Translations under genes and position numbers: made by a program | Assembly: GCA_013178165.1 (NCBI GenBank) | Contig: JABLXG010000019.1 | Span: forward strand, 1 to 64,000 | Length of the DNA: 64,000 bases | Direction: 5' to 3' | Source: Anaerolineae bacterium | Lineage (GTDB): Bacteria; Chloroflexota; Anaerolineae; Aggregatilineales; Ch27 | In this document: positions 1 to 64,000 of the stretch, piece after piece | How positions within the stretch are numbered: position 1 is the first letter of the stretch | How the letters are laid out: the number at the start of each line of letters is the position of its first letter | Notes under the pieces: generated by a model | Told to the model about the DNA's origin: nothing | Databases searched by the model: none | Seen by the model: only the letters and a program-made list of their open reading frames with translations

Positions 1-1
1 A

Positions 2-265
2 GCCGAGTGCGCTGAGGGCATGCATCGCTGGGCGGATCAGCATCGTATCGCGCGGGCTTACAAGAAGAACGAACAGGCTTTCATTGAAGCCTTCAACGGC
101 ACGCTGCGCCGTGAGGAGTTTGGCGCTCTCAAGTTCCGGGGCGATGAATTGGAGCTGGCCCAGCAGTATGCCGATGCTTTTCTCGACTACTATCACCACC
201 GGCGCCCCCATCTCTCACTCGGCATGCTCACGCCCGCTCGTTTCGCTGAGTCGCATTTGCCTTGA
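2..265 (+). CDS. Integrase-type transposase, C-terminal part (cut by window edge)
   Basis: The reading frame is open from the first bases of the window, so this is the tail of a longer gene. The visible part has the typical end of an rve/integrase-core transposase (IS3/IS481-like): a KNEQAFIEAFNGTLRREEFG stretch that carries the last acidic residue of the DDE triad (the E of FIEAFNGTLR), followed by a YYHHRRPH segment and the LTPARFAE terminus common to these enzymes. It would catalyse cut-and-paste or copy-paste transposition. No terminal inverted repeat could be recognised between its stop codon and the promoter at 357, so the right end of the element is undefined. The family assignment below integrase-core level is uncertain. 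Confidence 0.7.
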   Translation, partial: AECAEGMHRWADQHRIARAYKKNEQAFIEAFNGTLRREEFGALKFRGDELELAQQYADAFLDYYHHRRPHLSLGMLTPARFAESHLP

Positions 266-356
266 GAGAATGCGCCTCCTTGTCGTTTGGCTGCCATTGT
301 CCTACATTAGAGTTTCACATGCGATTGCCCTACTGCTTGGGCTGCTTAGGCCGTGT

Positions 357-386
357 TTGATCGTACTTGCATTACGATGGTATAAT
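357..386 (+). promoter_or_regulatory. Sigma70-type promoter of the S1 gene
   Basis: TTGATC (357-362), an 18-bp spacer and TATAAT (381-386), with a TGG extended -10 element just before it. Transcription would start near 392, which excludes an in-frame ATG at 367 and supports the start at 424. Confidence 0.7.
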
Positions 387-423
387 TTTGACGTTGCCCG
401 ATTCCGCCCCTGGAGTGTCGTAT

Positions 424-1875
424 ATGCCTGAGAATCTCGCCCCGTCGAATGACGTGTCATCAGTCCCTGATCTTGAACCGGTTCAGCCGGAGGCTGATGT
501 CACCAGCGAAGTCCCCGCGCAGCCTGAGGAGGAGCCAGCTACCGCGCCAGTTGAAGAGATGCCACTGCCGCAGCCTGCTGAGCCTGAGTCCAGCAGTGCG
601 GAACCTGCCGAAGCCACGGTCGCCACTGAAGCAGGCGCCCCCGTACCGGAAAGCACCCCGGCTGACGAGGGAGAAGCGGCTGAGGCAGAGCCAGGGGAAG
701 CTCCCTCCGGCGAGGAGGAGGGCAAGCTCAAGCGTGGCGATATCGTGGAAGGCCGGGTAATCCAGCGCTCGCCGACCGAGATCATTGTTGAGCTTGAGGA
801 TGGTGTCATCGGCATTGTGTCCGGCCGTGAGCTGGGCCGTATGGATCGTAAGGCGCTGGACGATCTGGAGATCGGCAAGAATGTGCTGGTCTATGTCCTC
901 AACCCGTCCAATCGCAACAACCAGGCCGTTCTCTCCCTCACCCGCGCGCTGGAGGAACATGACTGGCGTGAGGCTCAGGAGTATGCAGAAAGTCAGCGCC
1001 TGTACCACGGCAAGGTTTCCGGCTATAACAAGGGTGGCCTGATCGTCCGCTTTGGCCGCGTGCGTGGCTTTGTCCCGGCCAGCCAGGTCAGCGAAGAGCG
1101 TCGTCAGGCTGCCGCGGGCGAAAGCCCGATGGAGCGCTGGGGCAGCATGATCGGCGATGATATCGTGGTCAAAGTGGTCGAGGTTGACCGCGCCCGCAAC
1201 CGCCTGATCCTCTCCGAACGATCGGCCATCAAAGAGTGGCGCGACCAGCGTAAGGCTGACCTGCTGGATAAACTGGAAGTGGGTTCGGTACGGACGGGTC
1301 GCGTGGTGAGCCTGACTGATTTTGGCGCCTTTGTCGATCTTGGCGGGGCTGACGGCCTGGTGCACCTGACGGAGATGTCCTGGAAGCATGTCACCCGCCC
1401 GGACGAGATCGTCAAGGTGGGCGATGAAGTCCGGGTGAAGGTGATCAGTCTAGACCGGGAGCGCCGTCGCATTGGCCTGAGCATGAAGGCGCTGGAAACC
1501 GATCCCTGGGATGAGGTGGTCAAGAACTTCCGGGTCGGCCAGCTGGTCAGGGGCACGATCACCAAGCTGACCAAATTTGGCGCCTTTGCCTGCCTGGAAG
1601 GCGCGCCAGAGATCGAGGGCCTGATCCACATCTCCGAACTGGCCGATCACCGCGTGGGGCACCCGCGCGAGGTCGTCAACGAGAATGAGGTGCTGACCCT
1701 GCGCATCGTCAAGATCGACCGGGCGCAGCGCCGCATGGGCCTCAGCCTCAAGCAGGTCAACGCGGTGGATTACCTGGAAATCGACCTGGCCACGTACAAC
1801 AATGATCAGACTCCTCCGGTGGCGGATACCCCGGCAGACGAAGCCACCGGGCCGGAAGAGGACACGGAGTCCTGA
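424..1875 (+). CDS. rpsA: 30S ribosomal protein S1-like RNA-binding protein, four S1 domains
   Basis: A 483-residue protein. The first ~100 residues are an acidic, Pro/Glu/Ala-rich low-complexity tail. Four S1 (OB-fold) domains follow at roughly residues 102-170, 188-265, 285-355 and 369-445. The third and fourth are the most canonical (LTDFGAFVDLGGADGLVHLT and LTKFGAFACLEG). The family binds mRNA and promotes its docking on the 30S subunit. Start choice: the ATG at 424 has GGAG 8 nt upstream and lies downstream of a strong promoter; an in-frame ATG at 367 lies upstream of the predicted transcription start. Four domains rather than six is usual outside Proteobacteria, so a general S1 translation or RNA-turnover role is likely. 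The acidic N-terminal extension is unusual. A rho-independent terminator follows. Confidence 0.85.
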   Translation: MPENLAPSNDVSSVPDLEPVQPEADVTSEVPAQPEEEPATAPVEEMPLPQPAEPESSSAEPAEATVATEAGAPVPESTPADEGEAAEAEPGEAPSGEEEGKLKRGDIVEGRVIQRSPTEIIVELEDGVIGIVSGRELGRMDRKALDDLEIGKNVLVYVLNPSNRNNQAVLSLTRALEEHDWREAQEYAESQRLYHGKVSGYNKGGLIVRFGRVRGFVPASQVSEERRQAAAGESPMERWGSMIGDDIVVKVVEVDRARNRLILSERSAIKEWRDQRKADLLDKLEVGSVRTGRVVSLTDFGAFVDLGGADGLVHLTEMSWKHVTRPDEIVKVGDEVRVKVISLDRERRRIGLSMKALETDPWDEVVKNFRVGQLVRGTITKLTKFGAFACLEGAPEIEGLIHISELADHRVGHPREVVNENEVLTLRIVKIDRAQRRMGLSLKQVNAVDYLEIDLATYNNDQTPPVADTPADEATGPEEDTES

Positions 1876-1928
1876 CGTTTCCTGAGCGCGTGATGGGCGC
1901 CGGCTTAGAGTTCGATAAAAATGGATAA

Positions 1929-1953
1929 CCCTGCTCGTAAAAGCGGGGTTTTT
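1929..1953 (+). terminator. Rho-independent terminator of the S1 gene
   Basis: Seven-bp stem CCCTGCT/AGCGGGG (one G-T pair) with a 6-nt loop, followed by TTTTT. It lies 54 bp after the S1 stop codon. Confidence 0.75.
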
Positions 1954-2140
1954 CCCGTTCTTTGTGTATAATGGTGGTGACAGTGATGGGGTTCCGGAGC
2001 GAGGTTCATTGGCACGGTGTGGTGCTGTCGCAAACATGGGCCGCCCTTGCCTGGGGAGATAAAGCCGGTTGCTGCGTGGTGCATCGCTCCTGAGCTGCTC
2101 TGTCGTTTTCTGCCGCGTTTCTTTCACAATATCTATGGTG

Positions 2141-2169
2141 TTGATCGCTGTGATGGGGTAAAGTATACG
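2141..2169 (+). promoter_or_regulatory. Candidate clpC promoter
   Basis: TTGATC (2141-2146), 17 bp, TATACG (2164-2169), leaving a leader of about 125 nt before clpC. A second TATAAT (1967-1972) lies just after the S1 terminator but has no convincing -35 box. Nothing else was recognised in the 423-bp gap 1876-2298; no CtsR-type or CIRCE-like operator was seen. Confidence 0.45.
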
Positions 2170-2298
2170 ATCCAATCCCGGCAGTGATGGGGATGGATCA
2201 GATCGGTCGTTATCGCACGTTTCGGGTTTCAGGTGTTGAGGTAACAGGTGACCAGGCGCTGCCAGCAGTAAGCAGGATGAGGGGATGGAGGACAGACC

Positions 2299-4872
<2,574 letters not shown>

Positions 4873-4899
4873 CCGGCCAGATAAGACTGAAGAGAATAG

Positions 4900-4941
4900 C
4901 AGCGGCTCCGGAGAGGCCAAACCCGGAGCCGCTGTTGTTTG
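4900..4941 (+). terminator. Rho-independent terminator of clpC
   Basis: Perfect 12-bp stem (4900-4911 with 4923-4934, arm CAGCGGCTCCGG), followed by a T-rich TTGTTT. It lies 28 bp past the clpC stop. Confidence 0.85.
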
Positions 4942-5121
4942 CTGGCCTGTTGGCGCCTTGTTTTCCTGTTGGGAGCGTGAGGGCATACCGTGAGGAAGCA
5001 GAGGGCGGGTAACGCTCGCCAGCGATCCGTTTGCCTGGCATCCCTGCCCTTGCCCCTGGCTTCCTGATCTCCTGGTCTTCCGGCCTCCCGTCTCTTTTTC
5101 TGCCTCTGGCGTTCACGGCCG

Positions 5122-5151
5122 TTAGCAAGACCTGCCCCTTTCCGCTACAAT
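5122..5151 (+). promoter_or_regulatory. Candidate promoter in the clpC to phosphatase-like gap
   Basis: TTAGCA (5122-5127), 18 bp, TACAAT (5146-5151). It would give a ~120-nt leader for the gene at 5277. The remainder of the 4942-5276 gap shows no coding signal or recognisable RNA. Confidence 0.4.
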
Positions 5152-5276
5152 GGGAAACCGCACTCCCTCGCTGTCAGCCTGTGGCTGCGCGTGCCGGGGG
5201 GCTGCCGAATGCGCCTGTGATCGAGCGCGTGGCCCCGGGCGCATTCTGCGCCTCTGGCCCGGTGTGATAGCGATCT

Positions 5277-7463
5277 ATGACCCAGGATTTTGAAGCGTTA
5301 GTCAGCCACCTGCATTTTGTGGGCGGGCGGCCGGTCAATGCGCCGCCGCCCGGCGCCCTGATCCAGCTTGCTCCACGCAACACAGCCCGCAACCGGGAGC
5401 GGGATGCGTTTTTTGTGCTGGTCTTGCCCCAGAGCGGGCGGGCAGCCCGCCCGGTGTTCTACGAGCAACTGGCCCGCTGGGCGGCAGCTCGCTATTTTGA
5501 GAGCGAGGGCGGCGTGACTGTCGGGCTGCAGCGTGTGTTAACGACGCTCAATGATAATCTGCTGCAACACAACACCCGCCACCCGGAACAGCCGTTTTAC
5601 GCGCATGCGATCTGCCTGGTGCTGCGTCAGCAGGAGGTGTACGTCGCCCGCACGGATGGGGCGGCGGCGTTGCTGTGGCAGGCGGGCGGCCTGCGTGCCT
5701 TTCCAGAGGATGTCCGCGCGGCCAGCGGGGCGCAGCCGCTCGGCCAGGCGGCGCAACCCTTCTTTCAGGTCACCCGTTACGTGATTGAAGCGGGCGATGT
5801 GCTGGCGCTGGCCAGCAGCAGCGTGCTGCACCTGGGCCGGGAAGCGCTGGCCGGGGCCGGGCAGCGCGGCAACGTTCAGGCCACAGTCAACCGTCTCAAG
5901 GAGCATACCCTGGTGGAGGCGGCGGCGATGGTCCTGCAGTTCGTGCCGCCGGGGGAACCGGTCCCGCTGGCGGTCGAAACTGCGCCGGTGGAAGAGCCAC
6001 CGCCGGGTCCTGTAGCGGAACCTCCGGCGACCGGGCGAGGGTCGTCCCGCCTGTGGCGGCGCAGCCGTGCGCCTCAGGACTCGCTGGTGGAAGCGGCGGC
6101 GGCAGTGCGTCCGCGCCTGGATGAACTTCAGCAGGAAGGACGTACCCTGCGCCTGCGGCTGGGCCAGCGCCTCCTGCGCCTGTTGCAGCGGGGTATGGTG
6201 AAGATCGTGGCCGCCCTGCATGCCCTGCGCCGCGCCCTGAACCACCTGTTGCCGGAACCGGAGCCGGGCCGTCCGCCTTCGCTGCCGACGCCGATCGCGG
6301 CCAGCGCGGCGGTGCTGATCCCGGTGGCGGTGGTGCTGCTGGTGGTGGCTTATTCGCTCAATACCCGCGACGAGACAGCCTTTGAGCGCTGCCTTTCCCA
6401 GGCGCAGGAAGCCGCCGGTGCAGCAGAGCTGGTGGAGCAGAGCAGCCCGGAGCGCGCTCAGGAAGCCTGGTTTGGCGTGCTGGAGGTGACCAACCGTTGC
6501 CTGCCGCGTCGCCCGGATGACCCGCTGCTGGTCAGCATCCGGGAGAAAGCGCAGCGGCGGCTGGATGCCTTCGGCCAGATCGTGCGCTGTCCGATGGTGC
6601 CGCTGCAGCGTTACGAGCCGGGGGCGCGGTTGCGTGGCCCGATCCTGCGCAGTGATGTCGATCTGTACGTGCTGGACGCCACCCGCAGCATCCTTTACCG
6701 GGAGCGGCTCAACCAGGCCGGCAACGCTGTGATCGGTGATAGCGAGATTCTGGTGCAGCGCAACGCGGCGGTTGGCCAGTACATTGTGCGGCAGCTTGTG
6801 GATATTGACTGGCTGACGGAGACCGGCGTAGCTCGTGGCAGCGTACTGGTGGCCCTGGACAGGCAGGGGCTGCTGGTTACCTACTCGCCGACATTCCCGC
6901 CGGCGACGGCTCAGGCGCTGGTGGGGGCTGACCGCTGGGTTGACCCAGTGGCTATCGCGACCTGGCAGGGCCGCCTGTACATCCTGGACCCGGTTGCCAA
7001 TCAGATCTGGCGTTACCAGCCGGAAGGCGGTACCTTCCCCGCCGCGCCGGAGGAATACTTTGTCGGCGATAACCGCCCTGATCTGCGCAATGCCGTTGAC
7101 ATGGCCATCGACCAGACCGGCAATGTCTACGTCCTGCGGTCGGATGGTACCCTCAGCAAGTATTACAGCGGCGAGGCGCAGTTCTTCCAGTTTTCCAACC
7201 TGCCCAGTGGCGCGGTCGGTAGCCTGGGCAGCGCCAGCAGCATGTACCTGGACACCGGCCTGATTTCCCCTGGCTTCTACATCCTGGATGCGCCCAACCA
7301 GGTGATGTACGAAACCACCCTGGGCGGGACGTTCATCCGCGGCTATCGCGCTCCATCCGAGTTCAGCTTCCGCGACCTGAGCGGTCTGGTAGTCGACTCT
7401 GCGGCGGAAAACCTGTACCTGCTGGCCCGCGAAACGCTGTACCATGTCCCCAAGTGCCAGTGA
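5277..7463 (+). CDS. Membrane protein: PP2C-like N-terminus and C-terminal beta-propeller-like region
   Basis: A 728-residue protein in three parts. Residues ~1-225 resemble a PP2C/SpoIIE-type phosphatase fold (alternating strands, a DGAAALLW strand, and a GDVLALASSSVLHL segment like the GD-xxLLCSDG motif), but the metal-binding Asp residues are not clearly conserved, so it may be catalytically dead. A basic Pro-rich linker follows, then one transmembrane helix at ~340-362 (SAAVLIPVAVVLLVVAY). The outer part (~365-728) has repeated WRYQPEGG/LYILD/NVYVLRSDG blades like an NHL or SMP-30 propeller. The topology suggests an intracellular regulatory domain coupled to an extracellular sensor. No strong ribosome-binding site precedes the ATG. 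The next gene starts 13 nt downstream, so the two are probably one operon. Confidence 0.6.
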   Translation: MTQDFEALVSHLHFVGGRPVNAPPPGALIQLAPRNTARNRERDAFFVLVLPQSGRAARPVFYEQLARWAAARYFESEGGVTVGLQRVLTTLNDNLLQHNTRHPEQPFYAHAICLVLRQQEVYVARTDGAAALLWQAGGLRAFPEDVRAASGAQPLGQAAQPFFQVTRYVIEAGDVLALASSSVLHLGREALAGAGQRGNVQATVNRLKEHTLVEAAAMVLQFVPPGEPVPLAVETAPVEEPPPGPVAEPPATGRGSSRLWRRSRAPQDSLVEAAAAVRPRLDELQQEGRTLRLRLGQRLLRLLQRGMVKIVAALHALRRALNHLLPEPEPGRPPSLPTPIAASAAVLIPVAVVLLVVAYSLNTRDETAFERCLSQAQEAAGAAELVEQSSPERAQEAWFGVLEVTNRCLPRRPDDPLLVSIREKAQRRLDAFGQIVRCPMVPLQRYEPGARLRGPILRSDVDLYVLDATRSILYRERLNQAGNAVIGDSEILVQRNAAVGQYIVRQLVDIDWLTETGVARGSVLVALDRQGLLVTYSPTFPPATAQALVGADRWVDPVAIATWQGRLYILDPVANQIWRYQPEGGTFPAAPEEYFVGDNRPDLRNAVDMAIDQTGNVYVLRSDGTLSKYYSGEAQFFQFSNLPSGAVGSLGSASSMYLDTGLISPGFYILDAPNQVMYETTLGGTFIRGYRAPSEFSFRDLSGLVVDSAAENLYLLARETLYHVPKCQ

Positions 7464-7475
7464 AGGAGCGGGGTG

Positions 7476-7994
7476 ATGCGCGGGGGCGGCGTGCTGATGA
7501 CCTGTTCGGTCTGGCTGATCGGGCTAGGCTTGCTGGCTGCTGTCTTTTACTATGGCGCGATTCTGCTGGGGTTCTACAAGGATTCGATGATGGCGCACTT
7601 CCGCGAGTATGGGGAGGAGCGCCGCGTGTACCCGCTGGCCCGCTTTCTGCTGGCACTGGGGTTGCTCTGCCTGGTGCTTTCGCCCCTCCTGCCGGGGAGT
7701 ATGACCGGGCTGACCTTCACGGCGCTGGCCCTGATCATCATCGTCAGCAGCTATGCTGTCACCCGTGTGGAGCCGTTACAGGCGTCGCTGCCGCGCTGGT
7801 ACTACCGCCTGCTACGCGAATTGACGCGGGAGGAACGGCGGGCCATCGCCTATGCCTGGCTGCGCCTGCCGCTCCGGACTCGCCTGCGCCTGAATGGCGA
7901 TGATCATGCCTTCTGGATCTTTATCGATGAGGTGCGCCTGACGGTGATCTACGGGGCGCGCGACCCGGACGACCCCTGGGCGGCCTGGCAGTGA
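7476..7994 (+). CDS. Small membrane protein of unknown function
   Basis: 172 residues. Two or three hydrophobic helices lie in the N-terminal half (WLIGLGLLAAVFYYGAILLG, then FLLALGLLCLVLSPLL and FTALALIIIVSSY). A basic amphipathic cytoplasmic segment (YYRLLRELTREERRAIAYAW) and a short C-terminal domain follow. The AAGGAG site overlaps the stop codon of the preceding gene; it is 7 nt from ATG 7476 and only 4 nt from an in-frame GTG at 7473, so 7476 is preferred. Close coupling to the phosphatase-like gene suggests a joint membrane function. No family was recognised. Confidence 0.65.
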   Translation: MRGGGVLMTCSVWLIGLGLLAAVFYYGAILLGFYKDSMMAHFREYGEERRVYPLARFLLALGLLCLVLSPLLPGSMTGLTFTALALIIIVSSYAVTRVEPLQASLPRWYYRLLRELTREERRAIAYAWLRLPLRTRLRLNGDDHAFWIFIDEVRLTVIYGARDPDDPWAAWQ

Positions 7995-8030
7995 AGCTGC
8001 ATAGCGTCAGGCGGGCGTAAGGCAGGCGTG

Positions 8031-8059
8031 TAGGGCGGCCAGGGCCGGCGCGGTATAAT
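8031..8059 (+). promoter_or_regulatory. Candidate promoter of the LCP gene
   Basis: Perfect TATAAT at 8054-8059. The -35 region (around 8031-8036) is poor. It lies 45 bp before the LCP start codon. Confidence 0.5.
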
Positions 8060-8103
8060 CGCGGCGGATCAACGACATTTCAGGTTCATGAGGCAATAAT
8101 CGT

Positions 8104-9549
8104 ATGCGACTTTCCCCACCGCTGGCGCTGGCCGGCGTTGTCTTGCTGATGATCTTCACTGTTGTGGCTGCCGTCGCCGTCTATGGCGGCGTCCGCCTCC
8201 TGACCATCCAGGCGGGCGATATTGCCGCACTGCCGGCTTTTGACCCGCTGCGCCTGCGTCCCAGCCCAACGCCGATTGGTGTGGTGAGCGTGGCCCAGGC
8301 CACGCCTACGGCCATCGCTGCCGCCATCCCGACAGCGGTTGGCGGTGAGCCGGAACCTACCGCCGAAGTGCAGGTCGACCCTGCCGCTGGCTACAGCGCC
8401 TGGTCTGACCCGAACCGGGTCAACATCCTGCTGTTGGGGATCGATCAGCGGCGGGGAGAACAAGGCCCGTTCCGCACGGACACTATGATTGTGCTTAGCG
8501 TGGACCCCGTCCGCCGCAGCGCTGTGATGCTCTCCATCCCACGCGATCTGTGGGTGAGCATCCCCGGCTTTGCGCCGGGCCGGATCAACACTGCCAATTC
8601 GCTGGGCGATTCGTATGACTTTCCGGGTGGCGGCCCCGCCCTGGCCGCCCAGACGGTGGAGCGCAACCTGGGCATCCGCATCCACCATACGATTCGCGTC
8701 AATTTCGACCTGTTCCTGCGGGCGGTGGAGGCGATCGCCCCGGTGGAAATCTGCGTGACTGAGACGATCCACGACGAGGCCTATCCTGACGGTAGCTACG
8801 GCATCATGACTGTACACTTTGACCCCGGCTGCCAGCCGATGAACGCCGAACAGCTCCTGCAGTACGCCCGTGTCCGCCATACGCAGGGCGGCGATTTCGA
8901 CCGTGCTCGCCGCCAGCAGCAGGTGATCACCGCGGCTCGCGATCGCATTTTGAGCCTGGGCGGGGTGCAGGCCTTGCTGGCGCAGGCCCCGGCTCTATGG
9001 GAAGCAGCCCGCCAGGACATTCAAACCACGCTCTCATTTGAGCAGCTGGTCAGTCTGGCCCTGCTGGCTCAGGATATCCCACAGGAGAACATCACCCAGG
9101 CCGTGCTGGACGCCAATTACGTCTACTTTGAAACTACCGCCAGCGGCGATCAGGTGCTGCGGCTGCGCGGGGACGCCATGCGGCGGCTGGTCAGCGACCT
9201 GTTCAACCCGGTGAAGATGGAGCAGGAGGACCTGCGTGCTCTGGCTGCTTCGGAGACGGCAACGCTGAGCGTGGTGAACGGCACCACGACGCAGGGCCTG
9301 GCCGCGGAAGCACGTGACTGGCTTCAGGCGCGGGGCTTCAACGTCGTCGAGATCGGCAACGCTACCAGTTCTGGTTATGCGCACACCGTGATCAAGGACT
9401 ACACCAACAAGCCTTATACCGCCCGGTTGCTGGCTTCCCTGCTCGGGTTGCCGGTGACCGCTGTCCAGCCCGGCAGCGATAACGCAACAGTGCAGGACAT
9501 CCAGATCGTGGTGGGCGAAGACCTGATCCCGTTGCTGCGCGGCCAGTAG
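8104..9549 (+). CDS. LytR-CpsA-Psr (LCP) family protein with LytR_C domain
   Basis: A 481-residue type II membrane protein. A TM helix at ~8-30 and a Thr/Pro-rich stalk precede the LCP domain (residues ~103-290). LCP hallmarks are visible: NILLLGIDQR, RTDTMIVLSV with the conserved Arg-Thr-Asp, SIPRDLWV, the INTANSLG substrate loop, and the YARVRHTQGGDFDRARRQQQ segment with its catalytic Arg pair. A C-terminal LytR_C domain (~385-475, starting LSVVNGTT) completes the architecture. The family transfers polyprenyl-phosphate-linked glycopolymers onto the cell wall or other envelope acceptors; in a lineage with little or no peptidoglycan the acceptor is unclear. GAGG lies 10 nt before the ATG. It ends at a shared convergent terminator. 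Confidence 0.9.
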   Translation: MRLSPPLALAGVVLLMIFTVVAAVAVYGGVRLLTIQAGDIAALPAFDPLRLRPSPTPIGVVSVAQATPTAIAAAIPTAVGGEPEPTAEVQVDPAAGYSAWSDPNRVNILLLGIDQRRGEQGPFRTDTMIVLSVDPVRRSAVMLSIPRDLWVSIPGFAPGRINTANSLGDSYDFPGGGPALAAQTVERNLGIRIHHTIRVNFDLFLRAVEAIAPVEICVTETIHDEAYPDGSYGIMTVHFDPGCQPMNAEQLLQYARVRHTQGGDFDRARRQQQVITAARDRILSLGGVQALLAQAPALWEAARQDIQTTLSFEQLVSLALLAQDIPQENITQAVLDANYVYFETTASGDQVLRLRGDAMRRLVSDLFNPVKMEQEDLRALAASETATLSVVNGTTTQGLAAEARDWLQARGFNVVEIGNATSSGYAHTVIKDYTNKPYTARLLASLLGLPVTAVQPGSDNATVQDIQIVVGEDLIPLLRGQ

Positions 9550-9576
9550 CCGCCCGGCAGGAGCCAGGATCAGAGG

Positions 9577-9611
9577 AACGGGGCGCTTTCCGGCACAGGA
9601 AGCGCCCCGTT
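9577..9611. terminator. Bidirectional terminator between convergent genes
   Basis: Arm AACGGGGCGCTTTCC (9577-9591) pairs with 9598-9611 with a single bulged T and a 6-nt loop. It sits between the stop codons of the LCP gene (+) and the LiaF-like gene (-). Confidence 0.7.
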
Positions 9612-9632
9612 GGTGATGTCTCAAGCAGTAGG

Positions 9633-10634
9633 CTAGCGGACAGTCAGGCCGCCGACGCCGCCTTGGAAGATGATCAGGATGCGCTGCGTAGCGGTGGCGT
9701 AATCGGGGGTCTCCCAGACCTGGTTGTTGTCATCATCCCGAATCTGGGGCACATTGCCCGCGATACTGACCTCACCGAGGCCGGTATCAGCTTCCAACCG
9801 CAGGGCGACGCCCTCCGGCACGTCCACGGTGAAGCCGCCCACGCCGCCCTTGATCCGGATTGTCGGTGTAGCGCCCTGCGGCACGTTGACGCGGAATTCG
9901 CCCACACCACCATTCAGTGTGACCTCATAGGCGTCGCCGGTCGGCAGATCGATGGTCATTTCCCCCACGCCGCCATCGACAGTCAGGGCGCTGATCTGCA
10001 GGCCATCCAACGCCAGGCGGGCTTCCCCGACGCCGCCATGAACGGTGATCGCCAGCGGTACTTCCGGGCTGAGGCGGATATCCCAGCGTAACTCCAGCGA
10101 GTCGTCGCCGGGGAACAGAGGAGCGAACGGCCAGGTGCTGATGTTGGTGACCTCCCCCGTCTGGCTCAGGCTGATGCTCTTGCGCGTTGTGCCCTGAGCG
10201 CGGAAGTCGATCTCGCCGACGTAGTTGAGATCAGCTTCGATCAGGTTGGTGGAATCGCTCAGGGTGTCGACCGTCACCTTGCCCACCGACAGGTTGAGCT
10301 GAATATCGGCGGCGGTGGCCTCCCCCAGCGGTTCGCTAAAGGACGCCTGCTTGATCTCCGGCAGGGTGACCAGGCCCAGCGACGGCCCGGCGAACATCAG
10401 GACGACGGCCAGGGCGATTGTGCCGAGGGCGATTGCCGCGCCAACGACGGGCGACCCACGGCCAATCAGCAGATCAAGGCCGATAGCGATCACGAAGATC
10501 GGCCAGATACGGAACAGCACTTGCAGATTAGCGGCTCCCAGGACGCCGATGTTGCCCAGCAGCCAGATCAGGCCCACGCTGATCAGCGCGATCGGCCAGA
10601 AAAGTGAACGGTAGCCGCGTTGTTGGTTAGCCAT
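9633..10634 (-). CDS. LiaF-like membrane protein with six GGVG beta-repeats
   Basis: 333 residues from the chosen start. Four hydrophobic helices occupy the first ~100 residues (FWPIALISVGLIWLLG; LFRIWPIFVIAIGLDLLIG; two more), as in LiaI-LiaF-like/DUF5668 proteins. The soluble C-terminal half has a regular repeat: GGVGEARLALDG, GGVGEMTIDLPTG, GGVGEFRVNVPQG, GGVGGFTVDVPEG, a GLGEVSIAG variant and a final GGVGGLTVR, roughly every 18-24 residues. This is the expected parallel beta-helix of DUF2154/LiaF_C proteins, which sense or report envelope stress. Start: ATG 10634 has GGGGGA 6 nt upstream; an upstream in-frame ATG at 10685 lacks this. No LiaRS-type two-component system is adjacent. Confidence 0.75.
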   Translation of the reverse strand: MANQQRGYRSLFWPIALISVGLIWLLGNIGVLGAANLQVLFRIWPIFVIAIGLDLLIGRGSPVVGAAIALGTIALAVVLMFAGPSLGLVTLPEIKQASFSEPLGEATAADIQLNLSVGKVTVDTLSDSTNLIEADLNYVGEIDFRAQGTTRKSISLSQTGEVTNISTWPFAPLFPGDDSLELRWDIRLSPEVPLAITVHGGVGEARLALDGLQISALTVDGGVGEMTIDLPTGDAYEVTLNGGVGEFRVNVPQGATPTIRIKGGVGGFTVDVPEGVALRLEADTGLGEVSIAGNVPQIRDDDNNQVWETPDYATATQRILIIFQGGVGGLTVR

Positions 10635-10742
10635 GGATTTCCCCCACTTGATGAATTGGCAGCCTGATGATGCCCGACTGCGCATGTCGGTACATTATGC
10701 TATACGCCGCAGGTGGTCAGAAGTTGCAGACGGTATCCCCCT

Positions 10743-11885
10743 CTAGCGACCCGGAAAAACCGTTCCAACGCTAACTCCAGGTGGGCTGGCCGGTTCCAGC
10801 CAGTAAACGCCTGATGTGCCTTCCGCCGCCCAGCCGCTTACGCCCGTTGGTAACGCCAGGCGGTACCAGTAGTAGCCGGTGTTGCACAGCGGGCCATCCA
10901 GAACGGTGAAGGTTGCCCCGGAACGCAGCAGACCGATCTCGCCAGCGCCGATTGCTGGCAGCAGGCGCAGCCGTAGACCGTCGACAGCCGTAGATACACG
11001 GCCTTCCTGGCCGGGGCGCAGCCGGGGAGGAGGGACAGTCAGGCACAACGTATCAAGCGTCGGAGAGGGCGTGAGCGTCGGGCGGGCGGTGAGGGTTGGC
11101 CGGGGTGTTGGGGTGACCGAGGGTGTCGGTGTGGCGGTCGGGCGGGGCGTTGGGCTGGGTGTTGCTGTGACGGTAGCGGTGAGTGTTGGGGTGGCAGTAG
11201 CGGTTGGAAGTGGTGTTGGGGTTGGCGTTACGACTGCGACGTAATGCTGCACGCTATCCCCGGCAACGATCCAGGCGGGTTGCCCATCCGGCTGGATGAT
11301 GCGCCACCACCAGCTTCCGCCACGGCAGAGCGGTCCGGCCACGATGGTAAGCAGGCTGTCTGCCTCCCAGCGCCCGCGCAGGGCCGCCCCCGCCTCCGGG
11401 AGCACCCGTGCTGCCAATGGGGCGCCGACATGGGTTACACGCAGTTGCTTGCCAACTTCGCCCGGCGGGGGCAGAGCCAGGGCACAGGTGATATCCGCCG
11501 GGTCAGGGGAGGGGGCGGGCAGACGTACCGGTTCCAGGTAGTAAACACGATCCTGACCTTCCGCTGCCCAGCCAGTCAGCCCTTCGGTTGCCGCAACCTG
11601 CCACCAGCGGAAGCCGTCGGCGCAGATCGGCCCGGCTATCACCCGTACCTGCGTATCACCGGCCAGCCGCCCGACACTGGCCGCGCCCAAGCCGGGTGTA
11701 ACCCGCAGGCGCAGGGTCTGGCCTTCGGCGGCGGTGGTGCGGGCGTAGGTGCCGATCGCCAGGCGAGGCGGAATCATCCCGCACGGATCGCCCTGAGCTG
11801 TTGTCATCCCTGGCAGCAGCGCCAGGATCAGCAGGATCAGCGGCAGGAATCTCCCAGGGCAGCAAAGGGAACGGGCTCTAACCAT
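10743..11885 (-). CDS. Secreted protein with three SH3-like domains and a Thr/Pro linker
   Basis: 380 residues. An N-terminal signal peptide ends near AQG (~residue 31). Three bacterial SH3-like units follow, at ~48-120, ~142-215 and ~295-370; each has a RLRVTPG- or LRLLPAIG-like first strand, a GPxC then W[WY]W/YWY core and a closing W-A-E-G segment. A Thr/Pro-rich low-complexity linker (~217-277) separates the second and third units and probably spans the envelope. Each SH3 unit keeps a Cys in the GPIC/GPLC turn, which suggests disulphides. Such domains bind cell-wall or surface ligands. AAAGG lies about 8 nt upstream of the ATG. A related protein is encoded at 20331-21929. Confidence 0.7.
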   Translation of the reverse strand: MVRARSLCCPGRFLPLILLILALLPGMTTAQGDPCGMIPPRLAIGTYARTTAAEGQTLRLRVTPGLGAASVGRLAGDTQVRVIAGPICADGFRWWQVAATEGLTGWAAEGQDRVYYLEPVRLPAPSPDPADITCALALPPPGEVGKQLRVTHVGAPLAARVLPEAGAALRGRWEADSLLTIVAGPLCRGGSWWWRIIQPDGQPAWIVAGDSVQHYVAVVTPTPTPLPTATATPTLTATVTATPSPTPRPTATPTPSVTPTPRPTLTARPTLTPSPTLDTLCLTVPPPRLRPGQEGRVSTAVDGLRLRLLPAIGAGEIGLLRSGATFTVLDGPLCNTGYYWYRLALPTGVSGWAAEGTSGVYWLEPASPPGVSVGTVFPGR

Positions 11886-12170
11886 CCGGTGAACCTTTCT
11901 CCGGCAACGGTGTTCTCAAGTGTGTCATAGTAGCGCCATCGTGGTTATGATTATCGGACAAAACGACCCTGGTGGCACGAATCTGATTGCTTCGATGGGG
12001 AGCGATTCGGGGTACGGCAACTTGCTGGTATTCTTTTGACAGGCAGTGGCGCACGGATTCTTCAGGCACGGATCAGCACAAATGAAAGGTGCATTTTTAA
12101 TCCGTGAGAATCGGCGAGTCGTCCGTGCTCCATTAGAATTGCGAACTAGAGGGGCTGGCAGGGGGACGCG

Positions 12171-13445
12171 ATGCGCATCAAACTGGCTTACGGTGTCGAT
12201 GGCCTGTGGCTTGATCTGCCGGACGCGCTTGACGTGACTGTGCTGGAGCCACACTTTGTCCCGGCCCTGGCGGAGTCGGAGGCGGCGCTGCGGGCGGCGC
12301 TGGCCGCGCCGCTGGAATCGCCGCCGCTGCGAGAGTGCGTCCGGGCCTCTGACCGCGTGGCGATCATCTTCAGCGACATCACCCGCCCGACGCCCAATCA
12401 TCTGATCCTTCCGGCAGTGCTGGAGGCTATCGCCCATGTCCCCCCTGAGCAGATCGTGCTGTGTAATGCGCTGGGTACGCACCGCCCCAATACGTCGGAA
12501 GAACTGGTGCGCTTGCTGGGGCCGGTGATCGTCAGCCGCTACCGTATTATCCAGAACAATGCCTTTGATCCGTCGACCCAGCGTTACCTGGGGCAGACCT
12601 CGCGCGGACACGAGTTGTGGATCAACCGGGAGGTTGTAGCTGCTGATTTCAGAATCCTGACCGGGTTCATCGAGCCACACTTCTTCGCCGGGTTTTCTGG
12701 GGGCGGCAAGGCGCTGATGCCCGGTATGGCTGGCTTGCAGACCGTCCTGGGTAACCATGACGCCGGGATGATTGACGATCCGGGTGCCACGTGGGGTGTC
12801 AGCTACGGCAACCCGATCTGGGAGGAAGCGCGGGAGGCCGCGCAACGGGTGGGGCCGAACTTTCTGCTCAATGTGACACTCAACCGCGATCAGGCCATCA
12901 CCGGAGTGTTCGCCGGGGCGCTGCCCACCGCCCATGACGCCGGGATCGCTTTTCTCCGCCAGTCGGCGCTGGTTCCGGTGGCGGCTCCGTTCGATGTCGT
13001 CATTACCACCAATGCCGGTTATCCACTCGACCAGAGCCTTTACCAGTCAGTCAAGGGTATGAGCGCGGCGGCCCGGATTGTCAGGCCGGGCGGGGCGATC
13101 ATCATTGCCGCGGCTTGCGCGGATGGCATCCCCGATCATGGGCTGTACGGCGAACTGCTGCGCTCGGCGGGCAGCCCGGCGAATGTGCTGGCGATGGTGC
13201 GCGCCTTCGACCCGCCGCGTCAGGATCAGTGGCAGGCTCAGATTCAGGCACTGGTTCAGCTCAAGGCCGATGTATACGTCTACTCAGACGGCCTGACCGA
13301 TACGCAGGTGCGTGACGCCCTGCTGCAACCCTGCCATGACATCCCGGCGCTGGTGAGCGACCTGGCGGCCCGCTACGGGCCGGGCGCACGCATCGCCGTC
13401 CTGCCGGAAGGCCCGCAGACGATCGCCTGTGTCGGCGCGGTCTGA
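12171..13445 (+). CDS. LarA-family (DUF2088) nickel-pincer-type racemase/epimerase
   Basis: A 424-residue homologue of lactate racemase LarA. The key residues of the LarA active site can be located: Asp in SDITRP, His in ALGTHR, His and Lys in EPHFFAGFSGGGKALMPG, His in LGNHDAG and Lys in SVKGMS. LarA enzymes interconvert 2-hydroxyacid stereoisomers with a nickel-pincer nucleotide cofactor covalently attached to the Lys of GGGKA. The family is functionally broad, so lactate itself is not certain, and larB/larC/larE are not in the window. The start ATG 12171 has AGGGGG 6 nt upstream. A TTGACA at 12036-12041 lacks a good -10 box. The next gene begins about 120 bp later on the same strand. Confidence 0.8.
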   Translation: MRIKLAYGVDGLWLDLPDALDVTVLEPHFVPALAESEAALRAALAAPLESPPLRECVRASDRVAIIFSDITRPTPNHLILPAVLEAIAHVPPEQIVLCNALGTHRPNTSEELVRLLGPVIVSRYRIIQNNAFDPSTQRYLGQTSRGHELWINREVVAADFRILTGFIEPHFFAGFSGGGKALMPGMAGLQTVLGNHDAGMIDDPGATWGVSYGNPIWEEAREAAQRVGPNFLLNVTLNRDQAITGVFAGALPTAHDAGIAFLRQSALVPVAAPFDVVITTNAGYPLDQSLYQSVKGMSAAARIVRPGGAIIIAAACADGIPDHGLYGELLRSAGSPANVLAMVRAFDPPRQDQWQAQIQALVQLKADVYVYSDGLTDTQVRDALLQPCHDIPALVSDLAARYGPGARIAVLPEGPQTIACVGAV

Positions 13446-13563
13446 AGAACAGGCGGGGGGCAGGTCGGCGTGTGCAATTCGGCACCCGATAGAGGATAAT
13501 CTGTATACCTTTTGAAGCCATTGCAGCCACCCGCAGGGTGGTCCTGACCGGATGAGGGTACCC

Positions 13564-14388
13564 GTGAGCGCCGGATTTGATCCCGATTTTGACGACGCCG
13601 TATGGACGCTGGACTGGCTGCGCATCCCCGTGCGGCAGGTGCCGGTGGGCGACTATGAAAGCGGCTACCGGGTGGTGCGGGAGTTTGTCGAGCAGATCGA
13701 TGTCTTCGGGCAGTCTTACCAGCTGGACCCGCCGCTGGACGTGCGTGGCCTGTTTGATCCGGCAGGCGTGCTGTGGATGTCCGACACGCCGCAGGAACGG
13801 ATGATGATGTACAACAACGCCAGGCGCTCGCAGGGACATATACTGGTCGGTGGGGCAGGGCTGGGCCTCTACCCGCAGTATGTGACTGGCGCGGCTTCTT
13901 TCACCATCATCGAGCGTAGCCCGATCGTCCTCAAGGTGGTTGGGCCGATGTTGCAGGAAGTTATGGCCGAGCGAGGGGTACAGCTACGCTTTCTGGTGGG
14001 TGATATCGAGACTTTCCTGGCCAGGGCCGAACCGGGCGGCTACGACACGATCTTCCTCGATACCTGGGAGCGCCTGGACGCCGCCCTGCTGCCATCGATC
14101 AACCGCCTGCGCAACCTCTCCCTCCGCCATCTGGCTCCGGGCGGGCAGGTGCTATTGTGGGGGTACCGCTGGATGGTGCGCCTGTTTGAGGAGGCATGCG
14201 CTACCTTGCTGATTATGCCGCCGGAGGAGCGCGAGCTGTGGCTGGCGGAACAGCGTCCCGCTAACCCGCGGGCGGCGGTCCTGCTGACCCCGATCGCCGA
14301 TGCCTTCCGGGGGCGGACGATCCAGCGCTGGGAACTCGATGAGGCCGTGCGTTACTGCCGCGAGTGGGTCCGGCAGGTCACGGTCTAG
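13564..14388 (+). CDS. Spermidine-synthase-like/SAM-dependent methyltransferase-fold protein
   Basis: 274 residues. The Rossmann core is visible: ILVGGAGLGLYPQYV as the nucleotide-binding loop, FTIIERSPIVLKVV as the acidic second-strand segment, and YDTIFLDTWE as the strand-4 acidic motif. This resembles the polyamine aminopropyltransferase superfamily, but the substrate-gating residues of true SpeE could not be confirmed, so the reaction is unknown. The GTG at 13564 has GAGGG 5 nt upstream; an in-frame ATG at 13552 overlaps that site and has no ribosome-binding site. The stop codon lies 11 nt before the ppc start, whose ribosome-binding site follows this stop, so the two are probably co-transcribed. 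Confidence 0.6.
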   Translation: MSAGFDPDFDDAVWTLDWLRIPVRQVPVGDYESGYRVVREFVEQIDVFGQSYQLDPPLDVRGLFDPAGVLWMSDTPQERMMMYNNARRSQGHILVGGAGLGLYPQYVTGAASFTIIERSPIVLKVVGPMLQEVMAERGVQLRFLVGDIETFLARAEPGGYDTIFLDTWERLDAALLPSINRLRNLSLRHLAPGGQVLLWGYRWMVRLFEEACATLLIMPPEERELWLAEQRPANPRAAVLLTPIADAFRGRTIQRWELDEAVRYCREWVRQVTV

Positions 14389-14399
14389 GAGTGGGATGG

Positions 14400-17084
14400 A
14401 TGGCGACGACCAGGCCCGGATCGCTGCAGACACCTTTGAGCGCCGACATTCATCTGCTCGGCGACCTGCTCGGCCAGGTTATCCGCGAGCAGCACGGTGA
14501 GGAAGCTTTCGCCCTGGTAGAGCGGGTGCGGCTGGCCGCCAAGGCCCGCCGCACCGACGATCCGGATGCGCTCCGAATGCTCACAGCGACCATTGAAGCC
14601 CAGTCCCCGGAAGCGCTGCGCATCCTGATCAAAGCCTTCAGCCACTACTTCCAGTTGATCAACATCGCCGAAGATCAGCAGCGTATTCGCGTCCTGCAGG
14701 CACGGGAGGCGGCGGGTAGCCTGCACGAGTCGGTGGAGGAGGCCATCGGTGTTTTGCGCGGGGCCGGGCTGGAGGCGGACGCCGTGCGCGAATTACTGGG
14801 GCGGCTGCGGGTGCGCTTTGTGCTGACAGCTCATCCTTCCGAAGCCAAGCGTAAGGAGGTGTTGCTCAAGCTACGCCAGATCGCCGGGCTGATGGCCTAC
14901 CGCGACCGGCAGCGGCTGCTCCCCCGCGAGGAGCGCACCCTGGAAGCGGCGCTGGTTGAGGAGATCGAGGAACTGTGGCAGACCCGCCTGACGCGGGCGA
15001 TTTCCCCGACGGTCATGGACGAGGTGGATTTTGGCCTGTACTTTCTGACCGCGGTGATCATGGATGTGGTGGTCGAGGTGATGGCCGACCTGCGGGCGGC
15101 GCTGGCGGCGGCTTACCCCGGCGCAGCCTGGGACGACCTGCCGCCGATCCTGCGCTATGCTTCATGGATCGGCGGCGACCGGGACGGCAACCCCAACGTC
15201 ACGCCGGAGGTGACTCTGCGCACGCTGGCGGCGCTGCGGGAGGCGGCGCGGAGCGTCTACCTGGGCGAGATCGCCTTCCTGCGCGACCACCTGACTCAAT
15301 CCACCGATGAAGCCCCGGTCTCCACGTTTCTGCGCTATTCTATTCCGGTCAGCGACACCCTGGAACGTCGCTATCCCGGCGAACTGTACCGCCAGAAGCT
15401 GACCCTGATCCACGATCGCCTGGCCGCCGACGGGTACCCCTCCGGCGCGGCGCTGCTGGATGACCTGCGCCTGTTGCAGGAAAGCCTGCGCCAGAATCGG
15501 GGGCGGCATGTCGCTTCCGGCGCGTTGCAGCGCCTGATCGAGAAGGTGCGCCTGTTCGGGCTGGGGCTGGCCCCGTTGGAGGTGCGCCAGGATGCCCGCC
15601 TGCATCGCGCCGCACTGGCTGAGATGTTCCGCGCTTATGGCATCAGCGCCGACTACGAGACCCTGCCAGAGGCGGAGAAGCAGGCTTTGTTGACGCGGGA
15701 GATCGCCAGCGGGCGACCGCTCTTCCCGCCGGAACCGGCCTTTTCGCCGGAGACCAACGATGTGATCGCCACCTGGCGCATGATCGCCCAGGCCCAGCGC
15801 CGCTATGGCCCAGAGGCGATCGACACCGTGATCGCCAGCCGTTCGGAAGCGCCCAGCGACGGGCTGACCATGCTGCTATTTGCCGCCGAGGTTGGCGTGG
15901 CCGGGCAGGTCGATCTGGTTCCGCTGTTCGAAACGATCGACGATCTGCGGGGCGCGGCGGAGGTTGTGGCGGCGTTGTTCGACAACCCGGCCTACGCCCG
16001 CTATCTCGAGGGACGCGGGCGCCGTCAGCAGGTTATGCTCGGCTATTCCGACAGCAACAAGGATGGTGGCTACTTTGCTTCCAACTGGCAGCTGTACTCC
16101 GCCCAGCGCGCTCTGGCGGAACTATGCCGGGAGCGCGGCGTGCTGCTGGAGTTGTTTCATGGGCGCGGCGGGAGCATCGGGCGGGGCGGCGGGCCAACCA
16201 GCCGGGCCATCCTTTCCCAGCCGCCAGCGGCGATGCGTGGCCCGATTAAGATCACCGAGCAGGGAGAGGTCATTGCCTACCGTTATAGCAACGCCGCAAT
16301 CGCTCGCCGCCACCTGCACCAGGTGTTGCACGCGGCATTGCTGGCAACGGGCGGCCAGGCCCAGGTGGAAGTCAGGCCGGCCTGGGCGGCGGCGATGGAC
16401 ACTCTGGCGGAGGAGGGCCGCCGCGCCTATCGCGCCCTGGTTTACGAGACGCCCGGCTTCCTGGACTACTGGCGGCAGGCCACGCCGATCGAGCAACTGC
16501 CCCACCTGCCAATTGCCTCCCGTCCGGTACGGCGGACGCCAGCCGGCGGCTTTGAGGCTATCCGCGCCATTCCCTGGGTGTTCTCCTGGATGCAGAGCCG
16601 GGCAATCATCCCCAGCTGGTATGGCATCGGGACGGCGCTGGAAGCTTTCTGTGCCGGAGAGGAGGGCGGGCTGGCGTTGCTGGTGGAGATGTACCGCGAG
16701 TGGCCGTTCTTTGCCGCGCTGCTGGACAACGTGGAACTTGACCTGGCCAAGGCTGACATGGGCATTGCCGAGCGGTACGCGGAACTGGTGACCGACGGCG
16801 CTCTGCGGGCGCGGGTATTCAGCGCGATCACTGCCGAGCATGAGCGCGCCTGCCAGTACGTCAATCGCATCATCGGGCAGCAGCGCCTTCTTGATCACTC
16901 GCCGGTGATCCAGCATAGCATCGAGCGCCGCAACCCGTATGTGGACCCGCTGAACTTCATCCAGGTGGCGCTGCTGCGCGCCCTGCGCGACCCGGCGACG
17001 GAATCCGGCCAGCGCAGCGCCCTGCTGGAACTGGCGCTCTCCACGGTTAACGGCATCGCGGCGGGGATGAAGACAACGGGATAG
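14400..17084 (+). CDS. ppc: Phosphoenolpyruvate carboxylase
   Basis: 894 residues, full length for the bacterial-type enzyme that makes oxaloacetate from PEP and bicarbonate. Diagnostic motifs in order: LTAHPSEAKRKEV (catalytic His; the family usually has TAHPTEA), GGDRDGNPNVT, GYSDSNKDGGYFASNW, FHGRGGSIGRGGGPTSRAI (the bicarbonate/PEP loop) and ITEQGEVI. The C-terminus reads NGIAAGMKTTG, whereas most family members end with xNTG; the terminal Gly is kept but the Asn is Thr. Start: ATG 14400 has AGGAG 8 nt upstream, better than the in-frame ATG at 14364 inside the previous gene. The enzyme supplies C4 acids for the TCA cycle and amino-acid synthesis. Confidence 0.95.
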   Translation: MATTRPGSLQTPLSADIHLLGDLLGQVIREQHGEEAFALVERVRLAAKARRTDDPDALRMLTATIEAQSPEALRILIKAFSHYFQLINIAEDQQRIRVLQAREAAGSLHESVEEAIGVLRGAGLEADAVRELLGRLRVRFVLTAHPSEAKRKEVLLKLRQIAGLMAYRDRQRLLPREERTLEAALVEEIEELWQTRLTRAISPTVMDEVDFGLYFLTAVIMDVVVEVMADLRAALAAAYPGAAWDDLPPILRYASWIGGDRDGNPNVTPEVTLRTLAALREAARSVYLGEIAFLRDHLTQSTDEAPVSTFLRYSIPVSDTLERRYPGELYRQKLTLIHDRLAADGYPSGAALLDDLRLLQESLRQNRGRHVASGALQRLIEKVRLFGLGLAPLEVRQDARLHRAALAEMFRAYGISADYETLPEAEKQALLTREIASGRPLFPPEPAFSPETNDVIATWRMIAQAQRRYGPEAIDTVIASRSEAPSDGLTMLLFAAEVGVAGQVDLVPLFETIDDLRGAAEVVAALFDNPAYARYLEGRGRRQQVMLGYSDSNKDGGYFASNWQLYSAQRALAELCRERGVLLELFHGRGGSIGRGGGPTSRAILSQPPAAMRGPIKITEQGEVIAYRYSNAAIARRHLHQVLHAALLATGGQAQVEVRPAWAAAMDTLAEEGRRAYRALVYETPGFLDYWRQATPIEQLPHLPIASRPVRRTPAGGFEAIRAIPWVFSWMQSRAIIPSWYGIGTALEAFCAGEEGGLALLVEMYREWPFFAALLDNVELDLAKADMGIAERYAELVTDGALRARVFSAITAEHERACQYVNRIIGQQRLLDHSPVIQHSIERRNPYVDPLNFIQVALLRALRDPATESGQRSALLELALSTVNGIAAGMKTTG

Positions 17085-17114
17085 ACGGATCGATGGACGG
17101 CAGTAGTGTGGTGA

Positions 17115-19334
17115 ATGGCGATGGGTGAACTGCTTAAGGGTACGGTTGAGCGTGTCACTTACTACAACGCGGAAAATGGCTACACGGTCCTGCGCATGAA
17201 GCCGGAGCAGCCCCGGCTGGGCATGTCCCGCGATGGCCTGATCACGGTGGTCGGGGAATTGCCGGAACTGCAGCCCGGCGAGTCGGTGGAGTTCGACGGC
17301 CAGTGGGTGGAAGATGCCCGTTACGGTCACCAGTTCCGGGCGGAAAGTGTGCGGCAGATCATGCCCGCGACCATCGAGGGGATGCGCCGTTACCTGGGCA
17401 GCGGCCTGATCAAGGGCATCGGGCCGCGCACCGCCGAGAAAATCGTCGATTACTTCGGGTTGGACACGCTCAGCGTACTCGACCGCGATCCGGAGCGTTT
17501 GCTGGAAGTGCCAGATGTGGGCCAGAAACGGATGCAAATGATCGCCCGCGCCTGGGCGGAACAACAGGCGATCAAGGAGGTCATGCTTTTTTTGCAGGGC
17601 CATCGTATCTCCACGGGCTTGGCGATCAAAATCTACAAAACCTACGGCGATGAGGCCATCCACAAAGTGCAGGAGAATCCCTACCGACTGGCCCGCGACA
17701 TCTGGGGCATTGGTTTCCTGACCGCCGACAAGATTGCTCGCGATCTGGGCCTGCCGGAAGATTCGCCGCACCGCATGGCGGCGGGCGTGATCTATGCCCT
17801 CAACGAGGCCACCAATGACGGGCATGTCTTCCTGCCGCGTCCGGAGCTGGTCCGGCTGGCGGGCGAATTGCTGCGGCTGGAGGGCGCAGCGGATGGCATC
17901 GAGGCGGCCATCGACCGCCTGCACGCCGCTGACGAGATCGCGATCGACATGGTCCCGGATATGGCTGGCCGGGAGAAGGAGGCCGTCTACCTGCCGGCGC
18001 TTTACCACGCCGAAGTGGGCGTGGCCCGGCGGCTGCGCCAGATGCTTGATGCGCCGGATAGCCGCCTGGCCGATCTGGGTTCGGTACACTGGGGGCCGTT
18101 CCTGGCGGCGCTGGGGGCGGAATCACCGCTGGCGCTGACCGGGCAGCAGCGCGGCGCTGTCCGCCAGGCGCTCAGCAGCAAGGTCAGCATCCTGACTGGC
18201 GGCCCCGGTACGGGTAAGACCTTCACCATGAAGACGGTCATCGCCGCCCTGCAGAGGACCGGCCACAACTTCCTGCTGTGCAGCCCGACTGGCCGGGCGG
18301 CCAAGCGCCTGAGCGAAACGACCGGCCAGCCCGCCCAGACCATCCACCGTCTGCTGGGCTACAGCCCGGCGGAAGGCTTTGCCTATAACGAAGAAAACCC
18401 GCTTGACGCCGACATGATCATCGTGGACGAAGCATCCATGATCGATCTGCCGCTGTTCTACCACCTGCTCAAGGCCATCGCTCCGGAAACGCACTTGCTG
18501 CTCGTTGGCGATGCCGACCAGCTTCCCAGTGTGGGGGCGGGGGATGTCCTGCGCGATCTTATCCGTAGTGGCGCGATCCCGGTCACGCGACTGGAGACGA
18601 TCTTCCGCCAGGTGGGCGGCAGCCTGATCATCCGCAATGCCCACCGGATCAATCACGGCGAGCAACCCGATACGCGCAACGAGGGCGAAGACTTCTTCTT
18701 TTTTGGGGCTGAAGACCCGGAAACCGCGGCGGCGCTGGTGGTGGACATCGTGCGCAACCGCCTGCCGGAGCGCTTTGGCTTTGACCCGCTGGAGGATGTG
18801 CAGGTGCTGGCGCCGATGCATCGCGGATTGGCTGGCGTGGCGGCACTGAACCAGGCCCTGCAGGAGGCGCTCAATCCACGGGGCCGTCCCGCCGAACGCT
18901 GGATCATGGGCCGCCTGTTTCGTGCTGGCGACAAAGTGATGCAGGTGCGCAACAACTACGACAAAGAGGTTTTCAACGGCGATATCGGGCGGGTGCAGGC
19001 CATTGACTTCGACGAGCAGTCGCTGATCGTGCGCATGGAGGATCGGCTGGTGACTTACGACTGGTCGGAGTGCGATGAACTGGTGCACGCCTATGCGATC
19101 TCGGTGCATAAGAGCCAGGGCAGCGAGTATCCGGTGGTGGTCATGCCCATCCTCACCCAGCACTACATGATGCTCCAGCGCAACCTGCTCTATACCGCCG
19201 TGACGCGGGCGCGGCGGATGGTTGTCCTGGTCGGGACGCGCAAGGCAATTGCCATCGCTGTGCGCAACGGCCACATCGCGCAGCGCTATAGCGCCCTGGC
19301 CTGGCGGCTGGGGGCGGGGCGGCTGAGGCTGTGA
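17115..19334 (+). CDS. recD2: RecD2-type ATP-dependent DNA helicase
   Basis: 739 residues, the usual RecD2 length. An N-terminal OB-like and helix-hairpin-helix region (GLIKGIGPRTAEKIVDYFG at ~98-116) precedes the SF1B motor: Walker A LTGGPGTGKTFTMK near 360, Walker B MIIVDEASMID near 433, GDADQLPSVGAGDVL (motif III) and the C-terminal VHKSQGSEYPVVVMP of the UvrD_C_2 domain. RecD2 is a 5'-3' helicase that acts without RecBC in DNA repair and replication-fork processing. The ATG at 17115 is followed by a second one at 17121; no strong ribosome-binding site separates them. Its TGA overlaps a GTG that begins the first copy of the tandem repeat described next, so translation may run on. Confidence 0.93.
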   Translation: MAMGELLKGTVERVTYYNAENGYTVLRMKPEQPRLGMSRDGLITVVGELPELQPGESVEFDGQWVEDARYGHQFRAESVRQIMPATIEGMRRYLGSGLIKGIGPRTAEKIVDYFGLDTLSVLDRDPERLLEVPDVGQKRMQMIARAWAEQQAIKEVMLFLQGHRISTGLAIKIYKTYGDEAIHKVQENPYRLARDIWGIGFLTADKIARDLGLPEDSPHRMAAGVIYALNEATNDGHVFLPRPELVRLAGELLRLEGAADGIEAAIDRLHAADEIAIDMVPDMAGREKEAVYLPALYHAEVGVARRLRQMLDAPDSRLADLGSVHWGPFLAALGAESPLALTGQQRGAVRQALSSKVSILTGGPGTGKTFTMKTVIAALQRTGHNFLLCSPTGRAAKRLSETTGQPAQTIHRLLGYSPAEGFAYNEENPLDADMIIVDEASMIDLPLFYHLLKAIAPETHLLLVGDADQLPSVGAGDVLRDLIRSGAIPVTRLETIFRQVGGSLIIRNAHRINHGEQPDTRNEGEDFFFFGAEDPETAAALVVDIVRNRLPERFGFDPLEDVQVLAPMHRGLAGVAALNQALQEALNPRGRPAERWIMGRLFRAGDKVMQVRNNYDKEVFNGDIGRVQAIDFDEQSLIVRMEDRLVTYDWSECDELVHAYAISVHKSQGSEYPVVVMPILTQHYMMLQRNLLYTAVTRARRMVVLVGTRKAIAIAVRNGHIAQRYSALAWRLGAGRLRL

Positions 19335-19435
19335 GCACTCCTCCGAGTTTGTTCGACCTGGCTGAAGCGTTCAGGAAGCCGGGCTGGCCGGTGTGCCGTT
19401 GGCACAAAGCGAGTTTACTATGGGCACTCCTCTGA
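19331..19435 (+). CDS. Short overlapping ORF from repeat copy 1 (possible coupling peptide)
   Basis: GTG start inside a GTGA overlap with the recD2 stop; 34 residues beginning STPPSLFDLAEAFRKPGWP and keeping one Cys of the CxxC motif. It stops inside copy 2. It is probably a degenerate copy of the N-terminus of the downstream protein, and whether it is translated cannot be judged from sequence alone. Confidence 0.3.
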   Translation: MSTPPSLFDLAEAFRKPGWPVCRWHKASLLWALL

Positions 19436-19512
19436 GTTTGTTCGACCTGGCTGAAGCGTTCAGGAAGCCAGGCTGTCCAGTGTGCCGCCGGCACAAAGCG
19501 AGTTTGCTATGA
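19420..19512 (+). CDS. Short overlapping ORF from repeat copy 2 (possible coupling peptide)
   Basis: ATG start; 30 residues with the intact CPVC motif of the DUF6062 N-terminus. Its TGA overlaps the ATG of the real gene as ATGA, a classic translational-coupling geometry. Either a passive duplication remnant or a leader peptide that delivers ribosomes to the gene start. Confidence 0.3.
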   Translation: MGTPLSLFDLAEAFRKPGCPVCRRHKASLL

Positions 19513-20243
19513 GCACTCCTCTGAGTTTGTTCGACCTGGCTGAAGCGTTCAGGAAGCCAGGCTGTCCAGTGTGCCGCCTGATGCGCCGTGACGTGGAGAA
19601 GTACATCCACTCGCTGCTCTTTGAGGGCTACAAATTCCCGGAGAGCCACGAGCGTTTTCAGGCTTCGCGCGGGTTGTGCAACGCCCATGCCTGGCAGATG
19701 GCCGAGAGCTTCAAAGGGGCGCTGCTGAACATCGGCACGTACTACGCCGGGGCGCTGCGCCAGTTGTTACGCGACCTGGACGCGTCTGATCCGGGCGGGG
19801 CGGCACGTTCCGGTTTGGCTCGTCTGCTGGGCGGGGGGGCGGGCGGGCCGGTTTCCGCGTTGGCCGACCGTCTGGAGCCGCGCGGGCCGTGCATCGCCTG
19901 CACCATTCATCAGACTTCGGAGCAACTCTACACCCGCACCATAGGCGAGCAGATCGCCGATCCCCGCCTGGCTGAGGCTTACCGCGCCTCAGAAGGCGTT
20001 TGCCTGCCGCACTTCCGCATGGCCCTGCGCCAGGCGTCGGCGGCTGGCCAGCGCGAGTTGGTCGCCATCCAGCGGGGCGTCTGGGAGGCCCTGCTGGCCG
20101 ACCTGGACCTGTTCCGCGAGATGCACGATCACCACCACACGGGCGAGTTCATGGGCGAGGAGGGCGATAGCTGGCTGCGTGTCCTGCGCGGCATGGCCGG
20201 TGAGGAGGGCATGTTCGGCGTTGGCGATGGGAGGAAGAAGTAG
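19509..20243 (+). CDS. DUF6062-family Cys-rich protein, copy 1
   Basis: 244 residues. Two cysteine-rich half modules are visible: an N-terminal CPVCRLMRRDVEKYI with RGLCNAHAW, and a middle PCIACTIH with GVCLPHFRMAL. The pattern CxxC...C-x-x-H repeated twice suggests two metal or haem/cluster sites, but the ligand is unknown. It ends with a conserved GEEGDSWLRVLRGMAGEEGMFG block. The 39522-40247 gene is a clear paralogue: the first residues align one to one (MSTPLSLFDLAEAF with MVTPFTYFDLVDAF) and both keep all Cys/His motifs and the same C-terminal block. The ATG at 19509 is the third copy of a tandem start region. A strong bidirectional terminator follows. The function of the family is not established. 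Confidence 0.75.
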   Translation: MSTPLSLFDLAEAFRKPGCPVCRLMRRDVEKYIHSLLFEGYKFPESHERFQASRGLCNAHAWQMAESFKGALLNIGTYYAGALRQLLRDLDASDPGGAARSGLARLLGGGAGGPVSALADRLEPRGPCIACTIHQTSEQLYTRTIGEQIADPRLAEAYRASEGVCLPHFRMALRQASAAGQRELVAIQRGVWEALLADLDLFREMHDHHHTGEFMGEEGDSWLRVLRGMAGEEGMFGVGDGRKK

Positions 20244-20269
20244 GAACCCCCTTCTTGACTCATACAGAG

Positions 20270-20313
20270 GAAAAGTGGCGACCCTCGCCAGGTGGTGAAG
20301 GTCGCCGCTTTTC
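20270..20313. terminator. Bidirectional terminator
   Basis: Fourteen-bp stem GAAAAGTGGCGACC (20270-20283) with 20300-20313, one G-T pair, and A/T tracts on both sides. It serves the convergent DUF6062 gene and the secreted SH3 protein gene. Confidence 0.8.
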
Positions 20314-20330
20314 ATGTGAAGCTATCATCG

Positions 20331-21929
20331 CTAGGGATGGTTGCCAGTATTTTCGGTGACGTACAGTGTCCCGCCTACGGATGTGCCCTGGGCGAAGCTG
20401 CCGATCCAGATGTCGTAGCGGCCCGAAGCCGGGCTGTTAAAGTCGATCGTGGGATGCAGGGTGCCAAAGGAATCGTCCACGCAGACATATGATCCGCCTG
20501 GCGTATTGATGACCATTGTGCTATCGACGTTGCCAATGAAGTAGAAGCGGAGGGTCGGGAAGGCCCCGGCGGTGTAGTTGACCGAAAAACTGGGTGCGGA
20601 CGTGGCGAACCCGGTGCAGCCGCCGCCCAGGTAAGAGACATTCGCATTGCCGCCGCCGGTGATCCCAACGGTGAAGGGATCCGGTACGAAGCCCGACGTG
20701 AGGGCAGTACTGCCGTAGGTAGGTGGCAGGGAGAAGTTCAGGGTCGCCACTACCGGGCTGGTCGGGGTAATGGTTGGCGTTGCAGTGGCGGAGGGTGTTG
20801 ACGTGTAGGTTGGGAGCGTCGTCGGTGTACCGGTGGGGGTGACCGTCGCAGTGGGCGGCGGCGGGAAGCTGGCCTGGGGAATGGCGCTGCAATCCCCCTG
20901 CGTCACCACCGCGGCGATCTGGTTGGAAACCCAGGCAGCCAGACCATTATAGTTGACCTGCCACCAGGTGCTGTCAATGTTGCGCCCAATGACGTTGAGC
21001 ACCATCCCTGGTGTTCCTCCGCCGAGGATGATGTGGGCGGTGCTGGGGCCATTGCGGATGTTTGCTGCGCTGGCAAAGGAAACCTGGCATGGCCCGGCGG
21101 CGATCGGAGTCACCGGTGTGCCTGTGATCGCGGCACTGACAGACGGAGATGTGGGGAGTTGAACACTCGGAACCTGGCCTGTCTGCGGCCCGCTATCCGC
21201 TGCGTGGCCCCAGTGAAGGCGTAACACCAGGGGCATGCTGGTTGGCTGAAAAGTGAGGATAAATGGCGTCTGTGGCGGCAACGTGATCGCAATTTCCGGC
21301 AGCATCCCAGCACTAACCGCCAGGGCTATCGCCCCGGACTCGGCTGTTTCCAGTGTGAATTCAGGCAACAGTGGGAGCATCTCCGTTCTGGCGACGCCGG
21401 GCGGCTCAACAGAGATAGCCAGGATGGTGCTACCCGGCAGATCAGGCGGTGGTGTTAGGTGGTAGCGCAATGCACTTGCCTGCAGGCTCACCCGGTTTTC
21501 GCCGATGATCAGGGCAGGCGGCTGTGTTGTGATGCTGGAGATCTGGATCAGCAGGTCACCAGTGCCGCTGCTGGTCTGGATCACCAGCGAGTAGAAGCCG
21601 CTCTGGGGCGCGTCCGGCTCGTCGAAGATGTACATGCCGTCTGGACCGGGTGTCAGCAGGGTGACTTGCTGGGTTGGGTCAAGCAGGACGACAGTACAGG
21701 TGAACTCTGCCAGGCGGGTAAGCCGAATCTGAAAGCTGTCGCCCTGGATGACGGAGAAGGTTCGGATGGCAACCTGGCCGGGCGTGAGGCTCACGATAGC
21801 CGGGACGTTGTATTCGAGCGGCGGCTGGTCACCACCCTGGGCATGGACGATCACACCGGTTGCTGGCAAACCAAACAGGATAAGGATGCTCAGCAAAGCG
21901 GTGAGGGGGCGCAGAAATCGGATGGCCAC
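20331..21929 (-). CDS. Secreted SH3/PPC-like protein whose start was disrupted by IS982
   Basis: 532 residues from the GTG at 21929. A signal peptide (LTALLSILILFGLPATGVIVHA) is followed by a beta-sandwich region resembling pre-peptidase C-terminal (PPC) domains (~40-140), a second sandwich, an SH3_3-type domain (~275-345, with NIRNGPSTAHIILGGG and STWWQVNYNGLAAWV), a Thr/Pro linker and a C-terminal PPC-like domain ending FNSPASGRYDIWIGSFAQGT. The protein is presumably exported and binds surface ligands. The gene has lost its own start: before insertion it began ATGGCCATCCGATTT. The IS took the A and T of the start codon away, and the inserted terminus recreates GTG in the same place and frame; an ATG inside the IS (21962) is also in frame. 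Its promoter now lies beyond the element. Confidence 0.7.
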   Translation of the reverse strand: MAIRFLRPLTALLSILILFGLPATGVIVHAQGGDQPPLEYNVPAIVSLTPGQVAIRTFSVIQGDSFQIRLTRLAEFTCTVVLLDPTQQVTLLTPGPDGMYIFDEPDAPQSGFYSLVIQTSSGTGDLLIQISSITTQPPALIIGENRVSLQASALRYHLTPPPDLPGSTILAISVEPPGVARTEMLPLLPEFTLETAESGAIALAVSAGMLPEIAITLPPQTPFILTFQPTSMPLVLRLHWGHAADSGPQTGQVPSVQLPTSPSVSAAITGTPVTPIAAGPCQVSFASAANIRNGPSTAHIILGGGTPGMVLNVIGRNIDSTWWQVNYNGLAAWVSNQIAAVVTQGDCSAIPQASFPPPPTATVTPTGTPTTLPTYTSTPSATATPTITPTSPVVATLNFSLPPTYGSTALTSGFVPDPFTVGITGGGNANVSYLGGGCTGFATSAPSFSVNYTAGAFPTLRFYFIGNVDSTMVINTPGGSYVCVDDSFGTLHPTIDFNSPASGRYDIWIGSFAQGTSVGGTLYVTENTGNHP

Positions 21930-22827
21930 CTTGATTGCTAGTTGAAGACGTTCATGCTGCACTCGTTAGAATGGTAGTTGCGAAACGACCACTGGACGAG
22001 GAGGCAGCATGAACGACACCTACATTGTAACGGTATATGTCGTGCTGGATGATCTGTTGTGCGCTCTGCGGTATAGCGACGACGGGCGCGCGGAACTGAG
22101 CGCAGCGGAAATCCTGACAGTGGCAGTGGTAGCGGCCAAGTACTTTCAAAATCATCACGAACGTGCGTTGTATCTGCTGGTCCAATTGGGCTACCTGCGT
22201 GCGTTCAGTGTGTCGCGCTTCAACCGGCGGCTGCACGCGTTGAGGGAGTGGCTGTGGCACGTCGCCGGGATCATGGGTGAAGTGTTGGCCAAGGGCAAGG
22301 TCTTCATCGTGGATACGCTGCCCATCCCCATCTGCAAACGCGTGCGAGCCAAACGCTGCCGCAAGGTGCAGGGGGCGGCGTATGCCGGGTACTGTGCGGC
22401 TAAACAGGAGCACTATTTCGGTTGGCAATTGCACTTGGTCTGCGATGCTGCGGGTGTACCCGTCGTTTTTGAGCTGTTGCCAGCGGCGTGTGATGAGTTG
22501 GTCCCGATTCAGGAGTTGTTGGCGGCCTTGCCGGAGGGCAGCCAAGTGGTCGCCGACAAAGGCTATGTCAGCCAGAAAGACGAACTGATCGCCTACTGCT
22601 ATGGTGGTGTGCGTCTGATCCCCACCTATCGCCGCAACATGCGCGGCAACAGCCAGGAAGATGCCCGCCTGATCCGTCAACACCGCTCGATGATCGAGAC
22701 GTCAATAGCCAGTTGGAGAAGATGGGTCTGCAACGCCTTCATGCTCGTACCAATGCTGGTGTTGCCCTGAAGGTCTTGGCCTCGCTCATCGCCTTGGCCT
22801 TGACCAACGCTAACTAGCAATCAAGGT
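21928..22827 (+). mobile_element. Complete IS982-family insertion sequence, 900 bp
   Basis: Perfect 16-bp terminal inverted repeats ACCTTGATTGCTAGTT (21928-21943) and its complement (22812-22827). They are flanked by an 8-bp target duplication GGATGGCC at 21920-21927 and 22828-22835. One transposase gene lies inside. Size, repeats and duplication length fit IS982. Identical repeats and an intact duplication argue for recent insertion. Confidence 0.93.
22009..22770 (+). CDS. IS982-family DDE transposase, frameshifted near the C-terminus
   Basis: 253 residues as read. The DDE core is recognisable: FIVDTLPIPICKRVRAKR (first Asp), YAGYCAAKQEHYFGWQLHLV, VVADKGYVSQKDE (second Asp) and RSMIET (Glu). 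GAGGAGG sits just before the ATG. After IET the frame drifts to an atypical hydrophobic tail. Shifting by one base at about 22701 restores the family-like ending VNSQLEKMGLQ ... LKVLASLIALALTNAN, which stops at 22817 inside the right inverted repeat. A single missing G in GAGAC-GTC would explain it, so the element is probably now inactive or depends on frameshifting; a sequencing error is also possible. Confidence 0.85.
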   Translation: MNDTYIVTVYVVLDDLLCALRYSDDGRAELSAAEILTVAVVAAKYFQNHHERALYLLVQLGYLRAFSVSRFNRRLHALREWLWHVAGIMGEVLAKGKVFIVDTLPIPICKRVRAKRCRKVQGAAYAGYCAAKQEHYFGWQLHLVCDAAGVPVVFELLPAACDELVPIQELLAALPEGSQVVADKGYVSQKDELIAYCYGGVRLIPTYRRNMRGNSQEDARLIRQHRSMIETSIASWRRWVCNAFMLVPMLVLP

Positions 22828-22848
22828 GGATGGCCATGTCTGTATCCT

Positions 22849-22892
22849 ATTCACTAAGTGAATGATATAGATACAGTACTGTATTTATCCAA
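22849..22892 (-). promoter_or_regulatory. Orphaned promoter with two palindromic operators, cut off by the IS
   Basis: Minus strand: TTGGAT (22892-22887), 17 bp, TATATC (22869-22864). A perfect 14-bp palindrome ATACAGTACTGTAT (22871-22884) fills the spacer, and a second palindrome ATTCACT-A-AGTGAAT (22849-22863) covers the predicted start site. An AGGA ribosome-binding site and the original ATG follow. This was the regulated promoter of the secreted SH3 gene; it now reads into the IS, antisense to the transposase. Confidence 0.65.
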
Positions 22893-22980
22893 ATTAGGCA
22901 ACGGCTGTTCGATGAGCTGAGGGGCCATGAATCGGGTGTCTACACGGTTTGCGGGGGAGATCGTCTTGCCTCTGTTATAC

Positions 22981-23009
22981 TTGTCAGAGATAGCCCGGCG
23001 AACTATAAA
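22981..23009 (+). promoter_or_regulatory. Promoter of the first TIR gene
   Basis: TTGTCA (22981-22986), exactly 17 bp, TATAAA (23004-23009). The leader to the start at 23168 is about 150 nt. The 22836-23167 gap is clearly more AT-rich than its surroundings and holds this promoter and the orphaned one, but no gene. Confidence 0.7.
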
Positions 23010-23167
23010 AAATTCCTAAAAACTCTGGCTGTTCATCATCGAAAGTTGGTTTTTGGTTTGCTTATCGTCGGAATATCGCTATAGTCAGGGCAGGGGACTC
23101 TGCATCTGCATGCGTACATGAGGGCAGGGCGTAGCGTCGGGGGGGCCGCGGTTGCGGTGATTCCAGC

Positions 23168-25162
23168 GTGATCAAGCAACTGGTCAGTTTCTTCCAGAAA
23201 TTCCAGGAATTTCTGGCGCCGATGTTCGATCTCGCCCGGCATTTCCGCGGCTTTTTGGCCTTTGGGGCCTTTGTGATCATCGCCATCATTGTGCTGGCCA
23301 TCCTGCTTTTTCCTCAAGGCAGCTTTGGCAGCGTTGTTGAGAATTTCAGCCGCCTGTCGCCGGACCAGTTTTTTATCATCGTCCTGGTCGTGATCATGGT
23401 GTTCCTGGTGGGTTTTTTGTTGATCGCGCTGCTGTATTCGCGGGATGTCACCCTCAGCGCGACTTATGTCCTGACCGTACTTGTTCATGAGGCGGGCGAC
23501 CCCACCCGCCCGATACCGGGGGCGGAAGTGTCCCTGGTGCTGGATGAAACGATCATCCGGCAGACGGACCCGCATGGCGCGGCGACTTTTGCCTTTGACC
23601 GGCGCTGGCTGGGCAAGACGTGTGAGGTGAACGCCCGTCACCCGCGCTACGCCGCCCGCCCGCACCTGCGCGTTCCGCTTAAGCCCTCTGACCGGGTGCT
23701 GATCCCGCTGACGCCGGCGGGAGGGGTAGCCGCCGGGCCAGGGCAGGAGATGGTCTATGTGAGTTTCAGCCCCGGCAATCGCCGGGCTGCCGAGGCCATC
23801 AGCGCGCAACTGGCCCGCGAAGGCTTTGCCGTGGTCAAGGTCGAGCATGGCCAGCGCGATGCGGCCATTGATCTGGGGGTCGAGCAGGGGATTCGCCGCG
23901 CTGACGCTGTGGTGGCGCTGATGTCCCCCGGAGATGCCAGCGAGCCGCTGGTCTCCGGTGAGGTCGCTTTTGCCAGCGAGATTCGCAAGCCAGTGATCCC
24001 GGTGCGGCTGCACCCCGCCGCCCCCATGCCAGCTACGCTCGGCATCACAACGCCGATCGATATTTATACCGACTGGGGAGGGGAGAGCGAGCGCTTGGTA
24101 CATACCCTGCGGGAGGTTCGACCTCCCTCGCGTCCTCCGGAGCCGGAAGTCGTCGCCCCGCCGGGTGGCGGCAGTACGCCTGCCAATCCGTTTGTTTATG
24201 GCGGGGCCGTCCGCGATGATCTGTTCGTGGGGCGTAAAGAGGTGATCGAGGCCATCGTCGGGCGGATTGGCCCGGAACTGCAGTCGGTTTCGGTGGTGGC
24301 CAACCGGCGGATGGGCAAGACATCATTGCTCAACCTGATCTGGCGGCGCTACAAGCAACTGCTGCCCGCCGAGCATACCTGGATTGTGGCCTACCTGGAT
24401 ATGATGAGCGCCCGGATGCACACCCCCGCTGACGCCATGCGCCTGTTGCGGCAGCGGATCACCGCCAGCATCAAGCGCGACCTGTGGCCGGAGCGCTACG
24501 ATGGCCAGGTGGCCGTCATGGCGGAGAAGTTTGAGGAACTGGCCGAATCGAACATCCGCCTGGTGCTATGCCTGGACGAATGGGAGAGCGTGATGGCCCA
24601 CCGGGAGATGGATGTCTTCCTGGAGCAACTGCGTTCGTCCGGGTCGCTGGGGATGCTGGGCATGATCGTGGCGACCGCCCATGAACTGATCGATCTCAAG
24701 CGCAGCGGCCAGCTGGGTTCGCCCTTCGACAACATCTTCGAGACTGTTTACCTGGGCCTGATGCCCCAGGAAGAATGGCATGAACTGGTGCAGCGCGCCT
24801 ACCGGCGTAGCCGGCGCGAGGTGCGCCCCCAGGAACTGGCCCTGATCGGCGCGCTGGCCGGCGGTCACCCCTGTCTGACCCAGATGGCCGGGTATGTGGT
24901 CTGGGCGGCGCGGGAGAATGGCTGGAACCGAGCCGAAATCTGGCGGCAGTACAGCCGTCGTGTGGAACCGGTCTTTGTCAGTCTGTGGAATCGCCAGACG
25001 GCTATCCAGAAGGCGGCGATCCGGCAGGTCGTCGGCATCGACTCCGGAGAGCCGATTCCGCCGGAAGTCTGGGAGAAGCTAAAACTGCGAGGTGTGCTGA
25101 CGGCTGACGGCGAGATTTTCTGCCGTCCGTTCGCCGATTACGTGCTGGCCTGCGAATTGTGA
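23168..25162 (+). CDS. Membrane-anchored TIR-NTPase protein (TM-TM, beta-sandwich, TIR-like, AAA/STAND ATPase)
   Basis: 664 residues. Two TM helices (~33-51 and ~69-90) are followed by an Ig/CNA-B-like sandwich (~98-182, RPIPGAEVSLVLDET...TDPHGAATF). A TIR-like domain comes next (~193-316: MVYVSFSPGNRRAAEAISAQ, VVALMSPGDASEPLVSGEVA with the candidate catalytic Glu at 265). The C-terminal ATPase is of Arch_ATPase/STAND type (~347-600): DLFVGRKEVIEAI, Walker A VVANRRMGKTS (the first Gly is Ala; Lys384 kept), Walker B LVLCLDEWE (Asp470-Glu471). TIR domains either assemble or cleave NAD; the Glu allows but does not prove activity. The start is GTG 23168 with a weak ribosome-binding site. The next gene begins 25 bp downstream, so the two are co-transcribed. 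Confidence 0.7.
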   Translation: MIKQLVSFFQKFQEFLAPMFDLARHFRGFLAFGAFVIIAIIVLAILLFPQGSFGSVVENFSRLSPDQFFIIVLVVIMVFLVGFLLIALLYSRDVTLSATYVLTVLVHEAGDPTRPIPGAEVSLVLDETIIRQTDPHGAATFAFDRRWLGKTCEVNARHPRYAARPHLRVPLKPSDRVLIPLTPAGGVAAGPGQEMVYVSFSPGNRRAAEAISAQLAREGFAVVKVEHGQRDAAIDLGVEQGIRRADAVVALMSPGDASEPLVSGEVAFASEIRKPVIPVRLHPAAPMPATLGITTPIDIYTDWGGESERLVHTLREVRPPSRPPEPEVVAPPGGGSTPANPFVYGGAVRDDLFVGRKEVIEAIVGRIGPELQSVSVVANRRMGKTSLLNLIWRRYKQLLPAEHTWIVAYLDMMSARMHTPADAMRLLRQRITASIKRDLWPERYDGQVAVMAEKFEELAESNIRLVLCLDEWESVMAHREMDVFLEQLRSSGSLGMLGMIVATAHELIDLKRSGQLGSPFDNIFETVYLGLMPQEEWHELVQRAYRRSRREVRPQELALIGALAGGHPCLTQMAGYVVWAARENGWNRAEIWRQYSRRVEPVFVSLWNRQTAIQKAAIRQVVGIDSGEPIPPEVWEKLKLRGVLTADGEIFCRPFADYVLACEL

Positions 25163-25187
25163 TGCCAGATGTGCTTCGGGAGCCGCA

Positions 25188-28100
25188 ATGCGTCTTTTCG
25201 TCGCCTGTGCTGGCCCGGATGAGCCGGTCCGGGAACTGATCAACATCCTGGATGATTTTGACCACCAGGCCCTGCTGGATCTATGGTTGCTGGCCGGACC
25301 GCGCTACCCCAGGAAACGCCTCCGCGCGGTGATCCAGCGTTCCGACGCATTGCTACTGATCATCACGCCGGAATCGATGACTTCCGAACGATGTCACTGG
25401 GAGGTCGCCGAGGCCAAGCGGCAGGGGGTGCCGGTAGTGGAGGTGCTCTTTGGCGGGGAAGCAGCGGGCGCGGGGCTGGTGGAAGACGCCTCTAGAGACG
25501 GGATGCGAATCAGCTTCGCTGATGGCTTGACGCCGGAGGCGGTTGGTTCCCTGCTCCGGTTGCTGGACAAGGTGCGCCCCCTGATGGCAAACCGACGTCA
25601 GGAGCCGCAGGCGCGCGGGCAACAGACCGGCCAGGGCTGGGTGGAGCGCCTGACCGGCCAGACCAGCGCGGCGGTACTGTTGACGCTGGCATTCATCCTG
25701 CTGGCCAACCTGGTATCTTCGCTGGGGGTGACGGTGATCGTCGCTGCTGAGCCGGTGGTTATCACCTTTCTGGCGGCGCTCCTGCAGGCCGGGGGTGGGC
25801 CAATCTTCGCTTTGCCGCTGGTTCTGGTGACTTTTCTGCCCCTGCGCTTCAGCATGGTGGTTCATGTCCTCCTGCAGAGCGCCCTGCTGCTCGGCTACCT
25901 GCTGACGCCCGGCGCTGGGTTCTGGTCGTATGCTACACTGGCGCTTGTGGGTTTGCTGGGCGTCGTGCTTGGTCGGCTGCGGCTGTTGTTGTGGCCGTGG
26001 CTGACTTATCGTATGATGACCGAACATCGTCGCCTGGTCGAGCAACTCGAAGCCGGCGTTGCCGATTCTGAACGCATTGACCGGCTGGTGCACTTGCTGG
26101 ATCAGCCGTTGGCCATCCCTCCGGGCGGGTCAACAGCGGCTATGCTGTCACTGGCGACGGCCGGTCTCAGCCCGGAGGAGTTTGTCGCCCGGACGGAAAA
26201 TGTGGCCCGCCAGCAACGCTACCAGGCCGTGGTTGGCGAGATGGGGTTGCGCAAGTTGCGCCAGGCCAGCGGCCTGGAAGACGCGCTGAGCGTCATCGAG
26301 AGGCACAATCTGGTTCCTGATAGCAGCATCTGCATGCGCTCGATGCTGGAAAAGGTGCGCTACGCTGGTTCCGGGCTGGAGAAACTGCGCATCTACGCCC
26401 GTTTCTTACAGCAACTGGAGGATGGCCGGCAGGCTCTACGTCGGGAGCACCAGCCAAACTGGCAGCAGACCCTGCAGATCTACCAGTTCATCAGCGACCT
26501 GATCTACCAGGCGATCGACTTTAGCCAGGTACAGGCTTACTGGGCGACGTATGACGCGCTGGAAGCTGCAGTAGGCAACATCCGGGTGGCGCTGGCGGCC
26601 CGCCGGGAGGCGGATGGCGACCCTCATAGCGCCGTGGAGCGCGCCCTGCAACAACTCGGCCAGGCTATCGATGGTGTGCAATGCCTGCGCCTGGATATGG
26701 GCAGCTTCTCCGCCCGCGAGCAGCGCTGGCAGCAGGCGATGCTGGAAACGGCGCTTGACCCGCGCCAGTTTCTCTCTATGGACTATCAGGAGCGCCAGGC
26801 GCTGGTGAGGCGCGAGGTGGAGCGCCTGAATGCGCTGGCCTACAGCCAGCCGGCAAGCTGGCTGGCCATCGACCGCAACGCCGTCCAGCTTACCGAGCAT
26901 CATAACCCCTGGTGCGTGCTGGCTGTGCTGCTGGTCGATCTGCTGCGGGATATCCACCGGCTGGATGCGGCATATGTCGGCTGGGCGGCTGGCGAACTGA
27001 CCCGCGTGCTCAACCGCATCCGCTCGGTGCAGGATGTGGCTGAACTGGAGCACCGGCTGGTCAACCTGATCATCTCCGGCGATAGTTACGGTTCCCTGAT
27101 CGATAGTACCCTGCAATCGCTCCTGGATATCAGCGAGGCGGCCAGCACCGCCCTGCGCTGGCCCGGCGAATCGTTGCAGCATCAACAGTCGGTGATCGAC
27201 GCGCTGGAGAAGTGCAACCAATTGCGCCTCCGGTTGCAGACCCGCTATACACACCAGCGGGCGAGCCAGTGGGCGGTAGCCGTGCAGCATATGGCCGAGG
27301 TGCTGGAGACGCATATAGGACAGTTGCAGGCCCGGACTGCGGTTCGCTACCGCAACCCGTACATCGTCGGCAAACCCATCCCGGCCCGCAACCCGACGTT
27401 GTTCAAGGGGCGTCTGGAACTGGCGCGGGAGATTGTTGACTGGCTCAACAGCGCCAACCGGCCCACGCTGGTCCTGCACGGTCCCCGGCGCATGGGCAAG
27501 ACCAGCTTCCTGCTCCAGCTACAGAACCTGTTGCGCGGCTGGAACGACACCTATATCCCCGTGTTTCTGAGCGGCCAGGAAGCGGGCGTGCAGCAGAACG
27601 ACGCCAGCTTCTTCTACTTCCTGGCTCGCGCCATCTACTTCCGAATGGTGCAGCGCACCGGCGCCCAGATCGCCCGGCCCACGCTGGAACAGTACACGGC
27701 CAACCCGTATGCCACGCTCAGCCCCTGGCTGCAAGATCAGATTTACCCCCTGCTGGAAGAGGGGCAGGTGCTGCTGGTGACCATTGACGAGTTTGAGAAG
27801 GTCGGGGCGGCTATCCGCAGCGGCTCGCTGACCCTGCGCATCCTGGACTTTCTGCGGGATACGATGCAGCACAGCGAACATATGTTGTTCCTGTTCTGCG
27901 GGGTGGAGACTCTGGACGCGCTGGGGCCGAACGCCGCTTCCTACTTCATCAGCGTGCAAACGGTCGAGATCAGCTATCTGAGCGAAAAAGCCGCTCAGGA
28001 ACTGATCCGCATGCCGACCAACGAGCCGGGCGATGTGCCCACCTACGAGCGCGAGGTGGTTGCCGAGATTCTCCGCCTGACCAACTGCCATCCTTTCCTG

Positions 28101-28439
28101 ATCCAGGCGATCTGCTACAAGATCGTGGACATCGCTAACCATCGCCACCTGCAGCGCATCCGCCGCCCGGTGCTGGAGGAGGCGGTGAACTGGCTTTACG
28201 GGGCGCATGGGTTGTACTTTGAACACCTGTGGGAGGATGTGGGGGAAGAGGGGCGGCGGCTCCTGGAATTGCTGGCTGAGGGGCCGGTCGCCCTGACACG
28301 CGAACAGATTGGCAGCGTGGGCGGGCAGGCGCTGCTCAAGCGGCGGCTGATCAGCCAGGACGCGGAGGGCCGCCACCGGATTGCGATCCCGCTGGTGCAG
28401 GAATGGGTCAGCCGGCGGGTGGTGGGTATAGTGCAATAA
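25188..28439 (+). CDS. TIR-membrane-STAND NTPase protein
   Basis: 1083 residues. An N-terminal TIR-like domain (1-~128) has the SERCHWEVAEAK helix with Glu72 at the catalytic position, matching SEYCRREYE and SRYCQQEIA of the next TIR genes. A block of about five hydrophobic helices (~163-275) follows, then a long all-helical region (~280-735). The ATPase region (~738-1060) begins FKGRLELAREIVDWL with Walker A HGPRRMGKTSFL near 764 and Walker B LLVTIDEFEK near 861. A winged-helix-like tail ends the protein. The ATPase resembles that of the upstream gene but with a canonical Walker A. The order TIR-TM-helical-NTPase suggests a membrane sensor/effector that oligomerises on ATP binding. Spacing to the upstream gene indicates a shared transcript. 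Confidence 0.7.
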   Translation: MRLFVACAGPDEPVRELINILDDFDHQALLDLWLLAGPRYPRKRLRAVIQRSDALLLIITPESMTSERCHWEVAEAKRQGVPVVEVLFGGEAAGAGLVEDASRDGMRISFADGLTPEAVGSLLRLLDKVRPLMANRRQEPQARGQQTGQGWVERLTGQTSAAVLLTLAFILLANLVSSLGVTVIVAAEPVVITFLAALLQAGGGPIFALPLVLVTFLPLRFSMVVHVLLQSALLLGYLLTPGAGFWSYATLALVGLLGVVLGRLRLLLWPWLTYRMMTEHRRLVEQLEAGVADSERIDRLVHLLDQPLAIPPGGSTAAMLSLATAGLSPEEFVARTENVARQQRYQAVVGEMGLRKLRQASGLEDALSVIERHNLVPDSSICMRSMLEKVRYAGSGLEKLRIYARFLQQLEDGRQALRREHQPNWQQTLQIYQFISDLIYQAIDFSQVQAYWATYDALEAAVGNIRVALAARREADGDPHSAVERALQQLGQAIDGVQCLRLDMGSFSAREQRWQQAMLETALDPRQFLSMDYQERQALVRREVERLNALAYSQPASWLAIDRNAVQLTEHHNPWCVLAVLLVDLLRDIHRLDAAYVGWAAGELTRVLNRIRSVQDVAELEHRLVNLIISGDSYGSLIDSTLQSLLDISEAASTALRWPGESLQHQQSVIDALEKCNQLRLRLQTRYTHQRASQWAVAVQHMAEVLETHIGQLQARTAVRYRNPYIVGKPIPARNPTLFKGRLELAREIVDWLNSANRPTLVLHGPRRMGKTSFLLQLQNLLRGWNDTYIPVFLSGQEAGVQQNDASFFYFLARAIYFRMVQRTGAQIARPTLEQYTANPYATLSPWLQDQIYPLLEEGQVLLVTIDEFEKVGAAIRSGSLTLRILDFLRDTMQHSEHMLFLFCGVETLDALGPNAASYFISVQTVEISYLSEKAAQELIRMPTNEPGDVPTYEREVVAEILRLTNCHPFLIQAICYKIVDIANHRHLQRIRRPVLEEAVNWLYGAHGLYFEHLWEDVGEEGRRLLELLAEGPVALTREQIGSVGGQALLKRRLISQDAEGRHRIAIPLVQEWVSRRVVGIVQ

Positions 28440-28494
28440 TTGGAGTGAAAGTGTATTAATTGATAATTGGATTGTGACGTGATACTAACACTAC

Positions 28495-28533
28495 TTGCAT
28501 TGTTTTCGCGGTTTCGAGTACAATGGTTATAAT
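28495..28533 (+). promoter_or_regulatory. Promoter region of the TIR-HEAT gene
   Basis: TTGCAT (28495-28500), 18 bp, TACAAT (28519-28524); a second perfect TATAAT lies at 28528-28533. The 28440-28610 spacer is strikingly AT-rich. It gives the third TIR gene its own start despite its common orientation with the first two. Confidence 0.6.
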
Positions 28534-28610
28534 TCACTAACTTAACGTACTCTTTGCAGAATATATGTTCTATGGCCTTATTCGTGTGATCTGGAGCCGC
28601 TGAACTTATT

Positions 28611-31600
28611 ATGGCCCACGCACAGCCGGTTTACCTGAGTTACGCCGCCAGCGATGCCGCCTTTGCTTTGCACTTGGCCGCCGCTCTAAAGATCCGCGGG
28701 GTGAACGTCTGGCTGGATCGCCTGGATCAGGGGACGGAAGAGCGGAGCCTGCGCACGGTGCAGGGGCGGATGGCAGGCTGTGCGGGGGTGCTGGCGGTGC
28801 TCAGCCCCGCCTACCTGGAGTCGCGCTATTGCCAGCAGGAGATCGCGATCGCCGAGCAACTTGACCGGCCGATCGTGCCCGTTCTGTTGCGGCCCATCCC
28901 CGCCATTGCCGGGACGAGCGATCTGCAGGTGGTTGACTTTGCTGGTTGGTCGCAGCCGGACCTCTTCGCCGCCCGGCTGGATGATCTGCTCGACGAACTG
29001 GGAAGCTCTGTCCCTACTGCGATGACGACCGCGCCCGCCCCGCGCGAGCAGTATCTGATCCGCCTGATCGCCCGTCTGGAGGCGCGGTGCATCGCTGTCG
29101 AGCAGACGATCGTCCCTGCCCGGCAGCGCCGCCAGGCGGAGCAGGCGACACTGCGCCCGGAGCCGTTCGGCGTGGAACGCTGGCTGAGCGACGGATTGTT
29201 CGAAGTACAGGACGATCGCCAGCCGGCGGGGGCAGGCTTTCGCCGCCAGTCAACGCGTCTGGAAGGCATCGCCGCTGTAGCTCGTCAGTATCCGCGTTTT
29301 GTGCTCATCGGGCCGCCAGCGGTGGGCAAGACGACGCTGCTCAACTACCTGGCGCTGGGAGCGGCCCGCGCCAGCCTGACCGCGCCGGAATCCACACCAC
29401 TGCCGATTTTGTTGCGCTGTGTGGACTGGGCTGCGGGCCAGACGGCTGTCCAGTTCGTCCGGGCCGGCTGGCCGCTGGAAACCGACCCGGTAACCCTGTT
29501 GCAGCAGGGCCGGGCGGCACTCTACCTGGACGGGCTGGGAGAGACTGATCCGGCCATCGCTGCCGCCCAGGCTGAAGCGTTGCGGCGCTGGCTGGAAGGG
29601 GATGAGGCCCCTCAGCGGCTGGTGGTCACCTGCGAGGAGCAGACCTATGCGCGTGGCCTGACCCTGGAGTTACCGGTCGTCCGTCCGGTGCCCTGGGACC
29701 GCGCCCAGGTACAGGCTTACGTGGCCGACTACCTGGATGAGGAAAAGGCGCGACGGGTGCTCCTGCGGTTGTTGCCGGATGAAGAACACCCGACCCTGAA
29801 CAGCCTGACCTCCTTCCTGCATCATCCCCTGTTGCTCAGCATTTTCTCCCACATTTGCGAAATCCTGCCCGAAGACATCACCGCTTACAGCCTGGGGTTC
29901 CTGCTGGAGCAGTATGTGGTTGAGCTGTGGGAGCAGCGTGCGGCGGCGGCGACCGTCACCTTCCAGGAGATGGAGGCGGGTCTTTCCGCCCTGGCCTATG
30001 CCGCTGTGGTTGAGGAGATGCCGGTCTACCTGCCGGAAGCGTACGTTCAGGCTCACGTGCGTGACCCGCACCTGCTGGCCCCGGAGAACAGCGCCGCTTT
30101 TCTGGAGTTCAGCCGGGGTAACGTGCGCTTCATCCACGGCCTGATTCGCTACTATTTCGCCGCGCTGCACCTGATGAGTCTGGAACCGGCAGCCTGGCTG
30201 CAGCCGCCGCAGTTTGACCCCAGCGAGAACCGCATCCCGCAGCCGCTGGATCCGGTGGCGATCATCGCCGCCGGGTTGCTGCCGGATGTGGCGACCTACC
30301 TGAGGTCCATCGCGGCGATCGATCCCTACCTGGCGCTGGAATGCGCTGCCAGCGGCGTCCAGCTGGCTGAGGAGGCTTATGCCCGCCTGGTGGAGACTCT
30401 GCTCAACGCGCCGTCGGTGACTGCTGGCGGCGGGCGCGTAGCGGCCCTGCGCCTGTTGCCGCCCCGGATGCTGCAGGAACGCTTGCCGCTCCTGCTGGCG
30501 GTGATGCGTGATGGCTCCTGGGATGCCCGCTGGGCGGCGGTGGATGCCCTGCTGGAACCGGGCCTGCCGCTGGCGCTGGAAGTGGTGGAGTCGCTGCAGG
30601 ATTTCAACCCCGCCCTGCGGGAGGCGGCAGCCAGCGGTCTGCGCCAGATCGGGGAATCAGTGCTGCCCACGTTGATGGCGCTGCTGCGGAATGGTGAGCC
30701 GGATGTGCGGGCCAACGCGGCCTGGGCGCTGGGCAGCCTGGCTGATCGCGCAGCCGTTCCGGCGCTGGTGGAGGCGCTCTACGATCCAGATGAGGGCGTT
30801 GTAGACCGGGCAGCGACCGCCCTGGGGCTGATCAAGGACCCGGCGGCCATCCCCTGGCTGGCGCACCTGCTGACTCATGCCAGCGTCGGGGTGCGCCGCG
30901 CTGCGGCAGAAGCGTTGCTCTGGCTGGGCGGCGAGGCGATCTCGGCCATGCTCGATGCTGTGCGTGAAGGCGATGGGGAGACGCGCGAACTGGTCATTGC
31001 GACTCTGCGCGCGGCTCCGGATAAGGCGGTCCGTCAGGCGTTGCTGGACGCGACCGGGCACCCGGATGTGGAAGTACGCAGCGCAGCCGTCGAAGCTCTG
31101 GGCGAAGCGGAGGATGATGTGACGATAACTCACCTGATCAGGCGGCTGCGGGACAAAGGTCAGTCCCAGTGGCGTTCCGAAACTATCTCCGAGACGGCCC
31201 GTCAGATGCTCCAGCGCTCAGGCCAGCCGCGCGCCCTGCAGGCAGTGGCCGATTGGGAACATGAGGAGGCCTACGCCCGCCAGATTGAAGGGTTGGATGA
31301 CACCATGCCGGACGAGGAATTGCATGAGCTGCGCGGCAATCACCTGCCGGCCCGCGCCAACGGTAGCAATGGCTCCCAGAAATCCGCGGCCCGGGCCAAG
31401 GATCGGCTGCTGCACATGACCGGCAGTACGGCAGAAGCGCCCGATGGGCTGGCCAGCGCCAGCTGGGAAGAGCGCCGTGACGCTGTGGCGGCACTCGCTC
31501 ACCGCGACGCACGAGTGGCCCTGCCGCTGTTGAAGCAGGCGCTCGACGACGAAGATCCGTACGTGCGCATCGCCGCCGTACGCGCCACTGGTGCCTTCAA

Positions 31601-32837
31601 GACGCGCGAGGCGCTGCAGTTGCTCCTGGTAGCCCTGGCCGATGAAGAAGTCCTGGTCTGTGACGCGGCGGCGGATGTGCTCCGCCAGATCGGTCGGCCA
31701 GCCATCCCTGGTCTGATCAGGGCACTGGGGGCGGAGAGCGTGGAGATGCGCGCCGCAGCGGTGGAAGTGCTGGGGGCGATTGCCGATCCGGAAGCCATCC
31801 CTCACCTGGCCCGGCTGCTGGAAGATACAGCGCGACCCTGGCTTTCGGACAAACGGGTATGCGACCTGGCTGCACAGGCCCTGCGGGCGATCAACACACC
31901 TGCGGCGCACCGCATCGTGCTGGAATGGCAGGCACGCCATGCACCGGACCCGGCGCAATTCGCCCGCCTGACCCAGGCCCAGATCGATCGGCTGACCGCC
32001 GGCGAGGCGACCGTAGAAGAATTGCTGGAAACCCTGCCGGAAAGAGAGGAACAGCCTGCGGCATCCTCCGAGACCACACCAGAAACTGACGGCAGCGATA
32101 TTCTGGCCGGTCTGCTGGCCGAGCTGCAGCAGGACGGCTGGGCGACCCGCCAGGAAGCGGCCAAGGCGCTGCGCGAATACGCCAAGCTCAACCAGGGCAG
32201 CACTGATGCCGCCATAATCCGCCAGCTTACCCACGCTTTGCAGGACCCCGACTGGGTGGTGCGCTGGGCAGTCGCCGAGGCGCTGGCCTCGATCGGCACG
32301 GCAAGCGCTGTGCCTGCGCTTGTTCCGCTGGTGGCCGATCCGCATTGGCTGGTGCGGGTGGCGGCCATCCGGGCGATTATGATGCTGGGTGACGCGGAGG
32401 TCGCGCCGGAATTGGTGGGCGCCCTCAGTGATCCTAAGGAGATGGTGCGGGAGGCGGCGGCGGAGGCGCTCGGCATGATCGGCGATCAGCGGGTGGCGCC
32501 CGCGCTATTACCGCTGCTGGATGACCCGGAGGAGTTTGTGCGGATGGCGGCCATTTACGCCCTGGGCCGCCTGCGCTATGCGCCTGCCCTGGAGGCGCTG
32601 GGCCGGGCGATCGCTGATCCCAGCGTCAACATCCGCTGGGCAGCGGCGGTAGCCGTCGCCGATGTGGGCGACCCGGCGGCGGTCCCGATTCTGGCGCCCG
32701 CGCTGGCCGATGCCAGCAGCCCCAGCTGGGGCGACGGGCGCGTGTGTGACGTGGCCGCCCGCGCGCTGGAGGCGCTTGATACGCCTGAGGCGCGGGAGGC
32801 GTTGGAAGCGTGGCGATCCACGTGTAGTCTGGTCTGA
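28611..32837 (+). CDS. TIR-NACHT-like NTPase with long HEAT-repeat array
   Basis: 1408 residues. TIR domain at ~5-131 (VYLSYAASDAAFALHLAAAL; WLDRLD; LSPAYLESRYCQQE with Glu77). The NTPase at ~225-480 has Walker A IGPPAVGKTTLLNYL near 234 and a LYLDGLGETD motif near 305, close to the NACHT DGLDE box but with Gly for Asp. Roughly 610-1400 is HEAT repeats (DPEAIPHLARLL-, AVPALVPLV-like units). These form three blocks, each ending with the same cap: a W/R-rich turn, an ALEALDTPEA-type helix pair and a final hydrophobic W. NACHT-HEAT proteins usually sense a ligand through the repeats and trigger the N-terminal effector, here TIR. It is probably cytosolic, as no TM was seen. It has its own promoter. 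Confidence 0.78.
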   Translation: MAHAQPVYLSYAASDAAFALHLAAALKIRGVNVWLDRLDQGTEERSLRTVQGRMAGCAGVLAVLSPAYLESRYCQQEIAIAEQLDRPIVPVLLRPIPAIAGTSDLQVVDFAGWSQPDLFAARLDDLLDELGSSVPTAMTTAPAPREQYLIRLIARLEARCIAVEQTIVPARQRRQAEQATLRPEPFGVERWLSDGLFEVQDDRQPAGAGFRRQSTRLEGIAAVARQYPRFVLIGPPAVGKTTLLNYLALGAARASLTAPESTPLPILLRCVDWAAGQTAVQFVRAGWPLETDPVTLLQQGRAALYLDGLGETDPAIAAAQAEALRRWLEGDEAPQRLVVTCEEQTYARGLTLELPVVRPVPWDRAQVQAYVADYLDEEKARRVLLRLLPDEEHPTLNSLTSFLHHPLLLSIFSHICEILPEDITAYSLGFLLEQYVVELWEQRAAAATVTFQEMEAGLSALAYAAVVEEMPVYLPEAYVQAHVRDPHLLAPENSAAFLEFSRGNVRFIHGLIRYYFAALHLMSLEPAAWLQPPQFDPSENRIPQPLDPVAIIAAGLLPDVATYLRSIAAIDPYLALECAASGVQLAEEAYARLVETLLNAPSVTAGGGRVAALRLLPPRMLQERLPLLLAVMRDGSWDARWAAVDALLEPGLPLALEVVESLQDFNPALREAAASGLRQIGESVLPTLMALLRNGEPDVRANAAWALGSLADRAAVPALVEALYDPDEGVVDRAATALGLIKDPAAIPWLAHLLTHASVGVRRAAAEALLWLGGEAISAMLDAVREGDGETRELVIATLRAAPDKAVRQALLDATGHPDVEVRSAAVEALGEAEDDVTITHLIRRLRDKGQSQWRSETISETARQMLQRSGQPRALQAVADWEHEEAYARQIEGLDDTMPDEELHELRGNHLPARANGSNGSQKSAARAKDRLLHMTGSTAEAPDGLASASWEERRDAVAALAHRDARVALPLLKQALDDEDPYVRIAAVRATGAFKTREALQLLLVALADEEVLVCDAAADVLRQIGRPAIPGLIRALGAESVEMRAAAVEVLGAIADPEAIPHLARLLEDTARPWLSDKRVCDLAAQALRAINTPAAHRIVLEWQARHAPDPAQFARLTQAQIDRLTAGEATVEELLETLPEREEQPAASSETTPETDGSDILAGLLAELQQDGWATRQEAAKALREYAKLNQGSTDAAIIRQLTHALQDPDWVVRWAVAEALASIGTASAVPALVPLVADPHWLVRVAAIRAIMMLGDAEVAPELVGALSDPKEMVREAAAEALGMIGDQRVAPALLPLLDDPEEFVRMAAIYALGRLRYAPALEALGRAIADPSVNIRWAAAVAVADVGDPAAVPILAPALADASSPSWGDGRVCDVAARALEALDTPEAREALEAWRSTCSLV

Positions 32838-33000
32838 GGGGGAAAGCGACAGGCAGGATAGGCGGGCGGCGCGCCACAGGGGGATGAGCAGGGGGGTGCG
32901 CTGGCAGCGGCGCTGACAATCCGACCGGCCCGCGAGTGTTTCTGAGCAATCGTGTTGTCCAGCAGTTCATGCGCGGGTTTTCATAGCAAGCAGGTCTCAC

Positions 33001-34878
33001 ATGCGTCTATTTATCAGCTATGCCAGAGTCGATCGACTGTATTGCCTCAAGATCGTCGATTTACTTGACGTGCACGAGACGTGGCTTGACCACCGGCTGT
33101 ACGCTGGCCAGAACTGGTGGAAGGAAATCCTCCGCCGCCTGGAATGGTGCGAGGGCTTCGTCTACTTGCTGTCGCCCGATTCGCTCGCCTCGGAGTATTG
33201 CCGCCGGGAGTACGAACTGGCCGTCAGTATGGGCCGCGCGATCATTCCTGTGCTGATCCACGAGCAGGTTTCCCTGCCGGAGGAACTGGCCAACATCCAG
33301 CATGTGGACCTCAGTCACGGGATCACGCCGGAAGGCGTGCGTATGCTGCTCAACTCTATCCATCTGGCCGAACGGCACATGCGCAGCCAGCCCGCCCGCC
33401 AGCCGGGCCGGATCTCATCGGAGGCACTCAAGCCGCCCGCGCCTGAGCAGGCACAGGTGATCTTTGCCGCCGCCGAAGCCATGGAAAAGGGCCAGTTCGA
33501 TCGGGCAGTCTTTCTGCTCAAGCAGGCCAAAGAGAATAACTTCAAGTCCAAGTTCATCGATCTGGATGTCCTGCTGCGGGAAGCGCTGATCGGGCTGGAA
33601 CAGCAATCGCTCCAGCGCGAGGCCGAGCGCGAGTACCGGCAGATCGCCGAATTGATGAAATTCAGCCGGACTCGTCGGCTGGGTTGCCAGGCGTTTCGCG
33701 CTTTCCAGCAGGAGTTCCCCAACCACGATCCGGACGGCATTGCTGAGATCTGTGCGGAGATGCAGGCTCAGGCCCGACAACCGGCGCAATCGATCGGGGG
33801 TAGCGCCCCCGCGCCTGCCGCCCTGCCCGCGACTACCCAGACGGCCCGACCTGCGCCGCAGACTCCTCAGCCTGTAGCCCGACCCGCGCCTCAGCCAGCC
33901 ACGGCGTCCGCTGCTACGAACCGTCCGACGGGGGCGCCGCCAGTCTCACCGCGAACCACAACCGGGGCAACTGCCCCATCGCCGGGTTATGGCAGCGCGG
34001 CAGGGACAGGTGGGCGCAGCAGCACATCGCTGGCGCAGTCGCTGCCGACGGTAGCGCCGCCACGGCCTCCATCCGCGGTAGCTACGCCTCAGCCGCGCAC
34101 CAATGGGCCAACGGGGCCAGCGACGCCGCCCCGTCCGACGCCCCGCGCGCCCGCGCCCTTCCGCCTGCGCCTGCTGCAATGGTGCGAAATCCCCACCGGG
34201 CCGGTGCTGCTGGGCAACAACAGCCAGGAAACGATGGCGCCGGAGGTCGTGGTTGACCGTTTTTACATCAGCAAGTACCTGGTCACCAACGAGCAGTACC
34301 AGGCTTTCCTGGATGCTCCCGACGGCTATGCCAATGAGCAATGGTGGGCATTTTCGCCGCACGCTCAACAATGGCGGGCGGAAAACCCGACTTCGCGCAG
34401 CTCCAAATTCAAGGGCGATGAGCGCCCGCGGGAGATGGTCAACTGGTTTGACGCCATGGCCTTTTGCGGCTGGCTGGGCAGCCGTCTCGGCGCTACCGTG
34501 ACGCTGCCCACCGTGCGCCAGTGGGTGCGCGCCGCCCGTGGCAGCGACAGCCGCACCTATCCCTGGGGCAATAAGTTCGATGAAGACCGCTGCAATACCA
34601 GCCACAGCCGGCTGAAGATGACCACGCCGGTCACGCGCTACCCGAACGGGGCCAGCCCGTTCGGCGTGTTCGATATGGCTGGCAATGTCTGGGAGTGGTG
34701 TCGCAACCCCAAAGGCGATGACAGCGATGTGCCGGAGATCACCAGTGCCCAGGAACGCGCCGTACATGGCGGCTCCTTTATCGGGCCGGCGGAACGGGCC
34801 AGCATCGTGTTCCAGTACTATTTGAATCCGCGCCTGTATTTCTCCTCGATCGGGTTCCGCGTGGTGTTGCTGCGCTGA
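33001..34878 (+). CDS. TIR protein with C-terminal FGE/SUMF1-like domain
   Basis: 625 residues. A canonical TIR domain (1-~125) begins MRLFISYARVDR and has WLDHRLYAGQNWWKEI and LSPDSLASEYCRREYELA, with Glu70 as the likely catalytic residue. A helical segment (~145-250) and a long Ala/Pro/Thr-rich linker (~255-388) follow. The formylglycine-generating-enzyme fold runs from ~390: FYISKYLVTNEQYQAFLD, PREMVNWFDAMAFCGWLG, LPTVRQWVRAARG, FDMAGNVWEWC, HGGSF...GFR. The substrate-reactive Cys pair of true FGE is not evident around HGGSF, so it is probably a ligand-binding domain rather than a sulfatase-activating enzyme. FGE folds are used as sensors in several NTPase-linked conflict systems. The gene starts at ATG 33001, about 160 bp after the TIR-HEAT gene, and ends at a good terminator. 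Confidence 0.78.
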   Translation: MRLFISYARVDRLYCLKIVDLLDVHETWLDHRLYAGQNWWKEILRRLEWCEGFVYLLSPDSLASEYCRREYELAVSMGRAIIPVLIHEQVSLPEELANIQHVDLSHGITPEGVRMLLNSIHLAERHMRSQPARQPGRISSEALKPPAPEQAQVIFAAAEAMEKGQFDRAVFLLKQAKENNFKSKFIDLDVLLREALIGLEQQSLQREAEREYRQIAELMKFSRTRRLGCQAFRAFQQEFPNHDPDGIAEICAEMQAQARQPAQSIGGSAPAPAALPATTQTARPAPQTPQPVARPAPQPATASAATNRPTGAPPVSPRTTTGATAPSPGYGSAAGTGGRSSTSLAQSLPTVAPPRPPSAVATPQPRTNGPTGPATPPRPTPRAPAPFRLRLLQWCEIPTGPVLLGNNSQETMAPEVVVDRFYISKYLVTNEQYQAFLDAPDGYANEQWWAFSPHAQQWRAENPTSRSSKFKGDERPREMVNWFDAMAFCGWLGSRLGATVTLPTVRQWVRAARGSDSRTYPWGNKFDEDRCNTSHSRLKMTTPVTRYPNGASPFGVFDMAGNVWEWCRNPKGDDSDVPEITSAQERAVHGGSFIGPAERASIVFQYYLNPRLYFSSIGFRVVLLR

Positions 34879-34908
34879 ACCGACCGATCCGGCGTTTCGG
34901 CCAGATCG

Positions 34909-34947
34909 CAGCCGGGGCGGCCTCGAACCGTCCCGGCTGTTGTTGTC
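34909..34947 (+). terminator. Terminator closing the TIR cluster
   Basis: Twelve-bp stem CAGCCGGGGCGG (34909-34920) with 34928-34939, one G-T pair and a 7-nt loop, followed by TTGTTGT. Confidence 0.7.
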
Positions 34948-35039
34948 GGTCAGTCCCTTCGCGCCGGGACGTCTGGCCTGACTGAAAGCGACTGTTCTGT
35001 TACACTTGAAAGCACGCGCATATTGGAAAGACTCTGGCG

Positions 35040-35864
35040 ATGAGCGGGGAGAACTGGCACAGTCTGTACATTCCAACCGGCGAAAGAGAAGCGCAGGATG
35101 TAGCGCGGACGTTGAGGGAAGCGCTCATAGCCTGTGGCTATCAGCCTTACGACCCCTTTCCCGGCGGGTCAGGGCTGTCAGCGGTTGGCTGGACGGAGCG
35201 GGTGCGACACTTTGTGGCTCCGGTCCGCCAGGGTTGGATGCGCGTACTGGGCCAGCCGGATCGCCAGGCATTGCCGCTGCTGGCGGCAACGCTGGGCGGA
35301 CCGTTGCTTCACGCCTGGCTGGAAGGCGAAGCCGGCGGTGTGACCGTCTGGACGGCGGAGGGCGCGAACGAATCGGCGGCGGCGCTGGAGCCGTGGCGGC
35401 GGGCGGACTGCCCGGCGGAAGCGCTGGCGCGCGCGCTGAACGGCTCGCTGGAGGCAGCGGATGCTCCGCTTGAGCCGGACATACCATTACCTGCCGAGAT
35501 GCAGGCGCTGGCCCGATCGGTAGACCCGGCGCAGGCGCGCCGGTTGATCGATCGCCTGACCCGGACGGTCTTCGACAAACTGGGCGGCGCTGACCCGGCG
35601 ATCCGGGCCGGGGCGATGGCCTTGCTACCGGGCGGCCCGGCCTGGGCTAGCGCCGGAGGGCGGCGTTTGCAGGCGGTGATGGCCTGTCTGTGCGTCCCTC
35701 AGGATTGGCGCTGGCCGGATGAGCGCGATCTGCTGGCGGCTTATCAGGTTGCGCGGGCACGCCAGCATCGCCCGGATGGCCTGCGCCTGCCGGGAGATGA
35801 TGAAGCGCTGGCCCGCCTGCCGGAGGCGCTGGATTATCTGCCTGTTTACGCCGGGCGGCGCTGA
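35040..35864 (+). CDS. Protein of unknown function
   Basis: 274 residues, soluble, with no signal peptide or TM helix. Notable segments are an N-terminal LYIPTGEREAQDVARTLREA, a central EMQALARSVDPAQARRLIDR helix and a Leu/Ala-rich C-terminus ending DYLPVYAGRR. GGAAAG lies about 10 nt before the ATG. No domain was recognised. It follows the TIR cluster after a terminator, so it is probably not part of that transcript, and it leads a short co-directional run with a methyltransferase, a membrane protein and MgtC. Confidence 0.5.
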   Translation: MSGENWHSLYIPTGEREAQDVARTLREALIACGYQPYDPFPGGSGLSAVGWTERVRHFVAPVRQGWMRVLGQPDRQALPLLAATLGGPLLHAWLEGEAGGVTVWTAEGANESAAALEPWRRADCPAEALARALNGSLEAADAPLEPDIPLPAEMQALARSVDPAQARRLIDRLTRTVFDKLGGADPAIRAGAMALLPGGPAWASAGGRRLQAVMACLCVPQDWRWPDERDLLAAYQVARARQHRPDGLRLPGDDEALARLPEALDYLPVYAGRR

Positions 35865-35891
35865 AGTTGCCGCACCATGCATGGAGCAGCG

Positions 35892-36497
35892 ATGGCGGTG
35901 AACGATCGTGTGCACTGGGATGGTGTGTATGACCAGCAGGCAGGGCGGGCGTATCCACCGCCGGACGCGCTGCTGGTGGCCTATGCGCCACGTCCCCTGG
36001 TGGGGGGCAGCGCCCCCGTCGCGCTGGATGTGGCGGCGGGGTTGGGTCAGAATGCGCTCTGGCTGGCCGCGCGGGGCTACCGGGTACGGGCGCTGGATAT
36101 CAGCCCTGTGGCGCTGGAACGTGGACGGGCAGAGATGGTTCGGCGCGGCCTGAGTGGGGTGGACTTTGTCGTGGTCGATCTGGAGGACCCGGCGGCGGTG
36201 GCGGCCTGTCTGCCGCCAGAGTCCGCTGACCTGATCTGCTGCTTTCGCTACCTGAACCGGGCGCTATTCCCCGCCTTGCGGATGGCGGTCAGGCCGGGCG
36301 GACTGATCATCTACCAGACCTATAACGTGCGTCACCTGGAGTCGCGGGCGGGCATGAACCGCGCTTACCTGCTGGAACCGGGGGGGCTGGCGGGTTTCTT
36401 CCCTGGCTGGGAGGTGTGGCATAACGACGAGGTCGGTGATCTATCGCGTTTTGTAGGGCGGCGACCGATGCATGCGGAACGCTCAGGAGGATCATGA
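35892..36497 (+). CDS. Class I SAM-dependent methyltransferase
   Basis: 201 residues. The core is a typical class I fold: ALDVAAGLGQNALWLAARGY (motif I, SAM-binding), VRALDISPVALERGRAE (acidic motif II), DFVVVDLEDP and ADLICCFRYLNRALFP (motif IV). It is TehB/UbiE-like and the substrate cannot be told. The ATG at 35892 has GGAG 5 nt upstream; the in-frame ATG at 35877 lacks a site. Its TGA overlaps the ATG of the next gene (ATGA), so the pair is translationally coupled. Confidence 0.75.
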   Translation: MAVNDRVHWDGVYDQQAGRAYPPPDALLVAYAPRPLVGGSAPVALDVAAGLGQNALWLAARGYRVRALDISPVALERGRAEMVRRGLSGVDFVVVDLEDPAAVAACLPPESADLICCFRYLNRALFPALRMAVRPGGLIIYQTYNVRHLESRAGMNRAYLLEPGGLAGFFPGWEVWHNDEVGDLSRFVGRRPMHAERSGGS

Positions 36498-37495
36498 CGG
36501 ACGGATACGAGCGGGAATCTGGCGTGAGGGCATGGTTGACCGCCTGGGGAATGCGCCTGCTGGCCGGGCTGACGCTGCTGGTGTTCTCCGAACTGGTGTG
36601 GCTGAGCCATGACCTGTTGGCTGTGGAAGCCGGAACGTGGGCGACCCTGGCGGCTCTCTACCTGCTGCTGGGGGCGCTGGTGGTTGACCTGTTGGCGCGC
36701 TTCCGGGTGGGGGAGTTGTTCGGGTGGCTGGCAGTGGCCGGGCTGTACGGCCTGTTGCAGGGCGCGCTGGTGACCGCGACGGCGTTTCAGAGTCTGCCTT
36801 TCAGTCTGGTGACGCGCCCGCTGGGGCTGCACACGCTGGGAAGCGGGATGCTGGGGCTGGCTTTTGTGTACTGGCAGCTACGCGGCGGCTGGACGGCCCG
36901 GCGCGCCGTGCTTCTGGCGGCGGGCGGACTGGCCTGGGGCGTGTGGGTGCGCTGGTCGCCGCTGTTGCCAGCGGGGAGCTTCCCGGTGCCAGCGTTCCCG
37001 CTGGCGGCGGCAGTGGCTGGCGGTGGGCTGGCCGTCCTGGGCGGGCTGGCCCGGCTGGTCAGGCGGCTGGACGTACAACCGGCGGATTATTGTCTGCACC
37101 CCTGGGAATGGCTGCTGGTTGCCGCGGGGTTGCTGGCGGCCTTCTGGCGGGCTGCTGGCCTGGCGGAGATAGGCATTGCTGAAGCGGCGATTCTGGGCGG
37201 CCTGGCGGGCTATCTCCTCGTGCTGCTCTTCCTGCTGCGAGGGGAAGCGCGGGTTCCGTTTTTGGAGCGCGCTTTACCAAAGCAGGGGGGTGGCGGGCAG
37301 GTGCTGGTGCTCGCTGTGGTGATCTGGCTGGCAGCGGGCTGGCTGGGGTATGCGCTGCCGGGTGCAGGGCCGGATGGCCTGCCCCTGCGCGCCCTGACGA
37401 CCGGGCTGACCCTGTTCGGGATTCTGTGGCTGCCCGCCCTGTCAGTGGCGCTGGGACTGCGCATTTTCACCCGCCTGTTCCGCGAAGGAGGGTAG
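36494..37495 (+). CDS. Polytopic membrane protein of unknown function
   Basis: 333 residues made almost entirely of hydrophobic helices, about ten in number, rich in Leu, Gly, Ala and Trp (for example AGLTLLVFSELVWLSHDLLA and WLLVAAGLLAAFWRAAGLA). It starts in an ATGA overlap with the methyltransferase gene, with AGGAGG immediately upstream. No transporter signature was seen. Membrane-enzyme or lipid-handling roles are possible given the coupled methyltransferase, but this is speculation. Confidence 0.6.
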   Translation: MTDGYERESGVRAWLTAWGMRLLAGLTLLVFSELVWLSHDLLAVEAGTWATLAALYLLLGALVVDLLARFRVGELFGWLAVAGLYGLLQGALVTATAFQSLPFSLVTRPLGLHTLGSGMLGLAFVYWQLRGGWTARRAVLLAAGGLAWGVWVRWSPLLPAGSFPVPAFPLAAAVAGGGLAVLGGLARLVRRLDVQPADYCLHPWEWLLVAAGLLAAFWRAAGLAEIGIAEAAILGGLAGYLLVLLFLLRGEARVPFLERALPKQGGGGQVLVLAVVIWLAAGWLGYALPGAGPDGLPLRALTTGLTLFGILWLPALSVALGLRIFTRLFREGG

Positions 37496-37501
37496 ACACC
37501 A

Positions 37502-37987
37502 ATGGACATTATCCTGCAGTTACAGGCAGGCGCGGAACTGGTGCTGGCCGGGATTCTGAGTATGTTGATCGGCCTGGATCGGGAACGGCGTCACCGCCCC
37601 GCCGGGATGCGCACCCATATGCTGGTCGGCATCGGCGCCTGTCTTTTCACCGTGCTTTCCATGCACGCTTTCCCCGGCGATGATTCGAGCCGTGTGGCAG
37701 CCAACATCGTGACCGGCGTCGGCTTTCTGGGCGCGGGGACGATCATCCAGCACAAGCGTGATGTCTTTGACCTGACAACAGCGGCCAGCATCTGGGCGGT
37801 AGCGGCGGTGGGCATGGCGGTTGGGTCGGGCTTCTGGTTCCTGGCGATCCTGGCCACGCTGATCATCTGGACGGTGCTGGCCGTGTTGCGCCGTTTCCAG
37901 GCCAAGGATGATGACTGGCGGCGCTACTCCCGGCCCGGTACGCCTGCTCAGGGACGCCCATCAGTCGCCGACCGGGAGCAGCAATAG
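37502..37987 (+). CDS. MgtC/SapB family inner-membrane protein
   Basis: 161 residues with four to five TM helices. Family motifs are clear: ILSMLIGLDRERRHRPAGMR and the NIVTGVGFLGAGTIIQ segment of the MgtC core, then LTTAASIWAVAAVGMAVG. MgtC proteins modulate growth in low magnesium, partly through F-type ATPase or phosphate uptake; the short form lacking the C-terminal ACT-like domain is seen here. GAAGGAGG lies about 10 nt before the ATG, 6 nt after the previous stop. Confidence 0.88.
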   Translation: MDIILQLQAGAELVLAGILSMLIGLDRERRHRPAGMRTHMLVGIGACLFTVLSMHAFPGDDSSRVAANIVTGVGFLGAGTIIQHKRDVFDLTTAASIWAVAAVGMAVGSGFWFLAILATLIIWTVLAVLRRFQAKDDDWRRYSRPGTPAQGRPSVADREQQ

Positions 37988-37989
37988 CC

Positions 37990-38028
37990 GGCGGATGGCA
38001 ACCGGCCAGTGTCCCGTAGCCATCCGCC
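37990..38028. terminator. Weak hairpin between convergent genes
   Basis: Perfect 10-bp stem GGCGGATGGC/GCCATCCGCC with a 19-nt loop and no T-run. It lies between the convergent mgtC-like and htrA-like genes, so a termination role is plausible but unproven. Confidence 0.35.
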
Positions 38029-38095
38029 AGAACTGGCTCTCCGGGTGTCCGCTGGCAGGATTCCAGCGTGTCCAGCAATTCCGGGGATCATCAGC

Positions 38096-39244
38096 CTAAC
38101 GCTCCCCTACCACCAGGGGGACTTCCAGCGTTTCACCGCCGCGGCTGATGGTGACCGTGACTTTGTCGCCGGGGCGGGTATTGCTCTCCAGGTAGAGCGT
38201 TAGCTCATCGCGGGAGCGGATCGGCTGGCCATTGATGGCGATGATGGTGTCGCCGCCGCGGAAGATCGTGCCCCGGTAGGTGCGTTCAATGGTGGCAGCT
38301 TGCAAGCCAGCCTGGGCCGCGCTGCCGCCGCGCTGGATGTCGACGATCAGCAGGCCGTGTTGTGGCCCACTGGCCGCCGGGCGTACCTCATAGCCCAGTT
38401 CGACGGCGGTCAGGCCCAGCGAGGGATGCGGGTAACGCCCCTGCGCGATCAGGGCCGGGACAACGCGGCTGATGATCTCGATCGGCACGGCGAAACCGAT
38501 GCCTACCGAGCCACCGGAAGGTGACTGGATACTGGTATTGATCCCGATCACCTGACCACGTGTGTTGAGCAGCGGGCCGCCGGAATTGCCGGGGTTGATG
38601 GCTGCGTCCGTCTGAATCACATTGCCCACCAGTAGCCCTGACGCCGATTCGATGGTGCGGCCCAGTGCGCTGATGACGCCGGTGGTGAGCGTCTGATCCA
38701 GCCCGAACGGGTTGCCGATGGCCAGCACAGTCTGGCCGACGCGCAGGACGGCGTCCGTCGCCAGGGGCAGCGGTGCGGCGCTGACTGCCGCTGCATCGAC
38801 GCTGATCACCGCCAGATCGTAGTATTCATCTGCGCCGACCAGTGTCGCCGGTAGCGACGTGCCATCGGCCAGCAAGACCTCGACTTCCTCGGCCCCTTCG
38901 ACCACGTGCCAGTTGGTCACGATATGCCCCTGGGTATCATAGACGAAGCCAGAGCCGGTGCCTTCCTGGGGTACAATGCCGCGCCAGAAGTCCATAACCC
39001 GGCTGCGGCTGGTGATGTGTACCACGGAAGGGCTGGCCATTTCGTAAATCGCGCCGGTGATCGCTTCCTGAGCATCAACCAGCGCCAGCAGGTTGGGGTC
39101 CAGCGTGGGCAGGGGGGTGGCAGCGACCTGAGCGGTGACGGAGGGTGGCGGCGTTCCCACTGTCCCCAGCAGGTAACCGCTGATCAGTCCGGCGACCAGC
39201 AGCACGCCGCCCAGTAACAGTCGCAAGCAGGTTGTATGTCTCAT
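38096..39244 (-). CDS. HtrA/DegP-type trypsin-like serine protease with PDZ domain
   Basis: 382 residues. An N-terminal signal anchor (LLLGGVLLVAGLISGYLLG) leads to a trypsin-like domain with the full triad: His in VTNWHVVEGAE, Asp in YYDLAVISVD and Ser in INPGNSGGPLLN. One C-terminal PDZ domain (~270-375) ends LEVPLVVGER. The family degrades or refolds damaged extracytoplasmic proteins. Start: ATG 39244 has AGGAG 7 nt upstream and leads directly into the signal anchor; in-frame ATGs upstream would add a non-signal extension. A TATGAT (39275-39270) is a possible -10. It is divergent from the RNA leader and DUF6062 gene. Confidence 0.9.
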   Translation of the reverse strand: MRHTTCLRLLLGGVLLVAGLISGYLLGTVGTPPPSVTAQVAATPLPTLDPNLLALVDAQEAITGAIYEMASPSVVHITSRSRVMDFWRGIVPQEGTGSGFVYDTQGHIVTNWHVVEGAEEVEVLLADGTSLPATLVGADEYYDLAVISVDAAAVSAAPLPLATDAVLRVGQTVLAIGNPFGLDQTLTTGVISALGRTIESASGLLVGNVIQTDAAINPGNSGGPLLNTRGQVIGINTSIQSPSGGSVGIGFAVPIEIISRVVPALIAQGRYPHPSLGLTAVELGYEVRPAASGPQHGLLIVDIQRGGSAAQAGLQAATIERTYRGTIFRGGDTIIAINGQPIRSRDELTLYLESNTRPGDKVTVTISRGGETLEVPLVVGER

Positions 39245-39320
39245 CTTGCGCTCCTTTTCCCATACCCGAATCATACCGCGGATGGTGATGAGTGGGCGGT
39301 GCATACAGGGAACTGGCGTT

Positions 39321-39349
39321 TTGACAGACCTGCCGGGAAGCGCCATAAT
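39321..39349 (+). promoter_or_regulatory. Strong sigma70 promoter for an RNA leader
   Basis: TTGACA (39321-39326), exactly 17 bp, CATAAT (39344-39349). Predicted start near 39356, giving a transcript that reaches a terminator before the DUF6062 gene. Confidence 0.75.
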
Positions 39350-39355
39350 TCAAGC

Positions 39356-39468
39356 AGATCAACCACATCAGCAGCGATGAGGCTCGCTAGAGTCGAGGCT
39401 TCTCGACCGAAATGTCTTCCGGACTAATAGCCTCTACCCCGCGACTGGGCGGACGGTAGGGGCTTTTT
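39356..39468 (+). ncRNA. Putative attenuator leader or small RNA upstream of the DUF6062 gene
   Basis: About 113 nt between a strong promoter and a rho-independent terminator. A 6-bp hairpin GTCGAG-GCTT-CTCGAC lies at 39392-39407. GAGGCT (39379-39384) can pair with AGCCTC (39429-39434), which is also the left arm of the terminator, so the two pairings exclude each other, as in riboswitches and attenuators. It matches no riboswitch or T-box consensus I know. A free-standing small RNA is the alternative. Confidence 0.5.
39429..39468 (+). terminator. Terminator inside the leader
   Basis: Ten-bp stem AGCCTCTACC (39429-39438) with GGTAGGGGCT (39455-39464), one G-T pair, followed by TTTTT. It ends 53 bp before the downstream start codon, so expression of that gene needs read-through. 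Confidence 0.75.
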
Positions 39469-39521
39469 GTATCGGAAGTCGCGACCGGTGCCGGATTTTT
39501 TCTGCCTCTATGGAGGCCACC

Positions 39522-40247
39522 GTGGTCACACCTTTCACCTATTTCGATCTGGTTGACGCCTTCACGCAACCGGGATGCGCGATCTGCCATCTGCTCCAGC
39601 GGGATGCCGAGCGTTCGCTGGACGCCCTGCTGTATGAGTACGTCAACGATCCTGAGGTGCGCGCCGCCTTCCGCGCTCGTCGGGGCCTGTGCAACGAACA
39701 TAGCTGGCAGCTGGCCAGCCATACGGGCAACCTTCTGGGGATCGTCCTGCTCTATCGCGGGGTGATCGATGAGGTGCTGACGGCTTTCAGGCAGACGCTG
39801 CCGCAACCCCCGCCAGCGGAGGATGCATCCGTCGGCTGGCTCCGTAACCTGCCCAGACAGGCTATCCACGCCCTGAACCGGGCTTTGCAGCCCGTCAGGA
39901 AGTGCACGATCTGTGAGTCCCTGGCCGGGGCGGAAGGGCAGTACCTGCAGGTTCTGAGCGAGTATGCCACTGACGAGAAGCTCCTTAAAGCCTACCGGGA
40001 GTCTGATGGGTTATGTTTGCCTCATTTCCGGAAGATGCTCAAGACCACTCAAACGCTGGATCGATCGGCACTCCTGGTTAGCGTGCAATATTCGATCTGG
40101 TCACGCCTGTACGCCGACCTGCAGGAGTTCATCGACAAGAGCGACTACCGGCGGATCAGCGAAGCCAAAGGCGTCGAGGGCGACAGCTGGCGGCGGGCCA
40201 TCCGCGGCACGGCGGGCGAAGAGGGTGTGTTCGGCAAGGATACCTGA
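39522..40247 (+). CDS. DUF6062-family Cys-rich protein, copy 2
   Basis: 241 residues, paralogue of the 19509 gene. It conserves QPGCAICHLLQRDAE with RRGLCNEHSW, then KCTICESLAG with GLCLPHFRKML, and the terminal GDSWRRAIRGTAGEEGVFG. The two CxxC plus C-x-x-H sets suggest metal or cofactor binding; the role is unknown. Start: GTG 39522 lies 5 nt after GGAGG (39512-39516), and from here the N-terminus aligns residue for residue with the paralogue. The in-frame ATG at 39510 overlaps that site and would add four residues. It is controlled by the leader with the internal terminator, whereas copy 1 sits in the recD2 operon. Confidence 0.78.
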   Translation: MVTPFTYFDLVDAFTQPGCAICHLLQRDAERSLDALLYEYVNDPEVRAAFRARRGLCNEHSWQLASHTGNLLGIVLLYRGVIDEVLTAFRQTLPQPPPAEDASVGWLRNLPRQAIHALNRALQPVRKCTICESLAGAEGQYLQVLSEYATDEKLLKAYRESDGLCLPHFRKMLKTTQTLDRSALLVSVQYSIWSRLYADLQEFIDKSDYRRISEAKGVEGDSWRRAIRGTAGEEGVFGKDT

Positions 40248-40297
40248 CGTAGATCCGTTACCCCTGAGGACAGTATACCAAGCAGAGTGCACGACCC

Positions 40298-40894
40298 ATG
40301 AACCATCTGATATCATCTTCTGAACCCCTGCCAACTGGCAATGATCCTGGCTTTAAGTCGCTTACTGATGATTTTGAGCGCACCTTCTTTGAGGGAGACG
40401 AGCAAATCCATCTACAGGTCACGCTCATGCGGGAGACCGGAGAAACCATCCGCCCGGTCATTGAAGAAAACGGCTGGAAGATCAACGACGGCCTGATCAT
40501 CCTGCTGACAACCGGCATGGCTTATCGGCGGGCGGAACGCGCCCTGCAGGTGGCCCAAGGGATCGATGACCTGTCAAAGGAGGATGTTAGAAAACTGCTT
40601 GAGCGTTTGGCCGTCATTGAAGCGCGTTACGCCTCCATCAAGAATTTTGCCTTCAGCATCATGCGGGACCACCGGACGCTGGAGATGCGCTTTACCCCTC
40701 TGGAGATCAAACACCGTGCATTCAAGAACATGCTATGGCCGCTGCAGGAGGAGAACGAAGCGCTGAAAAAAGAAGTAATCCGGCTGAAAGCCGCGCTGAC
40801 AGCCCCGATCCAGGATTTTCCACTCCCTCCTGTCCAATCTTTGCACGTCCCCTGGTGGCGTCGGGTATTCAACTGCTTGAGCGGCCACCAATGA
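40298..40894 (+). CDS. Coiled-coil protein of unknown function
   Basis: 198 residues, soluble and strongly helical. A central block (QVTLMRETGETIRPVIEENG, then AERALQVAQGIDDLSKEDVR) is followed by a charged coiled coil (LQEENEALKKEVIRLKAALT), then a Pro-rich stretch and WWRRVFNCL at the end, which could sit on the membrane surface. No family was recognised. It lies 50 bp after the DUF6062 gene and 30 bp before the target duplication of an ISAs1 element, so its own downstream region has been split off. Confidence 0.5.
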   Translation: MNHLISSSEPLPTGNDPGFKSLTDDFERTFFEGDEQIHLQVTLMRETGETIRPVIEENGWKINDGLIILLTTGMAYRRAERALQVAQGIDDLSKEDVRKLLERLAVIEARYASIKNFAFSIMRDHRTLEMRFTPLEIKHRAFKNMLWPLQEENEALKKEVIRLKAALTAPIQDFPLPPVQSLHVPWWRRVFNCLSGHQ

Positions 40895-40950
40895 GATCAG
40901 GGTAACCCCGACCAGTCAAAGTTCCTTCCGCACCACGGCTGTTGCAAAGT

Positions 40951-41114
40951 CCGGTAGTGTATCTTTCGCGGTTGAAATTCAGATGCCGGTTGAAGGTTGC
41001 CCATCTAAGCACCAAATCGCATGTGTATTTTCTCTCAAAATGACACGCGACTTCATTCTGTTGCAGGAACATGAAAACCATTCCACGAATTTCAACCGAA
41101 AAGGATACAGTACC
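40951..41114. repeat. MITE-like element nested in the ISAs1 left end
   Basis: The ~164-bp segment is bounded by imperfect inverted repeats of about 28 bp: GGTAGTGTATC...CGGTTGAAATTC (40953-40980) and its complement (41087-41114), with a perfect 12-bp inner match CGGTTGAAATTC. CAAAGT occurs on both sides (40945-40950 and 41115-41120), a possible target duplication. No coding capacity. Removing it leaves an IS leader of about 90 bp, normal for this family. Confidence 0.55.
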
Positions 41115-41192
41115 CAAAGTTCCAAGACAAAAAGGCCTTTCCTGGTTAAGGTAGTGTTGTGCGCCACGAACCCTGCACCAGGAAAGGTCAAC

Positions 41193-42368
41193 ATGGACTA
41201 TACCATAGCCGGAAGCGGACAGATAGAGGCACTTTGCGGGGAGGTAGGCGGGCTCTATGAGCGACTGAAGGAGTTAAAGGATCGGCGGGACCGGCGCGGG
41301 GTACGCTATCCGTTGGCGGCGGTGCTGATGATCATGGTGTTAGCCAAGCTTTCGGGAGAAGATGAAGCGCGGGGGATAGCGGAGTGGGCGAAGTGGCGGG
41401 CCAAGCTCTTGGCGAAGGCGCTGGGGCTCAAACGGGAGAGCATGCCCCATCACACGACCTACAGTCGGATTATAGGGCAGGCGGTGGAGGTGGAGCAGTT
41501 CGAGGCGGTGGTACGGGAATACTTCAGCCGCCACCAGCCGGCCGAGGCTCACATTGCGCTGGACGGCAAAGCCATGCGGGGGACGATCGAGCCAGGACAC
41601 ACCCAAGGGGTGCATCTGCTGGCTGCCTATCTGCCAGCGGTGGGGGTCGTGGTGGGACAAAGTGCAGTGGCCAGCAAGGAAAACGAAATTGTGGTTGCCC
41701 CTGCGCTGTTGGCCAGTCTGGACTTGCACGATGCCGTGGTGAGTGGGGATGCCCTGTTGGCTCAGCGGAGCTTATCGAGCCAGATAGTGGCGGCAGGGGG
41801 AAACTATCTGTAGATCGTCAAGGACAACCAGCCGCATTTGCTGGCGGACCTCGAGCGCCTGTTTGCCCCCGAAAGCTGCTTGCCAGGCCATGGCCCGCTG
41901 CCCGTCGATTTCGCCCGTGCCAGCACCCTGGACAAAGCGCATGGGCGGCTGGAACGGCGTACTCTGACGGCCAGCAGCCTGCTCCAGGGCTACAGCCAGT
42001 GGCCCCATCTGGCTCAGGTGTTCCAGCTTGAACGGCAAACCCTCACCCTCCGCAGTGGCCACCTCACCTATGAAGTCGTCTACGGCGTAACCAGTCTCTC
42101 TCGCGCCCAGGCCTCGCCGAACCGCCTCCTTCACCTGGTCCGTCGTCATTGGGGAATCGAAAACGAGGCTCATTACTCCCGTGATGTGACCTTCAAGGAA
42201 GACCGCTGTCGCTTAAAGACGGGCTGCGCCGCTCATGTCATGGCGATCCTCAACAATCTGACCCTGGGGCTCATCCGGTTGTTGAAGTTCGACTTCATTC
42301 CCCAAGCACGCCGCTTCTTCAATGCTCGGCTCGACCTGGCGCTTGACCTGCTTCTGGCTCCTCCCTGA
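41193..42368 (+). pseudogene. ISAs1-family transposase, interrupted by an in-frame stop
   Basis: The frame is continuous from ATG 41193 to TGA 42368 except for one TAG at 41811-41813, in GGNYL-stop-IVKDNQPHLL. Family members have a Trp or Leu codon here (TGG or TTG), so one substitution explains it. Before the stop: DRRGVRYPLAAVLMIMVLAK, HIALDGKAMRG (first Asp) and VSGDALLAQ (second Asp). After it: HWGIENEAHYSRDVTFKED, which contains the last acidic residue. GGAAAGG precedes the ATG. Transposase would be inactive unless the stop is suppressed. Confidence 0.88.
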
Positions 42369-42405
42369 CAACTTTGCAACAGCCGTGCCTTCCGCACCAC
42401 GGATG

Positions 42406-42434
42406 TTGCAGCCCGGCCCAACCCATGCCACAAT
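42406..42434 (+). promoter_or_regulatory. Candidate promoter of the DUF3048 gene
   Basis: TTGCAG (42406-42411), 17 bp, CACAAT (42429-42434), 47 bp before the start codon. The -35 lies only 18 bp from the end of the ISAs1 element. Confidence 0.5.
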
Positions 42435-42481
42435 CATCGGGCCTGACGGCCTGTCCACCTGCCCAATAAGGACGACCGACC

Positions 42482-43600
42482 ATGCGTTCGTGGTTCTCAC
42501 TGCTTCTGCTCAGTCTGCTGCTCGCCGCCTGCATCCCGCCGGGCCTTGCCCGGCTGCTGCCCCCGGCGGCGACGGTTGCTGCAACCACCACACCTGTCCC
42601 GCCCACGTCCACACCTGGCCCAACGCCAGAAGGCGGGGCGGGGCCGTACATCTTCCCGCCGGGCATCAACCCGCTGACTGGCCTGCCCCTTGACGATCCT
42701 GCCCGCCTGACCCTGCGCCCGGTGGCCGTCAAAATCTCCAATGCACCGCCGCTGGTCCGCCCGCAGGATGGCATCGGCCAGGCGGATGTCGTCTTTGAAC
42801 ATTACGCGGAAGGCGGTCTGACGCGTTTTACTGCCGTGTTCCTCAGCCAGCTGCCGCGCCGGGTAGGATCGGTGCGCAGCGCCCGGCTGATCGACGTGGA
42901 AATCCCGGAGATGTTCGAGAGTTACCTGGTCTACGCCGGTTCCAGCGGCGGCGTGCGCGAGCGGATCGAAGCCAGTCAGTTCGCGGAGCGGGCCTTTTAC
43001 GGCGTAGAGGTCGGCCCGCCTGCCTACTACCGCGACGAGGCCATCCCTATCCCGCATAACCTGTTCGCCGACCTGGTGGCCGTCCACGATCTGGCCGCCC
43101 GGCGGGGCGTCAACACGCCGCCCGCCCCCAACTACAGCGCTCTGGCCTTCTCCCCGGCGCCGCCTTTCCCCGGCGAGCCGGCGACCAGCATCGACCTGCG
43201 GTATAACGCCTCCGGCGTCTACTGGCAATACAACTCCCAGGATGGACTGTACTACCGCTGGAGCGATGGCCAGCCGCACTTCGACCGGACGCTGAACCGC
43301 CAGGTCAGCGCCGCCAACGTGGTCGTGCTGTACGTCCACCATGTCGAAGACCCGACCATCGTCGAGAGCGAATCGGCGGGGCACCAGAGCTTCTCCATCC
43401 AGATCCAGTTCTGGGGTGCGGGCGATGCGCTGGTCTTCCGCGATGGGCAGGTATACCGTGCCCGCTGGGAACGGCCCATCGAGCATTACTACGACATGTT
43501 TGTGCTGCGCGACGAGCGTGGCGAGGTTATGCGCCTCAAGCCTGGCGTGACGTTCTTCCAGTTTGTCCCGCTGGATTTCGACGCCCTGACCTGGGAGTAA
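42482..43600 (+). CDS. DUF3048 (YerB-like) lipoprotein
   Basis: 372 residues. A lipoprotein signal peptide ends at LLLAAC with the lipobox Cys at residue 17, followed by a Pro/Thr-rich stalk (~20-55). The DUF3048 domain begins at INPLTGLP and contains RPVAVKISNAP, GIGQADVVFEHYAEGGLTRF, RVGSVRSARLIDVEI and the GSSGGV loop; the C-terminal domain ends LKPGVTFFQFVPLDF. The family is anchored on the outer face of the cytoplasmic membrane; its biochemical role is unknown. AGGA lies a few bases upstream of the ATG. The gene starts 95 bp after the ISAs1 element, which inserted upstream of its promoter. Confidence 0.85.
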   Translation: MRSWFSLLLLSLLLAACIPPGLARLLPPAATVAATTTPVPPTSTPGPTPEGGAGPYIFPPGINPLTGLPLDDPARLTLRPVAVKISNAPPLVRPQDGIGQADVVFEHYAEGGLTRFTAVFLSQLPRRVGSVRSARLIDVEIPEMFESYLVYAGSSGGVRERIEASQFAERAFYGVEVGPPAYYRDEAIPIPHNLFADLVAVHDLAARRGVNTPPAPNYSALAFSPAPPFPGEPATSIDLRYNASGVYWQYNSQDGLYYRWSDGQPHFDRTLNRQVSAANVVVLYVHHVEDPTIVESESAGHQSFSIQIQFWGAGDALVFRDGQVYRARWERPIEHYYDMFVLRDERGEVMRLKPGVTFFQFVPLDFDALTWE

Positions 43601-43605
43601 CCGCC

Positions 43606-43776
43606 GATTTGCGCCCGCAGCATCTCACCCTCGGCGCCGATCCCGGCCAGGGGAAGGGCTGGCGGCTGGCCAACCCGTGCCGCCTGCCGGAGCCAATCCC
43701 AATGAGCGGCGCGCGCGGCCTGTATGACCTGCTGGAAGCGATCGCGACGGCGATACGGCGGCAACTTGGCCTGTGA
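43606..43776 (+). pseudogene. Remnant resembling the end of an ASCH-domain protein
   Basis: A frame directly after the DUF3048 stop reads LTLGADPGQGKGWRLANPCR, then LPEPIPMSGARGLYDLL, and ends at TGA 43774-43776. The W-x-L-x-N-x-x-x-LPEPIP-x-x-G-x-x-GL pattern is typical of the last third of ASCH RNA-binding domains. No convincing start codon or ribosome-binding site exists, and the N-terminal two thirds are missing, so it looks like a decayed fragment. Confidence 0.35.
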
Positions 43777-43960
43777 GCCTGCCCCGCCTGGAACCCTGTT
43801 TTCCCCTCAAGCGTCTTCATGGTGATGGAACCTGCTCGGTATGCTGCCTGCCAGCCGGTAGCCGGGGCTGCTTTTGTGCTTGTTACCCGCAACGCTGCCC
43901 GGATGTTTAACGTATTACACGGCAGGGAAACACACAGTCAGATAAGAGGGGAAACAGCGG

Positions 43961-44074
43961 ATGTCGTTCGCCAACAACCGCAAGTCATTCAGCCTGATTC
44001 TGTTGCTGGTGAGCGTTTTGCTCTCCGTGGGTCTGTTGCTCAGCGTGGCGGCGCAGGCCGGGGTGGGCCTGTAG
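43961..44074 (+). CDS. 37-residue membrane microprotein
   Basis: ATG 43961 with GAGGGG about 10 nt upstream. The product is a short polar head (MSFANNRKSFS) and a single hydrophobic helix (LILLLVSVLLSVGLLLSV) with a short AAQAGVGL tail. It stands alone between the ASCH remnant and the convergent kinase gene. No family was recognised; single-helix proteins of this size are often stress- or complex-associated. A second, unrelated microprotein is at 61627. Confidence 0.5.
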   Translation: MSFANNRKSFSLILLLVSVLLSVGLLLSVAAQAGVGL

Positions 44075-44083
44075 TCGGGCGCG

Positions 44084-46495
44084 CTAGCCGGGGTTGCGCC
44101 CCTGGCGGCGCAGTGCGTCGGTTATCTCTGGCCCCCAGATTCCCAGCGCCGTTAGAATGGCCATCACCCCGAACAGCCACACCTGATCCGGGGAACGCAG
44201 GAAGATCAGCGCGTCGGTCAGGCCCTGCATGTTGAGGAACCAGGTTGCGTACAGCGCGCCGAACAGGGTCAGTGCCGAGGCGCCCAGCCGCGCCACCAGC
44301 GGCCAGCGGAAAGTCCCCGCCAGCGCCGGGCCGAGCGCCAGTCCCAGCCCGCCCAGGGCAACGATTTCCAGCCGGGGATCAGCGAACTGCAGGGCCAGCA
44401 CCTGGAAGTTGAGGAAGGCGATCGCTCCGGCCAGCCCGCCGAGCAGGACGCCAGCCAGCAGCCGCGCCCACCACGGCCACAGCGTCGCCCCGTCGGCGCG
44501 TTCAGCGCAGCTCCCCGCCAGCCTGAGCGGCAGGGCCGCCGCCAGTGTCCCGCCCAGACCGGCCACCAGCCCGAAGGTCTGGCCGTTGCCGACCACGCGG
44601 TACAGATGAGCCAGTGCCAGCAAGGACGCCGTCGGGAACATCAGGTGGACGTACAGACCTAGGCCGATCCCGGCGCCCAGCAGAGCCAGGAAGTAACGCA
44701 ACCCCAGCCGCCCCAGGTTTGCCGTCAGCCGCTCCAGCGTCAGACGGGTGAAGGCCGCTGCCCGCAATCGGCCCGGCACCTCGTCCGGCAGGGCGTCAGC
44801 CTCATCCCGCGCCCAGGCCAGGGCGCGGCGAACCTGTTCCGGCTGCTGGCCGGCGTGAGCGACCAGATGCCGTACCGCCGCCCTGGAACGCAGGCGGCCG
44901 ATGTCCCGCGCTGCCCGTTCGGCGACTGCCGGGGTATCGTCGCGCAGGGCTTGCTCGGCCAGCAGCAGGTCGATGTCCTGGCCGTAAGCCTGCTCACGCC
45001 AGCCATCTGGCCGCTCGCCGCGTGCATCCAGCAACTCCACCACCGCCAGCCGCACCTCTGGATCGGTCTCAGCGTGGAGCAGCCGCCCGGCGGCCAGGGC
45101 AATGCCCGGCCCGTCGGCGTCGGGGACGGTCTGCAACAGGCGTACCGCCCGCGCGCGCGCCGCCGCCGCGTCGCTGCGCAGGCCATGCAGGAAGACAGCC
45201 CGCCGCAGTTCCGGCTCCGGGACCTGTTCCAGCCAGAAATCCAGAGCATAGTCATGTTCTACCGCGCCGCGCAGCATGGCCTCCCGCCCGGCGTCGCTGA
45301 TGGCCAGGCCGTATTCCTCCGGGGCGCTGTAGTAGGCGTGGATATTGGCGAAGGGCGTCGCGCCGGTCAGGAAGCGGCCCTGCCCCCGCGCCCAGACGCG
45401 CACCATTCGCTGGAACGCCACCCGTGCCTCCAGCAGTCCAGCTTCTGGCTGGGCTATCGTGGCCGGATCGTAGGCCGCCAGCGCTTCCTCGGTGACCGGC
45501 GGCAGCGGGCCACTGACCGCCGGGCCGGTCCCGGCCAGCGGCAGCGTCGCCAGCAGATCGGTCTCCGTCGCGCCGGAGAGGGTGACAGCCAGCTCCTCCT
45601 CCACGGCGGTCTCGGTCGGCGCTCTGGCGGGGGTGGCCTCCTGCGGTATCTCCCGTTCAGCCCTGAAGCCAGCGGCGGCCCTGCCTTCCCCGCGCAGCGT
45701 TGCTGCCAGCTCCGCCATCAACACGGTGGCCCGATTGTAGCGGGCGTCAACGTCCATGGCTGTCGCCGTGCGCAGGACAATGGTGACGCCCGGCGGCAGG
45801 TCATGGCGGTACTGGCGGGGATCGGGCAGTTCCTCCCCGAACTGGGCCTGGCGCAGGCACAGCGCGCCCTGCCCCTCAAAGGGGAATTCCCCGGTGATCA
45901 TCTGAAAGAGTGTGATGGCGAAGGCATAGATATCAGCGCGATGATCAACCGCCCGGCCAAACATCTGCTCCGGCGGCATGTAGATCAGTGTTCCGGCGGT
46001 GACGTTCTCCTCATCGCCCACACCGATCACCGCTGCCAGCCCAAAATCGGAGAGATACGGCGTACCAAAGCGATCCAGCAGGATGTTGGCCGGTTTGAGG
46101 TCGCGGTGGACAACGTTCTCGGCGTGAGCGCGCTCCAGCGCCTGGGCGACGGCCTCGCCGATGCGGATGACCTCGTCATCCGGCAGCCCGCCCCGGTCGA
46201 CGATCCGATCCAGCAGCGAGCCACCCGATACATAGCGCATGACAATATAAAGCTGGCGCTGAAACTCCCCGAAATCGTAGATTGGCAGGATGTTGGAATG
46301 CTCCAGCGCAGCGATGATCCGCGCCTCATGCTCGAACTGGGCGCGCATCTGCTCGTTGGACAGATCGGCCATGATCGTCTTGATGGCGACGGTGCGCTCC
46401 AGCCGCGCATCCCGCGCCGACCAGACGTCGGCCATCCCGCCGCGCCCGATGTGCTCCACAACCGTATAGGGGCCGATCTGATCCCCGACCTGCAT
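44084..46495 (-). CDS. Membrane-bound Ser/Thr protein kinase (PknB-type) with HEAT-like and multi-TM regions
   Basis: 803 residues. A complete Hanks-type kinase occupies ~1-270: glycine loop IGRGGMADVW, catalytic Lys39 in VAIKTI, HRDLKPANIL with Asp132, DFG at 150-152 and an APE-like MPPEQMF segment. A Pro/Ala/Thr-rich linker (~275-370) and a helical, HEAT-like region (~375-590) follow, then a C-terminal block of about six to seven TM helices (~605-795). Most PknB kinases have one TM helix and extracellular PASTA domains; this layout, with the kinase at one end and a polytopic membrane domain at the other, is different. The ATG has a weak ribosome-binding site. It is divergent from the peptidase gene and converges on the microprotein gene. 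Confidence 0.88.
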   Translation of the reverse strand: MQVGDQIGPYTVVEHIGRGGMADVWSARDARLERTVAIKTIMADLSNEQMRAQFEHEARIIAALEHSNILPIYDFGEFQRQLYIVMRYVSGGSLLDRIVDRGGLPDDEVIRIGEAVAQALERAHAENVVHRDLKPANILLDRFGTPYLSDFGLAAVIGVGDEENVTAGTLIYMPPEQMFGRAVDHRADIYAFAITLFQMITGEFPFEGQGALCLRQAQFGEELPDPRQYRHDLPPGVTIVLRTATAMDVDARYNRATVLMAELAATLRGEGRAAAGFRAEREIPQEATPARAPTETAVEEELAVTLSGATETDLLATLPLAGTGPAVSGPLPPVTEEALAAYDPATIAQPEAGLLEARVAFQRMVRVWARGQGRFLTGATPFANIHAYYSAPEEYGLAISDAGREAMLRGAVEHDYALDFWLEQVPEPELRRAVFLHGLRSDAAAARARAVRLLQTVPDADGPGIALAAGRLLHAETDPEVRLAVVELLDARGERPDGWREQAYGQDIDLLLAEQALRDDTPAVAERAARDIGRLRSRAAVRHLVAHAGQQPEQVRRALAWARDEADALPDEVPGRLRAAAFTRLTLERLTANLGRLGLRYFLALLGAGIGLGLYVHLMFPTASLLALAHLYRVVGNGQTFGLVAGLGGTLAAALPLRLAGSCAERADGATLWPWWARLLAGVLLGGLAGAIAFLNFQVLALQFADPRLEIVALGGLGLALGPALAGTFRWPLVARLGASALTLFGALYATWFLNMQGLTDALIFLRSPDQVWLFGVMAILTALGIWGPEITDALRRQGRNPG

Positions 46496-46532
46496 CGCCG
46501 TTCCGCCCCGGCTGCCTGTGATTCACACCCTC

Positions 46533-46538
46533 AGTATA
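46533..46538 (-). promoter_or_regulatory. Candidate -10 box of the kinase gene
   Basis: TATACT on the minus strand, 38 bp before the kinase start; the -35 is poor. A TACACT (46585-46590) may serve the divergent peptidase gene. Confidence 0.35.
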
Positions 46539-46631
46539 CGGGATTTCTGCGGCGGTGGTACTGCGCAGCTATACCGGAATGCGCTACACTCCCTTTCCCT
46601 TTCACCGCATCCCCTGCAGAGGAGGTCTACC

Positions 46632-47891
46632 ATGCGGCAGATGACCCTGGCGATCCTGATCCCGGCCCTGAGCCTCCTGGCCATCCCGGCGGCAGCACAG
46701 AATAGCGGGGGTGCCAGTGTCTTCACCATCGGCGCGCTGACCTACACCTCCAATTATCCGCTGGGTATGACCTGGACGATTGAGGCGGCGAGCAGCGCCG
46801 GGTCGATCGTCCGCGCGACGCTGTTCTACGACTTCGGCGGTCCGACGACGGGCCGCGTCCAGGCTGAATTGCCGCCCGGCGCGGATGGCGTCATCACCGC
46901 CACGCTCAACCGCTACGACGCCGATGGCCTGATCCCCTGGCTAGACGTGCATTACACCTGGCGGTTAACCGACGTAGCGGGCAATAGCATCGAAGTCCCC
47001 GGCCCGCCCGCTATCTATGAAGATACCACGCGGGAGTGGCAACACGCGGAAAACAACCTGGTACGTGTCTACTGGTTTGGTCTGCCAGACTGGGTCGGCA
47101 GCGAGGCACTCGACGCCGTCGAGCAGGCCCGCGAACGCTGGGCGCTGGGTTTCCCTGGTGTCGCCCTGGAATCGCGTCCGCTGGTGGTGATTTACCCCGA
47201 TCTGGAGTCCTTCCTGGAGTGGCGGGGTGAGGCCGGGGCGGAGAGTCTCCGCTTTGTTGGCACGTTGCGGGAGGAATGGAACGGGACGGTACAACGCGTT
47301 CCCGATCAGGCCCGTCTGGATCGTGAATGTGGCGGACTTGACCTGGTCCGCGATTACGACTACATCGTTCGCGCTCTGGCCCGTTCTACCGTCGTTCACG
47401 AACTGACTCACTTCCACCAGTACGCCATGAATTCGGCCAGCGGCCCGGCCTGGTGGGTGGAAGGCCAGGCGACGTTCTTTGAAGACCCCATCCGTCCCTA
47501 CGATATCAACGCGCGGGTGCGCCGTCTGGCGGCGATGGGCGCGCTGCCCTCGCTGGCTTACGGGGATACGCTCTCCGGGGCGGGGACGCTCGGCCCGGAC
47601 GGCTGTACGCACCTGGCCTATGACGTTGGCGCGGCTTTCCTGGAATTCCTGCGGGAGAACTACGGCGGGTATGAGGCGCATGGTCAGATCACGGCGCTGG
47701 TCGCCCGCAACACAGGTATCTACGCTGCCATCGGGCAGATCACAGGGCGGTCGTTCGCCGAACTGGAGGCCGAATGGCGGGCGTCGATCGGCGCTGGCCC
47801 GGCTCCCACGCCTTTCCCCACGTCAACGCCGTTCCTTTTCACCCTGCCAACGCCGATCTTCCAGCCGCCGGGGAGCGGGACAGGATCGTAG
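46632..47891 (+). CDS. Secreted peptidase MA-like (gluzincin) metalloprotease
   Basis: 419 residues. A signal peptide (LAILIPALSLLAIPAAA) precedes a beta-rich domain and a metalloprotease domain with HELTH at 256-260 in TVVHELTHFHQYAMN, followed by WWVEGQATFFED, which supplies the third ligand Glu. This is the gluzincin arrangement of Peptidase_MA proteins. A short Thr/Pro tail ends the protein. Start: AGAGGAGG lies 6 nt before ATG 46632 and leads straight into the signal peptide; an upstream in-frame ATG (46518) would not. Expected to act outside the membrane. Confidence 0.8.
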   Translation: MRQMTLAILIPALSLLAIPAAAQNSGGASVFTIGALTYTSNYPLGMTWTIEAASSAGSIVRATLFYDFGGPTTGRVQAELPPGADGVITATLNRYDADGLIPWLDVHYTWRLTDVAGNSIEVPGPPAIYEDTTREWQHAENNLVRVYWFGLPDWVGSEALDAVEQARERWALGFPGVALESRPLVVIYPDLESFLEWRGEAGAESLRFVGTLREEWNGTVQRVPDQARLDRECGGLDLVRDYDYIVRALARSTVVHELTHFHQYAMNSASGPAWWVEGQATFFEDPIRPYDINARVRRLAAMGALPSLAYGDTLSGAGTLGPDGCTHLAYDVGAAFLEFLRENYGGYEAHGQITALVARNTGIYAAIGQITGRSFAELEAEWRASIGAGPAPTPFPTSTPFLFTLPTPIFQPPGSGTGS

Positions 47892-47898
47892 AAAAGCG

Positions 47899-47926
47899 GG
47901 CGGGGCGGCCAGTCGGCCGCCCCGCC
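47899..47926. terminator. Terminator between convergent genes
   Basis: Perfect 12-bp stem GGCGGGGCGGCC (47899-47910) with 47915-47926 and a 4-nt loop; only a short T-poor tail (TGTCGTT) on the plus side. Confidence 0.6.
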
Positions 47927-47939
47927 TGTCGTTAGATCG

Positions 47940-48668
47940 TCACTTCACGTAGGCGTTAATCCGCAGCCGCAGCGCCTGCTCCGGCAGCGCACCGACCAGC
48001 CGGTCAACCACCCGCCCATCTTTGACGATCAGCAGGGTCGGGATACCCTGCACGCCGTATTGCCCGGCGTAGCGCGGGTTCTCATCAACATTGACCTTGG
48101 CGATCTTGACCCGCCCAGCGAAATCTGCCGCGATCCGTTCCAGCGCCGGGGCGATCATCCGGCACGGGCCACACCAGGGCGCCCAGAAGTCGACCACGAC
48201 CGGCACCGGGCTATTCAACACTTCCTGTTGAAAGGTGGCGTCGGTCACCGTCACCGGGTGGGTGAGGTCCGGACTGCCCGCCGTCTGGGTCGCCGCACCC
48301 GCCATCTTACCATTAGCGGATGCTGGCCTGGGCCGACGACCCAGGGCGTAGTCCACATAAGCGAGCAATGTTTCCGCCGTAAGCGGCGCAACCGGCCCCG
48401 CCAGCAGCTGCCCATTATTGAAGAGCGTCAGCGCCGGTAGTCCCGCTCCTCCCCAGCGGGCTGCCGTCCGGGGGTTATCCGCCGCGCTGAGGCGGGCCAC
48501 CAGCAGGCGGCCAGCCTCGGCCCTGGCGATCCGGGTGAGCGCCTCCTCCAGCGCCGACGGGAGTGCCCCCCGGCCATCCCAGATCACCAGCGCCACCGGC
48601 AACCCGGCGTTCAGGACGCGATCGATGCTCTGATCGCTGGTATGCAAAGGTGAATCAATGACAGGCAT
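47940..48668 (-). CDS. Thioredoxin with a second, degenerate thioredoxin domain
   Basis: 242 residues. The N-terminal half (~1-112) has a thioredoxin fold ([32 protein letters not shown]) but no CxxC. The C-terminal half (~135-242) is a canonical thioredoxin with [15 protein letters not shown] (Cys166/Cys169), [20 protein letters not shown] and the cis-Pro. The two are joined by an Ala/Gly linker. Only the second half can do disulphide exchange; the first may bind substrate. No signal peptide. It is divergent from the CheR gene. Confidence 0.85.
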
Positions 48669-48781
48669 TGTTGCCTCCAGTTATCATCAGTGGTGTTTTT
48701 CCTTACCCTTAGACGCGGCAATCAGGCGCAGCGTTACATCGTCATGGCTTCGCCTGTCTATCCCCGGCAGGGGCGGCGGTA

Positions 48782-48790
48782 TGCTACAAT
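48782..48790 (+). promoter_or_regulatory. Candidate extended -10 promoter of the CheR gene
   Basis: TGC-TACAAT (48782-48790), an extended -10; the -35 is weak. A start near 48797 argues against an upstream in-frame start at 48690. Confidence 0.4.
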
Positions 48791-48824
48791 CAGCGGCAAT
48801 CTGAGGGTGGGCTGGACGCCAGCA

Positions 48825-50264
48825 ATGATCGCCACACCGCTTTCTGATACGTACTACGAGCGCTTCCGCAGCCTGATCCTGACACGCACCGGTCTGGATT
48901 TTCCCCCGCCACGCCGGGACGATCTCACCGCCTGGCTGTGGCGGGCGGTGGAAACCCTGCAGGATGCTGTGCGCTACCACCCGGATGTGCGCCTGCCCGG
49001 CGGGCCGCCGACCAGCCTGGAAAGCCTGTACAACCTGCTTCTGGCGGAAGAGCCGCTGACCTGGGAACGGGTGATCGATGCGCTGACCGTCAGCGAGACG
49101 CACTTCTTCCGCTATGCGGCGCAGTTCGAAGCCCTGCGCGATCATGTCCTGCCGCCACTTATCGGGGAGCGGCGGGCTGCCGGGCGGCGGATGCTCCGCC
49201 TGTGGAGCGCCGGATGCGCCAGCGGCGAGGAGCCGTACTCGCTGGCCATCCTGCTGCGCGAAATGCTCCCCGACTGGCAGGACTGGCGGCTAGAGATCAT
49301 CGGCACGGATATCAACCGCCTGCTGATCGCCCAGGCCCGCCAGGGCGTCTTCCGTGATTGGTCCTTCCGGGAGGATTACGCCCTCTATGTGCGCGATGTC
49401 TACTTCACCCGGACCGATCACCGCTACCAGCTGCATGACTCGGTGCGCGCAATGGTGCGTTTTGAGGTGTGCAGTCTGCTGGAAAAGTGCAGCCCGCTCG
49501 ATGACATCCTGCGGGATGTCGACCTGATCCTGTGCCGCAATGTCACGTTGTACTTCGGGGAGAGCATACGGGACTGGGTCTACCAACAGCTTCAGCAGCG
49601 GCTGATCCCCGGTGGCTGGTTATTCCTGGGCCACGCTGACCCACCGCCACCGGGCTTTGCCGCCTTTGACGTCTATCATTTTCGGGGCACAACGGCCTAC
49701 CGCCGCCCGCTGGCGGCTGCCCGCCCCGCTGAGCCGCGAATTGCGGGCGCTGGCCGACGCCATGATACCGCGCCGCTGGCGATGCCCCCTGGCCCTGCGG
49801 AGCCTTCACCGGCGGAGACCGACCGCCTGAGCGCTGAAGCGCAATACCGCCTGGGGCGCTGGCACGCCGACCGTCAGCACTGGGATGACGCCCGTTATCA
49901 CTGCATGAAGGCCATCGCCCTGGAGCCAACCTACACCGAGGTCTACTACACCCTGGCTCTGATCCATCAGGCTCTGGGCGATAGAGACAACGCCATCGGG
50001 GCGTTACGGCGGGCGATCTACCTGGAACGCAACTGGGCTTTGCCGCGCTTCACGCTGGCCGGGTTGTATCACGCCGCCGGCCAGGACGACCAGGCCCGCC
50101 GCGAACTGCGCAATGTGATCGCGCTCACCCGCGATTTGCCACCCGATACGCCGATCCCCGGCGGCGACGGCCTGACCGCCGCCCGGCTACGCAGCGCCGC
50201 TGAGCGCCAGCTGGCCGGCCTATCGGCGAACGCTGTCAGCGCCCCTCCGGCCAGCTCTGAATGA
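48825..50264 (+). CDS. CheR-type methyltransferase with C-terminal TPRs
   Basis: 479 residues. A CheR N-terminal helical domain (~5-90) is followed by the catalytic domain: TVSETHFFRYAAQFEALRDH, LRLWSAGCASGEEPYSLAI (SAM site), EIIGTDINRLLIAQAR and the DLILCRNVTLYF segment. TPR repeats occupy ~365-450 (QYRLGRWHADRQHWDDARYH and two more). CheR-TPR proteins methylate chemoreceptors or other signalling proteins; no CheA/MCP genes are in the window. ATG 48825 has no strong ribosome-binding site; GTG 48807 is an alternative. Confidence 0.85.
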   Translation: MIATPLSDTYYERFRSLILTRTGLDFPPPRRDDLTAWLWRAVETLQDAVRYHPDVRLPGGPPTSLESLYNLLLAEEPLTWERVIDALTVSETHFFRYAAQFEALRDHVLPPLIGERRAAGRRMLRLWSAGCASGEEPYSLAILLREMLPDWQDWRLEIIGTDINRLLIAQARQGVFRDWSFREDYALYVRDVYFTRTDHRYQLHDSVRAMVRFEVCSLLEKCSPLDDILRDVDLILCRNVTLYFGESIRDWVYQQLQQRLIPGGWLFLGHADPPPPGFAAFDVYHFRGTTAYRRPLAAARPAEPRIAGAGRRHDTAPLAMPPGPAEPSPAETDRLSAEAQYRLGRWHADRQHWDDARYHCMKAIALEPTYTEVYYTLALIHQALGDRDNAIGALRRAIYLERNWALPRFTLAGLYHAAGQDDQARRELRNVIALTRDLPPDTPIPGGDGLTAARLRSAAERQLAGLSANAVSAPPASSE

Positions 50265-50266
50265 TC

Positions 50267-50294
50267 ACGGGCGCAGCTACCGCACCGCGCCCGT
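50267..50294. terminator. Hairpin terminator between convergent genes
   Basis: Eight-bp stem ACGGGCGC (50267-50274) with 50287-50294, followed by TCGTGT. It lies between the CheR gene (+) and the 1,044-residue protein gene (-). Confidence 0.55.
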
Positions 50295-50316
50295 TCGTGT
50301 ACACGCCTCGTATGTT

Positions 50317-53300
50317 CTAGAACCGGTGGCTGAAGTAGCCGTGCAACAGTCGCAGCGCTTCCAGCGCGGAGCGCGGCTCGCGGCGGGCGGTCTCCAGGCT
50401 GCGGCCCAGACCGCTATCTGTCAGCGCCTTGGGGTCGCCCCGCTCGGTTATCAGCAGGATCACGGTCGCTAGCGTCTGCAGGTCGGCAGCCAGATCAACC
50501 TGCAACCGCTGCTGGTCTTCCAACCGCAGGCTGTGCCACAGGCTCTCAATCTCGGCCCGGAAGGCCGGCAGGGTCAGGCGCGGCGGATTGGCGGGGAAAG
50601 CCTGCCGCAACCGCTCCAGCAGGCGACGGGCAATCGCCGCCTCTTCCTGAAACATGTTGATGGAACGTTGCCCGACAATATGGGCGGTAGATTCGCGGGC
50701 GATACGTCGCTGTAGCACTTTGCCTTCAGTCAGGTAGCCGCCGATCCAGATCAGCGCGCCCACACCGGTGCGCGGCACGTCCTGGTTGGCCAGCAGTTTC
50801 TCGTGCTCGCGGTCTCTACCCCGGCCTCGCCCGGCCTGATTGCCCAGCTCGTAGACCAGCCGTCCGATCGCCAGCAGGTCGGCGGAAAGCTGGGCCAGCC
50901 CGCGCTCATTGGCGCTACCGGACATGGCATCCAGATCGCTGCGCAGATGATTGAGCGTGGGATAGGGCTTTTGCTCATAGGCGGCGGCGACATCCCTCAG
51001 CAGCGCGGTTGTGATCTGCACCTCCTGCGCCAGGGCAGCCAGATCGGCCCCGCCGGTGACCACATTCATGACCGCGGTGGCGCGCAGGGTATCAGCTACC
51101 CAGTCCCCCAGGCGGCGGCGTACCAGCTCCGGGATGCGCGCTGCACGCTCCGCCGGGACCTGGCGCACGTACCGCCGCATCAGTTCGAGCGCCGCCTCGC
51201 GCACATCGTGGTTCCAGTTGAGCGCGGCCCAGATACGGCCCATGATGGCCAGGCCTTCTTCCACCCCCTCCAGGTTGTTGGTGATGGCCGCCGCCAGGCA
51301 GACGGCACCTTCTTCGTCGCGCCGCCGGGCATATTCCTGCATCAGGCGAAGAGCAACTTCGAAGCCGACCAGCGGCACCAGGTACTGGTCGGTGCACAGG
51401 TATTCCATCAGGCGGGCCATGATCGGCTCCATCGCCTGCCCGAAACCCTTGCTGATCAGCGCCCCGCGGTAGGCCATGACCGTGGGCACTGGCTTCAGAC
51501 CGTGGCGGGCGATCGCCTGCAGCGCCTGCACCAGGGCGGCTTCTTCCAGGGCGCTCTTCTCAAAGACCTCGCTCACCCAGGCGGCATAGCGCACCTGCGC
51601 GTCGCCGCGGTAAAGGGTTGTCGAGATGCGCTCCAGCAGGGTGACTGCCGGGCGGTACTCGCCCAGCGTCAACAGAATCTCCACCAGCAAGCGCGGGCCG
51701 GGGGCCTGCAGGGTTGCCAGTGTGGCGGGCTGGCCGACCTGCAGCACTGTCTCGCGCAGGACCGGTTCCAGCCTGGCGCGTATCGGCGAGCGGGCCAGCT
51801 GAAGCAGGCGTTCCAGGACGGGGGTGTCGATCAGGTCGGGCCGCTCCATGGCTAAAGCCCATTCGACCAGCCGTCCCAGCAGGAGCACATCGTACGGCCT
51901 GGGGATACCGGTTACCGCCTGGATCAGCCCGCCCGCCGGGATTGTTGCCGGAGAGCCAGGCCGGAAGTGCGCCAGCGCCGCCCGCAACGCCGGAGGCAAC
52001 TGGCGGGCAAACCCTTCCCGCATCAGCAGGGCACGGAAACTCGCTGCTGGCAATTGCTCCGCTGCCAGCGTCAGGACGCGCATCGCCAGTTCTGGCGATT
52101 GTTCAGCCAGCGGCAGGGTGCTTTCCAGCAGTCCGGGCATGATCCCGGCGATCATCATCGGCTCGCTGACCGCCTGCAGATCGTCCAGGAAAGCAGCGGC
52201 CGCAGCCCCCGCGCCGGTCTTGACCAGCGTACCCAGGTAAGCTGAAGCTGCCGTATGCCCGCGCCGGCGGATATTAGAGCCGGTCGGGCCGCCGGGCGTG
52301 GTCATCCACTGGCGTACCAGCCGGTAGACCGCGCCAGTCTTGCCCTCCAGCGTGGCCGCGTCCAGCATGTTCAACACCGCTGAAGCTACATCCTCGTGCT
52401 CCTGCATCAGCTTGCCTACCACGTCGGCGTGGCGGAAATCCTCCAGCGCCAGCATGAAGGCCAGCAGATGGCGCACGTAGCGGACGCGTAACTCGTCGGA
52501 AAGCGTCGGGTCCTCGCGCAGGATGGCGGCCACCTGTTCGGTATCGGCTGGCTGGCCATCCGTCACAGCAGCATCCACGGAAGCGCGCCGGGCTGCCCAG
52601 GCCAGTGCCTGAGCCAGTGTTTCCCCGCGCTGAAAGCGCCAGGTTGCCGTCTGGGCCAGTGTCTGCAGTTGACTAACAGCGATTGATGGGTCAAGGCGCA
52701 ACTGGCGGGTGATGAAATGGCTGTAGGGCTCTTCCGGTGGCCTGGGGCCGGCTAACCGACCAGCCTGCCAGTCGTAGACAACTGCTTCCGGCGGCAGGGC
52801 GTCTGGCGTCCGGAAAGCGATCTGCACCGGGATCGCGTCCAGGCCGCCGGAATCGGTGGCAAAGGTGACTCCGTAGCGGGCCGGGACAGGCAGGAGCGCC
52901 AGTAATCCCTGCAACAGGGCCAGGCGTGCCGCCAGGTCATCCGGCCCGTTGATGATTGCCACCGGGCGCCCGGCTACCAGGGCCGCCAGCAACCCCTCCA
53001 CCACAGCGAAATTGTCGCTGACCATCAGCATAAAGGCCGACAGGTCCGATTCGTGTTCGCGGGGGGTGGGCGGCGCGGGCAATTGCCAGGCCAGCGGCGG
53101 GATAATCCCCCCGGCGCCTGGCGCGGGCGTGATGGCCGCAGATAGCAGGTCAAAGAGCAGGGTCGGTCGCCCGGCAAACTGGCGCAGTTGATCCGCCGTC
53201 AGGGGGACGTAATGGACAACGCCCTGCCCGCCGGTCAGGTACGCATGGGCCAGGATGAACTCGGCGGTTTCCCCGTGAAAGAGGCCGATCGCCCCGGCAG

Positions 53301-53451
53301 CCCGCTGCGGCGGGGCCAGCGGCGCCAGCCGGCGGCATTCCTCCCACAGCGCCTGCTCGATTCCAGCTGAGGCGGCGATCATGACGCTGACCGCCCCCTG
53401 TTCCGCCGGACGGCCATACAGATGAGCCAGCATGATTCGTGAGCCGTTCAC
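50317..53451 (-). CDS. Large helical protein of unknown function
   Basis: 1044 residues, no TM helix or signal. The first ~270 residues form an alpha/beta domain starting MLAHLYGRPAEQGAVSV, with strands at GVVHYVPLTADQL and AARYGVTFATD; this faintly recalls N-terminal domains of GTPase-associated proteins, not enough to assign. Most of the rest (~270-1000) is a long series of helix pairs, HEAT/ARM-like (QVLAILRE-, LVRRRLGDWV-, RRLLERLRQAF-type helices). The GTG at 53451 has GGAG 5 nt upstream; a TTG at 53454 is too close to that site. Its size and repeat architecture suggest a scaffold or a large effector/regulator. It converges on the CheR gene. Confidence 0.6.
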   Translation of the reverse strand: MNGSRIMLAHLYGRPAEQGAVSVMIAASAGIEQALWEECRRLAPLAPPQRAAGAIGLFHGETAEFILAHAYLTGGQGVVHYVPLTADQLRQFAGRPTLLFDLLSAAITPAPGAGGIIPPLAWQLPAPPTPREHESDLSAFMLMVSDNFAVVEGLLAALVAGRPVAIINGPDDLAARLALLQGLLALLPVPARYGVTFATDSGGLDAIPVQIAFRTPDALPPEAVVYDWQAGRLAGPRPPEEPYSHFITRQLRLDPSIAVSQLQTLAQTATWRFQRGETLAQALAWAARRASVDAAVTDGQPADTEQVAAILREDPTLSDELRVRYVRHLLAFMLALEDFRHADVVGKLMQEHEDVASAVLNMLDAATLEGKTGAVYRLVRQWMTTPGGPTGSNIRRRGHTAASAYLGTLVKTGAGAAAAAFLDDLQAVSEPMMIAGIMPGLLESTLPLAEQSPELAMRVLTLAAEQLPAASFRALLMREGFARQLPPALRAALAHFRPGSPATIPAGGLIQAVTGIPRPYDVLLLGRLVEWALAMERPDLIDTPVLERLLQLARSPIRARLEPVLRETVLQVGQPATLATLQAPGPRLLVEILLTLGEYRPAVTLLERISTTLYRGDAQVRYAAWVSEVFEKSALEEAALVQALQAIARHGLKPVPTVMAYRGALISKGFGQAMEPIMARLMEYLCTDQYLVPLVGFEVALRLMQEYARRRDEEGAVCLAAAITNNLEGVEEGLAIMGRIWAALNWNHDVREAALELMRRYVRQVPAERAARIPELVRRRLGDWVADTLRATAVMNVVTGGADLAALAQEVQITTALLRDVAAAYEQKPYPTLNHLRSDLDAMSGSANERGLAQLSADLLAIGRLVYELGNQAGRGRGRDREHEKLLANQDVPRTGVGALIWIGGYLTEGKVLQRRIARESTAHIVGQRSINMFQEEAAIARRLLERLRQAFPANPPRLTLPAFRAEIESLWHSLRLEDQQRLQVDLAADLQTLATVILLITERGDPKALTDSGLGRSLETARREPRSALEALRLLHGYFSHRF

Positions 53452-53628
53452 CAACGCTCCACCTTCACTTGTCTCAGGTCACGGCGCGCTTGACCACGCC
53501 GGATCAGGCGCGCTCCGGAATGCGTGTTTTTCAGGTCTCACTCTGATCAAACTCGATTATGAGCAAATGCGCAACTCGCAACTGTATTAAAATCCTGGCT
53601 GCCCTGTATCGCCAGGCAAATGCCACAA

Positions 53629-53657
53629 TTGACAACTCTCTGCCCTGCGACTACAGT
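53629..53657 (+). promoter_or_regulatory. Strong promoter of the 53758 gene
   Basis: Perfect TTGACA (53629-53634), exactly 17 bp, TACAGT (53652-53657); leader about 95 nt. The 53452-53757 gap between divergent genes holds nothing else recognisable; a CATAAT on the minus strand near 53556-53561 may belong to the promoter of the 1,044-residue gene. Confidence 0.7.
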
Positions 53658-53757
53658 GGGAATGCCATCACAGCCGACAATTCCGTTGGCCCGGTCAGAG
53701 GCAGCCGGGCGCTCATCCGTCACAGAGTTCTTTCAGGACATGGAAAAGAGTTCTGCC

Positions 53758-54378
53758 ATGATTCGTCATACTACGTTTTTAGGGTTCGTATTGGCGTTGT
53801 TCTTGCTTCTAGGGAGCGGGCAGGGGCTTGGCGCACAGGGGAACGGCGATTTTCTTTGCGTTCACGCCCCGACGGAAATCGCCAAAGGCAATACGGAAGC
53901 GATCGAGATCGAGATCGATCTAAGTACGCCCACACCGCAGGGCTGGACATGCGCGGCGCTCGGCGAGACCCAGCCGGTGATGGGCGTTGGCATCCACGGT
54001 ACGGGCACCAATTTTTTGCTCGATCCCATCGCCGATCGGGAGTCAGCCACTGTCCGCAATCCAGGCTCCAACCAGTGGAACTGGAGCATCAACGCCATCG
54101 GCGACGAGAATACTTCCCATAACCTGATTGTCTATGCTTACGTGCCGGACGAGAGCCGGGTTACCGGCATCCGCTCGGTGGGGCGCGTCCCGCTGCGCAT
54201 CACGATCCTGCCGCCGACGGGCACCGTTTTCGACCAGATTATGCGCTTCGTCAACAACGCCAAGGAGTTGTTGCTGGTCATCTCGGCGGCGATCGTCACC
54301 GTCATCGCCCTGCGCAACCAGATCGCCGGGCTGTTCAAAGGCGGCGGAGGGAGCACACCACCTGCACCGGGAGGTTAA
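53758..54378 (+). CDS. Secreted, C-terminally anchored protein of unknown function
   Basis: 206 residues. A signal peptide (FLGFVLALFLLLGSGQGLGA) is followed by a beta-sandwich (~32-155) with two Cys (FLCVHAP, WTCAALG) that may form a disulphide. A TM helix (ELLLVISAAIVTVIALRN, ~175-193) comes next and a short Gly/Pro-rich cytoplasmic tail ends the protein. The NQWNWSINAIGDENTSHNL segment resembles bacterial Ig-like sandwiches. The topology suggests an outward domain on a single anchor. AAGAG lies about 8 nt before ATG 53758; an in-frame ATG at 53740 also exists. Own promoter and terminator, so monocistronic. Confidence 0.6.
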   Translation: MIRHTTFLGFVLALFLLLGSGQGLGAQGNGDFLCVHAPTEIAKGNTEAIEIEIDLSTPTPQGWTCAALGETQPVMGVGIHGTGTNFLLDPIADRESATVRNPGSNQWNWSINAIGDENTSHNLIVYAYVPDESRVTGIRSVGRVPLRITILPPTGTVFDQIMRFVNNAKELLLVISAAIVTVIALRNQIAGLFKGGGGSTPPAPGG

Positions 54379-54392
54379 GCCCGCACCCAGAA

Positions 54393-54451
54393 GAGGTAGA
54401 CCAGGGGCCAACCAGGGGCCTAAAAGCACCTGGTCTGGCCTCTTGTTGTTC
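54393..54451 (+). terminator. Rho-independent terminator
   Basis: Long stem: AGACCAGG (54398-54405) with CCTGGTCT (54429-54436), extended by GAGG/CCTC with a small bulge, then TTGTTGTTCT. It closes the 53758 transcription unit and faces glpC. Confidence 0.65.
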
Positions 54452-54506
54452 TCCTGATCGTGAGTCCAGCTGTTTCCCGGTCTTGCCGCGGCTTGTGGAG
54501 ATCAGC

Positions 54507-55808
54507 CTAGGCCCCCGGCTGGCGGGGAGAATCGTCGATCTCGGCCATACGCAGGCCATAGGCTTCCGCCACCAGCATGACCGGGTGGAATGTTTCCGCG
54601 CCGGTCAGCGAGCGGATCTGCCAGCGGCAGGTTTCGGTGTCACAGACCACCTGTTCGTGTCCGCCTTCACGGACATGCTCAACAATCGGCTGGCCAACTG
54701 CCTCGGAAATGGCCCGTTTTTCCGCCTTGAAGCCATACGTGCCGCAGATGCCGCAACAATCGGCGTCGATTTCTTCCATCTCCAGCCCCGGAATGAGGGC
54801 CAGTACGTCCAGCGCCGGGCGGCCTATGCCGTGCGCCTTGAGCTGGCATGGGGCGTGGTAGGGCAGGCGGCGATCGATCCGGCGGAAGTTAGTGTCCAGC
54901 CGTCCGATCGTGTGCAGGTGGCGCAGAAATTCCATAAAGTCCCACACTCCCGCGGCAACGGCCTGTGTTGCTGCGTCGCTCATGTTCAGGATGTGAATGT
55001 AGTCGCCCTTGAGAGCCATCATGCAGCTCGCTGCTGTGCCCACAATCGGGATGCCACGCCGGGCGTATGGTTCCAGCCAGGCTACGTTTTCCCGCGCGTA
55101 ACGGCGCGCCGCTTTAAAGTCTCCGTTGGATTGCATGGGCAGGCCGCAACAACGCAAGGGCGGCACGATCACCTCGAATCCCAGGTGCTCCAGGACGGCG
55201 ACTGCCGTCCGGCCCACGTGCGGCTCGTAGGCGTTAGTGGCGCAACCGTGAAAGTAGACCACTGTCCGCGCCGGGTCGCAGGCTTCGGCGGCTTTTTCCC
55301 CCCGGATACCACGCCGGGCCTGGCGGCGTACCCACCAGCCGCGGAAGGTATAGCCCGCCCAGCGCGGCAGCGGCGCGCGCGCCGAGACGCGGAAGGTCTT
55401 TTCCGCTGCCCAGCGCAGCACGCGGTTGCCCGTGCCAAAGTTGAGCAGCGGCGCAAAGGGCGTCCCCAGCCGCCCCCAGACCTCATTGCGGCCCAGGAAC
55501 CAGTTGCGCAGGCTGATTCCGTGCGTTTCCACCATAGCCGCCTTGGCCTGAGTGTTGATCTCCATCACGCGGACGCCGTGCGGGCAAACCAGCGTGCAAA
55601 TCCCACAGCCGGAGCAATAGTCCACGCTGTGGTCGACCGAGGGCGCGCCCGGCTGGCGCATTCGCTGGGCCTGTGGGCCGACATGCTTGGGGCCGGGGAA
55701 CAGGTCGGTATGGGGGGCTACCGTGCAATGCGCAGTGCAGATGTTGCATTTCACACACAGATCGGAGGTAAACGGTGTGTTCTCCAGCAGGTGCAGCAGA
55801 TCAGACAT
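54507..55808 (-). CDS. glpC: Anaerobic glycerol-3-phosphate dehydrogenase subunit C (Fe-S)
   Basis: 433 residues. Two [4Fe-4S] motifs lie at the N-terminus (DLCVKCNICTAHC and YCSGCGICTLVCPHG), as in GlpC and other heterodisulphide-reductase-like Fe-S proteins. Two CCG-type domains follow (FHGCATNAYEP...LRCCGLP and YHAPCQLKAHG...DADCCGICG), typical of membrane-associated quinone-linked electron transfer. GlpC anchors the GlpAB flavoproteins to the membrane and passes electrons to the quinone pool. ATG 55808 has GGGA 6 nt upstream; ATG 55820 overlaps a GAGGG. It is the last gene of the minus-strand glp operon, 50 bp after the kinase gene. Confidence 0.88.
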   Translation of the reverse strand: MSDLLHLLENTPFTSDLCVKCNICTAHCTVAPHTDLFPGPKHVGPQAQRMRQPGAPSVDHSVDYCSGCGICTLVCPHGVRVMEINTQAKAAMVETHGISLRNWFLGRNEVWGRLGTPFAPLLNFGTGNRVLRWAAEKTFRVSARAPLPRWAGYTFRGWWVRRQARRGIRGEKAAEACDPARTVVYFHGCATNAYEPHVGRTAVAVLEHLGFEVIVPPLRCCGLPMQSNGDFKAARRYARENVAWLEPYARRGIPIVGTAASCMMALKGDYIHILNMSDAATQAVAAGVWDFMEFLRHLHTIGRLDTNFRRIDRRLPYHAPCQLKAHGIGRPALDVLALIPGLEMEEIDADCCGICGTYGFKAEKRAISEAVGQPIVEHVREGGHEQVVCDTETCRWQIRSLTGAETFHPVMLVAEAYGLRMAEIDDSPRQPGA

Positions 55809-55858
55809 AGGTAATCCCATCCCTCACTGGAACGCCTGGCAGTTCCCCGCCGACGCCA

Positions 55859-57793
55859 TCACTGGGCCACAGGCAGGTAGATCTTGAAGGTGGTGCCCTG
55901 CCCTGGCACGCTTTCCACTTTGATCCAGCCCCGGTGCGCCTCCACGATCTTGCGCGCGATAGTCAGGCCAACACCCATGCCGCCGGTGCTGACATCGCGG
56001 GCGGGATCAACCCGATAGAAGCGGTTGAAGATGTAAGGTAGATCGGTGTCCGGGATGCCGATGCCGGTATCGGCAACTGTGATGCAGACCTGGCGGCCTT
56101 CGGATTTCACTCCAAAGGTGATTGTCCCGCCGTAAGGGGTATAGTTGACCGCATTGAGCAGGATCACATCCAGCGTGCGCTTGAGCCGGCTGAAATCCCC
56201 GAAGACCGGAAAGCCCATATCCGGGCGCTGCCATTCCAGGGTGTGGCCTTTTCCCAGCGCCATCGTCTGCCCGCTGCGCACCGCCGCGTCGATCAGATCG
56301 CGGGCATCCAGGCGCTCAAGTTCCAGGGTCAGGTCGCGGTCCAGCTGGATCAGGTTCAGCAGGTCGTCCAGTGTACGCTCCAGGTAATCCACCTGCAGGC
56401 TCAGGATGTTGAGATGCTCGGCCACTTTCGCTGGATCATCCGTGCGTCTCAACACCCCCAGGCTGACACGCATCGTGGTCAGGGGGGTCTTGAAGCTATG
56501 GGAAGCATCCCCGATGAAGCGCTCCAGCACAGCGGTGCGCTCCCGTTCCATCTCCAGTTCGTATTGCTGCCGTTCCGCCGCTTTCTGTTCGGTGAGGTCC
56601 TGGTTGATGAAAGCCAGCCCGATCATGGTGCCCTGCTGATCGTAAAGTGGGAACTGCGTGGAGCGGATCCAGTGCTCATCGCCATCGCTGCGGATGACCC
56701 CTTCCTCATGGACCAGCTTGCGCCCGGTGCGGATTACCTGCTGTTCCAAGGCATCCCATTCGGCGGCCTTCTCCGGGAAGAAATCCGCCGTCACCTTGCC
56801 CAGCGTTTCCTCCTGGCTGCTAACCCCCATCCGCCGCAATGACTCAGCGTTGTTCAGCAGGAAGCGCCCCTGCAGGTCCTTGACGAAGACGCTATCCGGC
56901 AGGTTGTCGATCAAGGTCCGCAACAGGGTGCGCTCCTGCGCCAGCGCCGCCTCAAAGCGCCGGCGTTCGGTGATGTCGCGGGAAACACCCAGCACGCCGA
57001 TCGGACGGCCGTCAACGTTGCGAATCAGGTTGACTTTTGTTTCCGTCCAGATCGTGGAGCCATCTTTGCAGGGTTGCTCCAGCACGTAGCGGCGATCAGG
57101 ATCGAGCAGGTCGGGATCATTGCTCCCGGCCCGCAGCGCCTGCAGGTAGTCTTCCACCTGGGCCAGCGAAGCCGGTGTCAGCACCTGGTCGAGCGACTGC
57201 TGCATCACTTCTTCCGCTGTGTAGCCGCGCAGGTATTCGACCGAGGGGCTGACATAGGTGAAGCGGCCGCTGGCATCCATCGTCCAGATCACATCACGGA
57301 CATGCTCGGCCAGCATCCGGTAACGTTCCTGGGTACGGCGGAGCGCTTCCTGGGCCGCCAGTACCTCCGTCAGGTCGCGGATCACGGCCAGACGGGCCGC
57401 CCGGCCCCGGTACAGAATGGGGCGGCCGTTGATCTCGATCGGGAAAGTCGAACCGTCGCTGCGCAGGCCGGTGCCGGTATAGGCCCCGGCAAAATTCGCG
57501 GCGATTTTCTGGGCAACGAGCGGGCGAGTATCCGGTGCAGCCAGTATCAGGGCGTCCTGGCCGATCAGATCATGGACAGCGTAGCCAAACATGGCTCCAA
57601 GCGCAGCGTTAGCATCCAGGATGATCCCTCGCTCGTGGATCAGGATACCTTCCAGCGCGGCATCAGAGAGCAGGCGGTAACGCTCCTCGCGGGCCTTGGC
57701 CTCGGCCAGCGCCTGCTCCAGTGCCGCGATCTGCGCCTGCGCAGCGGCCAGATCAGGGGACTGCACACCCGGTTGATTCTCGCTGGTGTCCAT
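55859..57793 (-). CDS. Triple-PAS sensor histidine kinase in the glp operon
   Basis: 644 residues, apparently cytosolic (no TM helix). A short coiled coil (AAAQAQIAALEQALAEAKAR) leads into three PAS domains, at ~50-165 (RYRLLSDAALEGILIHERG), ~175-295 (RYRMLAEHVRDVIWTMDASG) and ~310-420 (LIDNLPDSVFVKDLQGRF). The HisKA box has His in IGDASHSFKTPLTTM. The HATPase has the N box LDVILLNAVNYTPYGG, the G1 box ADTGIGIPDTD and the G2 box GGMGVGLTIARKIV. ATG 57793 has GGAGGG upstream; earlier in-frame starts fall inside glpAB. It lies between glpAB and glpC with short gaps and no response regulator nearby, an unusual position that suggests redox or metabolic sensing tied to glycerol oxidation. Confidence 0.9.
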   Translation of the reverse strand: MDTSENQPGVQSPDLAAAQAQIAALEQALAEAKAREERYRLLSDAALEGILIHERGIILDANAALGAMFGYAVHDLIGQDALILAAPDTRPLVAQKIAANFAGAYTGTGLRSDGSTFPIEINGRPILYRGRAARLAVIRDLTEVLAAQEALRRTQERYRMLAEHVRDVIWTMDASGRFTYVSPSVEYLRGYTAEEVMQQSLDQVLTPASLAQVEDYLQALRAGSNDPDLLDPDRRYVLEQPCKDGSTIWTETKVNLIRNVDGRPIGVLGVSRDITERRRFEAALAQERTLLRTLIDNLPDSVFVKDLQGRFLLNNAESLRRMGVSSQEETLGKVTADFFPEKAAEWDALEQQVIRTGRKLVHEEGVIRSDGDEHWIRSTQFPLYDQQGTMIGLAFINQDLTEQKAAERQQYELEMERERTAVLERFIGDASHSFKTPLTTMRVSLGVLRRTDDPAKVAEHLNILSLQVDYLERTLDDLLNLIQLDRDLTLELERLDARDLIDAAVRSGQTMALGKGHTLEWQRPDMGFPVFGDFSRLKRTLDVILLNAVNYTPYGGTITFGVKSEGRQVCITVADTGIGIPDTDLPYIFNRFYRVDPARDVSTGGMGVGLTIARKIVEAHRGWIKVESVPGQGTTFKIYLPVAQ

Positions 57794-57818
57794 CGGATGC
57801 CCTCCGCTTTCCCCGGCT

Positions 57819-60572
57819 TCAGGCCCGCAGCGCCGTACGCACGGCGGCATAGGCCGAGGCCAGGTCCAGCCCTTCGTCATAGCCGCCCACCAGCGGGTTA
57901 AAGCCGCCCAGGGCGTGACCGGCCACAGCCAGGTTGGTGAACGCGGGATGGTCCGCTTTGTCCAGCGGGCGCAGCGCCTCATCGGTGTGCACGCCAAAAG
58001 CGTGCACCGGGTGGCCTTCCGGATCGAGCAGGTTATCCCGGAACCATGCGGTACGGTCGTTGTTGGCCATCACCGCCAGCCCGGCGATCGGTTCCCAGAC
58101 ACGGCCATGATCGTCGCTCAACAGGCCGCCGCCATACAACCCGCCGCTTGCCAGGATGAAAGCGTCACCGGGGAAGACGGTCTCCCGTCCGGCGCTGGCA
58201 ACGGCCACGCCAGTCACTCGGCCACCCTCCACTACCAGGCGCGTCACTGGATGGCCGACCTGGACCTGAGCGCCCTGCCGCAGCAGCCAGCGCTTGAGCG
58301 TGTTGTACAGTCGTGTACCCGCCACGGAGGGCGTCAGCGTGGGCACCTCAAAAACCGGGACACCGATCCGCTCTGCCATCTCCGCCCGGACGCGGGGATC
58401 GTGCAATCCCAGCACCGCCGGGAAGCCGACGCGCCTCTCACCATTCAAGTGAACGCGCACCCGCTGCGCTATTTCGGCGCGGAAAGCCGGATCGTCGAAG
58501 CGGTGGGCCAGTTCGGTTGGGCTGAGGTCCCAGCCTTCATGGCGGGGCGGGAAATCGATAGACACGGCCCGGCAGGACGCCCCCGCCGCGGCCAGCATCG
58601 CGCTACAGAGGTCTGCGTCAAAGTCGCGCCAGCCAGCGAAGCCAACGACCAGCACAGGCACAGCGCCGTCGATCGCGCCAGCCGCCAGCCCTTCCGGGGC
58701 GAGGTCAACAGCGCGGGGGATGCCCAGCATCGATGGCAGGCGCCCTCCCTCTGCCAGCCGGATGAGGTCCTGCCCGGCAGCCCAGCGGCGGAACGCTTCC
58801 ACGCCCGGGTGGCCTGCGAATGGCCCCAGCGCAAACCAGCCCGGCGTCAGGATCAGGCGGCCCAGCCCTGCTGCCAGCACGTGCACCCGCGCTCCGGCCT
58901 GGACGGCCTGGATGGCGGCGGCCAGCCCGGCCAGCCCGGCCCCGATCACCACCACGCGCCGCCCGGCTGCTTTCGGGATCGGCCCTTCATCTGCGGCCCA
59001 GGAAGGCAGACTCAGCGGCGCCGCCGGGCGTGCATCGCCGCAGGCGTCGAGGCCCAGAATGCGGCGGTAGATCATCTCATCCAGCAGGAACTGGCGCAGG
59101 TGCTGGCCCCATAGCAGCGGGCGACCACCTTTGAACCGTTCCGCCACAAAAACGCGCAGGGCTTCGACGGCCTCACTGGCGGGGAGATCGCGGGCCTGCC
59201 GCAGGATGCTCGCTGCTCGTACGGCGCAGAACCCGCCCTGGCATGGCCCCATGCCCAGGCGCAGGTCGCGCCGCAGATCGTCCAGGGCGGGGACGTGGTC
59301 GTAGGCGGCGATGGCTTCCTCAAGCTGCGGGCGGGTGATCATCTCGCACTCACAGATCAGGGCGCCGGGCATCCTGCCGCTTTCCAGCAGCGCCAGCCGG
59401 TGGCCCAGTGTGTGATAGCGGCGTTCTGTGCCTTCTGGCAGCGGCTCGGTGGCTGTTGTGCATAGCGCGTCTATGCCCAGCCCGGCGCAGACATCATCCG
59501 CTGCCTTCTCAGCCATCAACCTGGCTGTGGTCAGCTTGCCGCCCAGCACGGAGGTGAAGCCCGGCCCATGCCGGACGACGGAAAAGGTGCGCTTAAGACC
59601 GCGCCCATCGGTGCCTTCTTCCGCTGCGCCCGGCGGCTCGTACAGCGGGCGTACGCCTGACCAGGCCCGTAGCGCCCGCGCCCCCCGGAACCCGGCGATC
59701 AGGGCCTCGCCTTCGTCCAGCATCTTGCTGACTTCCCAAGGTTCGATCGTGTTATCGTCCGGACTGCTGGCAGCCACCGAGGTTGTGCCGATCACGCTGA
59801 CCGTGCCCACTGGCACCAGGATGTCGCCATCATCTGGCGGGCGCAGGCGATTGACCACAGTGTTCACCCAGCGAATGTTCATGGCGATCATCACGCCGCG
59901 GCTCCAGCGGACGCGCAGATCATGCCCGGCCAGCGCCGCGATCTCGCCTGCCCAGGGGCCGCCAGCGTTGAGTACCCAGCGAGCCTCGACCACCACTGCG
60001 GTCCCATCCGCACTGTTCAGGGTTGCTCGCATGCCGTCTGCGGTGTAAGCCAGGGCGGTCACCCGGTGGTAAAGGAGGAAGCGCGCGCCATAGCTCTCCG
60101 CGGCGCGGCTAAAGGCATGGCCGAGATCAAAACCGTCGACCGATCCATCCGGCACGCGGAAGGCGCGCACCAGGTCGGGTCGCAGCGCCGGTTCCTGCCG
60201 CCGCAACGCCGGGATGGCGATCTCTTCGGTTTCAATGCCCGCTGCGACGCAGGCGGCCACCCACTGGTCGGCGTAGTCCGGCGGATCCTGCGGCGCGGCA
60301 ACAAAGACGCCGCCGGTGCCTTCCACAATGCCGGGGGCAATCCGGCGCAGGATGCGGTTCTCGGCGATACATTCGCGGGCGGATTCAGGATCGCGTACAG
60401 CATAGCGCCCGCCGGAATGGAGCAGCCCATGAAAACGACCGGAAGTGCCGGTGCTCAGGTCGCTCCGGTCAGCCAGGATGACCTGTAAGCCGCGGCGGGC
60501 CAGATCGTAAGCGGCGCAAACGCCGGTCGCACCGCCGCCGATCACCAGCACATCGCATGCCAGGTTTGCCAT
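57819..60572 (-). CDS. glpA: Fused anaerobic glycerol-3-phosphate dehydrogenase subunits A and B
   Basis: 917 residues. The first ~535 are GlpA: FAD site DVLVIGGGATGVCAAYDLARR, DAO fold, GGKLTTARLMAEKAADDVC, and a C-terminal [2Fe-2S] BFD-like domain with Cys in ICECEMITRP and GMGPCQGGFC. The remaining ~380 are GlpB: a second dinucleotide fold VVVIGAGLAGLAAAIQA, GDAFILASGGLYGGGL and GEHPVHAFG-like NLLDPEGHPVHAFGVHT. In most bacteria these are separate genes; total length matches the sum. The enzyme oxidises glycerol-3-phosphate to DHAP under anaerobic conditions. ATG 60572 has GGAGGAGG just upstream. It leads the minus-strand operon glpAB-kinase-glpC. Confidence 0.9.
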   Translation of the reverse strand: MANLACDVLVIGGGATGVCAAYDLARRGLQVILADRSDLSTGTSGRFHGLLHSGGRYAVRDPESARECIAENRILRRIAPGIVEGTGGVFVAAPQDPPDYADQWVAACVAAGIETEEIAIPALRRQEPALRPDLVRAFRVPDGSVDGFDLGHAFSRAAESYGARFLLYHRVTALAYTADGMRATLNSADGTAVVVEARWVLNAGGPWAGEIAALAGHDLRVRWSRGVMIAMNIRWVNTVVNRLRPPDDGDILVPVGTVSVIGTTSVAASSPDDNTIEPWEVSKMLDEGEALIAGFRGARALRAWSGVRPLYEPPGAAEEGTDGRGLKRTFSVVRHGPGFTSVLGGKLTTARLMAEKAADDVCAGLGIDALCTTATEPLPEGTERRYHTLGHRLALLESGRMPGALICECEMITRPQLEEAIAAYDHVPALDDLRRDLRLGMGPCQGGFCAVRAASILRQARDLPASEAVEALRVFVAERFKGGRPLLWGQHLRQFLLDEMIYRRILGLDACGDARPAAPLSLPSWAADEGPIPKAAGRRVVVIGAGLAGLAAAIQAVQAGARVHVLAAGLGRLILTPGWFALGPFAGHPGVEAFRRWAAGQDLIRLAEGGRLPSMLGIPRAVDLAPEGLAAGAIDGAVPVLVVGFAGWRDFDADLCSAMLAAAGASCRAVSIDFPPRHEGWDLSPTELAHRFDDPAFRAEIAQRVRVHLNGERRVGFPAVLGLHDPRVRAEMAERIGVPVFEVPTLTPSVAGTRLYNTLKRWLLRQGAQVQVGHPVTRLVVEGGRVTGVAVASAGRETVFPGDAFILASGGLYGGGLLSDDHGRVWEPIAGLAVMANNDRTAWFRDNLLDPEGHPVHAFGVHTDEALRPLDKADHPAFTNLAVAGHALGGFNPLVGGYDEGLDLASAYAAVRTALRA

Positions 60573-60681
60573 AAGCCCTCCTCCAACGGGACGTGCCAGC
60601 CAGGCGTGATGCATTTTCCCCCTGTGCAGAGCGTCTCCTGCCTGCCAGGCGTGTAGCAAACAGTGGCTATCCTGGCGGCTA

Positions 60682-60710
60682 ACAAAAGCCCGGCGTGCAA
60701 TAACCGGGCT
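60682..60710 (-). terminator. Terminator after tatA (minus strand)
   Basis: Seven-bp stem CCGGGCT pairing (60704-60710 with 60687-60693) and, on the minus strand, a TTTTGTT tail. It separates tatA from the glp operon. Confidence 0.65.
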
Positions 60711-60761
60711 GACAAACATGTTCACCCCTGAGAATCGGGCTGCCTGGATAACAACGCCTGG

Positions 60762-60947
60762 TCAATCGTTGTTCTTGGCTTTGCCCTCGGTTTCGCTTTC
60801 CTCTTTGTCGCCACCCTGGAGACCGCGCCGGAACTCGCGGATGGCCGTGCCCAGTTCACCGCCAATCCGGCCCACGCGCCCCACGCCAAACAGGACGATC
60901 ACGATCACCAGGATGATCAACAGTTCGGTTGGTCCTAGATGTGCCAT
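60762..60947 (-). CDS. tatA: TatA/TatE-family twin-arginine translocase subunit
   Basis: 61 residues. Family layout: an N-terminal TM helix (LLIILVIVIVLFGVGRVGRI), an amphipathic helix (GELGTAIREFRRGLQGG with the usual FG-hinge as FGVG) and an acidic/Lys tail. TatA forms the pore of the Tat pathway for folded proteins; tatC is not in the window. GGGGAG lies before the ATG. A minus-strand terminator follows, so it is expressed separately from the glp genes. Confidence 0.88.
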   Translation of the reverse strand: MAHLGPTELLIILVIVIVLFGVGRVGRIGGELGTAIREFRRGLQGGDKEESETEGKAKNND

Positions 60948-61103
60948 GTGGATTCTCCCCAGCTAGCCATACCGGTACGGGCCTGATAGCCCGGCAGACC
61001 AGAGACCCGGTTGCCCTCATTATACCGCGCCCGGCAGGCAGCAATAAGGACATTCGTATAAGTCACAGCTGCCGGATTGCACTGCTACCTCCGGCGAAGC
61101 CGC

Positions 61104-61433
61104 TCACGGTCGGGCGCGGTAGCGATCCGGCTCGGCAAAGAACTCAACCAGCTTCGTGCCTGCCGGGATGTGCGCCGAGTGCAGTTCGCCAGCGCGGATG
61201 GTATAGGAATCGCCGGGGCGGTACAGACGGGTCTCCCCGCCGATGGTCAGCTCCAGCGTCCCGTCGACGACCGTGCCCCACTGTGCTCCGTGAGCATGGG
61301 GCGGGACAGTTGTTGCCACCCTGAAGTGAAAGAAGACCACCAGCCCATCCGCTGAGCGCAGCATGTGACCATCCACGCCGGGGAATGGCACATCTGCCAG
61401 CGGCAGGCGCGTGATCAGTTCCGGGAATTCCAT
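61104..61433 (-). CDS. Small cupin-domain protein
   Basis: 109 residues forming one cupin_2 barrel. Motif 1 is partly visible (PPHAHGAQWGTVVDGTLELTIG: His-x-His and the Gly-Glu-type turn), and motif 2 (RPGDSYTIRAGELHSAHIP) retains the PGD turn and a His. Such proteins bind a metal and small ligands. No biosynthetic partner is adjacent, so the substrate is unknown. Confidence 0.75.
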   Translation of the reverse strand: MEFPELITRLPLADVPFPGVDGHMLRSADGLVVFFHFRVATTVPPHAHGAQWGTVVDGTLELTIGGETRLYRPGDSYTIRAGELHSAHIPAGTKLVEFFAEPDRYRARP

Positions 61434-61556
61434 GCCAACCGACTCCTTTCACAGGAATACCATGCTGCACTGCCTGAAGCATACCCGGCGTGCCGGGTTT
61501 CGCCACTGACCGGACTGCCCGTCGATCTGGCCGAATGAGAGCACCTTTAGTGTTCC

Positions 61557-61586
61557 TTGACCGCAGCAGGCCGGCAGGCTTAGACT
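61557..61586 (+). promoter_or_regulatory. Promoter of the 32-residue microprotein
   Basis: TTGACC (61557-61562), 18 bp, TAGACT (61581-61586); leader about 35 nt. Confidence 0.5.
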
Positions 61587-61626
61587 ATAAGTAGACTGCG
61601 GTTTACTGTTAGAAAGGTTCAGGTAT

Positions 61627-61725
61627 ATGCGCAACTGGCTCAGGCAACTCATGACCATCCCGCTGCTGGTAACCCTGATTCTGGTGTTGCTAACCTTTGT
61701 GATGTTTGGCCCGGCTTACACCTGA
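61627..61725 (+). CDS. 32-residue membrane microprotein in its own transcription unit
   Basis: ATG 61627 preceded by GAAAGG. The peptide is a basic N-terminus (MRNWLRQLM) followed by one TM helix (LLVTLILVLLTFVMFG) and a short PAYT tail. It has its own promoter at 61557 and a terminator ending at 61785, so it is likely to be expressed alone. No family was recognised. Confidence 0.55.
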   Translation: MRNWLRQLMTIPLLVTLILVLLTFVMFGPAYT

Positions 61726-61747
61726 TCGGGCCGCAACCTTTTCAGGC

Positions 61748-61785
61748 CTTTGCGCTGGCGCTCAAGCTGGCGCAAAGCGTTTTTT
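61748..61785 (+). terminator. Terminator after the microprotein gene
   Basis: Eight-bp stem CTTTGCGC (61748-61755) with GCGCAAAG (61770-61777), loop 14 nt with inner pairing, then CGTTTTTT. Confidence 0.75.
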
Positions 61786-61918
61786 CGCCCTTTGCTACCT
61801 GTTCTTGCCGCCCTTGTCTCCGCCGCGGTGTACGCGGGCGGGCCTCGCCCCTGTGCGGCAGGGGATAAGGTGTGTTACACTACAGCCATCCTGACCCCGT
61901 CCGGGAGGAAGCTGCGCC

Positions 61919-63520
61919 GTGCCAGAACAAGCCCTGTACAACAAATGGCGTCCTATGCGCTTTGAAGACGTCATCGGCCAGGAGCACATCACCCGTACGC
62001 TTCAGGGCGCGTTGCGCAAGGGCCGTATTCGCCACGCCTACCTGTTCAGCGGGCCGCGCGGCACCGGCAAGACCACGACCGCCCGTTTGCTGGCCAAGGC
62101 TGTCAACTGCCAGCACAAAGACCCGGCGCGGCGACCGTGCAACGCCTGCCCGCATTGTCTGGCGGTCAATGAAGGGCGCTTCCTTGACCTGATCGAGATC
62201 GATGCTGCCAGCCATACCGGCGTCGATGATGTGCGCGACCTGCGGGAGAAGATCGCTTTCTCCCCCGGCGAGGGCCAGTACAAGGTCTATATCATCGACG
62301 AGGTGCATCGCTTCTCTGCTGCTGCCTTTGACGCCTTGCTCAAAACCCTTGAAGAACCGCCGGAACACGCCATCTTCGTGCTGGCGACTACTGAGATCGA
62401 AAAAGTGCCGGAAACGATCCTCAGCCGTTGCCTGCCCTTCGAGTTCCGGCGTGTGCCGCTGGCTGTCCTGACCGATCACCTGGCGCGGATCGCACAGGCG
62501 GAAGGGTTTCATATTGATCGCGAGGCGCTGGAGCTGATCGCCCGGCAGGGCGCAGGCTCTGTCCGCGATAGCATCAGCCTGCTCGATCAAACTGTGGCTG
62601 ATCCCGGTGAGCATATCACGCTGGCGATGGCTGAGCAGGCGCTGGGCGCGGCAGGACGGCGAGCCGTCAGCGCTCTGGTCGACGCCCTGCTGGCAGGAGA
62701 CATCCCCGGCGGGCTGGAGATCATCCACGCGGCGGTTGATGGCGGCGCGGACCCGCGCCAGTTTGCCCGGCAGGTGGTCGACCATTTGCGCAATGTGCTG
62801 CTTACCCAGACCGCGGGTGAAGCCATCATCGATGACACCAGCGAGGCCCGCCAGACCTATGCGCGTCAGGCGGCTCAGATCAGCCGCGCTGGCCTGTTGC
62901 GGATTATCCGTCTGTTTAATGAAGCGACCCAGGATCGCAGCAGTGACTGGCAACCGCAATTGCCGCTGGAAATGGCCCTGCTGGAAAGCCTGACCGCCCC
63001 GGAACAGCCCGTCGTGGTCCAGCAGATCGTTCAGGCGCCGGTCGCAGCCAGCCCTCAGAGCGCCCCGACCTCACCCGCTGTCGAGGAGCCAGAACCGGAG
63101 GCTGCCCCGCCCGGCACACCCCCGGCCATCGGCCTCCTGGCCATCCGGGAGAAATGGCTGGACTTGCAGCGGGCAGCCTTCCGTCACAACCGCAACCTGC
63201 CACCCCTGCTTGACCATATCCGGGTGCGGGAAGTCGAGGGCAACACGCTGGTTATGGTTGCCCAGAATGCCATTTTTAAAGAGAAGCTGGAAGCGCCAGA
63301 CCGCCGCCGCGCCCTGCTGACCGCGCTCAAGCAGGTCTTTGAGATGCCACTACAGTTCCGTGTGGAGGTGGACAGCGAGGGCGAACGGGCGGCAAACCCC
63401 AATACCCAGGAGCGAATCGCCAGCGATGAGCTGGTCGCCTTCAGTGTGCACCAGCTTGGCGGCGCGATATCCGACATCAGAACCGAGCCGATAGAAGAAG
63501 AGGAACCAGACGATGAGTAA
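61919..63520 (+). CDS. dnaX: DNA polymerase III gamma/tau subunit
   Basis: 533 residues. Clamp-loader ATPase: ALYNKWRPMRFEDVIGQEHI, Walker A GPRGTGKTTTARLLAKAVNC, the zinc module CNACPHC, Walker B VYIIDEVHRFS, the sensor/SRC motif ILSRCLPFEFRR and the GSVRDSISLLDQ lid. A Pro/Glu-rich linker follows, then a C-terminal tau-like domain (~405-533). No clear A6G-type frameshift site was seen, so gamma is not predicted. GTG 61919 has GGGAGG upstream. Its stop overlaps the next start (ATGAGTAA) by 8 nt, so the two are coupled. Confidence 0.95.
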   Translation: MPEQALYNKWRPMRFEDVIGQEHITRTLQGALRKGRIRHAYLFSGPRGTGKTTTARLLAKAVNCQHKDPARRPCNACPHCLAVNEGRFLDLIEIDAASHTGVDDVRDLREKIAFSPGEGQYKVYIIDEVHRFSAAAFDALLKTLEEPPEHAIFVLATTEIEKVPETILSRCLPFEFRRVPLAVLTDHLARIAQAEGFHIDREALELIARQGAGSVRDSISLLDQTVADPGEHITLAMAEQALGAAGRRAVSALVDALLAGDIPGGLEIIHAAVDGGADPRQFARQVVDHLRNVLLTQTAGEAIIDDTSEARQTYARQAAQISRAGLLRIIRLFNEATQDRSSDWQPQLPLEMALLESLTAPEQPVVVQQIVQAPVAASPQSAPTSPAVEEPEPEAAPPGTPPAIGLLAIREKWLDLQRAAFRHNRNLPPLLDHIRVREVEGNTLVMVAQNAIFKEKLEAPDRRRALLTALKQVFEMPLQFRVEVDSEGERAANPNTQERIASDELVAFSVHQLGGAISDIRTEPIEEEEPDDE

Positions 63521-63896
63521 AGGCAAAGTGCGGCGCGGAGGTCTGCCCGGTGGTCTGCCCGGCGGCCAGGCCGGCATGCTCAAACAGCTCCAGAAGATGC
63601 AGCAGGATATGCTGGAAGCCCAGCAGAAGCTGGCGGAAGAGACGGTGGAGGTTTCCGTTGGCGGCGGCGCGCTGACCATCGTGATCACCGGCCACCAGCG
63701 GGTTACCAGCATCACAATCAATCGCGAAGCTATCGACCTGGAAGACGAGGAGTGGCTGGCCGATCTGCAGGACCTGCTGGTGGCCGGCATCAACCAGGCT
63801 ATCGAGCAGAGCCAGGCCCTGGCCGCCCAGCGCATGGAAGGTGTGACCGGCGGCATGGCTGGCATGAACCTGGGCGATCTGCTCGGTGGCTTCTAG
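63513..63896 (+). CDS. ybaB: YbaB/EbfC-family nucleoid-associated protein
   Basis: 127 residues. A Gly-rich N-terminus (GGLPGGLPGGQAG) longer than usual, then the family core LKQLQKMQQDMLEAQQKLAE, VEVSVGGGALTIVITGHQRV and INREAIDLEDEEWLADLQDL, and a Met/Gly tail. It binds DNA as a dimer. Overlap with dnaX and placement before recR is the widely conserved order dnaX-ybaB-recR. Confidence 0.92.
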   Translation: MSKGKVRRGGLPGGLPGGQAGMLKQLQKMQQDMLEAQQKLAEETVEVSVGGGALTIVITGHQRVTSITINREAIDLEDEEWLADLQDLLVAGINQAIEQSQALAAQRMEGVTGGMAGMNLGDLLGGF

Positions 63897-63911
63897 CGCC
63901 AGCGGTGTGGC

Positions 63912-64000
63912 ATGAGCAAAGCGGTTCCCGAACCTGTCACTCGCCTGATCGATGCCTTTTCCCGTTTGCCGGGGATCGGGCCGAAGACGGCTTCCCGCCT
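63912..64000 (+). CDS. recR: Recombination protein RecR (start only)
   Basis: Twenty-nine codons are visible before the window ends. RLIDAFSRLPGIGPKTASRL is the RecR helix-hairpin-helix start. RecR acts with RecF/RecO to load RecA at gaps. It follows ybaB by 15 nt. The zinc-finger and Toprim parts lie beyond the window. Confidence 0.88.
   Translation, partial: MSKAVPEPVTRLIDAFSRLPGIGPKTASR

Follow-up and report, generated by a model that had tools for sequence, protein, structure and literature searches.

The closest known system is the fluoride riboswitch (RF01734), represented by the T. petrophila aptamer (PDB ID: 4ENC) and the B. cereus crcB switch. In its established mechanism expression is turned on by fluoride, as the bound aptamer holds its pseudoknot and the terminator fails (PMC11077080, PMC13273304). 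The expression platform is a terminator overlapping the pseudoknot, A40 and U48 form the linchpin and the U41A variant does not respond to ligand (PMC11077080). Genes known to be controlled in this way include crcB, CLC-F, enolase, pyrophosphatase and Na+/H+ exchangers (PMC11139923) as well as mutS (PMC2864571).

The locus analysed here lies in a 64,000-nucleotide stretch of Anaerolineae DNA (contig JABLXG010000019.1, positions 1 to 64,000), referred to as the window, and its leader is, judged from the sequence, very probably a divergent fluoride (crcB, RF01734) riboswitch of the transcriptional ON type that controls a DUF6062 operon. It has in common with RF01734 a P1 stem with an AUG loop, a 6-bp pseudoknot, J1/2, P3, a 3' part of the form URAU-pseudoknot-UAC, the A40/U48 linchpin and a terminator overlapping the 3' strand of the pseudoknot, and a gene set of the fluoride type is present in relatives. 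It differs in scoring below the Rfam reporting limit, in a J1/2 of 25 nt that contains a stable hairpin and in controlling DUF6062. In addition, its pseudoknot GAGGCU:AGCCUC ends in U-A where others wobble (RF01734 consensus GGAGUU:GACUCC), and J1/2 reads GAAAU after the hairpin where the consensus has AAC (AACC).

Layout of the locus and anatomy of the leader

The features, all on the plus strand, are as follows.

39321..39349, +, sigma-70-type promoter, TTGACA-17 nt-CATAAT, 11 of 12 consensus matches
39373..39438, +, predicted fluoride-riboswitch aptamer, divergent, with a hairpin insert in J1/2 (R2 model, 51.6 bits, E=1e-12)
39373..39388, +, P1, AGCG/CGCU around the 8-nt loop AUGAGGCU; A6, U7 and G8 are 39377-39379
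39379..39384, +, pseudoknot 5' strand, GAGGCU
39392..39407, +, extra 16-nt hairpin inside J1/2, GUCGAG-gcuu-CUCGAC
39414..39424, +, P3, GUCU-ucc-GGAC
39425..39428, +, UAAU, corresponding to U38-U41 and including linchpin A40 and U41
39429..39434, +, pseudoknot 3' strand AGCCUC, which is also the start of the terminator 5' arm; U48 (39435) is next
39429..39468, +, intrinsic terminator, 10-bp base AGCCUCUACC/GGUAGGGGCU followed by a U-run
39522..40247, +, DUF6062 gene with two CxxC...CxxH motifs; GTG 39522 is the likely start, ATG 39510 a possible one
40298..40894, +, ORF198, of a family without a Pfam match, following DUF6062

A sequence-only reading of this locus had described a near-consensus promoter, two hairpins and a terminator 53 bp before the start codon of a DUF6062 gene, and all of these were recovered. 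The promoter scan returned 2 promoter-like sites against 0.6 expected from shuffles, the hairpins fold as claimed, with P1 at 39373-39388, the insert hairpin at 39392-39407 and the short P3 at 39414-39424, and the end of the T-run lies 53 nt from GTG 39522. The terminator is strong (-24.2 kcal/mol folded alone) and is absent from the pattern-scan list because its loop exceeds 8 nt. GTG 39522 was preferred as the start codon because homologues begin MVTP... and GGAGG lies just upstream, and the encoded protein is a clear member of DUF6062 (PF19538; 80.7 bits against a gathering cut-off of 27, E=1.4e-22). Four related leader operons likewise have ORF198 after DUF6062, and a homologue stands directly after the leader in L111. 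Between ORF198 and a DUF3048 gene the window carries a transposase gene divided between two reading frames (40983-42368); since DUF3048 lies directly after ORF200 in the same-genus genome G001 (L003), an insertion element has entered there. A second, more distant DUF6062 gene was observed at 19482-20243 of the window (39.8 bits), where no fluoride-type leader was detected.

The RNA from 39373 to 39438 reads, in order, AGCG-AUGAGGCU-CGCU, the hairpin-bearing J1/2 of 25 nt, GUCU-ucc-GGAC, UAAU, AGCCUC and UACC, to which the RF01734 consensus GGcGAUGGaGUUCgCC..AACCGCC..GGCUGAUGACUCCUAC corresponds. It thus comprises a 4-bp P1 with an 8-nt loop starting AUG, a 6-bp pseudoknot between the P1 loop and the 3' strand, and a P3 stem followed by URAU (39414-39428). 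The ligand-site and linchpin letters A6, U7, G8, U38, A40, U41 and U48 are all present in the window, where A6, U7, G8 and U38 are the positions we take to be the conserved ligand site of the fluoride riboswitch structure. The earlier statement that the leader fits no known class consequently did not hold, as it has the anatomy of the fluoride riboswitch and matches the R2 model described below at E=1e-12; the class had been hidden from view because the Rfam model scores the window copy below its reporting limit. The pairing of GAGGCT with AGCCTC, and its mutual exclusion with the terminator, stood, whereas what had been called an antiterminator is the aptamer's own pseudoknot.

Detection and covariation of related leaders

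A search of the window with Rfam at gathering scores and at E<=10 returned no fluoride match, and on that result by itself the leader would have passed for an orphan. The window copy does not reach the RF01734 gathering score, which is a detection threshold and not a biological definition, and RF01734 gave no report in the window's own genome or in the same-genus genome G001. The copy is missed because of its 16-nt J1/2 hairpin and its non-consensus pseudoknot and J1/2 letters. Two covariance models were used: R1, from four leaders including that of the window, and R2, from 19 RF01734-passing leaders all outside the window's clade, whose alignment was laid out with R1 and hence with a model trained on the window copy. 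R1 found 71 leaders in 62 of the 396 genomes of the class, these being assemblies, several of them MAGs. R2 scored the window leader at 51.6 bits (E=1e-12) against 10.9 bits for the next-best site in the window, and recovered canonical RF01734 crcB leaders at 33-37 bits.

Family-model searching, which had been proposed as a check, thus failed for the window itself and succeeded for its sister leaders, of which L068 (42.5 bits), L074 (39.5), L066 (39.0) and L071 (37.5) reach RF01734 gathering with the same core, several of them with a J1/2 hairpin. As many R1 leaders, some insert-bearing, pass RF01734, a continuous series joins the window form to the ordinary fluoride riboswitch, and an orphan leader class was rejected once these Rfam-grade sisters had been found. 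The Anaerolineae leaders with J1/2 inserts (for example L074, with 39 nt extra, L066 and L055) have the core letters and insertion point of the window copy, and several leaders of this type pass RF01734 gathering; unlike the window they keep AAC, and they regulate Na/H exchangers, DUF6062, crcB, CLC-F and others. A T-box was likewise dropped for the window leader, which gave no match and has none of the T-box motifs. Elsewhere, a T-box leader was noted at L078:240-529 (-), just under the Rfam cut-off (85.5 vs 93 bits).

Conservation and covariation in relatives, which the sequence-only reading had named in its proposed tests, were both found, the covariation in an alignment of 74 leaders. The window-type leader also precedes DUF6062 in G001, G014 and G035, and in G055 in a version with a different hairpin; of 15 MAG loci found with a closer DUF6062 alignment, 6 have a leader upstream of DUF6062. 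Across the family J1/2 is between 4 and 61 nt long, with a stable hairpin in 45 of the 74 aligned leaders. Across P1, the pseudoknot, the insert hairpin and P3, 97.8% of cells are standard pairs, and two-sided changes occur in 180 cells against 54 +/- 6 in shuffles, a count reached in 0 of 500; slid-alignment controls collapse. All four P1 pairs change on both sides (99.3% paired), all four P3 pairs covary, as do all six of the insert hairpin, for which the counts lean towards R1, to which the alignment was fitted, and the pseudoknot is paired in 100% of cells, one pair varying GC/AU/GU. In 61 of 62 related leaders the terminator shares the 3' strand of the pseudoknot and changes along with it. 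Both mutually exclusive pairings of the proposed terminator-type regulatory leader covary and are conserved. A6, U7, G8, U38, A40 and U48 are invariant in 74/74 leaders and U41 is kept in 73/74.

These data also bear on two readings without a ligand. A functionless chance fold upstream of DUF6062 might be argued from the folding energy of the whole leader, which is only modestly below that of shuffles (z=-1.72), but it can be practically dismissed, being already refuted by compensatory change conserved across 74 sequences and by a descriptor of P1, 6-bp pseudoknot, URAU and UAC that matches the window once and 100 shuffled windows not at all. A ligand-free attenuator, or a terminator under protein or peptide control that resembles a riboswitch, is very improbable: terminator/antiterminator logic could serve other inputs, but neither leader peptide nor T-box features were seen, and the letters of the unpaired loop and junctions have been kept together with the helices, which would be expected of an aptamer but not of a plain attenuator.

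Gene context, candidate ligand and proposed switching

Of the fluoride-type target genes, the window has only DUF6062 after its leader. Leaders of relatives also stand before genes for crcB, CLC-F, enolase, Na+/H+ exchangers and MutS, and before inorganic pyrophosphatase further down the operon. A leader that shares the hairpin architecture of the window copy (L082) precedes crcB (PF02537) in G001, of the window's genus and a sister species. The CLC-type fluoride antiporters after leaders have PDB 6d0j as best solved match (E=6.5e-56, against 9e-7 for chloride CLC). In L103 one leader drives enolase and then DUF6062, and a leader-crcB unit faces that operon, while in G009 (L036) tandem RF01734 aptamers precede crcB and then DUF6062. 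Fluoride is the ligand suggested by this context, because leaders of the class precede crcB, CLC-F and other fluoride genes, and the window copy would accordingly be expected to bind it.

Several further genes were observed after fluoride-type leaders. Dynamin-family GTPase genes follow directly or soon after in L081, L037 and L104. ORF153, a small protein family that matches nothing in Pfam, is found repeatedly in the leader operons of L123, L120, L118, L117, L008 and L012, standing directly before crcB in L123 and before enolase in L120. Long, mutually similar proteins, often as adjacent pairs, follow in L106, L119, L122, L128, L133, L134 and L086; those tested, the L106 pair and L122, contain MutS domain V.

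Neither crcB nor a fluoride-type CLC was detected in the window's genome (G000), so that these genes are known only from its relatives; the assembly is 98.6% complete, and a gene may have been missed. The sole CLC of the genome carries GPEDP/GGIFAP motifs and is of the chloride type, as opposed to the fluoride-type GREGT/GGEVTP. Apart from the DUF6062 leader, no fluoride-type leader was found there; weak further matches (E 0.07-0.9) had no aptamer plus terminator on inspection. Together with the off-consensus J1/2 letters and the failure of Rfam to find the clade, this absence could be taken to mean that the clade, with AAAR/GAAAU in J1/2 and a fixed hairpin, retains the fluoride fold but now responds to something else, be it a different anion, a metal or a DUF6062-related metabolite. 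Such a change seems improbable, however, as the ligand-site positions are unchanged, L082 with the same hairpin precedes crcB in the sister species, and ordinary RF01734 leaders (49.9 and 45.8 bits) also precede DUF6062. Moreover, AAC in J1/2 may not be strictly required, since the RF01734-grade L122 (35.1 bits, before mutS) has AAAAAAT and likewise lacks it.

With fluoride as ligand, switching in the window may be pictured by analogy with the established system. Transcription would start near 39356, and P1, the inserted hairpin, P3 and the 6-bp pseudoknot would form first. When fluoride is lacking, the GGUAGGGGCU strand would invade and take AGCCUC from the pseudoknot, completing the terminator; when it is bound as a Mg2+-F- cluster, the A40-U48 linchpin and the pseudoknot would withstand invasion and the polymerase would continue into DUF6062 and ORF198. 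The anatomy, covariation, mutual exclusion and gene context of the leader are read directly from the aligned loci, and the ON direction of the window copy would follow that of its described counterparts.

DUF6062 and a probable fluoride response

DUF6062 is a frequent fluoride-riboswitch target, unreported in the literature searched. Of the 71 R1 leaders (396 genomes), 30 have a same-strand DUF6062 gene no more than 5 kb downstream, 20 of them close enough for it to be the next gene, against 1 in the upstream same-strand control. With the Rfam model at the Rfam cut-off, DUF6062 is downstream of 15/54 leaders where about 0.012 would be expected from its density, and it also follows ordinary RF01734 leaders such as those of 49.9 and 45.8 bits. 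An R1 leader was found at 32 of the 150 listed DUF6062 genes; most DUF6062 genes are therefore not under such a leader, and the association, though specific, is a partial one.

No function is recorded for DUF6062 (PF19538), and its name was not found in the literature searched. Two CxxC...CxxH motifs are invariant in the protein, whose AlphaFold2 model is all-helical with a mean pLDDT of 87. Foldseek gave no clear fold relative (best E=0.88), and the best match of the sequence to solved structures had E=0.047, with nothing below; a best VIA-align Z of 4.5 over 85 residues was discarded as typical of chance among helical proteins. DUF6062 is probably a fluoride-induced, cytoplasmic, helical stress protein, with CxxC/CxxH as putative metal-binding motifs and a possible protective role. 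More tentatively, and with rather low confidence, it could be a new kind of fluoride-resistance protein with two metal sites. It would then shield or restore metal enzymes poisoned by fluoride, or act as a sensor of metal-fluoride complexes, and would provide the main fluoride response in genomes, such as that of the window, without detected crcB or CLC-F.

The expectation that the ligand would offer a clue to DUF6062 was thus justified, as fluoride, if correctly assigned, says something about this family. A stimulus would be assigned to an uncharacterised family in a large group of uncultured Chloroflexota, and a role in protection against fluoride becomes directly testable. Because the standard model misses the clade with a hairpin-bearing J1/2, the fluoride regulon of these bacteria would be under-counted; ORF153, ORF198, the dynamin-like GTPases and the paired MutS-domain proteins would join it, and DUF6062 would belong among the genes that this bacterial group switches on against fluoride.
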